51,489 nt of DNA from positions 1 to 51,489 of the IMG/VR virus record IMGVR_UViG_3300042691_025598; one strand, 5' to 3'. Source of the stretch: a virus. A program made the translations under genes and the position numbers. Positions 1 through 51,489 of this stretch are shown here, piece after piece (positions within the stretch are counted from its first letter, which is position 1; each line of letters begins with the position of its first letter). A model generated the notes under the pieces. It had not been told where the DNA came from. It did no database searches and saw only the letters and a list, made by a program, of their open reading frames with translations.

Positions 1-2870
1 AAATATTACAAAATCCGGGTGCAACCGATGAAGAAATTAAGTTGGTAAATCAAGAAATTGTTGGTAATACCGGTGGACAAGGAACGAATGGATCAAATAG
101 TACATCTGATGGTAGTAAAAAGGGTGATAATCAAACAACAGAAACATTCACATCTAAAGTTAGTGATGTGACACAAGATACATTTGGTAACGATTTAAAC
201 AAATTCATTGGTTATGGTTTTTACTTTGACAATGACTACCCAATTGGACAAACAAGTTTTGAAACAAATTTAAATTCATCCTTCCAATTTTGGTATGATC
301 AATATATAGGTAAAAAATCAACAGATTACGTGTCAAAAGCACCGGCAAAAGTAATCAGCGCTGGGAAAGAGTACACCTCTAGTGGTGTTGCACCATTTTT
401 CAATAAAGTTGTTGAAGGAAATTTTAACGCAATAAAAACTGAATTCCTACCTAAACTAAAAGAACTACTTGTTGATTATCAAGGAAAAGTTACAATAGAA
501 CTAACTGGCTCCGCATCGGCGCCAGCAAAAGAAGCTTATAATAAAAAATTATCACAAAGAAGAAATAGTGTTGTTGAAAATTGGTTTAAAGATCAAACTG
601 TTGGTGATAAAAAAATAAGTGAGTGGATTGAAGGAGGACAAGTAAAATTTTCTTTTAGTTCGTTAGGTGAAGAAACTGTAATACCTAATACAAGTGGTGA
701 CCCTAGTATTACAAATGTTGTTTGTACCGCGGACATACAAGATACTAGTACAAATAAAGTAACATCTTTATCACAATGGTATAGTGTACCAGCGATGGCT
801 TGTCGCAGAGTCGCAATAACTAAAATTAATATTGATAGTTTTACACCGCCACCAGTAGATATTGAAGTTGTAGAAGTACCAGTTGTAAATCCTATAGTTC
901 CGGTTGACAATAGAAGATTTAATTGTGTTGATGGTAATTGTATTGAAGTTACATCACCAAATGATCCAGCACAATTTACTGGTGAAACAAATTGTCGTAA
1001 TGCTTGTGGTAAAGAAAATATTGAAGCACCAAAACCAACACCAACACCAAAACCAACTATTGATAAAAAAATTAAAGATGGTATTTCTAAACAAGTATTA
1101 AGAACATTATTTTCTGAATGTGATTATTTTGAGGTAATCAAAGAAACAAACCCAATGGTATACTCAAGCTTTAAAGATAAAATAAAATTCTTTAATCCGG
1201 CCTTCCATTCAATGACACCAGAAGGATTAAACGCTAGACTTACATTCTTACAACAATGTGTAAGACCTGGACAAACAATTCCAGTAATTGGTCCGGATGG
1301 TAAACCAAAATATAATGATGCTAGAAATACATCTTTTGGGGCACCACCAGTGCTAGTTCTAAGAATTGGTGACTTCTTCCACTCAAAGATAATACCAAAT
1401 GATTTACAAATATCATATGAACCACTTTTATATGACATAAATCCTGAAGGAATTGGGGTACAACCTATGATTGCAAAAATTTCATTAGGTTTTGACTTTA
1501 TTGGTGGGCAGGGTCTTGCAAATCCGGTCCAACAACTACAAAACGCACTTTCATTTAATTTCTATGCAAATACAGAAATATATGACGAAAGGTCAATCCC
1601 AACAGAAAGTACAAAAGATAAAGACGAAGCTTTAGTTCAAAAAATATTAAATAACAATCCGGGATTAGGGGTTAACAATGGTGATATACAAAATTTAATC
1701 CCAGAAAAGGGTGGAAGTACTATTGGTACCATACTATCAACTAGCAACTTTGACGATGGTGCATACCAAACTGGTAATATTGAATATACTAAATTATTTG
1801 AAAATCTATCAACATCAACAAATACGTATTTTACAACAATATTTAACCAACTTAAATCAATAAACGAAGTTAGAAATTACCCAACACTACAAATACTTTC
1901 TAAAACTAGGAATTATAGTAAAGGTAATTTACCGGAAAAAGAAAATGAACAGGCAATACCACCAATAGAAGTTGAAATTCTAGGTAAGATGATTCAATAT
2001 GAAGATTTAGTAACTAGTTTAATTAAACAAACTATAAAAGATATTGAAGATGATAATTGTCCATTAGTTAGACCTATTGCAACTGATGAATATTCTAAAC
2101 AAACAAAAAGAGAATACAAAAATAAACTAATTGAACTTGTCTCAGAACAAGAAAATAAAATACTTGACGATACCGTAGGTTTTATTAATGAACTTACAAA
2201 CTATCAGCAAAATTATGTTCAAATATTTAAAGATTTGGATCTTGTTATTGGAAACGTAATTGATGGTTATAAATTAGAGACAGGTAAATATAAAGTTTAT
2301 AATTTAGATAATGTTCTAAATCAATCAAAACAACAAGAGTTACAAAAAATTTATCCAGATAAAATTGTAACAAATTTAAATGATTATTTCAAAACCATAA
2401 ATGATAAAAAAATACTAAATAATAGTTTTGTAGATGATAGTAATTTTACATTTGTACCATTAGTTAATGGTATATTGTTAGATGATGCGGATCTTAGATT
2501 TTACTTTGTTATGTCAAATATCTTTACTGATGATAGTAAGTATAATACATTTGTAGAAAGTATTATTACTGAAAGAGTAAAACTTAACACAACAATGGAA
2601 AATACAATAAAAGAAACTTGTGCAAGTGTTAAAACAGAACATATAAAAGAATTTGATGCTGAGAAAAAGGTATTTACCGATTTTGAAACAAGTCCTGAAT
2701 ATCAAAAATTTGTTAATTTTAAAATTGACAAACCAGAAAGTGAACTTGAGTACTCAACAGAGGTAAACGACAATACAAAGGACAATCAAAAATTACTCAA
2801 AGAAGCGTATAGTGATTTGAATACAAATAAAAAGAAAAACACCTTCAACGGTAAAGTGGCATTTGATTAA
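1..2870 (+). CDS. Baseplate/tail protein with OmpA-like domain (5' partial)
   Basis: The reading frame is open from base 3, before any start codon, so the gene begins upstream of the window; the TTG at 42 is not a convincing start. Counting from 42, residues about 59-270 follow the order of an OmpA C-terminal (peptidoglycan-binding) domain: an aromatic FDND strand, VTIELTGSAS, the helix YNKKLSQRRNSVVENWF, a SLGEE turn and a final RRVAITKI strand. A Cys-rich patch (CVDGNC...CRNACG, about 295-325) and a short Pro/Thr linker follow. The remaining 600 residues are unrecognised. It lies two bases before the gp53-like gene, so it is probably a baseplate or tail-tip component that touches host peptidoglycan. 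The OmpA-like call comes from motif reading; the virion role is inferred from neighbours. Confidence 0.7.
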   Translation, partial: ILQNPGATDEEIKLVNQEIVGNTGGQGTNGSNSTSDGSKKGDNQTTETFTSKVSDVTQDTFGNDLNKFIGYGFYFDNDYPIGQTSFETNLNSSFQFWYDQYIGKKSTDYVSKAPAKVISAGKEYTSSGVAPFFNKVVEGNFNAIKTEFLPKLKELLVDYQGKVTIELTGSASAPAKEAYNKKLSQRRNSVVENWFKDQTVGDKKISEWIEGGQVKFSFSSLGEETVIPNTSGDPSITNVVCTADIQDTSTNKVTSLSQWYSVPAMACRRVAITKINIDSFTPPPVDIEVVEVPVVNPIVPVDNRRFNCVDGNCIEVTSPNDPAQFTGETNCRNACGKENIEAPKPTPTPKPTIDKKIKDGISKQVLRTLFSECDYFEVIKETNPMVYSSFKDKIKFFNPAFHSMTPEGLNARLTFLQQCVRPGQTIPVIGPDGKPKYNDARNTSFGAPPVLVLRIGDFFHSKIIPNDLQISYEPLLYDINPEGIGVQPMIAKISLGFDFIGGQGLANPVQQLQNALSFNFYANTEIYDERSIPTESTKDKDEALVQKILNNNPGLGVNNGDIQNLIPEKGGSTIGTILSTSNFDDGAYQTGNIEYTKLFENLSTSTNTYFTTIFNQLKSINEVRNYPTLQILSKTRNYSKGNLPEKENEQAIPPIEVEILGKMIQYEDLVTSLIKQTIKDIEDDNCPLVRPIATDEYSKQTKREYKNKLIELVSEQENKILDDTVGFINELTNYQQNYVQIFKDLDLVIGNVIDGYKLETGKYKVYNLDNVLNQSKQQELQKIYPDKIVTNLNDYFKTINDKKILNNSFVDDSNFTFVPLVNGILLDDADLRFYFVMSNIFTDDSKYNTFVESIITERVKLNTTMENTIKETCASVKTEHIKEFDAEKKVFTDFETSPEYQKFVNFKIDKPESELEYSTEVNDNTKDNQKLLKEAYSDLNTNKKKNTFNGKVAFD

Positions 2871-2872
2871 TT

Positions 2873-3196
2873 ATGGCATTGCAATATTATAATAGATATA
2901 ATCAATTTTTGTTTAACGGAGTACAAACAACTGTTCCGTACGTTGACTTACCAAGTAAACCAACTGATAAGAAGTATATCTATATTATGGGTAAATCAAG
3001 ACTTGATAAAATATCACAACAATATTATGATAGTCCATTTTTTGGTTGGTTAATTATGGTTGCAAATCCTGGATATACCGGATTTGAATCTAACATTCCT
3101 GACGGAGCGGTCCTTACAATACCATTTCCATTAGTCACGTCTTTACAAGATTATAAATTACAAGTAGATAATTATTTCTTATATTATGGTAGATAA
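2873..3196 (+). CDS. Baseplate wedge protein, gp53-like, LysM fold
   Basis: A 107-residue protein with a LysM-like core: GKSRLDKISQQYYDSPFFGW, then an Asn-Pro turn and DGAVLTIPFPL. This is the usual layout of LysM (persistent start, helix, 'N...i.pG..l.iP'). In T4 the wedge protein gp53 has such a fold, and short LysM-like proteins sit in many phage baseplate operons, where they hold wedge parts together rather than bind peptidoglycan. The start is two bases after the previous stop, and the end overlaps the hub gene by 11 nt, which suggests translational coupling. At about half the length of T4 gp53 it may keep only the core. The LysM call is firm; the gp53 equivalence is inferred. Confidence 0.72.
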   Translation: MALQYYNRYNQFLFNGVQTTVPYVDLPSKPTDKKYIYIMGKSRLDKISQQYYDSPFFGWLIMVANPGYTGFESNIPDGAVLTIPFPLVTSLQDYKLQVDNYFLYYGR

Positions 3197-6100
3197 TTCA
3201 GAAAATATATTAGTTGAATTTGATTACCAAAATATATCACTAATAGACCCAAACAAAATTGTTGATTTAGATGGTAATGTACAAGATAGACTTATACAAC
3301 AAGAAAATCTTGTTATGTATGCAAATCTTGAATGTTCTGTTTTACCAAGAACAAAATTAGCGGTTGGTGTCCCACAAACCGAAGCCATAAGAACAGTGTC
3401 TGTAGGTAAAATTAATTTTTTAAATCCTGGATTTAGAGAATTTTTAGACAATGCCTGGAGTGATGAAATAACTGGTAAGGACACACTACAAGGTAAAGGT
3501 GTAAATCAACCAGCAATTAATATTACAAAAAATCCAGATTTATCTGATGATTATTACTATAGTCAGATAATAAAATCAAATGGCGACCCAGGAGCTGTAG
3601 ATAATGGATTACTTGGTATTGTTGATATTAATGTAAATATAGGTACTGATTTTTTACCAGTAATTGAAATTACCCTTGAGGATGTTAAAGGTAGAGCTTT
3701 ATTTGAAGCTGGGAACAACTCCCCATATGCCGCCTTTTTTAATTTACCTTATCCATTATTTTATTTAACACTTAAAGGATATCTTGGAAAAGCAATTAGA
3801 ATTCCATTAATGTTACAATCATTTAATGCTTCATTTGACCCATCAACACATAATTTTAGAGTAAGGTGTGAGTTTTATACTTACAAATATACACTTATGG
3901 CCGATATCACTTGGGCACAAATGATGGCTGTTCCATCAATGTATAGAGTTAAAGTTGATAAACAAATTATAAATTCTGATAATCCAGCAAATACTAAAAC
4001 AACTGTAGAACAGACACATAGTAGTGGTGGCCTACAAAAAATGAAAGAAATTTATTCGGAATATAAATCAAAAGGTTTAATTGCTGATGATTTTCCTGAA
4101 ATAACAATTCTTGAATTAAAAACAAGACTTGAAAAGTTAATTACAAATATTGAAGAACAATTTAAAAAAACAAATTTAGATAAAATAAATAAACTTGAAA
4201 GTTACACTGACACCATTGCCGAGTATACAAAAAAAGTTTATTACGAATTACAAACATCTTGGGCTAGAGAATTTTGTGATCAAGAACTTGTGTTTATTCA
4301 AAACAATACAAATGAAACTATATTTTATCAATTTAGAAAAGACTTAATTAACGATAGTGAAAACCAAGAAAAGGCTTTACAAAATCTAGAATCAAAAATA
4401 ACCAAATATAACACACAACTTACATCAAATCCGGTTGTAGGAAAAGACATACCAGTAGCTATTACACCAGGCATTTTTTTCAAACCAGTAACAATTAATG
4501 ATATCAATATTGAAAAAACATATAAAAAAAGAAATGGTGTTCCACTCCAAACTAATGAATATGAAAAGTTTAGAAATCAAATAGCAAATGAAATTATAAA
4601 CGGAGTAAGTTTAGGAAAATATAAGGGATTAATTGTTTTTGATGGTGTCAACTCGTTTTTGGATGTTATAAAAAACATTGAAGAAAAATTTGTTACAAAA
4701 AAACAAGAAGTTGAGGAAAGTTTAACAAAAGAAATACAAGCGCAATTTGAAAATAAAACTAATGGATTAGGATTTCAACCAACCATTAGAAATGTTATGG
4801 CTGTGTTTTTTGCACAAGGTGAAGCATTTTTAAGATTATTAGATGATGTTCACACTAAAGCTTGGGATTTAAGAGATGATCCCAATAGACGAAAAGCCGT
4901 TTTAAATACAAGTAGTGTTGATAATAAAAATAACGAAATTAATACACCAATATATCCTTGGCCCCAAGTTATCGGTGAAGTATTGGAAGATGGGAAAGAA
5001 AAGTATGTTCTAAAATATCCTGGTGATAGCGATATTGCAACAAAGATAAATGCGTATTTCCCAGAAATATGGCCAGAGGTCCAGTTTGTTGAGGAGTTCC
5101 TAAGAGGGTTTACAGAAAGAGAGAGTCCTAGCATTAGCGCTGGGGACACAGGTAACTTTTTAGATAAACCAGATAGATTTAGCTTCAATGCCATTGAGTT
5201 CACAATAGGTAATGATGTGTATCAAAACACTGAAGAAGTTAAATTCTTTTATGAGATTTACGAAAGAATGTTACTTAATTCTTTTTATACAAAAATGAAT
5301 AGAAATAGTGTTAAGCAATATAACATAAATTCTTTTGTATCTGAATCTGAATCAAGTGATATTGTTAAAGCGTTGGGAAATGATAATCCGTTTTTAATTA
5401 AAAAATTAAAAGAGTATGATATTAATGCGCAAAACTATCAAACATTCTTAAAACAAATATCAAATCAAGGTGAGGGACCATCTTACCAAAATTTTATAAG
5501 AAAAGAGTATAATACATCATATATTAAAAATGACGTTAATGTACCATTCTTTTTATATAAAGGTTCAATCCTCCAAAGTAATGCCGCGCTCCCAAGTATT
5601 GGTTTAACAAAAAATGATGAAAGTGTTGCATATTTTGAAAAAAATATTGTTGATGAATTTGATTTTACTGATTTGTATCCATTAACAAACTTAACCTGGT
5701 GTAAAGATAATTTAGTAAATGGTGTTGCAATACAATCAGAGGGTGATACATTTAAAACAAGTGACACACTTGAATATAACACATCAATAAAGTTAATAAA
5801 AAATAAAACATTATCACCTGTTACAAACTTTAATTATAAACAAGATGTTTTTAATCAGACTTTAAATTTAACAAACTTAAATACATTTTACACAACTAGA
5901 CAAATTAAAGACCAGTTTGCAACGGAGGGTAATGTTACATATGAAGGGTATGATGGTGGACTAACACCAAACCAAACAACATCAATTTTTAATACACCAA
6001 TATTCTCAAATGCAATACAACTAGGTGTAAAAAACGCAACGTATGATCAAAATGATTTGTCACCATTTAAAACGGCCGCATATCTATTTTTGAATAGTCT

Positions 6101-9100
6101 ACCATTAGCAACATTAAGAGATAAATATAAACTTTATAATTCAGATGGTAGTGTATCAACTAAAGGGTATATATTACCTTCATTACTAAAATTTGGTGCG
6201 GTACACGAATTACCATATGCTTGGGTTTTAAAATATGGTTCTATATGGTATAGATATAAAAACTGGATTGAAAATGGTGTTGATATATTAACCGATGTCT
6301 GGAAAGACACGGATTACATATATAACTATGATCCATTTTATTCGGCATCAACAACACAATATCAAGTAAATGTTGATGGACAAAACTACGATATATTTTT
6401 GGATGAAACAGCCACCATTGGAACAAATTATAAAGACATTATAAATACCGGGTTCTATCCGAAATTAATAAATGATTATAACACATTTTTCCAAGGGTCT
6501 AAAGTTTTTTCAGAATTAAATGATATTACCGGAACTTATTATGTGAGTGGAGATACCCTTGAAGTTCTATCAGTAAATTTTATTGCGTTAGAACCAGGTG
6601 AAACACTTTCAGGGAGTTCTCTTGACCTAGGTACAAAAATTGTTTCACAAATAAGCGGTGTACCAGGGTCAACTGGTTTTTACAAAATATCACCAAGTCA
6701 AACAACAAATATATTAACAGGTCAAACACCAGGTAATTTTATTGTTACAAATAAAAAGGTTGGGGTTTTTTCAAACCAAAATATACAAAATGCAATTAAC
6801 ACCAACTTTAAAATGTTAATATCACCACCAACAGTGATAAATGCACCATTTGGTTACGATATTACAAACCCAACTACAGCTATTAACGTAACACCTTGGA
6901 ATTGTTATGTTTTAAGTCAAGATAATCAATCAATTTATTTGATGCCTTCGCTTGGGTCCAATGTCAATCAAACTTCAAGTGAGTGCTTTTCATTAACAAA
7001 TACTAAAATACTATCGGTACCTAATAATCCGGCGGTTCATAATGGTTCTGTTAGATTATTCTGGCAAGCACCAAATTATGGTTATTTTGATGTTAGTAAA
7101 TTAATTAAACCAAATCCGGATCAATACATAAGAGATGTATTTTCGGATAGTGAAACACAACAAAACTTTGGATTATTTGGGACAAATGAATATACTAATA
7201 TAAGTGAGTTATTTACTACTTTCTCAAAGGATATTTTAGATAAGTTTGAAGAACAATTTTTATTATTTAGTTCAAACGCCTCAAACTTTGAAAGTAATCT
7301 TTCACCAAAAAATCCAGACGAAAATACTGAGTTAACCTATGAGAATTTCCAAGGATTAATGAGGGAAATGTTTAAAATTGAAAAAGTTGACGGACTTACC
7401 GGAACAGCACTTATTGATAAACTTAAAGATAATCAAAAAACAAAAATACAAAATACCCTTGATTTGTTTATGGGTTATAGTGTTGTATTTAAAAATGGTA
7501 ACCCATCAAATTTTGACAGAAGAACTTTTTATAGTTTCTCAAATCTACCAGTCATTGACAAATATACTTGGGAAGGATATCAACAAAAAACACCAAACGC
7601 ACTACCAACAAATGGTGGGTCTGTTACATTAATACAATCTAAAACAGCATATCCAGATCAATGGAAAGCGCTAGAAACCTATGTTGGTTTTTCAGACATA
7701 ACAGGATTAGTCTATACCAATAATGGTTCGTACATCACAGACTTTTTTGTTGATTTTAATATTGAGTTTAGTGTAAACAACATTAAGAATTTATCACCAA
7801 TTATAAAAATATACGCAAAAGAAAAGTTAAAAGACTCAACAATGAACCAAAGTAAGTTTTTGGATTTAATGACAACATATTTGAATAATGGTGAAACATA
7901 TTTGAATATAATCCTTGACTCAACACTTACAACGACAAGAGCTAAATTACCAAATATTACAATTACAGCGGAATCAGAGGGTGTTAAATTTAAAGAATAT
8001 AATGGGGATGTCACAAGATATGAAATGTGGGACTCATTTAAATCAATTAATGATAAATGGATTTCTGGTGCAGATTTAAAATCAAGAACATTATTTGAGG
8101 ATATATTAATATTAGATAGAGCAAGTAGAGATGTTGGAAACAGAATATTTGTTGATATTTTCAAAGTTCAAAATATGATATCATCTATGAACTATAACAA
8201 TAGAATGCTGGGCGTTATAGAACAAATATTTGTAGATAATAGATTTAAATCTTTTATAATGCCGGCTTACGCTAACTTCTACAATGTCCAAGATGCTAGT
8301 AAAACACCAACACCAAAACCGGAGGGAACAACTGAGTTTGCAAATAGTTTATTTGGTACATTTTTAAATGTTGATTATAGAGATACAAGAACAAAGTATG
8401 TCTCAATATACGCCTATGCCCCAAGTCAACATTTGGCAATGAACGAAAATGTTGATTATAGATATAGAGACGATGCTTTTGATTTAAGAAGGGCAACAGA
8501 AAATCCACTTCTTGAAAATCAAACAGACAAAACAAATTGGGATAAGTCAAATAAAGTTGTTGGATTCACAGTTGATTTTGGTCCTCAAAACCAACAAGTA
8601 TTTAAACAACTTGACATTGCACAAGATCCCGGACTTCCAACCGCCGAATCTGAACAATTATTAACTCAAATGGCTAATCAATATAGGAATAGAGGGGGAG
8701 CAACACAGAGTGTCTCATTATATAATGTATATAGGAACAGAAGTTATAGATGTTCAATTGATATGATGGGTAACGCACTTATCCAACCTATGATGTATTT
8801 CCATTTAAGAAATGTTCCATTATTTAGTGGCCCATATATGATAACAAGTGTTAAACATAGAATAAGTAGGAATGGTTTTGATACCTATATTGAAGGTCAA
8901 AGACAACCTTTTTATAGCATTCCAGCTGTTGAGACATTATTACAATCTTTAACAACACAAATATTAACAACATTAAAAGAAAGAGTTGAAGAAAAAGAAA
9001 AAGTAATAAATGACACGAATACAATACTTGCCTTAAAATCTGATGTTATTAATAAAATTAATACAACACAAGCCGTTCTTACTGCAAACCAAGCTTGTCA

Positions 9101-9674
9101 AGAAAAATTAAACACATCATTTACACAATATACAAACCAAACACCACAGGAAACAACAATAACTTTTGATAAAGCAACACAAATTATTGCAACTAGAATT
9201 AATCAAACAACATCAATGAGTGTTACAAACAAAGGTAAGTTATTAGACTTCATAATGTCAACAATGTATATTGAAACTGGTAAAGGTCAAAAATTTGTTT
9301 CTTACGATAATAACTATGCCGCAGTAAGATTGGATATTAATCCTTATGGGGGTGCTGCAAATACATATTTTAAACCAAATTATTATTGCGTATCAAGAGG
9401 TAGTATAATAAACGTTCCTTATGTTTCTTTTAGTAGTTTTGAAAATTTTGTTGATTTCTTTATTGCAAAATATAAAGACAAAGCACCAGATATTAGAGAA
9501 AATCCTAGTGATAAAAATATAGTAATAGATAGTATATCAAGAGCTTATGTTACAACTTGGCCATCAAACATAGAAACCACAATTTATACTGACTTAAGTG
9601 ATGATGATAAAGAAAAAATAAAGAATAAAGTAAAATATGTTATTGATTACTTACGTAGTGTGGGTTATCAATAA
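3186..9674 (+). CDS. Giant baseplate hub protein with late-control-like and C-terminal lytic-like domains
   Basis: 2162 residues, one of the two largest genes here. The N-terminal ~260 residues contain an assembly-type region (NSPYAAFFNLPYPLFYLTLK and following beta strands) typical of phage hub proteins as I recall them. Residues about 1850-1912 (GNALIQPMMYFHLRNVPLF, then GPYMITSVKHRIS and TYIEGQRQP) resemble the closing barrel of gp27/gpD-type hubs, where a short beta domain ends with 'y.V..v.H.i...G..t...g.r'. A predicted coiled stretch about 1920-1980 leads to a C-terminal domain (1991-2162) with METGKGQ-like and Asn-rich turns (IETGKGQ, YDNNYAAV, FENFVDFFIAKY), reminiscent of glucosaminidase/lysozyme folds. 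Hub identity is moderately supported; the lytic activity is tentative. The middle 1500 residues are unassigned. Confidence 0.6.
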   Translation: MVDNSENILVEFDYQNISLIDPNKIVDLDGNVQDRLIQQENLVMYANLECSVLPRTKLAVGVPQTEAIRTVSVGKINFLNPGFREFLDNAWSDEITGKDTLQGKGVNQPAINITKNPDLSDDYYYSQIIKSNGDPGAVDNGLLGIVDINVNIGTDFLPVIEITLEDVKGRALFEAGNNSPYAAFFNLPYPLFYLTLKGYLGKAIRIPLMLQSFNASFDPSTHNFRVRCEFYTYKYTLMADITWAQMMAVPSMYRVKVDKQIINSDNPANTKTTVEQTHSSGGLQKMKEIYSEYKSKGLIADDFPEITILELKTRLEKLITNIEEQFKKTNLDKINKLESYTDTIAEYTKKVYYELQTSWAREFCDQELVFIQNNTNETIFYQFRKDLINDSENQEKALQNLESKITKYNTQLTSNPVVGKDIPVAITPGIFFKPVTINDINIEKTYKKRNGVPLQTNEYEKFRNQIANEIINGVSLGKYKGLIVFDGVNSFLDVIKNIEEKFVTKKQEVEESLTKEIQAQFENKTNGLGFQPTIRNVMAVFFAQGEAFLRLLDDVHTKAWDLRDDPNRRKAVLNTSSVDNKNNEINTPIYPWPQVIGEVLEDGKEKYVLKYPGDSDIATKINAYFPEIWPEVQFVEEFLRGFTERESPSISAGDTGNFLDKPDRFSFNAIEFTIGNDVYQNTEEVKFFYEIYERMLLNSFYTKMNRNSVKQYNINSFVSESESSDIVKALGNDNPFLIKKLKEYDINAQNYQTFLKQISNQGEGPSYQNFIRKEYNTSYIKNDVNVPFFLYKGSILQSNAALPSIGLTKNDESVAYFEKNIVDEFDFTDLYPLTNLTWCKDNLVNGVAIQSEGDTFKTSDTLEYNTSIKLIKNKTLSPVTNFNYKQDVFNQTLNLTNLNTFYTTRQIKDQFATEGNVTYEGYDGGLTPNQTTSIFNTPIFSNAIQLGVKNATYDQNDLSPFKTAAYLFLNSLPLATLRDKYKLYNSDGSVSTKGYILPSLLKFGAVHELPYAWVLKYGSIWYRYKNWIENGVDILTDVWKDTDYIYNYDPFYSASTTQYQVNVDGQNYDIFLDETATIGTNYKDIINTGFYPKLINDYNTFFQGSKVFSELNDITGTYYVSGDTLEVLSVNFIALEPGETLSGSSLDLGTKIVSQISGVPGSTGFYKISPSQTTNILTGQTPGNFIVTNKKVGVFSNQNIQNAINTNFKMLISPPTVINAPFGYDITNPTTAINVTPWNCYVLSQDNQSIYLMPSLGSNVNQTSSECFSLTNTKILSVPNNPAVHNGSVRLFWQAPNYGYFDVSKLIKPNPDQYIRDVFSDSETQQNFGLFGTNEYTNISELFTTFSKDILDKFEEQFLLFSSNASNFESNLSPKNPDENTELTYENFQGLMREMFKIEKVDGLTGTALIDKLKDNQKTKIQNTLDLFMGYSVVFKNGNPSNFDRRTFYSFSNLPVIDKYTWEGYQQKTPNALPTNGGSVTLIQSKTAYPDQWKALETYVGFSDITGLVYTNNGSYITDFFVDFNIEFSVNNIKNLSPIIKIYAKEKLKDSTMNQSKFLDLMTTYLNNGETYLNIILDSTLTTTRAKLPNITITAESEGVKFKEYNGDVTRYEMWDSFKSINDKWISGADLKSRTLFEDILILDRASRDVGNRIFVDIFKVQNMISSMNYNNRMLGVIEQIFVDNRFKSFIMPAYANFYNVQDASKTPTPKPEGTTEFANSLFGTFLNVDYRDTRTKYVSIYAYAPSQHLAMNENVDYRYRDDAFDLRRATENPLLENQTDKTNWDKSNKVVGFTVDFGPQNQQVFKQLDIAQDPGLPTAESEQLLTQMANQYRNRGGATQSVSLYNVYRNRSYRCSIDMMGNALIQPMMYFHLRNVPLFSGPYMITSVKHRISRNGFDTYIEGQRQPFYSIPAVETLLQSLTTQILTTLKERVEEKEKVINDTNTILALKSDVINKINTTQAVLTANQACQEKLNTSFTQYTNQTPQETTITFDKATQIIATRINQTTSMSVTNKGKLLDFIMSTMYIETGKGQKFVSYDNNYAAVRLDINPYGGAANTYFKPNYYCVSRGSIINVPYVSFSSFENFVDFFIAKYKDKAPDIRENPSDKNIVIDSISRAYVTTWPSNIETTIYTDLSDDDKEKIKNKVKYVIDYLRSVGYQ

Positions 9675-9692
9675 TTTTTTATAACTTAATGA

Positions 9693-9704
9693 TATTTATA
9701 AATA
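9693..9704 (+). promoter_or_regulatory. Candidate late promoter, palindromic TATTTATAAATA
   Basis: A perfect 12-bp palindrome that contains T4's late-promoter core TATAAATA, 9 nt before the ATG at 9714. The same 12-mer occurs before the fibre gene at 38131, and the shorter TATTTAT precedes eight other starts. A phage sigma (gp55-like) element is an inference. Confidence 0.5.
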
Positions 9705-9713
9705 AAAGAAATT

Positions 9714-9938
9714 ATGAGCACAAAACTTATATTAGATAATTATCTTGGTAAAAACACTAGGGTTAGTGAGAAAGATAATGGTGACGGCACCAAACAAGTA
9801 TGTGATTTAGATACTGGAGATTGTTATACAATTAGAATGAAAGATGGTCTAATTGAAAGAGTTGATAATACAATGAAACAATTTAAAAAAATTCAGGTTG
9901 AAACTAAATCTGGTATAAAAACATTATTAAACGGATAA
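9714..9938 (+). CDS. Small protein of unknown function
   Basis: 74 residues, not recognised. The sequence is charged and mostly beta-like, with two Cys in CDLDTGDCYT, a Gly/Asn-rich turn and a Lys-rich C-terminal half. No signal peptide or membrane segment is visible. The ATG at 9714 follows the TATTTATAAATA palindrome by 9 nt in an A-rich leader with no Shine-Dalgarno sequence. The next gene begins one base after its stop, so the two are co-transcribed and probably coupled. Standing between the hub gene and a terminator-like hairpin, it may be a minor virion or assembly protein, but nothing in the sequence fixes this. Confidence 0.6.
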   Translation: MSTKLILDNYLGKNTRVSEKDNGDGTKQVCDLDTGDCYTIRMKDGLIERVDNTMKQFKKIQVETKSGIKTLLNG

Positions 9939-9939
9939 G

Positions 9940-10611
9940 ATGGGAATAGACAAGCAAATACTTGAAGAAATTAGAAGATATAAAGAAATCAACAATTATA
10001 TTATGGAACAACCGGTACCACCTACTGGTGAAGCTCCAGTTGGTGATTTAGGTGCTGATTTACCACCAGCTCCAGAAGGTGAAATACCACCAGCAGAACC
10101 AGGTGTAGAAGCTGGAATGCCACCAGCACCAGAAGCTCCGGCCGAACCGGAAGGACCAACACCAATTGATGTTGCAGCAGATACTGACGTTGAAGAAGTT
10201 GAGACTGAGGAAGAGGGTGGTGAAGAAGAAATTGATATTACAGACCTTGTTGATACACAAAAAACAATGTCTGACAAACAAGAAGAATATTTTAATAATT
10301 TATTTTCACAACTTTCTAATTTAGAATCAAAATTAGGTGAGATGGACCAACTAGTATCAAAAATCAATGATCTTGAAGCTAAGTTTGATAAATACAGACC
10401 AAAAACTCCAGAAGAAAAACTTGAGTTAAGAAGTCTTGATTCTGGACCATTCAAACAAAAACTATCAGATTTTTTTATGGATAAACAAGAAGATATGGAA
10501 AAATCTGGAAAAAATGAATATGTTTTAACAACAGATGATGTTGAAGAATATTCACCAGAAGAAATTAAAACAACATTTAATGATTTTGGAACTGACGAAG
10601 AAATGATGTAA
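9940..10611 (+). CDS. Acidic Pro/Ala-rich protein with coiled coil, unknown function
   Basis: 223 residues in three visible parts: a short helical N-terminus (IDKQILEEIRRYKEINNYI), a disordered acidic Pro/Ala/Glu segment (about 24-100, runs of PPAPE-type units and EVETEEEGGEEE), and a helical part (about 108-150) with heptad-like FSQLSNLESKLGEMDQL. The C-terminus is acidic. Such layouts occur in phage scaffold, tail-chaperone and head-decoration proteins, but no family was recognised. It lies one base downstream of the 74-residue gene and just before a hairpin at 10618. A long antisense open frame covers it; that is a shadow of the repeated GCT/CCA codons. Confidence 0.6.
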   Translation: MGIDKQILEEIRRYKEINNYIMEQPVPPTGEAPVGDLGADLPPAPEGEIPPAEPGVEAGMPPAPEAPAEPEGPTPIDVAADTDVEEVETEEEGGEEEIDITDLVDTQKTMSDKQEEYFNNLFSQLSNLESKLGEMDQLVSKINDLEAKFDKYRPKTPEEKLELRSLDSGPFKQKLSDFFMDKQEDMEKSGKNEYVLTTDDVEEYSPEEIKTTFNDFGTDEEMM

Positions 10612-10617
10612 ATATGG

Positions 10618-10649
10618 GAAGGACATTCGTGTCCTTCTCAAAATTTTTT
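10618..10649 (+). terminator. Terminator-like hairpin with TTCG loop
   Basis: An 8-bp perfect stem GAAGGACA / TGTCCTTC closes on a TTCG tetraloop (10618-10637). A six-T run starts seven bases later (10644-10649). The hairpin is stable, but the T-tract is displaced, so termination may be incomplete. It separates the structural genes from the SSB/UvsX replication cluster. Confidence 0.55.
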
Positions 10650-10657
10650 AAGACTTA

Positions 10658-10688
10658 TTGACTGCGACGATTTTTTATTTTATATTTT
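10658..10688 (+). promoter_or_regulatory. Candidate Bacteroidota-type promoter for the SSB gene
   Basis: TTG at 10658-10660, exactly 20 nt, then TATATTTT at 10681-10688. This fits the Bacteroidota -33 TTG / -7 TAnnTTTG pattern except for the final base. The start of transcription would fall near 10695, about 23 nt before the ATG. The same TTG-N20-TATATTT arrangement lies before the primase gene. Confidence 0.45.
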
Positions 10689-10717
10689 AACTTGTAAACT
10701 TTTAATAACACAAATAT

Positions 10718-11599
10718 ATGGCGACAAACAATGTTTTAGATGCAGTTTTGGCTCAGTATGAAAGCTCAAAACAAAGTGGTTCTTCTTCCACTTCAAAAAT
10801 GTCTCAAGAAGAAAGAATGAAAAAGTATTTTGCTGCAATTCTCAAAGACAATGAGAAACAGGCTCAAAAGAAAATCAGAATCCTTCCTACACCAGACGGA
10901 AGTTCCCCATTCAAAGAAGTGTGGTTCCACGAAATCCTAGTTGATGGTAAGTGGCAAAAATTCTACGATCCAGGAAAAAATGACAATGAGAAATCTCCAT
11001 TGAATGAGGTTTATGAAGAACTTATGTCAACTGGTAAAGATTCCGATAAGGAACTTGCAAAACAATATAAAGCACGTAAATTTTATATTGTAAAAGTAAT
11101 TGATCGTGACAACGAACAAGACGGACCAAAATTCTGGCGTTTTAAACACAACTACAAACAAGAGGGTATCTTTGATAAGATTATTCCTATCTACAAAGCA
11201 AAAGGTGATGTGGCTGATGGAGAAAAAGGTCGTGACTTGATTCTTGAACTTACAAAAGCAAAAACACCAAAAGGTGCTTTTTACACAGTAATCCAAACTG
11301 TTATGTATGACGACCCAACCCCGGTTCACGAAGATTCTGACATTATGGAAGAATGGATTAATGATGAACTTACTTGGGAAGGTGTGTACTCTAAAAAACC
11401 AACAGAATATCTTGAGGCAATCGCCAGAGGTGAAACACCTAAATGGGATTCTGACGCTGGTAAATATGTCTACGGTGATTCATCTGAAGCTGAAGAATCT
11501 TTTGGTGGTAACTATAAAAAAGAGACACCAAAAAAAGAAGTAGCAAAAGTTGTAGACCCTCAAGATGATGAGGACGCAGACGACGAACTTCCATTCTAA
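10718..11599 (+). CDS. 32: Single-stranded DNA-binding protein, gp32-like
   Basis: 293 residues, close to T4 gp32 (301). The N-terminus (YFAAILKDNEKQAQKKIRIL) opens an OB-like core with aromatic-rich strands (EVWFHEILVDGKWQKFYDP, FWRFKHNY), as expected for stacking on ssDNA bases. The protein ends in a disordered, strongly acidic tail finishing DDELPF, the tip type through which SSBs recruit replication partners. UvsX is the next gene. The T4 zinc motif is not evident. It coats ssDNA during replication and recombination. A Bacteroidota-type promoter lies upstream, and a long hairpin lies between this gene and uvsX, which could set a higher level for SSB than for the downstream genes. Confidence 0.82.
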   Translation: MATNNVLDAVLAQYESSKQSGSSSTSKMSQEERMKKYFAAILKDNEKQAQKKIRILPTPDGSSPFKEVWFHEILVDGKWQKFYDPGKNDNEKSPLNEVYEELMSTGKDSDKELAKQYKARKFYIVKVIDRDNEQDGPKFWRFKHNYKQEGIFDKIIPIYKAKGDVADGEKGRDLILELTKAKTPKGAFYTVIQTVMYDDPTPVHEDSDIMEEWINDELTWEGVYSKKPTEYLEAIARGETPKWDSDAGKYVYGDSSEAEESFGGNYKKETPKKEVAKVVDPQDDEDADDELPF

Positions 11600-11613
11600 T
11601 TTATTTTAAATAA

Positions 11614-11645
11614 TATGGGTATGTTGCATAGACAATATACCCATA
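11614..11645 (+). terminator. 13-bp hairpin between SSB and uvsX; attenuator or partial terminator
   Basis: Arms TATGGGTATGTTG (11614-11626) and CAATATACCCATA (11633-11645) pair over 13 bp with one G-U and a 6-nt loop. The following bases are T-rich (ATTTCTTATCTTTTT) but not a clean U-tract. The hairpin lies in the only gap inside this gene cluster that exceeds 70 bp. It may end most SSB transcripts while letting some read into uvsX, or it may protect the SSB mRNA 3' end. Confidence 0.55.
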
Positions 11646-11672
11646 ATTTCTTATCTTTTTAAAAAAGAAAAT

Positions 11673-12677
11673 ATGGCAATTAAGAAAAACGACTTTAGCT
11701 CAATTAAGAAAAAATTCTCTTCAGACGCAAAATATAAACCACAAAGGTATTTTGATTTAGGAACTTCATTTTTGGATGCAGTAGGACTTCCTGGTCCGGC
11801 AATAGGACATTTAAATATGTTTTTAGGACATAGTGACACCGGTAAAACAACAGCTCTCGTTAAAACAGCGGTTGATGCACAAAAAAAAGGAATTCTTCCT
11901 GTTTATATCATTACTGAACAGAAATGGTCTTTTGATCACGCAAAACTTATGGGTTTTGAATGTGAAGAAGTTGTTGATGAAGAAACTGGTGAACTTGCTT
12001 GGGATGGTTTTTTCCTTTTTAATAATAACTTTAGTTATATAGAACAAATCACAGATTATATTAACGATTTGTTAGACGCACAAGAAAAAGGAGAACTTGA
12101 CTATTCCCTTTGTATTATGTGGGATTCTGTTGGGTCAGTACCTTGTAAAATGACATATGAAGGTAAAGGCGGTAAACAACATAACGCATCAGTTCTTGCA
12201 GATAAGATTGGTATGGGTATTAATCAAAGAATTTCCGGATCAAGAAAAGCTGAATCAAAATATGAAAATACTTTGATTATTGTAAACCAACCTTGGGTAG
12301 AACTTCCGGATAATCCATTTGGTCAACCAAAAATCAAAGCAAAAGGTGGTGAAGCAATTTGGTTAAACTCATCGTTAGTATTCTTATTTGGAAATCAAAA
12401 AGGTGCTGGAACAACAAAAATTACAGCGACGAAAGATAAGAGAACTGTAAAATTCGCATCAAGAACAAAAGTATCTGTTATGAAAAATCACATTAATGGA
12501 CTTGGATTTGAGGATGGAAAAATTATTGTGACACCACACGGATTTTTACCGGGTAAAGACGCGACAGAAGAAAAACAATCAATTGAGAAATACAAAAATG
12601 AACACGCCGAGTATTGGAAAACTATTATTGGAACTGATGGTGAATTTGATTTAAAAGAAGAAAAAGTATATGAATAA
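11673..12677 (+). CDS. uvsX: UvsX/RecA-type recombinase
   Basis: 334 residues. The Walker A loop GHSDTGKTT lies at residues 52-60 after a conserved FLDAVGLPGPAIGHLNMFLG segment. The Walker B region is the hydrophobic run ending MWDSVG (about 146-153). A recombinase-like stretch with IIVNQPW and KGGEAIWL follows. It forms ATP-dependent filaments on ssDNA for strand exchange and recombination-dependent replication, as T4 UvsX does. Adjacency to the gp32-like SSB supports this. The start codon follows an A-rich leader with no Shine-Dalgarno sequence. Its end overlaps the methyltransferase start by 8 nt. UvsX rather than cellular RecA is preferred from length and context. Confidence 0.88.
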   Translation: MAIKKNDFSSIKKKFSSDAKYKPQRYFDLGTSFLDAVGLPGPAIGHLNMFLGHSDTGKTTALVKTAVDAQKKGILPVYIITEQKWSFDHAKLMGFECEEVVDEETGELAWDGFFLFNNNFSYIEQITDYINDLLDAQEKGELDYSLCIMWDSVGSVPCKMTYEGKGGKQHNASVLADKIGMGINQRISGSRKAESKYENTLIIVNQPWVELPDNPFGQPKIKAKGGEAIWLNSSLVFLFGNQKGAGTTKITATKDKRTVKFASRTKVSVMKNHINGLGFEDGKIIVTPHGFLPGKDATEEKQSIEKYKNEHAEYWKTIIGTDGEFDLKEEKVYE

Positions 12678-13692
12678 GAATAAATTAAAAGTTGTATCTC
12701 TATTTTCCGGTTACGGAACTCAAGAACTTGCACTTAAATATATTGGTGTAGACCACGAAGTAATTGCAAATTGTGATAATTTTAAACAAGCAAATGAGTG
12801 TTATGACGCGTTGCACACAACACTTAATGGTAACTTGGGTGACATTACAAAGGTTGACGAGAATACCTTTCCAGAGTGTGATTTATTAACATATTCATTT
12901 CCTTGTCAAGACATTTCAATTTCCGGTGTTCAAAGAGGGATTAAAGAAGGTACAAGAAGTGGATTATTATTTGATGTTGAAAGACTATTGTCAGCAAATA
13001 GACCAAAATATTTGTTAATGGAAAATGTTAAAAACCTAGTATCAAAAAACCATTACGAAAATTTTAAAAAACATATCTATTTTTTACGAGGTCTTGGATA
13101 TACATCATATTGGAGATTATTAAATGGTGCAGACTTTGGATGTCCACAAAACAGAGAAAGGGTTTTTATGATTTCAGTACTTAATGAAGATAGAGAAGTT
13201 GTAAAACAAAAAATGTTAAATGTTGACAACTATAAAAAAACTAGAGTCCCAATGGAACCATACATTGAAGACACTGTTGACCCTTCATTATATATTAATT
13301 GTCCAACAACACCTAACACACCTAAAGTAAATTCTATTTGTAAACTTGTTGCAAGAAGAGATGATGTTAAATATGATCAAGCTAGAAGAATATACTCAAT
13401 TGAAGCCTGTTCCCCTTGTTTAACAACAAGTGGTTCACCACAAATTATGACAAGAGATGGTAGAATAAGAACAATTACAGCAAGAGAGGGTTATAGATTT
13501 ATGGGTGTCCAGGAAGAAGATATAGATAAAATGTTAACAACCTCACTTTCAAACACAGCACACGTAGCATTAGCAGGAAACTCAATTTGTATTCCAGTTA
13601 TGAAAGCAATCTTTAGTGAGTTTTTAACTGACTATATAACAGAAAAAGAACCGGTATTGTCAAACCCAGTAAATGAAATTTTAAATGACTAA
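12670..13692 (+). CDS. DNA (cytosine-5) methyltransferase
   Basis: 340 residues with the C5-methyltransferase motifs in order: motif I LFSGYGTQELAL (SAM binding), motif IV SFPCQDIS with the catalytic Cys, motif VI MENVKNL, motif VIII QNRERVFMI, and the closing motif X GNSICIPVMKAIF. The target-recognition part is short, so the site is probably simple, but it cannot be read from sequence. It would methylate cytosine in phage DNA, either to block host restriction or to mark DNA. No cognate restriction enzyme is nearby, so it is an orphan. It overlaps uvsX and the exonuclease gene by 8 nt each, so it is translated as part of the recombination operon. Confidence 0.93.
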   Translation: MNKNKLKVVSLFSGYGTQELALKYIGVDHEVIANCDNFKQANECYDALHTTLNGNLGDITKVDENTFPECDLLTYSFPCQDISISGVQRGIKEGTRSGLLFDVERLLSANRPKYLLMENVKNLVSKNHYENFKKHIYFLRGLGYTSYWRLLNGADFGCPQNRERVFMISVLNEDREVVKQKMLNVDNYKKTRVPMEPYIEDTVDPSLYINCPTTPNTPKVNSICKLVARRDDVKYDQARRIYSIEACSPCLTTSGSPQIMTRDGRIRTITAREGYRFMGVQEEDIDKMLTTSLSNTAHVALAGNSICIPVMKAIFSEFLTDYITEKEPVLSNPVNEILND

Positions 13693-14710
13693 GACCTTAC
13701 TGGTTGATGGTAACAACCTTCTTAAAATAGGATTTTTTGGTGTCAGAGACTTCTTTAACAAAGGCGAGCATGTTGGAGGTATCTGGCACTTTTTAAACAC
13801 CTTAAGAAGATTTTTAGAAGAAAACAATTACAATAAAATTGTTGTTTGTTGGGATAGTGAAACCGGATCTTCACAAAGAAGAATTATATACCCAAAATAC
13901 AAACTAAATCGTAAACAAAAAACAGACGAAGACTTTAAAGAACAGTCATTTCTAAAACAAAAACAAAGAGTTAAGGAATATCTTGAGGAAATGTTTGTTA
14001 GACAATTAGAAGTTCAACAATCTGAAGCTGACGATTTAATTGCTTACTACTGTCAAATCTCGGAGGATGAGGAAAAAACAATTTTTTCATCTGACCGGGA
14101 TTTAACACAATTAATTTCAGAAAAAGTAACAATCTATTCACCACAACAAAAAAAGTATTACAAACTAGGTGATATGATTAAAATGTACGATATTGAAATT
14201 CCACATTATAATGTTAAAACATTTAAAATAGTATCTGGTGATATGTCAGATAATATTGATGGGATTTTCTATTTAGGAGAAAAAACTTTTGTTAAGTTTT
14301 TCCCGGAAATACTTGATACCGAATTAAAATATACCGATATTTTAACAAAGGCTGAGACACTACTTAAAGAACAAAAAGAAAATGTTGCCTTAAAAAATCT
14401 ACTCAGCGGAAAAACCAAAGAGGGGATATTTGGAGATGAATTCTTTGTTATCAATGAAAAAATAGTGGACCTTGCAAACCCACTAATTTCAGAAGAAGGT
14501 AGAGAATTAGTTAGGTTATACTACTCAGAGTCATTGGATCCAGACGGAAGGGGACATAGAAACCTAATTAAAATGATGATGGAAGATGGACTTTTTAAAT
14601 TTTTACCCAAAGGGGATGAAGCCTGGGTTAATTTTTTAAAACCATTTTTAAAGTTATCAAGAAAAGAAAAAACAAATTTTAGAAACAAGTCAAAAAAAAC
14701 AAACAAATGA
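13685..14710 (+). CDS. rnh: 5'-3' exonuclease / RNase H, FEN family
   Basis: 341 residues with the acidic cluster of the FEN/5'-nuclease family: LLVDGNNLLKI near the N-terminus, VVCWDSE, SEADDLIAYYC, FSSDRDLTQLI, and SGDMSDNIDGI in the helix-hairpin-helix region. These Asp/Glu residues bind the two catalytic metals. T4 RNase H (rnh, 305 aa) removes RNA primers and adjacent DNA from the lagging strand, and this protein probably does the same with the gp32-like SSB. It overlaps the methyltransferase by 8 nt and the next gene by 4 nt (ATGA). The family is certain; the rnh symbol is by analogy. It is one of three genes here ending in TGA. Confidence 0.88.
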   Translation: MTKTLLVDGNNLLKIGFFGVRDFFNKGEHVGGIWHFLNTLRRFLEENNYNKIVVCWDSETGSSQRRIIYPKYKLNRKQKTDEDFKEQSFLKQKQRVKEYLEEMFVRQLEVQQSEADDLIAYYCQISEDEEKTIFSSDRDLTQLISEKVTIYSPQQKKYYKLGDMIKMYDIEIPHYNVKTFKIVSGDMSDNIDGIFYLGEKTFVKFFPEILDTELKYTDILTKAETLLKEQKENVALKNLLSGKTKEGIFGDEFFVINEKIVDLANPLISEEGRELVRLYYSESLDPDGRGHRNLIKMMMEDGLFKFLPKGDEAWVNFLKPFLKLSRKEKTNFRNKSKKTNK

Positions 14711-15150
14711 AAGAACAAGAAGCAACTAAAGTGGAGTTTTTACTAATGTGTAATGACAACATTGTAGTACAAAGATTTTTTAATGTTAAAGGCTTTAATA
14801 ACAAAGCTCACAAATCTGAGGAGTTTTATGATTACATTAAAAGATTTTGTAATGAACTTCAGTATGATTTGAAAATGAAATCAGTTGTTTATATGTTGGA
14901 CAATCAGTATGAAATTACTGAGAATCCGGAGATACTAAACACATCAATTACGAATAATCCTGAAAGTTTTAACCTTTACATTAAAGTAGAAAATATGACA
15001 ATTTGTCATAGAACATTTGATGCAAAACCTTACCCACCTAAAGTCAGATACACTGTAGACCTACGTCCAAAGCTGAAAGGGATACTTGGAGAACTTACTG
15101 ACATTTTTTCCGGGAAAAATTTTAATTATTTTTATCCACAATTTATCTAA
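14707..15150 (+). CDS. Conserved-context protein of unknown function
   Basis: 147 residues, unrecognised. It is a mixed alpha/beta sequence with several Tyr and Phe residues and no Cys pairs that would bind metal. It starts inside the exonuclease gene (ATGA overlap), so its translation is coupled to that gene. It ends 39 nt before the helicase gene. Position between the FEN nuclease and replicative helicase suggests a replication accessory role, for example helicase loading as T4 gp59 does from a different position. There is no sequence evidence for that. Confidence 0.55.
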   Translation: MKEQEATKVEFLLMCNDNIVVQRFFNVKGFNNKAHKSEEFYDYIKRFCNELQYDLKMKSVVYMLDNQYEITENPEILNTSITNNPESFNLYIKVENMTICHRTFDAKPYPPKVRYTVDLRPKLKGILGELTDIFSGKNFNYFYPQFI

Positions 15151-15159
15151 TCCACGTAG

Positions 15160-15166
15160 TATTTAT
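15160..15166 (+). promoter_or_regulatory. Candidate late-type promoter TATTTAT before helicase
   Basis: TATTTAT 23 nt before the helicase ATG, in a 39-nt gap. It is the same heptamer found before tail genes, here upstream of a replication gene. An AAAGGA at 15174 is the nearest thing to a ribosome-binding site in the window, but it is 10 nt from the ATG. Confidence 0.3.
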
Positions 15167-15189
15167 CTTTACTAAAGGAATAAAAAATT

Positions 15190-16575
15190 ATGGCGACAAA
15201 TAAAAATTTTGGATATCTCGGCAACAACTTTCAAATTCAATTACTTAACCAAATCATTGTAGACAAAGATTTTTCACACTCAATTATTGACGTTATTGAG
15301 GGTAGTTATTTTGAGAACAAATACTTTAAAATAATAATCCAGATGATTCGGGAGTATTATAAGAAGTATGATCACACACCTTCATTTGACACCCTAGAAC
15401 AGGTCACAAAATCTGAGATTCAACAGGAAACAGCACTTAAAGTAGTTTTTGACACAATTAAAAAAATTAAAGATGCATCCATAGACGGAGCGGATTTTGT
15501 GCAAGAGAAAGCTCTTAAGTTCTGTAAACAACAAGAATTACAGAAGGTTATGACAAAAGCTCAAAAAATCATTGATGGTGGTGAATTTGAGAATTACGAC
15601 ACCCTTGAAGAGATGGTAAGAGAGGCCTTACTTGTTGGTTCAAAGGATACAAGTATGATGGATGTGTTTTCTGACCTAGAGCAGGTATTAGAGGACGATT
15701 ATAGACATCCAATCCCAATGGGGATTCCAGGTATTGACCGACTACTAAAAGGTGGTCTTGCCAAAGGGGAGATAGGTGTAATACTTGCCCCAACCGGTGT
15801 CGGGAAATCAACATTACTAACAAAGATTTCAAACCACGCATTTAACCTAGGATTTAATGTACTTCAAGTATTTTTTGAGGACAATCCAAAAGTCATTCAA
15901 AGGAAACACTTTACACTTTGGACTAAAATCCATCCTGACGAATTGTCAGAAAGAAAAGATGAGGTAATGACCAAGGTAAGAGAGGTAAAAACAACAATGC
16001 CAAATGAATTAATATTAAAAAAGTTACCATCTGACACAAAAACAATGTTACAGATTAAGAATGAAATCAGAAAGATGGTTGCAGATGGGACTAAAATTGA
16101 TATGATTGTTTTGGATTACATTGATTGTGTTGTACCGGACAAAAACCTGGGGGATGAATGGAAGAGTGAAGGATCGGTAATGAGAGCTTTTGAAGCTATG
16201 TGTCACGAAATGAATATTGTAGGATGGACAGCGACACAAGGAAACAGAGCATCAATATCATCAGAAGTCGTGACAACAGACCAGATGGGTGGGTCAATTA
16301 AAAAAGCACAGGTAGGACACGTCATTATCTCTGTAGCAAAAACGTTACAGCAGAAAGAATTAAAACTAGCCACAATTGCAATTACCAAATCTCGTATTGG
16401 AGATGATGGTGTGGTGTTTGAAAATTGTAAATTTGACAATTCTATGCTTGAGATTGATACTGAATCAACAACAACATTCCTAGGTATTGAGGAACAGAAA
16501 GAAGAAAGACAAAGACAACGTGTTAAAGAATTGTTGGAGAAAAGACAACAACGAGAATCAGAAAACAAAAAATAA
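15190..16575 (+). CDS. Replicative DNA helicase, DnaB/gp41 family
   Basis: 461 residues with DnaB-type organisation. The N-terminal helical domain (to about 150) is followed by a linker and the RecA-like motor: GIPGIDRLLKGGL, Walker A APTGVGKST (200-208), a Walker B strand MIVLDYIDCV, and a late ATQGNRAS sensor segment, then a C-terminal TKSRIGDDGVVF strand. It unwinds the duplex at the phage fork as a hexamer and would work with the primase at 48985, as T4 gp41 does with gp61. The C-terminus is a charged helix (EEQKEERQRQRVKELLEKRQ). It is probably co-transcribed with nrdJ, which starts 21 nt downstream. Confidence 0.88.
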   Translation: MATNKNFGYLGNNFQIQLLNQIIVDKDFSHSIIDVIEGSYFENKYFKIIIQMIREYYKKYDHTPSFDTLEQVTKSEIQQETALKVVFDTIKKIKDASIDGADFVQEKALKFCKQQELQKVMTKAQKIIDGGEFENYDTLEEMVREALLVGSKDTSMMDVFSDLEQVLEDDYRHPIPMGIPGIDRLLKGGLAKGEIGVILAPTGVGKSTLLTKISNHAFNLGFNVLQVFFEDNPKVIQRKHFTLWTKIHPDELSERKDEVMTKVREVKTTMPNELILKKLPSDTKTMLQIKNEIRKMVADGTKIDMIVLDYIDCVVPDKNLGDEWKSEGSVMRAFEAMCHEMNIVGWTATQGNRASISSEVVTTDQMGGSIKKAQVGHVIISVAKTLQQKELKLATIAITKSRIGDDGVVFENCKFDNSMLEIDTESTTTFLGIEEQKEERQRQRVKELLEKRQQRESENKK

Positions 16576-16596
16576 AAATAATTAAATTTTAAAAAT

Positions 16597-18456
16597 ATGG
16601 ATATTTCACAAAAAATTTTAAGTGACATAACTGTACATATGAAGTACGCAAAGTTTATCCCGGAACTAAACAGAAGAGAGACTTGGGAAGAATTGGTAAC
16701 AAGAAATAAAGAAATGCACCAAAAAAAGTATCCGCAAATCAAGGATGAAATTGAAGAGGTGTATAAAATGGTTTACGATAAAAAAATACTTCCATCTATG
16801 AGATCACTTCAGTTTGGTGGTAAACCAATTGAAATCTCACCAAATAGAGTATACAATTGTGCTTATTTACCAATTGATCATACTGATGCATTTTCTGAAA
16901 CAATGTTTTTACTTTTGGGTGGGACTGGAGTTGGGTTCTCAGTACAAAAACATCACGTAGATAAACTTCCGGAGATTAAAAAACCAAACCCAACAAGAAC
17001 AAGAAGATATTTGATTGGGGATTCAATTGAAGGGTGGGCTGACGCAATTAAAGTTCTTATTGAATCATATATGGGGTCAAAATCATCAACACCGGTATTT
17101 GATTATTCAGATATCCGTCACAAAGGGGCCCTTCTTGTTACATCAGGAGGAAAAGCTCCAGGACCACAACCATTAAAGGATTGTATTCACAATATCACAA
17201 AAGTCCTTGACGCAAAAGAAAATGGTGATAAACTTTCACCGATTGAAACACACGACATCGTTTGTCATATTGCTGACGCAGTATTAGCCGGAGGTATCAG
17301 AAGAGCAGCACTTATTAGTTTGTTTTCAGCTGACGATGATGAAATGATTTCTTGTAAATCAGGAAACTGGTGGGAATCAAACCCACAAAGAGGTAGAGCA
17401 AATAACTCTGCGGTTCTTCTTCGTCACAAAGTAACACAAGATTATTTTATGGATCTTTGGAAAAGAATTGAACTTTCCGGAGCTGGAGAACCAGGAATTT
17501 ACTTGTCTAACGACAAAGATTGGGGGACAAATCCTTGTTGTGAAATTGGACTTCGCCCTTATCAATTCTGTAATCTTTGTGAAGTTAATGCATCAGATAT
17601 TGAATCGCAAGAAGATTTTGAACAACGAGTTAAAGCAGCGACATTTATTGGAACACTACAGGCTGGTTATACAGATTTCCATTATCTACGTGACGTTTGG
17701 AAAAGAACAACAGAAAAAGACGCACTAATTGGTATTGGTATGACAGGAATTGGTTCCGGTGTTGTTTTGGGTTATGATATGAAAGCAGCGGCTGAAGCAG
17801 TAAAACAAGAAAACGAAAGAGTTGCAAATCTTATTGGAATTAACAAGGCCGCTAGAACTACAACTGTTAAGCCATCCGGAACCTCATCTCTTGTATTGGG
17901 AACATCCTCTGGAATTCACGCTTGGCATAATGATTATTATTTGAGAAGGATTCGTGTTGGAAAGAATGAAGCAATTTATAGTTATCTTGCAATTAATCAC
18001 CCAGAACTAGTTGAAGATGAATACTTCCGACCACACGATACCGCTGTAATCACAATACCACAAAAAGCACCTGAAGGATCAATTCTACGATACGAATCTG
18101 TATTCCAGATGCTTGAAAGAGTTAAAAAAGTTTCTCAAGAGTGGATTAAATTTGGTCATAGAAGTGGTCAAAACACACACAACGTGTCAGCGACAGTTTC
18201 AATAAAAGAGGATGAGTGGGACTTAGTTGGTGATTGGATGTGGAAAAATCGTAAGTTCTATAATGGTTTATCAGTACTACCATATAATGGAGGAACATAT
18301 ACACAGGCCCCATTTACCGATTGTACACAAGATGAATTTGAAAAACTTGTTAAAACATTATCTGATGTTGATTTAACAAAAGTTATTGAATTACAAGATA
18401 ATACCGACCTACGAGGAGAATTGGCTTGTGCGAACGGATCTTGCGAGATAATCTAA
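16597..18456 (+). CDS. nrdJ: Adenosylcobalamin-dependent (class II) ribonucleotide reductase
   Basis: 619 residues resembling monomeric class II reductases such as Lactobacillus RTPR. NPCCE at 312-316 places the radical Cys at C314 with the catalytic Glu two residues on. C325 lies 11 residues later, the same spacing as C408/C419 in RTPR. C88 is the likely partner of C325. The C-terminal pair C611/C616 has the C-x4-C spacing of the thiol-delivering tail. GGTGVGFS and the PSGTSS loop also fit. It makes deoxyribonucleotides from host ribonucleotides without oxygen but needs B12 from the cell. No small subunit gene follows, as expected for class II. It is shorter than RTPR (739), probably through loss of accessory insertions. 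A strong terminator closes the unit. Confidence 0.9.
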   Translation: MDISQKILSDITVHMKYAKFIPELNRRETWEELVTRNKEMHQKKYPQIKDEIEEVYKMVYDKKILPSMRSLQFGGKPIEISPNRVYNCAYLPIDHTDAFSETMFLLLGGTGVGFSVQKHHVDKLPEIKKPNPTRTRRYLIGDSIEGWADAIKVLIESYMGSKSSTPVFDYSDIRHKGALLVTSGGKAPGPQPLKDCIHNITKVLDAKENGDKLSPIETHDIVCHIADAVLAGGIRRAALISLFSADDDEMISCKSGNWWESNPQRGRANNSAVLLRHKVTQDYFMDLWKRIELSGAGEPGIYLSNDKDWGTNPCCEIGLRPYQFCNLCEVNASDIESQEDFEQRVKAATFIGTLQAGYTDFHYLRDVWKRTTEKDALIGIGMTGIGSGVVLGYDMKAAAEAVKQENERVANLIGINKAARTTTVKPSGTSSLVLGTSSGIHAWHNDYYLRRIRVGKNEAIYSYLAINHPELVEDEYFRPHDTAVITIPQKAPEGSILRYESVFQMLERVKKVSQEWIKFGHRSGQNTHNVSATVSIKEDEWDLVGDWMWKNRKFYNGLSVLPYNGGTYTQAPFTDCTQDEFEKLVKTLSDVDLTKVIELQDNTDLRGELACANGSCEII

Positions 18457-18462
18457 TAATAG

Positions 18463-18500
18463 AAAAGTAAGGAATTTATTAAAAGTTCCTTACTTTTTTT
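18463..18500 (+). terminator. Strong intrinsic terminator after nrdJ
   Basis: A 12-bp perfect stem AAAAGTAAGGAA (18463-18474) / TTCCTTACTTTT (18486-18497) with an 11-nt loop, followed by continuous T to 18500. It begins seven bases after the nrdJ stop and separates replication genes from the HNH cassette. Confidence 0.9.
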
Positions 18501-18543
18501 ATTTCACAATATATTTATATATAATAACAAATACTTGTGAAAT
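18501..18543 (+). promoter_or_regulatory. Inverted repeat bracketing a TATTTAT promoter at the HNH start
   Basis: ATTTCACAA (18501-18509) and TTGTGAAAT (18535-18543) are perfect 9-nt inverted arms, 25 nt apart, and the right arm abuts the ATG at 18544. TATTTAT (18512-18518) lies inside the loop. In a long transcript the arms would pair and mask the start; a transcript beginning at the inner promoter would lack the left arm. The arms could instead be an operator. Confidence 0.5.
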
Positions 18544-19155
18544 ATGAAAAAAATTGAAATGATTGGTAAAGTTTTTGGAAAACTTAAAGTGGTTGAAGAA
18601 CTAAAAAAGAATAAAAATGGTCACATAAGATATGGATGTGAATGTGAATGTGGTAATATGACAGAAGTTTTTGGAACACATTTACGTAGTGGCGGTATAG
18701 TTTCTTGTGGTTGTAAGAATAAAATAAATAAAGACGGGGGGATAACCGGAAATTTATGGTATAATATAACTAAATATAAAACATCTAAAAGGTCAAATAG
18801 AAGAAATTTAGATTTTAATTTAACAAAGGAGTATCTTTACGACTTATATGTAAAACAAAATGGCAAATGTAACTTATCTGGAATTGATATCACATTACCT
18901 ATTAGTTGGAATGATAAAAGTTACACTGTATCATTAGATAGAATAGATAGTAAAAATGGTTATGTTATTGGGAATGTACAATGGGTGCATAAACATATAA
19001 ACGTGATGAAAAACACCTTTAATCAAGATATGTTTATTTTTCTATGTAATCAAGTAACTAAAAATAATGAATTAGTTGATTTTAATGTTAAAAAAATTGA
19101 CGATTTTAAATGGGGTTTAAATACAAAATATTATGAAAGTACAATGGGGAAATAA
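18544..19155 (+). CDS. HNH homing-type endonuclease with N-terminal zinc ribbon
   Basis: 203 residues. The N-terminal half has a CECECG ... CGC cysteine cluster (about 38-60), which looks like a small metal-binding DNA-contact module. The C-terminal half has an HNH-type core: KCNLSGIDI, SLDRIDSKNGYVIGNVQWVH and KHINVMKNTF, matching the 'sLDRid...gY...NvqwV...iN.mK' signature of phage HNH enzymes. It would nick or cut a specific DNA site and promote its own spread between related phages. It is a free-standing gene between two terminators, with its own promoter-like element and start-masking inverted repeat. No intron halves were found in the flanking genes, nrdJ being intact. Confidence 0.85.
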   Translation: MKKIEMIGKVFGKLKVVEELKKNKNGHIRYGCECECGNMTEVFGTHLRSGGIVSCGCKNKINKDGGITGNLWYNITKYKTSKRSNRRNLDFNLTKEYLYDLYVKQNGKCNLSGIDITLPISWNDKSYTVSLDRIDSKNGYVIGNVQWVHKHINVMKNTFNQDMFIFLCNQVTKNNELVDFNVKKIDDFKWGLNTKYYESTMGK

Positions 19156-19214
19156 TGTAACATTAACATATCAAGTGTTGTTGGCATTTTATAACTTAAG
19201 AAAAAATAATTAAA

Positions 19215-19445
19215 ATGAATGTAAACGCATCAAAAGATTGGATACAACAGTTATATGTTCAGGAGACAACTAAAAAATCTCCTGAACCTAACTTTTATAA
19301 GGACAAAAATGGAAATATGGTTATGACCGAATCGTTTCATATTAAAAGAGGAAGGTGTTGTGGGTCAAAATGTAGACATTGTCCTTATGAACCACTTTAT
19401 GAAAAAGGAACAACAAACTTAAAAGAATCACTGAGAAATCAGTGA
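19215..19445 (+). CDS. DUF5522-like small Cys protein
   Basis: 76 residues. The motif RGRCCGSKCRHCPYEP (residues about 46-61) matches the hallmark of the DUF5522 family as I recall it ('CCG..CRHCPY'), small proteins common in Bacteroidota and Proteobacteria and of unknown function; the four Cys suggest a metal site. The N-terminal part (MNVNASKDWIQQLYVQE) is helical. It lies 59 nt after the HNH gene and ends inside a terminator hairpin whose right arm contains the TGA stop. It may be host-derived or carried along with the HNH cassette. Confidence 0.7.
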   Translation: MNVNASKDWIQQLYVQETTKKSPEPNFYKDKNGNMVMTESFHIKRGRCCGSKCRHCPYEPLYEKGTTNLKESLRNQ

Positions 19446-19453
19446 TTTTTTTT
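19426..19453 (+). terminator. Terminator with GAAA tetraloop overlapping a stop codon
   Basis: Perfect 9-bp stem AATCACTGA (19426-19434) / TCAGTGATT (19439-19447), loop GAAA (a GNRA loop), then T through 19453. The TGA stop of the DUF5522-like gene (19443-19445) lies in the right arm, so the coding end and terminator have been merged. Confidence 0.88.
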
Positions 19454-19478
19454 ATTTATATAAAATATCACAACATTA

Positions 19479-19485
19479 TATTTAT
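19479..19485 (+). promoter_or_regulatory. Candidate late promoter TATTTAT before gp25
   Basis: TATTTAT five bases before the gp25-like ATG at 19491; a second copy lies at 19453-19459, directly after the terminator. If the nearer one is a -10 element, the transcript would be leaderless or nearly so; the farther one would leave a leader of about 25 nt. Confidence 0.4.
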
Positions 19486-19490
19486 TACAT

Positions 19491-19952
19491 ATGGCAAACG
19501 GAGTAACATATGGATTAAAATTTCCTTTTACACAATCATACGAAGGTAAGTATTTAGGTGCGACCGAAACAAGTGATGATGAGGTTAGATCTGATTTAAT
19601 TCATTTATTACTAACAAGAAAGGGAACAAGATACTTTCTTCCGGATTTTGGAACAAGACTATATGAATATATTTTTGAACCACTTGATGGTCCTACCTTT
19701 TCTGAAATTGAGAGTGAAATTAGAGATAGTGTTGGAAAATATCTTCCTGGAATTACCGTCACAAATATTACAATAACTGAAGCTACGAATGATATTGATA
19801 ACGCCGGAGCTACTTATATTAATTCAGAAGGACAAAGAGAATTTAGAGTTCCTGGATTAGCGCAAAAAGAATATACCGCAAAAGTAAAAATTGATTATAA
19901 GATTACAGCAAGTGCTTTTGAATCATCTGATTTTCTTATTATAAATATTTAA
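19491..19952 (+). CDS. 25: Baseplate wedge protein gp25-like
   Basis: 153 residues of the GPW/gp25 family. The family's central helix and loop are present: SDDEVRSDLIHLLLTRKGTR, then YFLPDFGTRLYEYIFEP and a second helix FSEIESEIRDSVGKYLPGI. This is the pattern '...I...L.T..Ger...pdfG..l...lFep'. In T4, gp25 joins the inner wedge to the sheath and helps trigger contraction. Immediate adjacency to the gp6-like gene is a conserved baseplate gene order and supports the call. The C-terminal 35 residues form a beta extension (AKVKIDYKITASAFESSDF) beyond the usual domain. Confidence 0.9.
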   Translation: MANGVTYGLKFPFTQSYEGKYLGATETSDDEVRSDLIHLLLTRKGTRYFLPDFGTRLYEYIFEPLDGPTFSEIESEIRDSVGKYLPGITVTNITITEATNDIDNAGATYINSEGQREFRVPGLAQKEYTAKVKIDYKITASAFESSDFLIINI

Positions 19953-19961
19953 TAAAAAGAT

Positions 19962-21800
19962 ATGGCAGAGAAAAAAATATCGTATACAACTAGAGATTTT
20001 CAGGCGGTAAGAACCGAACTTATAAATTTTACTAGACAATATTACCCAGAGTTAATCCAGAACTTTAACGATGCAGGAATTTTTTCTGTATTTGTTGATT
20101 TAAATGCTGCGGTAACCGACAACTTACATTTTCACATTGATAGAAGTTTACAAGAAACGGTATTACAATTTGCACAACAAAGATCTTCAATATATAATAT
20201 TGCAAGAACTTATGGGTTAAAGATACCAGGACAAAGACCATCTGTGTCACTTGTTGATTTTTCAATTATTGTTCCAGCATTTGGTGATAAAGAAGATTTA
20301 AGATATTGTGGTTTATTAAGAAGAGGCGCACAAGTTTTGGGTGCTGGACAACCATTTGAAACTGTTTACGATATTGATTTTTCATCTGCGGTAAATGCGG
20401 AAGGATTTCCAAATAGAATTAAAATACCAAACTTTGATTCTAGTGGTAGATTACTTAATTATACAATAACAAAAAGAGAAGTTGTTGTTAATGGTGTAAC
20501 AAAAGTATTCAAAAGAGTTATAACACCAAATGATGTTAAACCATTCTTTGAATTATTTTTACCAGAAAAAAATGTTTTGGGGATAACAAGTGTTTTAGTT
20601 AAAGAAGGAACCCAATATACAACGGTTCCACAACCACAAGAATTTTTAGGGTTTAATAATAGATGGTATGAAGTAAAAGCCCTTGCTGAAGATAGAGTTT
20701 TTATTGAGGACCCAACAAAAGTATCTGATAATCCCGGAATTAAAGTTGGGAGATATATCACAACATCAGATAAATTTATTTCTGAATTTACTTCACAAGG
20801 ATTTTTAAAAATGACTTTTGGTGGTGGTAACACATCAGCGGAGGATCAAGTGAGAGAATTTACAAGAAATGGGTTTGATTTAAATCTTGCAAAATATTCA
20901 AATAATATAGCACTTGGAAGTGCCCTTAAACCAAACACAACATTATTCATTCAATATAGAGTTGGTGGAGGACAAGGGTCAAATTTAGGGTCAAATGTTA
21001 TTAATCAAATTGGAACTGTTTCATTTGCGGTTAATGGTCCATCAGAGACAACAAATAGAACGACTATCAACTCACTTAAATGTAATAACGTTACAGCGGC
21101 AGTTGGCGGCGCTAACACACCAACAGTTGAAGAAGTTAGGAATATGGTTTCATTTAACTTTGCAGCACAGAACAGAGCTGTAACAATTAATGATTATGAA
21201 TCAATAATAAGAACAATGCCATCACAATTTGGTGCACCAGCAAAAGTAACAATTACTGAGGAGAATAACAAAATTAAAATAAAAATGTTGTCATACGATA
21301 ATGACGGTAAGTTAAGTGAAACAAACTCAAATACATTAAAACAAAATATTGCAAATTATTTATCAAATTACAGAATGATTAATGATTATATTTCTGTTGA
21401 AAATGCAAATGTTATTGACCTTGGGGTAACAGTTGATGTTATATTAGATGGGACTCAGAATCAAGGAGCGCTAGTTACAAAAATAATTGACATTATAACA
21501 CAATATTTTTCACCCGGAAATAGACAACTAGGACAAAATGTTAATGTGTCAGAAATAAGAAGATTAATACAACAAGAAGATGGTATTGTGAGTATATCTG
21601 ATATCTTATTCTTTAATAAAGTTGGGGGTCAATACTCGTCATCTCAAACATCACAAAAATATTCAGACCCTGAGACAAAACAAATTGAATTAATTGCCGA
21701 CACAATCTTTGCTGAACCAACACAAATGTATCAAATAAGATTCCCAAATAAGGATATTAATGTAAGAGTTCTGAATTTCGGTGGGACAACATTCTCTTGA
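19962..21800 (+). CDS. 6: Baseplate wedge protein gp6-like (baseplate J family)
   Basis: 612 residues, near T4 gp6 (660). The N-terminus (YTTRDFQAVRTELINFTRQY, then FNDAGIFSVFVDLNAAVTDNLHFHIDRSLQE) is the gp6/gpJ opening, in which a helix is followed by a dimer-forming region. The middle holds beta-rich segments. The late segment (VEEVRNMVSFNFAAQNRAVTINDYESII) and IDIITQYFSPGNRQLGQNV fit the baseplate-J C-terminal domain. Gp6 forms the ring of dimers that joins baseplate wedges around the hub. It starts 9 nt after gp25 and ends in TGA, one of few here. Confidence 0.88.
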   Translation: MAEKKISYTTRDFQAVRTELINFTRQYYPELIQNFNDAGIFSVFVDLNAAVTDNLHFHIDRSLQETVLQFAQQRSSIYNIARTYGLKIPGQRPSVSLVDFSIIVPAFGDKEDLRYCGLLRRGAQVLGAGQPFETVYDIDFSSAVNAEGFPNRIKIPNFDSSGRLLNYTITKREVVVNGVTKVFKRVITPNDVKPFFELFLPEKNVLGITSVLVKEGTQYTTVPQPQEFLGFNNRWYEVKALAEDRVFIEDPTKVSDNPGIKVGRYITTSDKFISEFTSQGFLKMTFGGGNTSAEDQVREFTRNGFDLNLAKYSNNIALGSALKPNTTLFIQYRVGGGQGSNLGSNVINQIGTVSFAVNGPSETTNRTTINSLKCNNVTAAVGGANTPTVEEVRNMVSFNFAAQNRAVTINDYESIIRTMPSQFGAPAKVTITEENNKIKIKMLSYDNDGKLSETNSNTLKQNIANYLSNYRMINDYISVENANVIDLGVTVDVILDGTQNQGALVTKIIDIITQYFSPGNRQLGQNVNVSEIRRLIQQEDGIVSISDILFFNKVGGQYSSSQTSQKYSDPETKQIELIADTIFAEPTQMYQIRFPNKDINVRVLNFGGTTFS

Positions 21801-21851
21801 CGATTTATTTTTTTTAAAAAGAGATTATTTTTTTGAAAATAGGAAATAAAC

Positions 21852-21858
21852 TATTTAT
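21852..21858 (+). promoter_or_regulatory. Candidate late promoter TATTTAT
   Basis: TATTTAT 14 nt before the ATG of the 2005-residue gene, in a 72-nt AT-rich gap with two long T runs but no stable hairpin. It would drive the four-gene structural unit 21873-31627. Confidence 0.42.
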
Positions 21859-21872
21859 CAAAAAAACATTTA

Positions 21873-24800
21873 ATGCCGAAATCACAAAGAATAAGAACCC
21901 AAGTTGGGGTTGACAAAGCCATTCAAGTCCAATTGGATCAGGACTTTGAAACACTCAACATTCTATCACTCAAAATTTTAAAAAGTGACATCTACAATAG
22001 ACAATGTTCTGACTACGGCGTTGTTGTTGGTAGAGTATTCGTGAATGGTGGTTTTGGGTTAGCAAACGCTAGGGTTTCAGTTTTCATTCCTATATCAAAT
22101 GAAGACTCATTAAATCCAATTATTACTGAGCTATATCCTTATACCTCACTTTCAGATTTGGATGCGGATGGTTATAGATATAACTTATTACCTAAAAACC
22201 CATCATATGACGGTCACGCAGCAACAGGAACATTTCCGGATAGAAGTGATGCTCTTCTTGATGAATCTTACATAGAAGTATACGACAAATATTATAAGTT
22301 TACAACTAGAACAAATGATAGTGGTGACTATATGATTTTTGGCGTCCCACTTGGAAGTCAAACTATTTTTATGGATGTTGATTTATCTGACATTGGTTGT
22401 TTCTCACTGGCACCACAAGATTTAATACAAGCAGGTCAAGCGGTTGAATCACAAGTAAACGGATCAAAATTTAAATCCTCAACAAATTTAAATGAATTAC
22501 CACAAGTAAAAACTTTAAATAAAATTATTGATATCTCACCACTTTGGGGTGAACCAGAAATTTGTCAATTAGGAATAACAAGAGCTGACTTTGATTTAAC
22601 AGCTGAGGCAAACATATCAATTGAACCAACCGCTGTTTTTATGGGGTCAATCATCTCAACAACAGATGATGACGCTTTAAGAGCAAGCTGTAGACCAAAA
22701 AATAACACCGGAAATCTTTGTGAATTAGTTTCTGGTCCTGGACAAATATTATCAATAAGACAAACGATAAATGTTGATGACGATGGATTACCAATACTTG
22801 AACAATTTAATTTAGATAACAACGGAAAAGTAATTGATGGGGATGGGGCTTATCTTGTTAATTTACCAATGAATTTAGATTATGTTTTTACAAATGAATT
22901 TGGTGAACAAACATTATCTACAGACCCAACAATTGGTATACCAACAAAAGCAAGATATAGATTTAAATTTAAATGGGAAAATGAGGGTGGACTTCAGAAT
23001 GAATTTTTAAGAGCTAATTTTCTTGTACCAAACATAAAGGAATTTGGGTGGGACACAGCAAATGTTTCATATAATAATGACCCACTTAAGATTGGGCAAT
23101 CACAAACTGTACCATTTATAATTCCAGCACAAGTAAACTCAACCTTTCAATCGGTACCAGGACCAGGATCACTTATAAATCCAGTTCTTACAAACGTTGA
23201 TTCATATCAAGTTTATGTATCATCAACCGGAACTCTATCTGGATTACAACCATATTATGGGAATCTATCAAATGGTATAACAGGTCTTACAACAACAAAT
23301 GGTATATTGATTCAATTTGTTCAAACAGACCCAACATTACCATCATCAGTATCATTTACAGGTGTTGGGGGGTGTCCAAACACAACCTTTTCAATTCTTG
23401 GAAATCAGATAAGTGATACAATCACTATTGGACCTAATGGTGGTGGTTTAGTTTTTGATGAGGTTATAAATGTTAGTTCATATAGTGTTGAAATAAATGG
23501 TATCCCATATTTTGGGGACACTCAAGTAATACCCACAAATCCTGGGGATATAGTTACAATTACTCCGGTTTTTACTGACCCATTAACTCAAGCAGAGGTA
23601 ATATATACATTATATTCTGAAAATTATTTTGACTTATTAAGGTCATATACTTTTAGTTTGGATTGGGATGACTATGTTGATCCACAATCTGCAATTGATT
23701 GTGAGGACACTTTCTATGAATTCCATTACAATAAAGTTTATACGACAGCCGCATTTATAGATAGGTATAAAAATGGTATTGGTAGGGCAAAACATTTAGG
23801 TATTAAAGAGATTGACAATAGAACTTGTAAATCAACAGTCAATACTTTTCCAGTAAATGATGTAATAAGAAACTTTGATTTTATATTTTTTATAACCAAC
23901 CTACTTTTTAATATATTACAATTTCCAATTCTTGTCTTATTATTTATTGCCCATTTAATTGCACTTATTTGGCCAATACTTAAATGGTTATTAATTGCAC
24001 TTGGATTATACTTTGTTGTCCAAGCAGGGTCTGCAGTATATGAAACAGCAACTGAAATTGCCGCAATTGTTAATGAAATTGCAGGTTTGTTTAGTTTTGG
24101 TGCTGGAGCTGTATTTAATTTGACAAACCTACTTGAAGCTTTAAGATTAGCTTTAAAGGTTGTTGTTTTAGTAATAAAAGCCATTTTTATTGTTGGTTTA
24201 TCATTAGCCTTTCTAGCATTAGCAATATTTGCGGCACTCAAAGTAAAAGGGTTCCCAAGAATAGGACTTCCAATGATAACTTATCCAGATTGTTCTACTT
24301 GTGATTGTGCTTGTGGTGAAGCACCAATGTCTGACGATTTTGATTCAGACTCAATTAATTCGGCAATTGAAGAAGAGGGTAGTGCAAACGCTGATGTTGA
24401 ATTGCCACAAGGAATCCCAAATCAAATATCAAAACAAACTTCAATTTTTGCACCAATAAATAACTTATCAACTTTTGTAAATCTTGAACACCCAAACATT
24501 AATCAACCATTAAATGATGATGATGAACCAGAACGTTGTTTTGGTAATTTTTGGTTTCCAGGTACCGATAACAATTGCGGTGCCGACGGAGACGGGACAC
24601 AATATAAATCATTTCTTAATCAAGCGTCAGAACAAAGAGTTAATGGTCAAATTGGTATTCCAGCCGGATTAGGATTTCTAAGGCTTTTAACTGGGAGTGA
24701 ATCTTTAGATCCTGCATCACCTCAAAATTATACAACCGGAATTCCTGGTTCTAGACGACTTCACGCACCACAACCATTTGTTTTTGCACCGCAAAGAAGA

Positions 24801-27800
24801 GCTAAAAATAATGATACCGCTGAAAGTTTCAGATTTTTAGCACACCCAACATCTGAAGCGTATTCTCAAAAATTAAATGAATTTAATTATAGGTCTAAAT
24901 TTTTTGATGGTGTTAATAAAATAAAAGTTAAATTTAATTATCCCACAAATACAGCTTCATCTCAAGAACATTACGATCAACCACTTGTTATTTTAGCAAA
25001 ACCGGGTACATTACAAAATTTAGGTATCGGTGAAATTTTTACCTTTCAAGACCCAAATCTTTCACAATGTAATCAAAACTTAACAGGTGCTACATTTTTT
25101 AGCGCAACAACAAATCAATTTAATAATAATAGTGTTACTGGTACTTCTTATTCGGCACTCACTAAAGTAGTTACATATGCAACATCGTATGGTGGAAATG
25201 GTTCGGTCCCTTATGTTATTACTGGAGATACTACGGAGAACTATTTAAAATACCCAGTAGACATTGAGTACTTCCAAGTTATAACAGGTTTTACCTATAA
25301 TGAATTTATCGCAAATACTGGGTACAATGGTAGTACACTTGGATTTTTTCCTCAAAAATATCTACACCATAAAGCTGGGTTTATATATGCAAATGGGTCA
25401 AATAGTTTCCCATATCTTTCTGATTTATACAACACAATCAAAACTTTCAAGGGAATTGAAAATACGACACATTTAGACCCATTGACACAACAAAAATCAA
25501 CTGTAATATTTCAGGCTGAAGGTTATCAAGAATATGAAATTATTGTAATTACAAGAGGTGTTGACCCACATTCACCAAAACAAAAAAATCGCTATGATTT
25601 ATCGGTAATATTTGGTCAAACAACAACAAATAACTCGGTGGTTATTGAAGGTGATTATTATCTCAATATACCAATACAAGGTCTAACAGGTGTTGGTAAT
25701 AGACCCACAACACACAACGTTATAAGTAATGATACGGCAACTGAGTTGTTCTTTGAACCATTTAATTTTAAACTTGGTGAATCATATACTATTGGGGGTG
25801 TTGATTACAATAAATTTACAACATTCCAGTCAAGATTACCACACTATTATTCATCAATTGATGAAGGGGTAGCACCTTTTAATAGTTACACACCAGACGC
25901 TGGATTTCCTACCGTAAACCAGGTAGGGTCACCAAATGGTGGTGGATACGACACAATAGGTTATGGTGGTCCTAACTGGCGAGGATTTTTATTACCAATT
26001 GACAACGGATTAACACCACCACCAATACTTGGGCAAAACAATAACACTAGTTTATATTATTTTGCTGGTGGGTCATTTACAATGTCAAATGTAGGTAATA
26101 GCTCTACTGTTATGTATGGTGACTTAGGACAAGATCAAGATAGAGAAAATGATTATTGGAAAAGTACAGCACCTAGACTGTTTTCTGTTTATTCACCAGC
26201 TTATTATAGATATTCAATACCTTCAGTAACCTTTAATGTTGACCAAACACCAGGACAACCGCAATATATGGTAATGAGAAGTGATAGAGTCCCAACCTCA
26301 ACTGGGGTTGAAGAAAATTATGGAACGACAAGTTATGGTTTACATCAAAACAATAATTTTAGGGTTTATAAAGCTGGGGTTGAATCTGGCGAAGTGTATG
26401 GTTTTGAACCAGACATTAATGGTGGTCAAGGTGTTTATGATGAAAGTGCATTAGTTCAGAGTTTAACCTCAACACTTAGTTGTGAAAATATGAAATCATT
26501 ACAATGTTATGTGGGAACAGGCGCAAGCATTGAAATTAACCCTAATTGCTCGGTACCAGATAATAGAGTGTACAGAGGTTGTTATTGTTTATTAAACTAT
26601 AAAGAATCGGATAATAAATTCTTTAAAAAATTGTACTTAATACAAGGAGCATTTAAAGATGATGCAAGATTATTCCTTGAGTGGAAAACAAGATTCCTAG
26701 TTACATTTGCTGCTTGTAAAGGAGTTTTTGCTCAGACGTTCCAAAACAATTGGATTAATGGTGTTCTATATATGTTCTCATTTAATAAATCAACATTTTA
26801 TGAATTAGATCAACCAGACGAACCAAGATATGTTTATTGTCAGGACACTATTATATTTAATGAAATTACTAACAGTTTCTTTTACAGAAGTTCACCTTGG
26901 AACAAAACAACAAACCAATTTGTTGGCTCTGCAAGTCCCACACCACCAAATGCTCCAGCTTATTTACTTAACGACTATCCAGGTTTAGGTTATAATACTA
27001 GAAGGATTCAGTTTCCTACAACAATTATGGACTTAGGGCCAAGAGAAAAATTTATTTCCCAAATTTGTAGTGATAGTGAATTTAATGGTTATTTAGTTGA
27101 TCAAATGAGAGCAACATCTTATAAGGATAATTCAGATTTAATACAAATGGGTTTCATTTCTAGACTATTAAATCAAACGTTCATACAACAATTACTTCCG
27201 GTTGGTGACCCAGCAGGAAATAGTAGTGAAGGTAAAGGTATCATACAATTTTTTAATAGTGAAAGAAAGGGTGATAGAATTGACGGTGATATCGCACAAG
27301 CTTTAGCCATAAATTCCGAATGGAAAGTTATACCATATTTAGGTGAGAATTATCCAGATAATGCATTATTCATTGGGGATTCAACAAGTCCAAGCAGACC
27401 ATTGTTCGGTATATTTTTCTCATCATCAACTGAGGATTATTCTTACAGAAGAAAATTAACACCTGGTTATGAATATTATAGTCTTAATTGTGGTGGGGTA
27501 TTTAATGATTTTGGCTACCCAAAAGATCAAGTTGTTCCACATTATAAGTGGAGGTTGGCACCACAAGGAGATCAAACTAATTTTATCTTTGGTACTGAAA
27601 ATAATAATTGGGACACACTTAGTGCTCCAGGGTTTTATAAGAATGAATATCAAAATTTAAATTTTGATGCACCAAATCAATATTTTACAACAACAACACC
27701 AAATAACCTTGGGTTTATAACAAACTTTGATTCAAATGGAGATCCAGAACCAACATATGCCGGAGTAACAAACGGACTTGAAGGTGAAAAAGTATTGGTG

Positions 27801-27890
27801 GGAGCACCATTCTACTTCTATTTTGGTTTAAATAATGGTTTTACAGCACTTGATAAGTTCATTAAATTATATATTGAAACAACAGACTAA
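21873..27890 (+). CDS. Giant virion protein with hydrophobic mid-segments
   Basis: 2005 residues. Residues about 50-180 resemble a carboxypeptidase-regulatory-like Ig fold: VVVGRVFVNGGFGLANARVSVFIP at one edge and TNDSGDYMIFGVPLGSQTI at the other. Residues about 668-794 hold several strongly hydrophobic stretches (for example LLFNILQFPILVLLFIAHLI, and a second set around AIFIVGLSLAFLALAIFAAL), enough for three or four membrane helices. A Cys cluster (YPDCSTCDCACGE) follows. The C-terminal 1100 residues are soluble-looking and unassigned. Its place after gp25-gp6 suggests a wedge or tail-tip protein; the hydrophobic part could enter the host membrane on contraction. No family was recognised beyond the Ig-like domain. 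Confidence 0.62.
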   Translation: MPKSQRIRTQVGVDKAIQVQLDQDFETLNILSLKILKSDIYNRQCSDYGVVVGRVFVNGGFGLANARVSVFIPISNEDSLNPIITELYPYTSLSDLDADGYRYNLLPKNPSYDGHAATGTFPDRSDALLDESYIEVYDKYYKFTTRTNDSGDYMIFGVPLGSQTIFMDVDLSDIGCFSLAPQDLIQAGQAVESQVNGSKFKSSTNLNELPQVKTLNKIIDISPLWGEPEICQLGITRADFDLTAEANISIEPTAVFMGSIISTTDDDALRASCRPKNNTGNLCELVSGPGQILSIRQTINVDDDGLPILEQFNLDNNGKVIDGDGAYLVNLPMNLDYVFTNEFGEQTLSTDPTIGIPTKARYRFKFKWENEGGLQNEFLRANFLVPNIKEFGWDTANVSYNNDPLKIGQSQTVPFIIPAQVNSTFQSVPGPGSLINPVLTNVDSYQVYVSSTGTLSGLQPYYGNLSNGITGLTTTNGILIQFVQTDPTLPSSVSFTGVGGCPNTTFSILGNQISDTITIGPNGGGLVFDEVINVSSYSVEINGIPYFGDTQVIPTNPGDIVTITPVFTDPLTQAEVIYTLYSENYFDLLRSYTFSLDWDDYVDPQSAIDCEDTFYEFHYNKVYTTAAFIDRYKNGIGRAKHLGIKEIDNRTCKSTVNTFPVNDVIRNFDFIFFITNLLFNILQFPILVLLFIAHLIALIWPILKWLLIALGLYFVVQAGSAVYETATEIAAIVNEIAGLFSFGAGAVFNLTNLLEALRLALKVVVLVIKAIFIVGLSLAFLALAIFAALKVKGFPRIGLPMITYPDCSTCDCACGEAPMSDDFDSDSINSAIEEEGSANADVELPQGIPNQISKQTSIFAPINNLSTFVNLEHPNINQPLNDDDEPERCFGNFWFPGTDNNCGADGDGTQYKSFLNQASEQRVNGQIGIPAGLGFLRLLTGSESLDPASPQNYTTGIPGSRRLHAPQPFVFAPQRRAKNNDTAESFRFLAHPTSEAYSQKLNEFNYRSKFFDGVNKIKVKFNYPTNTASSQEHYDQPLVILAKPGTLQNLGIGEIFTFQDPNLSQCNQNLTGATFFSATTNQFNNNSVTGTSYSALTKVVTYATSYGGNGSVPYVITGDTTENYLKYPVDIEYFQVITGFTYNEFIANTGYNGSTLGFFPQKYLHHKAGFIYANGSNSFPYLSDLYNTIKTFKGIENTTHLDPLTQQKSTVIFQAEGYQEYEIIVITRGVDPHSPKQKNRYDLSVIFGQTTTNNSVVIEGDYYLNIPIQGLTGVGNRPTTHNVISNDTATELFFEPFNFKLGESYTIGGVDYNKFTTFQSRLPHYYSSIDEGVAPFNSYTPDAGFPTVNQVGSPNGGGYDTIGYGGPNWRGFLLPIDNGLTPPPILGQNNNTSLYYFAGGSFTMSNVGNSSTVMYGDLGQDQDRENDYWKSTAPRLFSVYSPAYYRYSIPSVTFNVDQTPGQPQYMVMRSDRVPTSTGVEENYGTTSYGLHQNNNFRVYKAGVESGEVYGFEPDINGGQGVYDESALVQSLTSTLSCENMKSLQCYVGTGASIEINPNCSVPDNRVYRGCYCLLNYKESDNKFFKKLYLIQGAFKDDARLFLEWKTRFLVTFAACKGVFAQTFQNNWINGVLYMFSFNKSTFYELDQPDEPRYVYCQDTIIFNEITNSFFYRSSPWNKTTNQFVGSASPTPPNAPAYLLNDYPGLGYNTRRIQFPTTIMDLGPREKFISQICSDSEFNGYLVDQMRATSYKDNSDLIQMGFISRLLNQTFIQQLLPVGDPAGNSSEGKGIIQFFNSERKGDRIDGDIAQALAINSEWKVIPYLGENYPDNALFIGDSTSPSRPLFGIFFSSSTEDYSYRRKLTPGYEYYSLNCGGVFNDFGYPKDQVVPHYKWRLAPQGDQTNFIFGTENNNWDTLSAPGFYKNEYQNLNFDAPNQYFTTTTPNNLGFITNFDSNGDPEPTYAGVTNGLEGEKVLVGAPFYFYFGLNNGFTALDKFIKLYIETTD

Positions 27891-27892
27891 AA

Positions 27893-29656
27893 ATGGGTAT
27901 TGACGATAGCACAAAAATAGTTCTTGGGAGTAAAAGATTTCAAAACGCAGTTGATGTTGATTCATCAGAAAAGCTACCATTATATCAAACTACTAAAGAA
28001 GTTGTTGAATACGAAAGAACCATTGACGTAAACCTGTTTCAAGTATTTGATGATGAAAGACAAGCTTCAAATATTTTTAGACCTGTAAGTAAATATGTTT
28101 TTTTATTTAAAAACTCGTTTCCTGGAGTCACACAATATCAACCATATATTGATTATTTATATTACTTAAATTTAGACCAAACAGTGGAACAAATTGCTTG
28201 TGGCGCAACATCTTCAGTATCTTGGAGTGGATTCCCGCAATATACAGAATTTGATTTTATTAGAAATGATAATGATAAAAATGGCTACACCACTGGCAGT
28301 CCAAATCATCAACAATTTGTAAATAAAAGTGCTACAACATACAACTGGAAACATTATGTTAGTTATCCATTTGAAAATGATCCAAACAAAAATATGTTTG
28401 CTGAAGATGATAAAACGTTTGCTAGCTGGAATTGGATTGCACAAGACGGTATTCCATTTGTTATAACATCAAATTCTAATAGTATTATAGAATTTAGATG
28501 TCCAATGCCTCACGGATTAAATAATGGTGAGTATGTACAATTATCACTTACTTATAATGGTGAAAATATTTTCGCAATTAATTCACTTGGTAATGGAACA
28601 GCAGGAAGTGAAGGTAATTATTTTAACGTATACAATGTTGGATATTTGGGAACAACTTTTAATGTTGGAAACATCGGATATCTAAAAAGAGTTTTAAATC
28701 CAGACAGTTCTGGTGAGACAACATCAAAATATTATGTAAGACGAAATAAAATAATTACAAACCCAGAAGACGCAGTTCTTGTAAAGACAGCTTTTGAAAA
28801 CAATGTTTTTAATTTAAAAACACAATACGAAAAACCAATTTATTATGGTAATCCACCAACACTTGCAACACCAACAAGTCTACCTAGAACATCAATATTA
28901 GAAGGTAGTCAAACGTATACACTATCATTTAATGTTGACATAGATACTACAAACCTTATTGATAATCAAAAAAGGCCAATAACTGAACTTTTCTTTACAA
29001 GTATTTGGAAAGGATATTGGGGCTGGACAAATAAATTAAAACAAGGATATTATTTTAATACAAAACAAATATTTGGATTACCAAGTGTTTGGTGGGACTT
29101 GAGTAATACATTTTCAGATACCAATATACCAACACAACAATACAACTCAAATATTGGGATTGGACCTTTCACATATATTTCAGATTTAACTAGTGGTGAT
29201 ACAATTGACGGTGATTTTTGTGAGTGGAACGATTACGAGCAAACCGAAAGAGTAATTTCAAAACAGGTACATAAAATCACATTTAATCAAACTTATTTTA
29301 CACAAAATTTAGACACATCACCAACAAATACATTTGGTTATTACTACTATCCACATAACTCAATAACAATAAAGACATTTTCACCATACGTTGAAGAGGG
29401 GCCGGCAGATGTAAATATTGTTGGTATACCAAACTATGCCTTTTTCTCTAATGCATCAAATAGTTTTAGATGGAGGGATATTTATCCATTTGGGTATATT
29501 GATAATGAAAATGTTGGTGTTGATTATCCATTCACAAATGGTAAACATTATCCATATGATAATATAATTTTTAGATTATTTCCGGACAACTATCAAGGTA
29601 TCGGACAAAATCTAGGCGATTTAATTGTAGATCCTACGACAGATGAGTGTGAGTAA
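27893..29656 (+). CDS. Virion structural protein, unknown
   Basis: 587 residues, aromatic-rich (many Tyr, Phe, Trp, Asn) and beta-like throughout, typical of phage tail or baseplate periphery proteins. It has no recognised domain, membrane helix or catalytic motif. It begins two bases after the 2005-residue gene and overlaps the next by 14 nt, so it is in the same transcription and translation unit. The C-terminus is short and acidic (TTDECE). A baseplate-peripheral or short-fibre attachment role is inferred only from position. Confidence 0.6.
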   Translation: MGIDDSTKIVLGSKRFQNAVDVDSSEKLPLYQTTKEVVEYERTIDVNLFQVFDDERQASNIFRPVSKYVFLFKNSFPGVTQYQPYIDYLYYLNLDQTVEQIACGATSSVSWSGFPQYTEFDFIRNDNDKNGYTTGSPNHQQFVNKSATTYNWKHYVSYPFENDPNKNMFAEDDKTFASWNWIAQDGIPFVITSNSNSIIEFRCPMPHGLNNGEYVQLSLTYNGENIFAINSLGNGTAGSEGNYFNVYNVGYLGTTFNVGNIGYLKRVLNPDSSGETTSKYYVRRNKIITNPEDAVLVKTAFENNVFNLKTQYEKPIYYGNPPTLATPTSLPRTSILEGSQTYTLSFNVDIDTTNLIDNQKRPITELFFTSIWKGYWGWTNKLKQGYYFNTKQIFGLPSVWWDLSNTFSDTNIPTQQYNSNIGIGPFTYISDLTSGDTIDGDFCEWNDYEQTERVISKQVHKITFNQTYFTQNLDTSPTNTFGYYYYPHNSITIKTFSPYVEEGPADVNIVGIPNYAFFSNASNSFRWRDIYPFGYIDNENVGVDYPFTNGKHYPYDNIIFRLFPDNYQGIGQNLGDLIVDPTTDECE

Positions 29657-30455
29657 ATATAAAATAAGACTAAACAGCCTTGACAAGGAACTAGACATCC
29701 CAATTGAAATGAAATGGGATTTTCTTGAACGAGATCAAGCAATTGACCAATATCAACAGACGGTTCTTGAAGATGTTATTGGACCCCCTGTTGATTTTGA
29801 GTTAACTAGATTCCCACATCAAGAGTATTATTCAAATATTACTAATTCATTTCTTACTAAAGTAAATTATGAGTTTTATTTTTTTGATACCGGAGACACA
29901 ATAGCAAATACAACATCCTGGTATAATAGTTACGAATATGCTGGATTTACAGAAAAAGAAATCTATAGTTACATAAAACCTTTCACTAAATCTTTTTTTA
30001 AACTAGATTTTTATGATACAAGAAGTGAAACATCACAAAAAAACTATTTTACAATAATATTACCAGTACAACAAGGTGATTTTGATACTGTAACAATATC
30101 AACATTTTTAACAAATGTTAAAATAAGGAAACCAAAATATGGACTTGATTACGTTGGGGATAAAGAGGGATTTTTCATTTATTGGCTTAGAGAAACTGAC
30201 TATATAGATTTGGATGAATTTTATATGAGTGCAAAGTTTTTTAATGCTAGACAAGGAAGTTTTATTAGAATGATGAATGTCCCACAGTCAACTTTAGCTG
30301 GTAATTACTATACATTTAATAGTGAAGATTATTTTTATTACAAAGTAAAATTAGATTACACTAGTAGAAATTATGAAATCTTATCAACCTCAACCGGAGA
30401 TAGAGTTGGGACAGATATAAACCCAATACTTTGGTATGAATATGTAAATCCGTAA
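29643..30455 (+). CDS. Virion structural protein, unknown
   Basis: 270 residues, unrecognised. The first 60 residues are helical and polar (NSLDKELDIPIEMKWDFLER); the rest alternates short aromatic beta strands. It starts within the preceding gene (14-nt overlap) and its stop overlaps the following start (TAATG), which is tight coupling of the kind used for proteins made in fixed ratio. No signal peptide, coiled coil or catalytic residues are visible. It is probably a baseplate or tail-tip component. Confidence 0.58.
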   Translation: MSVSKYKIRLNSLDKELDIPIEMKWDFLERDQAIDQYQQTVLEDVIGPPVDFELTRFPHQEYYSNITNSFLTKVNYEFYFFDTGDTIANTTSWYNSYEYAGFTEKEIYSYIKPFTKSFFKLDFYDTRSETSQKNYFTIILPVQQGDFDTVTISTFLTNVKIRKPKYGLDYVGDKEGFFIYWLRETDYIDLDEFYMSAKFFNARQGSFIRMMNVPQSTLAGNYYTFNSEDYFYYKVKLDYTSRNYEILSTSTGDRVGTDINPILWYEYVNP

Positions 30456-31627
30456 TGCAAGACCAACGATACTATTTTAAAATATCACCAGAGAACATTA
30501 TAGGTGACCTTGTTAGTTTTCCATATACAGGACAGACAGATATTTCTGTTCTGATAGATCCTTGTTGTCCAATAACATCAACAACTATAAATCAAATAAC
30601 AGGAACAACTGGGGTTTACTTACCAATGTCCGTAGTTTTAAGTGGTGGTACAAATGGTGAATCTCTACTTTCTTGTCTTACAGTTCCTCTATTATTTACT
30701 GAAAATATAAATGATTTAGGTTATTACACACCTTTTGATGGTGCAATATATCAAAAGGATGTTATGACAAATTTTATTTATTCGGCAAACACTTTAAATC
30801 CATACGATGTGATATTTCTTAACACATCAGAAACTGAGTATTTAAAATTTTTATCGTTTAATGTGTTTGTCCTTGATTGGGGCGATGGTAGCCCAACACA
30901 AAATGTTTCTACTTCCGGACCACTAACTCACATATACCCAACACAAAATAGTTCGTATGAAATTACATTAACAAGTTATTCACCTTGGGGTGTATCAATT
31001 GTTAAAAAAGAAATAACCCTTCCATACACTGGTATTACAATATCAAACCCAAATGGAACTGCTTATTTTACACCGGTTGGTTGTAACTGGACTGGAACAC
31101 CAATAAGTTATGATTATATATTTACTGGAGATTCAAATACGACCATTACAGACTATGACTCAAGTGGGTATACAACAACACCATTCACCGTAACGGGATA
31201 TACAAAAAGTTCAATAAATGATTTAAAACAATACGGACCAAAGATTAACTTATTTGGTGGTAAATTTAAATTAAATGTTCCAGTAACTGGGGGTACCGGG
31301 GTTCAAGGAATGGTAATTGGCCCAGATCCCACAAACACATATACTGCATATACAATTAATGACATTCTATACCTTGACTTCAATGACGGAACAACGGTAT
31401 ATTCTGTACAATCATATGGGCTTGTGAGTAGTGATTATATTTTGACGGCAATTACTAAAAACGAAGCGTTACTTAATGTTATTGACGAACCACAAATACA
31501 ATCAAATTTATTTATGGAAAGAGGTAAGATATCCGGACTTGAGTCAATACAAAGACTTGGTGAAGTAGATAATTTGGGGGATATAAGTAAATATGGATAT
31601 GGATACTTTAAAGTTAAAAAAGATTAA
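30455..31627 (+). CDS. Virion protein with PKD-like domain
   Basis: 390 residues. Residues about 134-190 read as a PKD/Ig-like domain: VFVLDWGDGSP, a loop, then LTHIYPTQNSSYEITLTSY, the 'WDFGDG...t...HtY...G.Y.VtLt' pattern with WGDG in place of FGDG. The N-terminal 130 residues and the C-terminal part (beta-rich, Gly-rich) are unassigned. PKD domains mediate protein or carbohydrate contacts on cell surfaces, so this may be an adhesive tail part. It shares TAATG with the preceding gene and ends 45 nt before the next unit. Confidence 0.65.
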   Translation: MQDQRYYFKISPENIIGDLVSFPYTGQTDISVLIDPCCPITSTTINQITGTTGVYLPMSVVLSGGTNGESLLSCLTVPLLFTENINDLGYYTPFDGAIYQKDVMTNFIYSANTLNPYDVIFLNTSETEYLKFLSFNVFVLDWGDGSPTQNVSTSGPLTHIYPTQNSSYEITLTSYSPWGVSIVKKEITLPYTGITISNPNGTAYFTPVGCNWTGTPISYDYIFTGDSNTTITDYDSSGYTTTPFTVTGYTKSSINDLKQYGPKINLFGGKFKLNVPVTGGTGVQGMVIGPDPTNTYTAYTINDILYLDFNDGTTVYSVQSYGLVSSDYILTAITKNEALLNVIDEPQIQSNLFMERGKISGLESIQRLGEVDNLGDISKYGYGYFKVKKD

Positions 31628-31633
31628 CTACAC

Positions 31634-31640
31634 TATTTAT
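31634..31640 (+). promoter_or_regulatory. Candidate late promoter TATTTAT
   Basis: TATTTAT, continuing as TATTTATAAAAAG, seven bases after the preceding stop and 32 nt before the ATG at 31673. It would open the unit 31673-38099. Confidence 0.42.
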
Positions 31641-31672
31641 AAAAAGATAAACAAAAGTAAAAACTAAACAAT

Positions 31673-32581
31673 ATGGCCACGGGAACATATGGAACCATAA
31701 GACCAGCAGATGTATCACCAGAAGATGTTGATATAATACTAAATTATACACCATCAAGAGACGATACAAATAATTTTTTGTTAACAAAACTTGACGCAAA
31801 AAATGTGCTAAGACCATATTTCCATAATACAAATACCGGAGGAAACAATGGTGTTGAAATTCTTGGTGGTTTATATAATTTAAAATTACCCGCTGATGTT
31901 TTTAATAAACTTGGAATATATACACTTTATATTAGACCGGCAGAAATTAGAACAAAAATTACAGATTGTGGTGTTTTATCAGCACTACCAAATGTTAAAG
32001 GAATTGTAATTGATATTACAAATGTACCAACACAATTTAAAAATAAATTCGTTAACCAGGGACTTGTTGGTTTTAGAGTTGAGTATTTAAATGATAATGG
32101 TACAAAAATTCCTAATTTCTTTAGATTAATTACCTCATCATTTTATTGTGAACCAATTTATCAAAATTTAACAAATACATCACAAAAAGTTATTAGATAT
32201 AGATATGTTGAAAACGCAACAAATTTAATTTTTTGTACATTATCACCATCAACATCACCAACAAACAAACCAAGCGCAACACCATTTATTGGACAACCAA
32301 ACCAGAATATCATAATAACAAACACATTCTTCAATCCAATAACAACGGAGATTGAAATAGTTGATCAAGATATCTCAACACTTGCAATTGCACTTTATGG
32401 TAATCAAACCAAGTCAATTGATGATGGTATTTATACAATCTACGATACACAAAATAACATATATAAACAATACAATTTATATGAAATTCGTGATCAATTT
32501 AATTCACTTCTTTATGAGGTTAGACAGGATCGTGGAACAAATATAGATTTTAGTAAAGCTTTTAATAATATTACTGGATAA
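31673..32581 (+). CDS. Virion structural protein, unknown
   Basis: 302 residues. The N-terminal ~190 residues are a beta-rich domain (PADVFNKLGIYTLYIRPAEI, then NVKGIVIDITN). A Ser/Thr/Pro linker (LSPSTSPTNKPSATPF) follows at about 197-212, then a C-terminal domain of about 90 residues. The linker resembles shorter versions of the Pro/Thr spacers in the adhesin proteins downstream. Its stop overlaps the next start (TAATG). No family was recognised; position suggests a baseplate protein that connects to the 999-residue gpI-like protein. Confidence 0.58.
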   Translation: MATGTYGTIRPADVSPEDVDIILNYTPSRDDTNNFLLTKLDAKNVLRPYFHNTNTGGNNGVEILGGLYNLKLPADVFNKLGIYTLYIRPAEIRTKITDCGVLSALPNVKGIVIDITNVPTQFKNKFVNQGLVGFRVEYLNDNGTKIPNFFRLITSSFYCEPIYQNLTNTSQKVIRYRYVENATNLIFCTLSPSTSPTNKPSATPFIGQPNQNIIITNTFFNPITTEIEIVDQDISTLAIALYGNQTKSIDDGIYTIYDTQNNIYKQYNLYEIRDQFNSLLYEVRQDRGTNIDFSKAFNNITG

Positions 32582-35580
32582 TGTCAAATAAATTTACTTG
32601 TCCACCACAAGCATCAGGTCAAGGCTCATTTTCTGATAACTTAGTCGGCTTTCAATTAGTTGATGGAGGAGGTTTTACACAAGGAAATTTTCAGTTCACA
32701 TCTTCATTATCTGAAAAACAAGATAGAAACTTTGAAATAGGTTCATTCTCGGACCCAATCTCACTTGACACAATGAATCTATCAAATGATTTGCAGTCAA
32801 GAATGATTGTTGCAAATAATTTTCAGATATACCCAAATTATGATTTAAGTGAAATTACAAACACAACAATTTATGGGTCGCTTAAATTAAGATTCTCAAA
32901 CTCAATACAAAGGATAATTAATTATTTTCCAGCGGCATTAGAGGTTAATAAATTTAGACCTGGTTATGTTGAGGGTAACACAGCACAAAATATTATATAC
33001 GATTCAGTAGATAATGAAACAGAACTTGAAATTCTACTAGACGCTATTAGTAATCCTTTTGGAATTGACTTTACAACAAACGCTGATAAAAATACTCAAG
33101 CATCTGAAATATACGTTTCAGACTTGAGGAATATGAAAAAAAATTATAACTATTACTCAATTTATTTAAACGAGGTTGAATACCCAATAAATGATATTGT
33201 ACCAACAACACCATCAAGCACTATATTAAAAGTATATGTTGCTGGAAATCCATTTTCTGGGTTATCAACAACTGATGTTAATTTTATTGTAAGACCAAAC
33301 GAAATAAATGTTAATAAAGTTTTTAATGATAATTTTGATAACATTGAAAATTTTCTCCTTAATAGATCTATAAGACCAAAATATACTGCATATTTTGAAG
33401 TACCGGAACTACAAGAAGATGGGACATATAAATTCAAATATACAACAGTTACATTCCCAATAGATGGTGTTTGGAATCTTGATATAAGAACTTCAGCATT
33501 TGATTTATATCTTGCGGAAATAAATAAGTTTACCGTAAATTTTGATGAGTATAAAACTAATTTGATTTCAAGGTTTTTAACAACACCATCATTAAAAGAA
33601 TTTGATGTTCTTGACAAGAAGGTGGAAAAAATGTTACAAATCTACGGAAGAAGTTTTGATAATACAAAAAAATTCATTGATGCGTTAAGTATGATGAATT
33701 CTGTAAATTATAATGTACAAAACGACATTCCATCACAATTATTAAAAAATTTAGCACAGACACTTGGGTGGAGTACAAATATCTCACCAATCACTGAAAC
33801 CGAATTATTAGATACAATTTTTAAACCGGCAAAAAGTGATTTTAGTGGCGTTCCAGTTGGACAAACACCAGAAGAATTGAATTACCAATATTATAGAAAT
33901 TTGGTTTTGAATTCGGCGTTTCTATTTAAATCAAAAGGAACAAGAAAATCTATTGAAATTCTTTTAAGACTTATTGGAGCTCCAGATTTTTTAGTTGATT
34001 TTAATGAGTATATATATACCGCAGACCAAAGAATTAATTTAGCGGATTTTGGTAGACAATACGTTCAGATATCTGGAGGAACCTATGTCCAACAAACACC
34101 AGTGTTAGATTCGGCAGATGTTTACTCAATTATGGGGGTTCAATATAGTGGTGTGACATATAGTACAACAACAACTGATATTAGCATTACGGAAAGTGAG
34201 TACCCAATTGATAATATTGGATGTCCTAGTACACCAGTTGACAGCGAGTCATACTACTTCCAAATTGGAGGGGGTTGGTTTGAATCAACACCTCAACATA
34301 GAATGCCTGAACAAGTTGACATTACAACAAGTGTCTTTACTGGGTCAAATCCAGACTATCAGACAACATTACTTCCATTTAATTATGGTGAAGAATATCT
34401 TGACAGATATAGAAACTTCCCATATATGGATCTTGGTTTCAGATTAAGAAGAACAATTGATAACAACAAAAGCTGGACCGATACTGAAAAGAATTTAAGA
34501 GTAAATTCTGATGGAGGATTCAATGCTTACTACTATGTTGGTGAAGAATGTTTAGTTCTAAATGTTAAAAATGTTGACGTAATGTTAAATCCTAGTTTTG
34601 GGTTATTATATGATGTTTATACAATGTCAAGAACATATAATTACCCAATTCCAAATGAGGGACTTAACTACGTACAACCAACTTATTGTAATCCAGACCC
34701 AATAAGTAACTACCCAAGAAGAGGAGGGATTGATTGGACAGAAATTAACCCAAAACCAAAAGAAAAGACATTTTTTGAATTTGCACAGACTTTTTGGAGA
34801 AATATGATAAATGTAAGAAATAGACAATTTATCACAGATGGAAAAACCGGTGGATACCCAACATTACAATCAATATATTGGAAGTACCTTGAGTCGGGAC
34901 AAGCAATAAATGTACCAAATGATAATTTTACATATCAGACAATGATTGACTATGTAAATGGTCTTGGAACATATTGGGTAAGACTTATTGAACAAATGGT
35001 TCCAGCAACAACAATCTGGAACACAGGAGTACGACTTGAAAATTCAATATTTCATAGACAAAAATTTGTTTGGCGTAGACAATTTGGTTGTAAAATTGTT
35101 CCGGTTCCTTGTAACCCTTGTGAACTTACAACACAGTTATTCGCTTACGATTGTCCTTTACAAGAATTAAATTGCGGTCTTTATCCTTGGAATTCATCAA
35201 ATGCTATGGTTGAATCGTTTGGCGGGGCCTTGGCTGTTGTTTTAAATAATTATTTAGAATCAAATAGTATACCACCAGATGTTTGTTTATTAAATACACT
35301 TGATGTTAATTGGTATGCAGAAATAAAATTAAATGGTGTAACACTTACAACAGAGTTTGTTACAAATACATTTGGATATACCAGTCAACCAACAAACGAA
35401 GAGTGGATTATAGCAATATCAACAGCACTTGATAATTTAGAAACAAGTGGGATTTATTATTTTATTGATTTAGATCGTGAAGTTGTTACAATTTATAATA
35501 ATAATTGTGTCCCATATGATAAATTTGATGTTTTTGAAATAAATCTTGGAATAAACTTTAATATTTTGTGTAATCAATAA
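32581..35580 (+). CDS. Tail/baseplate protein with P2 gpI-like segment
   Basis: 999 residues. Residues about 340-470 carry helices seen in tail protein I (P2 gpI): YGRSFDNTKKFIDALSMMN, LLKNLAQTLGW and SKGTRKSIEILLRLIGAPDF, a combination in which 'kGT...ie.lLrl.G' is the most telling. GpI links the wedge to tail fibres in P2-like phages. The flanking regions are beta-rich and aromatic; a Cys-rich patch (VPVPCNPCELTTQLFAYDC) lies near residue 840. The gene shares TAATG with both neighbours, including the SprB-repeat protein downstream, which fits a fibre-attachment role. Confidence 0.6.
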   Translation: MSNKFTCPPQASGQGSFSDNLVGFQLVDGGGFTQGNFQFTSSLSEKQDRNFEIGSFSDPISLDTMNLSNDLQSRMIVANNFQIYPNYDLSEITNTTIYGSLKLRFSNSIQRIINYFPAALEVNKFRPGYVEGNTAQNIIYDSVDNETELEILLDAISNPFGIDFTTNADKNTQASEIYVSDLRNMKKNYNYYSIYLNEVEYPINDIVPTTPSSTILKVYVAGNPFSGLSTTDVNFIVRPNEINVNKVFNDNFDNIENFLLNRSIRPKYTAYFEVPELQEDGTYKFKYTTVTFPIDGVWNLDIRTSAFDLYLAEINKFTVNFDEYKTNLISRFLTTPSLKEFDVLDKKVEKMLQIYGRSFDNTKKFIDALSMMNSVNYNVQNDIPSQLLKNLAQTLGWSTNISPITETELLDTIFKPAKSDFSGVPVGQTPEELNYQYYRNLVLNSAFLFKSKGTRKSIEILLRLIGAPDFLVDFNEYIYTADQRINLADFGRQYVQISGGTYVQQTPVLDSADVYSIMGVQYSGVTYSTTTTDISITESEYPIDNIGCPSTPVDSESYYFQIGGGWFESTPQHRMPEQVDITTSVFTGSNPDYQTTLLPFNYGEEYLDRYRNFPYMDLGFRLRRTIDNNKSWTDTEKNLRVNSDGGFNAYYYVGEECLVLNVKNVDVMLNPSFGLLYDVYTMSRTYNYPIPNEGLNYVQPTYCNPDPISNYPRRGGIDWTEINPKPKEKTFFEFAQTFWRNMINVRNRQFITDGKTGGYPTLQSIYWKYLESGQAINVPNDNFTYQTMIDYVNGLGTYWVRLIEQMVPATTIWNTGVRLENSIFHRQKFVWRRQFGCKIVPVPCNPCELTTQLFAYDCPLQELNCGLYPWNSSNAMVESFGGALAVVLNNYLESNSIPPDVCLLNTLDVNWYAEIKLNGVTLTTEFVTNTFGYTSQPTNEEWIIAISTALDNLETSGIYYFIDLDREVVTIYNNNCVPYDKFDVFEINLGINFNILCNQ

Positions 35581-37784
35581 TGTCAATTACTTTAATAAAC
35601 ATATCATTAACTGGGGATTGCTCTTTTACGAGTAGCGGTGCGATTGACCTTTTATTTACCGGTAATACACCTGGGTGGGCGGTTTATGAAGGACCAACAA
35701 CAACTGGATTATTACCTTCTTCAGCATATACATCAACTGATTATACTCTTTATCAAACCAGTGGATTACCACCTGGTGAATATTTTTTAACTATAGTTGA
35801 CGCCTCAACTTATGATATTGTTGTACCATTTTATATATCATCAGGAACCTCAGTAAGTATTGATGCTGAAGGTACAACTTGTAATCTAACAAACGGGTCA
35901 ATAACTGGAACAACACCAAGTTCATATGGTGCTATAACACTTAATTTATATGATTTTTCAGATAATCTCATATCTGTAGGGCCAGTAATTCCTGGTGAAA
36001 ATAGTTATGTTTTCACTAACTTATTGCCAAATACATATTATATAATTGGTGATGATGGAGGTGGTTGCTCTGGTAAAAGTGCTTCTGTAATTGTAAAATC
36101 GTCAACAACTTTTGACTATGGTGCCTATATTGTAAACGACTCAAGTTGTATATCAACTGAAGGTCAGGGTAAAATTTTTATAACCGGACTTACAACACCT
36201 ACAAGTGCCTACACAATAGATTGGTTAAGTAATGTAAATGGTCAAACCGGAACGACAATTACTGGTTTAACACAAGGATTGTATTCCGTTAAAGTTACAA
36301 ACACAAATGGATGTGAAGTTACAAAAGCATTCCAAGTAAATAAAGTACCAAATGTTGGTATTGGGTCACTACTTGTAACACAACCACCATCTTGTTTTTT
36401 AGGTGACGGAGAGGTCACCGTTATAGTAACCGGTGGAACGGCACCATATTTTTACTATGGGTCAAACGGAGCATCATATGTTGATTTTGCAACATCTTAC
36501 ACTTTTACAGGTCTTTCTGGTGGATTTTTTGAAGTCACAATAACTGACGCCGGACTATGTACCGACACTAAATCAACAACACTTGTAACGCCAAACTCAT
36601 TTAATAATGTTACAATATCAACAACAAATTCAAATTGTAGTAACAACAATGGTAGTATAGGGGTTAATATTGGTGCAGGAACCCCAGGAACATATTCATA
36701 TACATTATCAGGATCAAATGGAAGTTTTAGTATGATACCAAATGGTAGTTTATCTGAAACATTTTTAAATGTATCAAGCGGTAATTACATTATTACAATA
36801 GATAAAGGTGGGTGTGTTTATAGTGGAACAACATCGGTAAACAATGTTGATAAGTTTACAATAAGTGCGATTACAATTGACACAACATTTGGTTTAAATA
36901 ATGGAGAAATAAGTACATCAATATCAACTGGGGCAACACTCCCAGTTTCATATAAACTTACAGGACCATCACCATCACTTGTAAACGTAACTCAAAACAT
37001 TGGATATTTCCAAAATCTAGCCCCTGGGACTTACACACTAGAGGTTACCGATAATGATTTACTTCCTTGTACACAAACAAAAACTTTATTTATTGCACCA
37101 TCAAGTTGTGTTGATTATATATACACAACAATAAGTCCAGCATTAGGTAATGATGGTAGGATTGATATTTATATAACAGATGGTACACCACCATTTACAA
37201 TTAGTTGGAATCCAGTAATAACCGGACAAACTGGAACAACAGTGACAGGACTTACATCTGGAACATATGAACTTACAATAACAGATGGTGGTGGGTGCTT
37301 TAAAACAACGTCCATTTTATTAAATGGGACAAAGCTGTTCTCAAGTTACGAGATTTTCAATATATGTGAAAGTTATTTTGAAAACACCAAAGCACTAGCA
37401 AAAAGAGGAATACTTCAAATGTATAGCGAAGGGTTTTATGATTTAACTAGTGGTGATACAAATTGTATTGTAACCGGTGCTACATTTACAGCTCAGGCAG
37501 TTGTTGGATCCGAGATTAAAGAAGAATTGTTCTACACATCAACAGCACTTAATGATTACCCAACAGATTATTTATGGTCCGAAACTGTAAAATCTTTATT
37601 TAATCAATTTAACGGAATTGGTGATATAATTATTGATTTTGAAAACAATACAATCAAACTAACAAATGATTGTGAAGAAATACAAAAAAATTGCTCAACA
37701 CAAAAATATAATTTATTAAATGATGAAAATATAAAATTAAATCTAATAATAGATTATAATATTGCCTGTGTCGCATGTACCTAA
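35580..37784 (+). CDS. Tail adhesin with SprB-type repeats
   Basis: 734 residues. About seven tandem ~70-residue modules fill residues 1-590. The clearest (about 510-580) has DGTPPFTISW, then TTVTGLTSGTYELTITDGGGC, which is the SprB repeat signature ('GG..PytysWs.G.t...i.gL.aGtY.VtVtD..GC'). Each module ends near a Cys. A non-repeat C-terminal domain (590-734) is more helical (NICESYFENTKALAKRGILQ) and may anchor or trimerise the fibre. SprB repeats are known from Flavobacterium gliding adhesins and other Bacteroidota surface proteins. The gene follows the gpI-like gene with TAATG overlap, so it is probably a receptor-binding or tail-surface protein. Confidence 0.78.
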   Translation: MSITLINISLTGDCSFTSSGAIDLLFTGNTPGWAVYEGPTTTGLLPSSAYTSTDYTLYQTSGLPPGEYFLTIVDASTYDIVVPFYISSGTSVSIDAEGTTCNLTNGSITGTTPSSYGAITLNLYDFSDNLISVGPVIPGENSYVFTNLLPNTYYIIGDDGGGCSGKSASVIVKSSTTFDYGAYIVNDSSCISTEGQGKIFITGLTTPTSAYTIDWLSNVNGQTGTTITGLTQGLYSVKVTNTNGCEVTKAFQVNKVPNVGIGSLLVTQPPSCFLGDGEVTVIVTGGTAPYFYYGSNGASYVDFATSYTFTGLSGGFFEVTITDAGLCTDTKSTTLVTPNSFNNVTISTTNSNCSNNNGSIGVNIGAGTPGTYSYTLSGSNGSFSMIPNGSLSETFLNVSSGNYIITIDKGGCVYSGTTSVNNVDKFTISAITIDTTFGLNNGEISTSISTGATLPVSYKLTGPSPSLVNVTQNIGYFQNLAPGTYTLEVTDNDLLPCTQTKTLFIAPSSCVDYIYTTISPALGNDGRIDIYITDGTPPFTISWNPVITGQTGTTVTGLTSGTYELTITDGGGCFKTTSILLNGTKLFSSYEIFNICESYFENTKALAKRGILQMYSEGFYDLTSGDTNCIVTGATFTAQAVVGSEIKEELFYTSTALNDYPTDYLWSETVKSLFNQFNGIGDIIIDFENNTIKLTNDCEEIQKNCSTQKYNLLNDENIKLNLIIDYNIACVACT

Positions 37785-37796
37785 TACATAAAAATA

Positions 37797-38099
37797 ATGA
37801 CACAACTAATAATTAATAATATTACAACCGGAACATTAGTACCACCATTTAGTGGATATGTGTGTACGGTTTATAATGTAGGGTGTGTATATGTTGGGCA
37901 AATAACTACAACACCAGTCACAATTACTTTACCACCAGCATTTAATATGGCTCCGGCCATTGGCTTTAAACTAATTGATAGTACTGGTTGTGAAAAATTC
38001 GGAGTACTTCCTTGTATAGATATTCCACCAGAAGAAAAACAATTCCAAGACGGGGATGATTTTTATTTTATGGATTGGGAGATATTCCAGTTCCAATAA
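37797..38099 (+). CDS. Small beta-sandwich-like tail protein
   Basis: 100 residues. The core has LIINNITTGTLVPPFSGYVC, then CVYVGQI, TPVTITLPP and IGFKLIDSTGC. The same core is found in the 73-residue minus-strand protein at 48673-48894 (ITINSITG..., CVYVNTI, YTFTVPL, YNVRVIDDIDC), so the two are paralogues. This copy adds a 30-residue acidic tail with aromatic residues (FYFMDWEIFQFQ). It starts 12 nt after the SprB-repeat gene and ends that unit. It is probably a tail-tip adhesin or adaptor; no named family. Confidence 0.62.
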   Translation: MTQLIINNITTGTLVPPFSGYVCTVYNVGCVYVGQITTTPVTITLPPAFNMAPAIGFKLIDSTGCEKFGVLPCIDIPPEEKQFQDGDDFYFMDWEIFQFQ

Positions 38100-38111
38100 T
38101 AAATTTTATTG

Positions 38112-38123
38112 TATTTATAAATA
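38112..38123 (+). promoter_or_regulatory. Candidate late promoter, palindromic TATTTATAAATA
   Basis: The second perfect copy of the 12-bp palindrome found at 9693, ending 7 nt before the fibre-gene ATG. It contains the T4 late core TATAAATA. Confidence 0.5.
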
Positions 38124-38130
38124 AAAAAAT

Positions 38131-41100
38131 ATGGCATTTCTTACCGATAGGACTTTAGCTACTGGCGTAACATTAAATGATTTAATTCACATTGTCATAA
38201 CTGGTGATACATCACAAAATCCAGCTGGCTCATCATATAAAGCAAGCATCGGCCAAGTTTTGAGTAATGTCATATTCCCAACCGATTATTGGACATCAGG
38301 ATCTACTGGTGTAGACTCAATAAAAGCTGTAAACCCAACCGGACTTGATGCCACTGGTGATAGGGCTGTTGCTTGGGGAAACCAAACATTAGCATCAGGT
38401 AATAACTCAACAGCAAGTGGCGATGGGTCAATTGCTAGCGGGCTTACTTCACACGCCGAAGGGTTTCAGACTGTAGCTGGTGATTATTCACATACTGAGG
38501 GTTATCAAACACAAGCTAGTGATTATTCACACGCTGAGGGTGTTTTAACAATAGCTTTACAAGGTAGTCACGCTGAGGGTGATACATCATATGCATTAGG
38601 GATAATAAGTCATGCTGAAGGAGCCAATACAATAGCACAAGGTAATTATTCGCATGCTGAGGGAATTCAAACAAACGCCACCGGATTTGCTTCACATGCG
38701 GAAGGTAGTTCTACAACAACTAGTGGTGCCTCATCACATGCGGAAGGTAGTTCTACAACAACTAGTGGTGATAGCGCACACGCCGAGGGGTATTCAACTA
38801 TTGCGGGAGGTGATTTTTCACACGCCGAAGGTGAATCTACAAGTGCGTTTGGTTTAAGATCACACACCGAGGGGTATAATACAATTGCCAATGGTGCTAC
38901 ATCACACGCAGAAGGAGTTAGTACAACAAGCATTGGTGTCGCTTCACACTCACAAGGTGACTCAACAATAGCTAGCGGTGACACATCACATGCTGAAGGA
39001 TACCAGTCAATCGCCGGAGGTTTTGCATCACACGCCGAAGGTGGATATTTTAATGGATTTTTTTATTTTAGTGGTGGGTCGGCAACCGGAATTGGGTCAC
39101 ACGCCGAAGGAGCTGGAACAATAGCCACTGGAGATAATTCACATGCCGAAGGACAACTTACAACAGCAACTGGTATCGCTTCACATGCAGAGGGACTCTC
39201 AACAATTGCACAAGGAGATTATTCACATGCTGAAGGATTTTTTACCCAAGCCCTTGGTGATTATACACACACAGAAGGAGACTCAACAATTGCCAGTACT
39301 CTTCGTTCACACGCTGAAGGGTATTATTCTTTGGCTGCAAATCAAGGAGCTCACGCTGAAGGTGGTTATTATGATGGTTTTAATATTATAAGTGGTGGTA
39401 CCGCAGCCGGACTTGGTTCACACGCAGAAGGTGGTTTAACAATTGCCAATGGTATTACATCACACGCAGAAGGTTATCAAACAACAGCATCCGGTAATTA
39501 TTCACATTCAGAAGGTTATCAAACAACAGCCTCTGGTGATTATTCACATTCAGAAGGTCAACAAACAAGTGCGACAACTACTTGGGCACACGCAGAGGGT
39601 ATTACAACACTCGCAAGCGGGGGTGCTTCACATGCTGAGGGTTATGCAACAATAGCGAATGGATCATTTTCACATACAGAAGGATATTTTACAATAGCAT
39701 CTGGAAATGCTTCACACGCTGGTGGTTACCAATCAATTGCAAATGGTAGTAGATCATTTATACACTCAAGCGATTCACTTGTATCTGGTAATAGGTCTGT
39801 GGTTATTGGTGGTCAAAATATAACTGGTACAACAGACGATACCGTTTATGTACCATATCTAAACATATCTTTACTTGGAACTGGTACATCAATTAATAAT
39901 TTAGGAATTGATGTAAATGGATTTGTTGTTACTGGAACAACCGGTGGTTTTAGTGGTGGTATTGTAACTGGAACAACAACGTTTACTGGTGGATTATCAG
40001 CAACAACAATATCTGCGACAACAATTGGGTCACCGACAGATTGTGTTGATGATTTATATGTTTATAATATTCATTCTTGTTCTCCATTAAATATAAATCC
40101 TTTAGATGAAGGAAATGTTTATTTTGGGTCCAATAGTGGGATTACAGTTGACTTAGCAAATGAAAGATTGGGTGTTGGTACCGACTCACCACAATATCCC
40201 TTACAAGTTGTCGGAACAAATAGTGAATTTTACTATGATCCAACATCAACAGGAGGAAGGTTTAATATTTTCTCAAGTACTGGAATACCAAGATTTGATG
40301 TCACCATAGCCTTTAATAGTTTTGTCCAACCAGCAACTGGAGGTAGCGTTGGAATGAGAAGTTGGACTGATACCATATTCCCGGGTTATGGTGGTAATGG
40401 TGATATGTTTTTATATGCCGGAGCAAATACAAGAAACTTAAATATTATAAACGCACCATCTGGATCGGTTCCACTTGATAATATAAGATTTTATGCTGGA
40501 ACAACACCAGATTTATCTACCGCACATATGTTTATTGATGGTAATGGTAGTAGCAAAGGCTTTATTGGACTTGGATTGGAAACACCAAGTGAAAAATTAC
40601 ACGTTAGTGGTAACACAAGAATAACCGGAAATGTAAGAATTGGAGGACCAAATAACACTTATAGTAGTCTTATACCAGGTTTATCAGTTGGACCAAATAA
40701 TGAACTTGGTATTTACTCAGAAACAGCGTCAATTGAAAATAATATTCAGTTAAGAACTGGGTCAGCAGGATCAAATATTAGGTTATATAATGGTACAACA
40801 TCACCAAGTTTAAATACTAGACTAACTCAATATAGTAACTACTCAGCTCTTGAAGCTAATTTTAGTACTGGGTCAACAAACGCTACTTTATTTATTGTTA
40901 ATGAATCTGATGGTCCAATTATTTTTAGAACAAGTGGTACTGATGACACATTATATTTGTTACCATCTGGTGATACAACTTCAGTTTTTAGTGGGACAAA
41001 TGAACCTGTGGTATATGTTGTTAATTACTTAGAAGCTGAAAATATTGCATTAAGAAGTGTGGGTACTTCAGCTTTTGTTAATGACATTAGAATAGATGCA

Positions 41101-41433
41101 ACAGGTAAGTTAACAACAAATACATCAGATGAAAGACTAAAAGAAAATATAAAACCAATAACTGGTGGTTTAGATACAATATTACAACTAAGTGGTGTTA
41201 CATATCAATGGAAAGATAGAAAAGCTGGTGGAAATGATGAAAGATTTGGATTTATCGCACAACAAGTTGAATCTGTTGAACCTAGATTATCATTTACAAA
41301 TAAAGTTGATCAGTACAAAGGTGTTCATACTGACGCTATGATACCATTACTTGTTGAAGCTATAAAAGAACAACAAGTAGTAATAGATGAGTTAAAAAAT
41401 AGAATATCGGCTCTTGAGAATTTAAATAACTAA
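38131..41433 (+). CDS. Tail fibre with SHAEG repeats and C-terminal S74 chaperone
   Basis: 1100 residues. The N-terminal ~105 residues are probably the attachment domain. Residues 107-541 form 30 tandem copies of a ~14-residue unit built on SHAEG (variants HTEG, HSEG, HSQG), a trimeric beta-roll repeat similar to YadA-type head repeats and fibre shafts. Residues about 545-990 are a beta-rich, Gly/Thr/Ser-rich part likely to contain the receptor-binding region. Residues about 995-1100 are a peptidase S74 intramolecular chaperone: SDERLKENIKPI, then TYQWKDR, FGFIAQQVE and the coiled coil VEAIKEQQVVIDELKNRISA. S74 domains fold the fibre as a trimer and then cut themselves off at the conserved Ser. 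The palindromic promoter lies directly upstream. Confidence 0.88.
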   Translation: MAFLTDRTLATGVTLNDLIHIVITGDTSQNPAGSSYKASIGQVLSNVIFPTDYWTSGSTGVDSIKAVNPTGLDATGDRAVAWGNQTLASGNNSTASGDGSIASGLTSHAEGFQTVAGDYSHTEGYQTQASDYSHAEGVLTIALQGSHAEGDTSYALGIISHAEGANTIAQGNYSHAEGIQTNATGFASHAEGSSTTTSGASSHAEGSSTTTSGDSAHAEGYSTIAGGDFSHAEGESTSAFGLRSHTEGYNTIANGATSHAEGVSTTSIGVASHSQGDSTIASGDTSHAEGYQSIAGGFASHAEGGYFNGFFYFSGGSATGIGSHAEGAGTIATGDNSHAEGQLTTATGIASHAEGLSTIAQGDYSHAEGFFTQALGDYTHTEGDSTIASTLRSHAEGYYSLAANQGAHAEGGYYDGFNIISGGTAAGLGSHAEGGLTIANGITSHAEGYQTTASGNYSHSEGYQTTASGDYSHSEGQQTSATTTWAHAEGITTLASGGASHAEGYATIANGSFSHTEGYFTIASGNASHAGGYQSIANGSRSFIHSSDSLVSGNRSVVIGGQNITGTTDDTVYVPYLNISLLGTGTSINNLGIDVNGFVVTGTTGGFSGGIVTGTTTFTGGLSATTISATTIGSPTDCVDDLYVYNIHSCSPLNINPLDEGNVYFGSNSGITVDLANERLGVGTDSPQYPLQVVGTNSEFYYDPTSTGGRFNIFSSTGIPRFDVTIAFNSFVQPATGGSVGMRSWTDTIFPGYGGNGDMFLYAGANTRNLNIINAPSGSVPLDNIRFYAGTTPDLSTAHMFIDGNGSSKGFIGLGLETPSEKLHVSGNTRITGNVRIGGPNNTYSSLIPGLSVGPNNELGIYSETASIENNIQLRTGSAGSNIRLYNGTTSPSLNTRLTQYSNYSALEANFSTGSTNATLFIVNESDGPIIFRTSGTDDTLYLLPSGDTTSVFSGTNEPVVYVVNYLEAENIALRSVGTSAFVNDIRIDATGKLTTNTSDERLKENIKPITGGLDTILQLSGVTYQWKDRKAGGNDERFGFIAQQVESVEPRLSFTNKVDQYKGVHTDAMIPLLVEAIKEQQVVIDELKNRISALENLNN
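38449..39753 (+). repeat. 30-copy ~42-bp coding repeat (SHAEG array)
   Basis: Thirty in-frame units of 13-14 codons, with two longer units (about 23 residues, starting with GYF and GYYD) that repeat each other's pattern. The period is visible in DNA as recurring TCACACGC(C/T)GA(A/G)GG. Two neighbouring units are identical over 37 bp, showing recent duplication. Confidence 0.92.
38692..38770 (+). repeat. Recent exact tandem duplication inside the SHAEG array
   Basis: Bases 38692-38728 and 38734-38770 are identical over 37 nt, offset by 42 nt (one repeat unit). Other units differ at many silent positions, so this pair arose recently by slippage or unequal recombination. Confidence 0.88.
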
Positions 41434-41492
41434 AACATAATCTATTCAGTATTTTACTATTTCATTTAAATTTATTTTAAAGTAAATTATAA

Positions 41493-42473
41493 ATGCAAGA
41501 TTTAGTTTTTGTATCCGCACAACCAGATGTTTCTTATTTTCATTGGCAAATAAAGTTATATGTTCATAATTTTATTGAAAAAGGAATTAACCCAAAAAAT
41601 ATTCACGTAATACTAGCAATGGTCCACGGAGCAAAAGAACCATCCGAAGGTGCTAAAGAACTTTTAAATCTTGGGGTTAATATACATTTCTATGAAGATA
41701 GTAGAAGAAAAAAAACATATATACCAAGTATAAAACCATATTTAATTTCAAGATGGCTTGAAGAATATCCACAATTTGGTAAATCATTTTTTCTTCACGA
41801 TGCTGATATTATTTTTAGAGAATTACCAGATTTTGAAACATTATTAAAAGATGATATATCATACCTTTCAGACACCATAGGATACATTGGATATAATTAC
41901 ATTATTGACTGTTGTGATAGATATGAAAGGCAACATAAAAATTCTAAGAAAGGACAACTATTAAGTGAAATGGCTGATGTTATTGGAATTGATGTAAATG
42001 TGATAAAAGAAAATCAAGAAAATTCTGGGGGTGGCCAATATATTGTAAAAAATACTGACTCCAAGTTGTGGTATAAAATATACGAAGACTCAACACCATT
42101 GTATTTTCAAATGCACTCATATCAAAAAAGGTTCCCGATCAATCCAGGGCAGATACAATTTTGGACTGCAGAAATGTGGTCGCTTCTTTGGAACCTTTGG
42201 CTTAATGGAAACAAAACAAGTGTTATTAAGGATCTTAATTTTTCTTGGGCAACTGATAACATTGAAAAATATGAAAAGTGCCCAATACTTCATATGGCAG
42301 GAGTAACCGACGACTTAAAATCAACAAAATTCTATAAAGGTGAATACATAAATATTGACCCAATTGAATGTCTAATTAAAAATGAAAATCATTTTGATTA
42401 TATTGATAAAAATTCATCAACAATAAAGTATATTGAATTAATGAAATCATTTATTCAAAAAACAAAAAAGTAA
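41493..42473 (+). CDS. GT-A glycosyltransferase
   Basis: 326 residues. A Rossmann-like start (LVFVSAQPDVSYFHWQIKLY) leads to a DAD motif at 103-105 in FFLHDADIIF, the metal and sugar-nucleotide site of GT-A enzymes. Later segments GQIQFWTAEMWSLLWNLW and CPILHMAGV resemble the peptidyl-Ser/hydroxyproline galactosyltransferase group, though the substrate cannot be assigned. It lies between the S74 fibre and two Cys/Thr/Pro-rich tail proteins, so it may glycosylate virion proteins, or it could modify the host surface. No signal peptide or membrane helix, so it acts in the cytoplasm. It has no TATTTAT in its 59-nt upstream gap. Confidence 0.78.
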   Translation: MQDLVFVSAQPDVSYFHWQIKLYVHNFIEKGINPKNIHVILAMVHGAKEPSEGAKELLNLGVNIHFYEDSRRKKTYIPSIKPYLISRWLEEYPQFGKSFFLHDADIIFRELPDFETLLKDDISYLSDTIGYIGYNYIIDCCDRYERQHKNSKKGQLLSEMADVIGIDVNVIKENQENSGGGQYIVKNTDSKLWYKIYEDSTPLYFQMHSYQKRFPINPGQIQFWTAEMWSLLWNLWLNGNKTSVIKDLNFSWATDNIEKYEKCPILHMAGVTDDLKSTKFYKGEYINIDPIECLIKNENHFDYIDKNSSTIKYIELMKSFIQKTKK

Positions 42474-42474
42474 T

Positions 42475-42481
42475 TATTTAT
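42475..42481 (+). promoter_or_regulatory. Candidate late promoter TATTTAT
   Basis: TATTTAT immediately after the glycosyltransferase stop codon and 11 nt before the ATG at 42493. Confidence 0.4.
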
Positions 42482-42492
42482 TATTAAAAAGA

Positions 42493-44355
42493 ATGGCATG
42501 TTATAAACTATATCCTTGTAATGGAACTCTTACACCATTTTATAGTAACGAACCAAATCTGTCTGGTTTTGTAAATAATTATGTCGTTTTAGATATCACA
42601 AACACAGAAGTCTTAAGTGGTGAATGTTTTTATGTAAACTACTATAGTTCAGGAACTTGTGTTAGTACAACAACATTTACAATAGATTATAGTGGTAGTT
42701 GTGATTGTGATTGTAATTGTTACACATTTAAAACACCATCAGAACCAATAACAACACAATATGTAAATTGTAACAATGTTTTATTTGATGGTATCTTACC
42801 AACAGGTCAGACATTTAATTTTTGTGCAAAAACAAAACCATATTTTGATTATGAAGGAAGTATTGTTGTTAGTAATGGTGGTAAATGTATTAATAATGCT
42901 TGTCCCAAAAAACCAATTACTATTAAACCTAGAAATGAATGTGATGTTCTTACAATATTTCCTATGGATGTGTTTTGTAATGTGATTCACCCATCTGGTG
43001 TTGATACTTTTGATGGGACAGCACTTTTAACTATAACTGGCGGAACACCACCATATACAATTGCTTGGGAAAACGGAAGTGTCGCGCAACTTATAACAGG
43101 ATTAAGTCCTGGTGAGTATTCGGCCGTTGTATCCGATTTTTATAATGATTTTACAATAGCGTCAACTTGTGTATTAACGGGTTTAACACCAACACCTACA
43201 CCAACCCTTACACCCACACCTACACCATTACCTACTTACGGACCATTATGTTTTAAAAGAACTGTAAGAACCGAAAAAGTAGGTACTACAATACAAACAC
43301 AATTCTACCCAAGCTCGTACATAAATGGGTACCCAAGTTGGACAGCGTCTCCGGAAAATGCATTAATGTATTGGGTTACAGGATCTACACCAAACTACTG
43401 GACAATTTCTGGTTTAACGTCAGTTGGGACATTCAAAAACAATGACCCATCAATTCCACCATTAAGCAATTGGACAATACAAGGAAATCCATTAATATTA
43501 TCTAATAGTATTATTGCTTATTCGGGTATTTGTAGTAGTGGGACACCAATTACATTCCACGCTGACGCATTAGCGGCTAAATGTGGTAAAGATGGGAAAA
43601 TAACCATTAGTGCAAACGGAGGAATACCACCATACCAATATTCAATTGATGGAGGCATAACATATGGTTCTAGTTCAGTATTTAATAATTTACCACCAGG
43701 AACATATTACACAAGAGTTAAAGATAGTTTAGGAAATGAAAGTAGTGTACAAAGTGTTACAATTACACTAACGCCAGCACCAACATATTCACTAACAATG
43801 AATGTTGTACAAACTTCCGGTAATGGAACATTTACAATTACACCATCACCAAGTTTACCACCAACAGAAACAATTCAGTTTGATATAACACAGGTTAGTA
43901 ATTTAACATATTACTCAAGTCCATTACCAGTTCCTCCTTCCGCACCAACTTATAATAACAATGTTGTGTTTACAAGTCCGGCTGGTCTTGGTGGTATGAC
44001 TTTAGTTGGAACTCAAAATCAAAACACAAATTTTACGACACCGGGATGTAATGATGGAACAACACAAGGTGTAACCCAAATAAAAACTTATACTAAAACA
44101 TTAACAATAAGTGGTGGTCAAACGATAACAGGAACAATAACAAATCAAATTGTTAACCCAATACCTCCAGGTGTTAAGTGTAGTGGTACAAATGGTACAT
44201 ATTCGTTACAAATTATAAGTGCAAGAACTTTAATCTGTCCTTGTTGTCCAGTAACAACAATAAATACACCTGTTAATGTTAACACAAGCCCTGGGACTGG
44301 GTTTGGATTTACCCTAGGTGAGATTGGTATTAAAAAAAGTCCACCAAAACTATAA
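42493..44355 (+). CDS. Cys-rich tail adhesin with SprB-type repeats and Pro/Thr linker
   Basis: 620 residues. The N-terminal ~150 residues are Cys-rich (CYKLYPCNG, SCDCDCNCYTF, VNCNNVLFDG, TFNFCAKTK). SprB-type modules follow: one near 170-230 (GGTPPYTIAWENGS, LITGLSPGEYSAVVSDF) and one near 355-420 (DGKITISANGGIPPYQYSID, FNNLPPGTYYTRVKDS). A TPTPTPTLTPTPTPLP spacer at about 235-250 separates them. The C-terminus ends in a CPCCPV-containing beta region. The Cys domain has a counterpart near the C-terminus of the 350-residue minus-strand protein. It is probably a surface-exposed adhesin, and its Thr-rich spacer is a plausible glycosylation target of the enzyme encoded just upstream. Confidence 0.7.
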   Translation: MACYKLYPCNGTLTPFYSNEPNLSGFVNNYVVLDITNTEVLSGECFYVNYYSSGTCVSTTTFTIDYSGSCDCDCNCYTFKTPSEPITTQYVNCNNVLFDGILPTGQTFNFCAKTKPYFDYEGSIVVSNGGKCINNACPKKPITIKPRNECDVLTIFPMDVFCNVIHPSGVDTFDGTALLTITGGTPPYTIAWENGSVAQLITGLSPGEYSAVVSDFYNDFTIASTCVLTGLTPTPTPTLTPTPTPLPTYGPLCFKRTVRTEKVGTTIQTQFYPSSYINGYPSWTASPENALMYWVTGSTPNYWTISGLTSVGTFKNNDPSIPPLSNWTIQGNPLILSNSIIAYSGICSSGTPITFHADALAAKCGKDGKITISANGGIPPYQYSIDGGITYGSSSVFNNLPPGTYYTRVKDSLGNESSVQSVTITLTPAPTYSLTMNVVQTSGNGTFTITPSPSLPPTETIQFDITQVSNLTYYSSPLPVPPSAPTYNNNVVFTSPAGLGGMTLVGTQNQNTNFTTPGCNDGTTQGVTQIKTYTKTLTISGGQTITGTITNQIVNPIPPGVKCSGTNGTYSLQIISARTLICPCCPVTTINTPVNVNTSPGTGFGFTLGEIGIKKSPPKL

Positions 44356-44369
44356 AATATTATATATGA

Positions 44370-44376
44370 TATTTAT
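44370..44376 (+). promoter_or_regulatory. Candidate late promoter TATTTAT, very close to the ATG
   Basis: TATTTAT ends 6 nt before the ATG at 44383. As a -10 element it would give an almost leaderless mRNA. Confidence 0.4.
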
Positions 44377-44382
44377 TAACAA

Positions 44383-46917
44383 ATGAGTTATATTATAAAA
44401 AATACATCAGGATTAGTTAACACAAGAGTAACTGATATTGGAAGACAAAAACTATCTCAAGGTAATTTTAAAATCTCCTATTTTCAAGTTGGGGATAGTG
44501 AGATTTCTTATGATAAATTAGGATCAACATATAATCAGACTAATAGTTTTGTTTTAGAACCACAATTTAACTCACAAAATGCAACTGGTGTACCACAATC
44601 AAATAGACAATACGTTAAATACCCATATTTGGCCGACTCAACACAAACAAATACATATGGAATTCCTTTTATGGACTCTATTGTTGAACCAGTATTTAAT
44701 AGAGCACCAATAAGAGGATTTTTTAGTGGAAATACAACATCAAATCAAGTAAATTGGGACGCGCTTGTAAGTAACAAATATGTTGTAAGTGCAAATTATG
44801 TTATTGATATGGCAACCCTTAATGGTTCAAATAAAGTTGAACTTATTTATTCTGGTTGTAATTATACAAACGAACAAACACCACAGATTGGTGATATTAT
44901 AACAATTTATTATGATGGAAGAGCAAAATACAATTGTGAATGTGTTAATTTACCTACACCTACACCAACACCAACAATTACTCTTTCACCAACAGTTACA
45001 ATGACACCAACTCCGTCATCAACGGACCCTTGTGCGTCACCAACACCAACACCAACCCCTAGTAAGACACCTTGCTTTACACCATCACCTAGTCCTGAGT
45101 GTCCTTTAGTACCGGAACCGGATTGTTTTATGCCTGCAAATAGTTGTTTTACAATATTGACATATAGAATTATTGATGTGTGTGAAAATACAATAACTCT
45201 TGATAGGACAACACCAGATTACACATATTTTCCGGTTAATTGTTACTCAAGAGTTTTGATTTACCCATCTAATATGACTCAAATATATGATAGTATTACA
45301 CCACAACCACATTGGAATGAACAAGTTATTGATTTTGAATCAATATGCGATACAGATCAATTTGATGTTAAGGTATGGAATATGAATATTCCTTGGACAG
45401 AATCACCAGCAGGGTTGGTTGGGGCACAATATGAAGATTATACTAAATTTGGGTCAATAAATTATATTGGATCAAAAGAGTATTTTGGGTATAATTCAAG
45501 TAGTGGTCAAACAGATACTGATAAAACATTCTATTATAATTCTTTGGGTGAAATTGTTGAAGTTAAACCGGAAGAACAAAAAGCAATTGCAATTATTCAT
45601 TATACAAATCAAACAATTGATTTCTTCTACGGAGAAAAGTTTGCACTTGAACCATATAACCCAACAAACCCAGAAGATACAACAGGTCAGGCTCGTAATT
45701 TTAAATTACATATTCCTTGGCTTATGTGGCATAAAAACCCTGAATGTTGTTATGGTACAACTTTTTGGGTTGATCCTCCAGGATTTGAATCTTTAGAATT
45801 GTTTACACCTCATTATATCAAATCAAAAAAGAATGAAGGTATGAACCAACCGGGTATTAGATACTATCATCTTTGGGATACATTTACAAACAAAGATGGT
45901 ATACCTAATAGAATTGGTAAAGTGTTTCCAGATAGTAAATTAATTATTATTGATGACGAGGAGGTAATAGCCGCTATGTCTTATAAGGCAAATAGAAACT
46001 GGACATTACCAGCACCTCAAACAACACTTATAACACCAAATACTTGTGATACCACAGCATCAATTAATGGAGTTATCACAGGAACAAACGAAGTTATGTA
46101 TGTGACATATAGATTAACAAATAATTATGGATTCACAAATTCATTACATTGTAACTATTATGTGAAAGCTCAAAGTAATGATGTTTGTACTACTGACATA
46201 AATAAAAATGTTGCAATTAGATTTGGCCGTGAGTTTGGGTGTCTTACACAACCTGGTTATAATCCTACTACCACAACTACGACTTATTACCCAATAACAA
46301 CTACCACAACAACGTATGTTCCGGTAACAACAACGACGACAACATATTCACCAGTAACAACAACGACGACAACAAATCCTTGTAATGTTTGTGATGTCCC
46401 AGCTGGATTCTTTGCACAATCATTCCAGATTTTAGCTCAAAAAGTTCAGGTAGGACAAAGACCTGACCCTGCTAAATGGAGGTTAATTGATTTTACAAGT
46501 CAAATTAGTAACGATTTTATTGGTGGTTATGTGACTGAAGACTCACTTGTTAATAGTACTTTTGTTATTACAAATGATAATTACAATTCAGCACCATATT
46601 ATAGGTTAGATAAATACATTGATTTAACACCAGTCGGTAACACAAAACCTAAATTAAATTTTGGTGATGAGTACTATTTTTACGGATCTTTTGAAACAGA
46701 CATCCAAGCGACAATATATGAGATGAAATATAAAATTAATTTAAGTTCAAGTGAGTTCCAGATTTCAACAAATCCATCTTGGACACCTGGAACTAGTTCA
46801 TATATTACTGAAATTGCATTACTTGATGACAATAAAGATATTCTTGTTATGTCCAAACTACAGTCACCGACTTTAAGGCAAGGTATCCAACAATATGTCG
46901 TTAAGATTGACTTCTAA
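44383..46917 (+). CDS. Tail protein with collar-like N-terminus and Thr/Pro-rich linkers
   Basis: 844 residues. The N-terminus (NTSGLVNTRVTDIGRQKLSQ, then KISYFQVGDSEISY) resembles the start of tail-collar fibre proteins ('...T..Gr..l..g......y..vGds'). A TPTPTPTITLSPTVTMTPTP spacer and further Pro/Thr/Cys units lie at about 190-245, and a Thr-rich tract (TTTTTTYVPVTTTTTTYSP type) at about 627-665. Both are likely extended, mucin-like spacers between globular domains. The C-terminal 175 residues are beta-rich, probably a distal domain. It is the last plus-strand adhesin before the resolvase. Confidence 0.65.
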   Translation: MSYIIKNTSGLVNTRVTDIGRQKLSQGNFKISYFQVGDSEISYDKLGSTYNQTNSFVLEPQFNSQNATGVPQSNRQYVKYPYLADSTQTNTYGIPFMDSIVEPVFNRAPIRGFFSGNTTSNQVNWDALVSNKYVVSANYVIDMATLNGSNKVELIYSGCNYTNEQTPQIGDIITIYYDGRAKYNCECVNLPTPTPTPTITLSPTVTMTPTPSSTDPCASPTPTPTPSKTPCFTPSPSPECPLVPEPDCFMPANSCFTILTYRIIDVCENTITLDRTTPDYTYFPVNCYSRVLIYPSNMTQIYDSITPQPHWNEQVIDFESICDTDQFDVKVWNMNIPWTESPAGLVGAQYEDYTKFGSINYIGSKEYFGYNSSSGQTDTDKTFYYNSLGEIVEVKPEEQKAIAIIHYTNQTIDFFYGEKFALEPYNPTNPEDTTGQARNFKLHIPWLMWHKNPECCYGTTFWVDPPGFESLELFTPHYIKSKKNEGMNQPGIRYYHLWDTFTNKDGIPNRIGKVFPDSKLIIIDDEEVIAAMSYKANRNWTLPAPQTTLITPNTCDTTASINGVITGTNEVMYVTYRLTNNYGFTNSLHCNYYVKAQSNDVCTTDINKNVAIRFGREFGCLTQPGYNPTTTTTTYYPITTTTTTYVPVTTTTTTYSPVTTTTTTNPCNVCDVPAGFFAQSFQILAQKVQVGQRPDPAKWRLIDFTSQISNDFIGGYVTEDSLVNSTFVITNDNYNSAPYYRLDKYIDLTPVGNTKPKLNFGDEYYFYGSFETDIQATIYEMKYKINLSSSEFQISTNPSWTPGTSSYITEIALLDDNKDILVMSKLQSPTLRQGIQQYVVKIDF

Positions 46918-46963
46918 TATTTAATTTTTAATTATTGGCCTTATTTTGTTAAAAACAAATATT

Positions 46964-47563
46964 ATGGCAAAGCAAATTAAAAATGCACCAAAAGTTTTAG
47001 GACTAGATATATCAACAAGCACAATTGGATGGGCTTTATTTGATATACAATCAAAAGAACTACTTGAACTTACACATATATCACCAAGACCAAAAAATGT
47101 TAAAGATGATAAATTAAAAGAATTACTTTTAAAATCTGAAATTTTTGCTGAAAAATTAAAAGAATATGTTAATTTGGGTATTGTTAAAGTTATAATTGAG
47201 GAACCATTACTTAATTCAAATAACATTAGAACGGTACAAACACTACTAAGATTTAATAGTTTTCTTTGTAAAGAAATTTATGGGACACTTGGGATTGTCC
47301 CGGAATTTATATCAACCTATAATTCAAGGAAATTTGCTTGGCCAGACCTTGTGAGAGAAAATGATAAAGGCAAGTTTGTACTATTTGGTGGTTTACCGAA
47401 AGATATTGATAAGAAACAAATAATTTGGGAAAAAGTGGCAAAAAAAGAACCTCAGATTATTTGGTCTTATACCAAAAACAATACCCTTAAAAAAGAGAAT
47501 TTTGATCAAACAGATGCGTATACCTGTGTGTTGGGGTATATGAACTCAAATGAAATTTGGTAA
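46964..47563 (+). CDS. RuvC-like Holliday junction resolvase (RNase H fold)
   Basis: I choose the ATG at 46964 (MAKQIKN) rather than a TTG 18 nt upstream, giving 199 residues. The RNase H-fold acidic residues are in place: VLGLDISTSTIGWALFD (first Asp), KVIIEEPLL (Glu) and FDQTDAYTCVLGY near the C-terminus (final Asp pair). This is the RuvC order. It would cut branched DNA before packaging, a job done in T4 by endonuclease VII, an unrelated enzyme. It is a single gene between the adhesin cluster and a terminator, so it is apart from the other recombination genes. A structure-specific nuclease of the same fold with a different target remains possible. Confidence 0.75.
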   Translation: MAKQIKNAPKVLGLDISTSTIGWALFDIQSKELLELTHISPRPKNVKDDKLKELLLKSEIFAEKLKEYVNLGIVKVIIEEPLLNSNNIRTVQTLLRFNSFLCKEIYGTLGIVPEFISTYNSRKFAWPDLVRENDKGKFVLFGGLPKDIDKKQIIWEKVAKKEPQIIWSYTKNNTLKKENFDQTDAYTCVLGYMNSNEIW

Positions 47564-47588
47564 TTATAAATAAAATATTGAATGTTTT

Positions 47589-47616
47589 AAATATCGGTTT
47601 AATGACCGATATTTTT
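47589..47616 (+). terminator. Terminator between convergent genes
   Basis: A perfect 10-bp stem AAATATCGGT (47589-47598) / ACCGATATTT (47605-47614), loop TTAATG, then T to 47616 with another T run at 47618. On the plus strand it ends the resolvase transcript. On the minus strand, where the neighbouring gene stops at 47621, the T-tract is weaker. Confidence 0.82.
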
Positions 47617-47620
47617 GTTT

Positions 47621-48673
47621 TTAACAAAGACCAATTTCATTTACACTAAATGTTGCACAATTTGTAATAGCCACTGGTGTTTGAGAAGAACAAACAGTTA
47701 AAGTGTCACCAACAGGTGTTTTAGGAATTGTTTTTGAAATTTCAAGTCCATTACAATCAAAAATTTTATAACTACACTGAAAACCGGTTGCTTGAATTAT
47801 ATACTTTTTAAGAACACAAGGCGTTGGACTTGGACTTGGTGTCGGTGTCGGTGTTTGTGTTGGTGTCGGTGTCGGTGTTTGTGTTGGTGGTAAACAATCA
47901 AGACAAGCCCCATCAACTTCAGGACCTAACTCATATATAATTTGAATCTCATCAACCCCACTAATGTTATCAACAAGTCCAACAAATGTACCACAAGTCT
48001 CAACATTATTAACAATTAATTTATAAACATTTCCTTGTGTTAGCGGACCTCCAGAATATTGTAAAACATCCGGTGTATAGTAATCAATTCCGGAGAAACA
48101 ATCTCTAAAGTTTTTACTATTACCACATCTCATATATTCGTCAAAAATATTAAAGTTAGCCATACCATCAAACTTACAAGGCCTATCAACATATGTTGTT
48201 GTTGGTGTTGGAGTTACAGATATTGTCGGTGTTGGTGTAGGAGTATAAGCCGTTAATGTCGCTATCATTGCATTGTCAAAACAAGGGTCCGGACTTGGTG
48301 TTGGTGTTGGTGTTGGAGTACTAGTTGGCGTTTGTGTTGGTGTTGCAGAAGGTATTATACAATCAAATATTGCATCAAAATCAAATACATCACAAGGTGA
48401 TGTTGTTGTTGTTGTAGTTGGCGGACAAGAACTAATCGTATAAAATCCAGACCAGAAATCTGGGTCTACAGAAAAACTATTCAAAGTACCAACTTGATCA
48501 CATACACCACCTAATGAGGATGATAGACACCAAAAATTTTGTGTCGCACCAGTTGAAAAGTACATATAGTATATTGGTGTTGTGTCTCCGGTAAAATAAT
48601 TATACCCATTAAATGTACCACCAGAAGCATATTCACCATCATAAACATTACCAGTCCCAAAAATACAACTCAT
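47621..48673 (-). CDS. Minus-strand adhesin with Pro/Thr spacers and Cys-rich domain
   Basis: 350 residues. Three Pro/Thr spacers (for example TPTQTPTSTPTPTPTPSPDP, and one of TPTPTPSPSPTP type near 270-285) separate short globular parts. A TTTTTTSP tract lies near residue 88. The C-terminal domain (YIIQATGFQCSYKIFDCNG, DTLTVCSSQTP, C-terminal GLC) matches the Cys-rich domain of the plus-strand 620-residue protein in its order of Tyr, CNG/CNN and Cys. It is translationally coupled to the 73-residue gene upstream on this strand. It is likely a tail-surface protein whose gene is oriented against its plus-strand relatives. Confidence 0.68.
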   Translation of the reverse strand: MSCIFGTGNVYDGEYASGGTFNGYNYFTGDTTPIYYMYFSTGATQNFWCLSSSLGGVCDQVGTLNSFSVDPDFWSGFYTISSCPPTTTTTTSPCDVFDFDAIFDCIIPSATPTQTPTSTPTPTPTPSPDPCFDNAMIATLTAYTPTPTPTISVTPTPTTTYVDRPCKFDGMANFNIFDEYMRCGNSKNFRDCFSGIDYYTPDVLQYSGGPLTQGNVYKLIVNNVETCGTFVGLVDNISGVDEIQIIYELGPEVDGACLDCLPPTQTPTPTPTQTPTPTPSPSPTPCVLKKYIIQATGFQCSYKIFDCNGLEISKTIPKTPVGDTLTVCSSQTPVAITNCATFSVNEIGLC

Positions 48674-48894
48674 TAAACAATCAATTCATAGTTTATTATA
48701 CAATCAATATCATCAATAACCCTTACATTATACCCCGGGAGGTTCTCAAAAATTAATGGTACGGTAAAAGTATATGGTAAACTACCGCTACTAATTGTAT
48801 TAACGTAAACACAGGTTGTGTTTCCTGTGTCACAAATATACACATCATAAGGTGAAGTTCCAGTAATACTATTAATTGTTATATCTATTGGCAT
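48673..48894 (-). CDS. Small beta-sandwich-like tail protein, paralogue of the plus-strand copy
   Basis: 73 residues: ITINSITGTSPYDVYICDTG, CVYVNTISSG, YTFTVPL and YNVRVIDDIDC. This is the same core as the 100-residue protein at 37797-38099 but without the aromatic acidic tail. It is first in a two-gene minus-strand unit; its stop overlaps the ATG of the 350-residue gene (TTAATG). TATTTAT lies six bases before its start. No catalytic motif or membrane segment is visible. Confidence 0.62.
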   Translation of the reverse strand: MPIDITINSITGTSPYDVYICDTGNTTCVYVNTISSGSLPYTFTVPLIFENLPGYNVRVIDDIDCIINYELIV

Positions 48895-48900
48895 ACTAAT

Positions 48901-48907
48901 ATAAATA
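48901..48907 (-). promoter_or_regulatory. Candidate late promoter TATTTAT, minus strand
   Basis: On the minus strand TATTTAT ends 6 nt before the ATG of the 73-residue gene (CAT at 48892-48894). It is the only copy positioned for a minus-strand gene and supports the motif being tied to gene starts rather than to strand. Confidence 0.4.
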
Positions 48908-48932
48908 TAGAAATTAAAAAAAACTTGTGAAG

Positions 48933-48963
48933 TTGGAATTTTAAAATAAAAATACTATATTTA
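48933..48963 (+). promoter_or_regulatory. Candidate Bacteroidota-type promoter for the primase operon
   Basis: TTG at 48933-48935, exactly 20 nt, then TATATTTA at 48956-48963, fitting -33 TTG / -7 TAnnTTTG except the last base. It lies in the 90-nt divergent gap and would start transcription about 15 nt before the primase ATG. Confidence 0.45.
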
Positions 48964-48984
48964 AAAAAAATCTATCCTTAACTT

Positions 48985-49887
48985 ATGGAAGAACAAGAAG
49001 CACTTGTTGAATTATTAGAAGATGTCTTAGGTGACCACGGATTACACTACCCTAATCGTGGTCAAATTTCTTTTAATTGTCCAGTATGTGATGATGGTAG
49101 AAACAAACATAATTTAGAGGTAAACTATATTGATGGTGTTTATAAATGTTGGTCTTGTGGTGATAGTGAAGGAACACACGGAAGCATTAAAAAGCTGTTT
49201 GATAAATATGCGAATAAACGATACCAAAAACTATTCAACATATTAAGACCAGACGAGAATAAAAAGGTTGAAAAAAAGAAAAAACCAAAAGTTATCTTAC
49301 CGGACAATTTTACATTATTTAAAGATTCACACCCAGTATATCCGGTAAGGAAACAAGCATATAACTACCTTAAAAGTCGTGGGATTACTGATGAGATAAT
49401 TGAAAAATTTGGCATTGGATTTTGTGATAAAGGAAGTCATATGGGTAGAATAATAATTCCATCTTATAATACAAAAGGTGAACTAAATTATTATGTAGGG
49501 AGAAGTTGGGACCCTAAAAGTAGAGCAAAATACAGAAACCCTGAAGCCGAAAAAGAAAAAATCATATTTTGGGAAAGTTTAATTGATTGGAATAAAGACA
49601 TTTATCTTGTTGAGGGTGCCTTTGATGGGATGTTTCTTGACAATCCAGTTGTTATGCTTGGTAAACATATGTCAGAACTTCTTTTTGAAACAATATATAA
49701 TAACGCCAAAGCAAATGTTATTATATGTCTTGATGGTGACGCCTGGGGGAACGCTGTTAAGTTATATCACGAACTTAATGGTGGTGAATTATGGGGAAGA
49801 ATTAAAATTGTAAAATTACCAAATGACCAAGATGCTTGTGACCTTAAAGGACAAATAAACGAATATTATTATGAAATAAAAGATTAA
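48985..49887 (+). CDS. DNA primase, DnaG/gp61 type
   Basis: 300 residues. A zinc ribbon with C32-x2-C35 and C55-x2-C58 (NCPVC, CWSC) is followed by a Lys-rich linker (about 85-100). The TOPRIM core has YLVEGAFDGMF (Glu) and ICLDGDAWG (Asp pair), which bind the catalytic Mg2+. It makes RNA primers for the lagging strand with the DnaB-type helicase encoded at 15190, though the two lie 33 kb apart. It has no C-terminal helicase-binding domain of bacterial DnaG and is close in length to T4 gp61 (342). It is first in an operon with the PD-(D/E)XK nuclease two bases downstream. Confidence 0.9.
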   Translation: MEEQEALVELLEDVLGDHGLHYPNRGQISFNCPVCDDGRNKHNLEVNYIDGVYKCWSCGDSEGTHGSIKKLFDKYANKRYQKLFNILRPDENKKVEKKKKPKVILPDNFTLFKDSHPVYPVRKQAYNYLKSRGITDEIIEKFGIGFCDKGSHMGRIIIPSYNTKGELNYYVGRSWDPKSRAKYRNPEAEKEKIIFWESLIDWNKDIYLVEGAFDGMFLDNPVVMLGKHMSELLFETIYNNAKANVIICLDGDAWGNAVKLYHELNGGELWGRIKIVKLPNDQDACDLKGQINEYYYEIKD

Positions 49888-49889
49888 AA

Positions 49890-50753
49890 ATGGATTTATA
49901 TAAAGTAGCACAAGAAATAAGAGATATACTCTCTGACAGACAAAAAGAGTTTCAATTAACTTTTGAGGAAGACGCACACAAATATACAATGCTTGATACG
50001 GATGGCAATCTTAAATCAGATTTTCCATCGGTATCAAAAGTTATGAAACTTTTTTATGAAGAGTTTGATTCAGAAGGAATTGCAGAATATAAATCTGGTG
50101 GAAATCCGGACGAGAAAGAAAGATTACTTAAAGAATGGTCCCAAGCCGGCACATATTCAACAAATATGGGATCCAGAGTTCACTATCTACTTGAGACATA
50201 CACTCTAGCCGACTTTGAAATTGACAAAGAAGTAAGACAACCAATTTTTGAGTGTGATGCCGAGCAGATAGTTAAGGGAGATTCAATGGTTGTTGCGGGT
50301 AAAAGATATATTGATTTAATTAAACAAAGAGGATGTGTATTACTTGATACTGAAATTGTTTTGGGACACCCAGAACTAGGATATACCGGACAACCAGATA
50401 AAGTGTGGTTAGTTATTGGTGTTAGTGGTGAACTAGGTCTTTTAATTACGGACTGGAAAACAAACAAAGAAAAAAGCTTTATGGTAAACAAATATACCAA
50501 AAAGATGAAACCACCATTCCGAGATTTACCAGATAACGCACTTGGACACTATAAGGTACAATTACCACTTTATGGTAAGTTACTTATCAAAATGCTTGAA
50601 GGAACCAAATATGGTGGTATACCACTCCTTGGGTGTATAATAGTTAGACTAACAGATGACCGGGAATTTATTGAGTACAGAGTTGATAAAACCACAATAA
50701 ATACTATACTTAATATGGATATTAAAGAAAAACTTAAAGAGTTAAAAAAATAA
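49890..50753 (+). CDS. PD-(D/E)XK nuclease, RecB/Cas4-like
   Basis: 287 residues. The nuclease core is GSRVHYLLE (H98, E102), GYTGQPDKVW (D170), LLITDWKTNKE (D188, K190) and the Q-x3-Y motif VQLPLYGKLL, in the order of RecB/Cas4-family exonucleases. It has no Cys cluster, so it lacks the Fe-S site of Cas4 and AddB. It is probably a DNA exonuclease in recombination or host-DNA breakdown, and is coupled to the primase by a 2-nt gap. The exact polarity and substrate cannot be read. Confidence 0.82.
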   Translation: MDLYKVAQEIRDILSDRQKEFQLTFEEDAHKYTMLDTDGNLKSDFPSVSKVMKLFYEEFDSEGIAEYKSGGNPDEKERLLKEWSQAGTYSTNMGSRVHYLLETYTLADFEIDKEVRQPIFECDAEQIVKGDSMVVAGKRYIDLIKQRGCVLLDTEIVLGHPELGYTGQPDKVWLVIGVSGELGLLITDWKTNKEKSFMVNKYTKKMKPPFRDLPDNALGHYKVQLPLYGKLLIKMLEGTKYGGIPLLGCIIVRLTDDREFIEYRVDKTTINTILNMDIKEKLKELKK

Positions 50754-50772
50754 ACATAAATTATATATTGAG

Positions 50773-51027
50773 ATGAAAATCAGAATGAGTAAAAGTTATA
50801 CTGTTTACGAACTTTATGACGAAATTGAAATCAACAAGGAAGATTATCCTGAATTTGAGGGTATGTCAGACCAGGAAGCCTTTGATTATCTTAAAGAAAA
50901 TTTACACGAATTTGAAATTAAAGATGGGTATGAAGGATCACTAGCAAATGAATTTGAATTTGGTGGTGATATTATTAAAGATAAACAATACGATGAAGAG
51001 TATGAACTTTATTTAATTGAAGAGTAA
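50773..51027 (+). CDS. Small acidic protein, unknown
   Basis: 84 residues, very acidic and Tyr-rich (TVYELYDEIEINKEDYPEF, then EGSLANEFEFGGDIIKDKQ). It has no metal-binding or membrane features. The charge and short length would suit an inhibitor or DNA mimic of a host enzyme, a common role of small acidic phage proteins, but this is only a possibility. It starts 19 nt after the nuclease gene and is followed closely by the zinc-ribbon gene, so it belongs to the primase operon. Confidence 0.55.
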   Translation: MKIRMSKSYTVYELYDEIEINKEDYPEFEGMSDQEAFDYLKENLHEFEIKDGYEGSLANEFEFGGDIIKDKQYDEEYELYLIEE

Positions 51028-51028
51028 T

Positions 51029-51247
51029 ATGGAAGATAATATTATTAGACCAAAGATTGATCTTAAACAACAGGAGACTGTTAAGTGTGAGAAGTGTGAG
51101 TCAAAGTACTTCAAAGAGGTTACGATGCTTAAAAAAGTCCCAAAACTATTAACCGGAAGCCAGGAAGACACACTAGTCCCATTCCCAACTTATATGTGTG
51201 ATGGATGTGGTCACGTAAACAAAGATTTTGAACTTTTTATTGATTAA
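51029..51247 (+). CDS. Small zinc-ribbon protein
   Basis: I take the ATG at 51029 (MEDNIIRP), one base after the preceding stop; an in-frame TTG at 51017 would overlap that gene. The resulting 72 residues contain VKCEKCESKYF and, 35 residues later, YMCDGCGHVNKDF: two CxxC pairs making a zinc ribbon. Such proteins act as small nucleic-acid or protein adaptors. The target is unknown. Confidence 0.68.
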   Translation: MEDNIIRPKIDLKQQETVKCEKCESKYFKEVTMLKKVPKLLTGSQEDTLVPFPTYMCDGCGHVNKDFELFID

Positions 51248-51249
51248 TT

Positions 51250-51396
51250 ATGGAGATAGGTAAAATGACAATAAGTGAAGCTTACCCTCATTTAAAAGCA
51301 ATTGCAAATGTTTATGGGTTAAACCTTAAAAAAGCAAAGGAATTTAAGGCTGTAAGATTAATTTTAGTAAATCTTTATAGTAGGGAATTATGTTAA
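51250..51396 (+). CDS. Very small protein, unknown
   Basis: 48 residues, from the ATG at 51250, two bases after the zinc-ribbon stop. It reads MEIGKMTISEAYPHLKAIAN and continues helical and Lys/Leu-rich, ending SRELC. It may be one amphipathic helical domain. Its stop overlaps the start of the next gene (ATGTTAA), which supports both being real. No family was recognised. Confidence 0.5.
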   Translation: MEIGKMTISEAYPHLKAIANVYGLNLKKAKEFKAVRLILVNLYSRELC

Positions 51397-51489
51397 CACA
51401 CAAAGAATTTTATATTTGGTTGGAAGGATATCTATATGGAAAGTTGGAAAACAAACATATAGATATTGCACCAATTGTTGAAAAGATGG
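51390..51489 (+). CDS. Small protein, 3' truncated by window end
   Basis: Begins at ATG 51390, overlapping the previous stop by 7 nt, and stays open to the window edge. The visible 33 residues include THKEFYIWLEGYLYGKLEN, a 'ef..WLegyL.gk' helix that I recall from small unannotated proteins of phages. It is the tail end of the primase operon within this window. Confidence 0.5.
   Translation, partial: MLTHKEFYIWLEGYLYGKLENKHIDIAPIVEKM

Follow-up and report, generated by a model that had tools for sequence, protein, structure and literature searches.

A conserved hairpin enclosing a promoter-like element at the start of a phage HNH endonuclease gene probably serves as a two-transcript translational switch

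The window, i.e., the whole stretch of DNA analyzed here, is a 51,489-base virus record in which a ribonucleotide reductase gene is followed by an HNH endonuclease gene, a DUF5522 ORF and baseplate genes (Table 1). By its PHROG profile matches the HNH gene product is assigned to the homing endonucleases and to the HNH family; at a threshold of 0.001 the protein has no Pfam match. The gene occupies a slot behind the reductase gene: In many relatives lacking it, a small ORF resembling the 26-aa ORF of the window or a DUF5522-like ORF stands immediately after the reductase stop, as judged by eye, while some relatives carry other sequence there, which in L042 and L051 is another gene (L numbers denote loci, G numbers related records). 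The phages of the group have T4-like genes. Named relatives of the baseplate proteins belong to an uncultured phage, a Microcystis phage and Flavobacterium phages (26-28%), the nearest named HNH matches include Chryseobacterium and Bacteroides phages, and the reductase is nearest to that of a Microcystis phage (68%). Reductase homologues of about 62% identity are labelled 'recombinase' in the public records of Vibrio phage OP056089 and Oceanospirillum phage OL658619. Shine–Dalgarno-like 4-mers precede 128 of the 2489 genes in the window and related records, a scarcity that fits a Bacteroidota host.

Table 1. Features in and around the leader of the HNH endonuclease gene (window coordinates).
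Feature	Position	Strand	Basis
Ribonucleotide reductase gene (class II-type domains)	16597..18456	+	phrog_367, E 8.6e-132; Pfam Ribonuc_red_lgC, RNR-II_ins_dom
Terminator-like stem	18461..18499 (18461-18477 / 18483-18499)	+	inverted repeat and predicted fold
Left arm ATTTCACAA	18501..18509	+	inverted repeat; conserved in relatives
TATTTAT promoter-like element within the loop	18512..18518	+	motif count and position
Predicted transcript start	18523..18525	+	inferred from A enrichment at +11 to +13 across 312 TATTTAT sites
Right arm TTGTGAAAT, abutting ATG and containing A-3 (18541)	18535..18543	+	inverted repeat, fold, conservation
HNH endonuclease gene, 203 aa	18544..19155	+	phrog_3322, E 1.7e-22; phrog_374, E 6e-22
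26-aa ORF that overlaps the 3' end of the HNH gene	19133..19213	+	read by eye

A first-pass annotation of the window had described perfect 9-nt arms around a 25-nt, TATTTAT-bearing spacer with the right arm touching the ATG, and the coordinates bear this out: ATTTCACAA and TTGTGAAAT are perfectly complementary, 25 nt lie between them, and the repeat extends to 16 nt per side at 88% complementarity (18494-18509 / 18535-18550), reaching beyond the start codon. The left arm is touched by the T run (18494-18500) of the upstream terminator-like stem, which is absent from the output of a consensus terminator scan. Folded as RNA, the 55-nt leader has a predicted energy of -8.3 kcal/mol (z = -2.32), which was equaled or bettered by 6 of 200 shuffles; taken singly, this energy would argue only modestly for a functional hairpin, and conservation is the stronger evidence. 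The fold predicted for a read-through RNA of 221 nt has the right arm paired at 88-100%, so that A-3 lies in the stem, and the A of the AUG paired at 86%, whereas at 37 °C the U and the G of the AUG are unpaired with probabilities of 0.92 and 0.68. In the window the stretch before the start is thus predicted to be masked more than the start codon proper, and the expectation that the start region itself is masked holds for the right arm and the A of the AUG and largely fails for the U and the G. That the leader offers no Shine–Dalgarno sequence to hide is confirmed. In the fold of the predicted late RNA, taken to begin at 18525, the AAAT preceding the ATG stays 77-96% open, and the TTGTG of the right arm pairs with the coding sequence. 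A search of 18300-18800 against Rfam up to an E-value of 1 returned only a sub-threshold match to sau-5971 (24.8 bits against a gathering score of 90), which we treated as chance.

TATTTAT is the commonest 7-mer of the intergenic plus strand of the window, where it occurs in 9 of 21 intergenic stretches, with 22 sites over the entire plus strand. In a first set comprising nine related records and the window (1314 ORFs), 246 of the 314 sense sites located at most 60 nt from an ATG start at -29 to -10, and the antisense motif is positioned more weakly; in eleven further records the same interval holds 167 of 234 sites. Among 312 distinct sites the motif is preceded by A in 65%, an A/T-only box lies 14-17 nt upstream, and A reaches 75-79% at 11-13 nt from the first T. 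This A-rich stretch at +11 to +13 suggests the transcript start, which for the window would fall in the loop past the left arm. In its frequency, positional clustering and downstream profile, TATTTAT behaves like a promoter element in these phages, in agreement with the promoter motif that had been proposed to lie in the loop. Late action is plausible: Window genes preceded by the motif include ones for structural proteins (gp25-like baseplate, tail fibre, Hoc-like), and those for SSB, a UvsX-like protein, a methyltransferase and an exonuclease do not carry it. It also precedes a DnaB-like helicase gene, so that the element may not be strictly late. The late promoter sequence of T4 as given in a review, TATAAATA (PMC3014915), differs from the sense motif of the window and was rejected as a promoter here, occurring at the locus only on the minus strand and in the window with 14 matches against 10.8 expected. 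Flavobacterium phage immuto was likewise set aside as a user of TATTTAT, the motif showing no clear enrichment in the 100 kb that were read.

For the conservation analysis, relatives of the HNH gene were collected from viral contigs. An exact DNA pattern made up of the arms and the ATG matched 64 stretches, 42 of them starts of a window-type HNH gene; TATTTAT lies between the arms in all 42 but in only 2 of the 22 others. A looser arm pattern matched 8 of 20 related records, all selected for holding a window-type HNH or reductase relative; six of these matches are window-type HNH genes and two (G008, G010) are devoid of TATTTAT, while the reversed control pattern gave no match in the 20. The tally of 56 HNH loci (about 40% identity or more, more distant matches being uncounted) comprises 26 distinct 50-nt leaders: TATTTAT lies within 60 nt in 49 loci, a loose stem test is passed by 55 and both apply to 49, the stem scored in L203, L204, L222 and L223 being different from the homologous one. 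Those more distant matches whose leaders were displayed have no such hairpin leader.

Alignment of 23 distinct leaders of the window family, 21 of them with TATTTAT, yields a helix of ten pairs in which 92.6% of the cells are paired, against at most 64.9% in slid versions; excluded were L222, L223 and L258, where the homologous hairpin is absent and whose omission raises the percentage, L203 and L204, where TATTTAT is altered, and some near-duplicates. Two-sided changes occur at four of the ten pairs, in nine cells, which none of 500 shuffles reached and which rules against a chance inverted repeat. Examples are the compensated pairs ACTTCACAA/TTGTGAAGT in L227 and CTCGCAT/ATGTGAG in L225 as well as an inner extension that reads GGTTA/TAACC in L221 and GATTA/TAGTC in L228. 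Pairwise identity is 0.87 in the arms and 0.84 in the seven columns that mostly read TATTTAT, compared with 0.48 in the remaining loop; in L026 and L218 the ATG lies inside the arm. In three related cases (L220, L221, L228) the upstream terminator-like stem is missing and the start hairpin is longer than in members that possess this stem. Judged from these alignments, the pairing of the window-family arms is under selection, and the pairing predicted over the initiation region of the long RNA appears conserved, as in systems of the T4 and mobE type. One of the tests that the first-pass annotation had set for its reading, conservation of the arms where the gene is conserved, therefore came out in its favor: Most family members examined keep the arms, with compensatory changes.

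The same layout appears with different arms in other endonuclease genes of the group. In a family of 527-aa endonucleases, whose similarity to the window HNH protein is undetectable, 41 of 64 loci were examined. Among their 30 distinct leaders, 26 share a stem AAAATCCATA.../...TATGGATTTT whose paired bases take in the AUG and the first codons; its left arm holds TATTTAT in 25 of the 26. Over 18 pairs in these 26 aligned leaders, 92.8% of the cells are paired, with two-sided changes at three pairs (5 of 500 shuffles) and in five cells (0 of 500 shuffles): In L585 the second codon has changed from GAT to GAC and the left arm, correspondingly, from A to G; in L566 a change from GAT to GAA is accompanied by A to T. 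The hairpin is absent from L583, L591 and L592, and in L580 the start is altered. A second HNH gene (L328) has arms wholly different from those of the window, GTGTTGTGGTTTAT/ATAAACCACAACAT; we discarded the idea of an unrelated family, its protein being 41% identical to the window protein and the arms being what differs. Of its relatives, 12 of 43 loci were examined (L534 belongs to the window family). Where L505 has TTGTGG/CCACAA, L511 has TTATGG/CCATAA; L509 and L510 form 21-22 pairs that include the ATG; L512, L514 and L520 are without such a hairpin. For GIY-YIG genes, 79 loci were reduced to 44 distinct leaders that were scored (34 displayed), a minority of which have TATTTAT enclosed by a long stem. 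The hairpins of L225 and L517 enclose TTTG-N19/20-TAnnTTTG in place of TATTTAT, which we take to be a host-type promoter form, and that of L224 encloses only TATCTTTA; TATTTAT is scarcely used in the records from which L224 (G006) and L225 (G018) come, with 1 of 47 and 1 of 92 genes, respectively. The start-proximal hairpins of L224, L225, L517 and L518 all hold TAnnTTTG or TAnnTTTA instead of TATTTAT.

Each TATTTAT site ahead of an ATG was given a score for a stem extending across the motif as far as the start. Scores of at least 26 were reached by 8 of 313 sites of the first set, against 0.4 in shuffles, four of the eight being the window HNH gene and near-identical copies; at a score of at least 18, 53 sites were observed and 39 expected. 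Hairpin control of TATTTAT genes in general was dismissed on these grounds, the stem excess being confined to the extreme tail. The top seven genes all match endonuclease PHROGs, namely a GIY-YIG gene (17-19 pairs, ATG within the arm), a 527-aa phrog_3339 gene, the second HNH gene, and the window gene with three near-identical copies; ranks eight to ten are held by a PAS histidine kinase-like gene, a tail tube gene and a phrog_559 endonuclease. In held-out records 4 of 232 sites score at least 26 (0.2 expected), and the prediction set beforehand, that such genes would mostly be endonucleases, proved correct for one of the four, the top gene, which matches phrog_559; no PHROG was matched by the remaining three.

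When TATTTAT-bearing genes were grouped into clusters, each represented in both groups by its highest-scoring member and with endonucleases outside the searched families falling under the others, stems scoring at least 22 occurred in 8 of 14 endonuclease clusters compared with 11 of 283 other clusters (p 1.4e-7), and in 6 of 12 upon removal of the window HNH family (p 1.1e-5). As phrog_559, phrog_314 and PF01844 were searched once the ranking had been seen, the contrast was repeated with only the families searched before it, again minus the window HNH family, giving 3 of 7 against 11 of 283 (p 0.003). Computed masking energies, i.e., long minus short RNA, have a median of 4.2 kcal/mol for endonucleases and 1.5 kcal/mol for the others (p 0.009), and values of at least 4 are found in 8 of 15 endonuclease and 40 of 287 other clusters; for the window-family member in G005 the computed masking is small (1.5 kcal/mol). 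No clear start-enclosing hairpin was seen at several other endonuclease loci of these phages, L284, L285, L288, L289, L291, L292, L293, L295, L297 and L310.

In our view these observations are best, and with good likelihood, explained by a translational switch between two transcripts like that of T4 I-TevI and of mobE, operating in a Shine–Dalgarno-poor lineage. Read-through RNA, for which the upstream reductase gene is a possible source, would carry both arms and fold, thereby hiding the nucleotides just before the AUG, A-3 included, so that little endonuclease would be translated. RNA initiated at the TATTTAT promoter inside the loop would begin at about 18523-18525 without the left arm; the bases ahead of the start would be more accessible and the endonuclease would be translated. 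The hairpin would thus probably prevent production of the enzyme from long read-through messages and permit it from short ones. What we infer is that TATTTAT is a promoter and acts late, where transcription begins, and how translation is affected; seen directly are the conserved and covarying arms, the presence and position of the promoter-like motif, and the recurrence in other endonuclease genes. On the strength of arm conservation, motif and recurrence, the T4-like logic put forward in the first-pass annotation finds support from sequence comparison. We count against it the predicted pairing of TTGTG in the late RNA, the open U and G of the AUG, the endonucleases devoid of a hairpin and the single success among four held-out genes; moreover, the upstream terminator-like stem may already stop much of the read-through.

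The precedent invoked there agrees with what two reviews describe: In T4 I-TevI long transcripts fold and block translation, whereas late transcripts start inside the hairpin and are translated, and similar arrangements have been reported for I-TevII, I-TevIII, segB and Aeh1 mobE (PMC2988022, PMC3014915). A closer match than I-TevI is mobE of Aeromonas phage Aeh1, described in the former review as a free-standing HNH gene likewise located at a ribonucleotide reductase gene, with a hairpin over the initiation region and a promoter whose transcripts are without part of the structure (PMC2988022). It differs in that its hairpin sequesters a Shine–Dalgarno site, while the leader in the window has none and the stem covers its start-proximal part, and the window further departs from it in the sense motif TATTTAT and in belonging to a phage of a distant lineage. 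I-TevI to III are intron-encoded and equipped with Shine–Dalgarno sequences. The T4 genes e (lysozyme) and soc also have inhibitory leader structures on longer, earlier RNA, a masking akin to that proposed here, although they do not encode homing endonucleases (PMC2988022, PMC3014915). In Flavobacterium, initiation is described as being tuned by mRNA structure and A-3 without Shine–Dalgarno sequences (PMC6847099).

Among competing explanations, the inverted repeat could be a DNA operator whose arms are bound by the endonuclease or another protein that represses the promoter between them, much as I-TevI, a known autorepressor, binds its own operator in T4 (PMC2988022). We regard this as unlikely. 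The TTCACA/TGTGAA core is nearly invariant, as expected of an operator, and TGTGAAAT, which resembles the right arm, occurs in 66 of 77 reductase 3' ends of phages without a window-type HNH gene but in only 6 of 27 stretches upstream of HNH-bearing loci, as if it were a homing site; here HNH absence was judged by a pattern test, the counts ignore relatedness, and the 27 stretches include one that is incomplete and four without a reductase-end match. Possibly, then, the reductase-end TGTGAAAT is the homing site and the leader holds an operator copy. An operator sits poorly with the spacing of the arm cores, which varies from 25 to 30 nt, with compensatory and G-U changes that fit RNA pairing, and with the quite different arms of the homologous HNH gene of 41% identity. 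It could also act together with the RNA switch. In the reductase gene TGTGAAAT represents 3' codons (18420-18456 in the window; reductase ends L036-L115).

Still less probable is that the hairpin has another RNA role, such as 5'-end stability, a processing site or a part of the upstream terminator, and that the loop motif is incidental. A terminator-like stem does abut the arm in the window, and in the GIY-YIG leaders L475, L477 and L486 the TATTTAT hairpin is followed by TTTTT in terminator-like fashion; yet in several families the start codon lies within the arm or directly beside it, for which neither stability nor termination has any need, and the small stem excess of TATTTAT genes overall speaks against such a role. 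In L475 and L486, TATTTAT forms the tip of a 14-15 pair stem before TTTTT, i.e., a promoter-like motif within a terminator-like hairpin. Chance or shared ancestry, that is, a recent cassette copied together with its leader and without selection on pairing, is strongly disfavoured and very improbable: The fold of a single copy is by itself not extreme and many loci are near-identical, but pairing persists, with compensatory changes, in members at about 41-49% protein identity, and the hairpin recurs elsewhere with different arms.

In the reviews cited, the switch is described for a small number of genes in T-even phages and their relatives (PMC2988022, PMC3014915), and our search of literature listings, with most subscription journals outside its scope, found no paper on such a switch in Bacteroidota phages. 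Compared with the T4 precedent, what is new is the lack of a Shine–Dalgarno sequence, the promoter sequence and the lineage; the layout itself is known and recurs here in more than one enzyme family. Whether at least three families (phrog_374-type HNH, 527-aa phrog_3339 and GIY-YIG) repeatedly acquired a start-hiding promoter-in-hairpin switch through selection on layout rather than on sequence appears to us evenly balanced. Signs of such selection are the differing arms of HNH genes that are 41% identical, synonymous codon changes that are matched in the opposite arm, and the few members whose hairpin holds the host-type motif where others have TATTTAT. If true, its presence in several families of a distant, Shine–Dalgarno-poor lineage would suggest that invading endonucleases come, as a general rule, under pressure to be silent on read-through RNA. 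The many natural leaders with compensatory changes are direct test material for masking of a start region without a Shine–Dalgarno sequence, and TATTTAT emerges as a candidate promoter element in a group of uncultured phages. Two smaller observations concern this motif. At L042 and L051, the protein encoded in the slot behind the reductase gene begins with MGRKGISKYDN, and its hairpin ends at TATTTAT and does not enclose it. At 9693-9704 and 38112-38123, TATTTATAAATA, situated shortly before gene starts, reads as TATTTAT on either strand.
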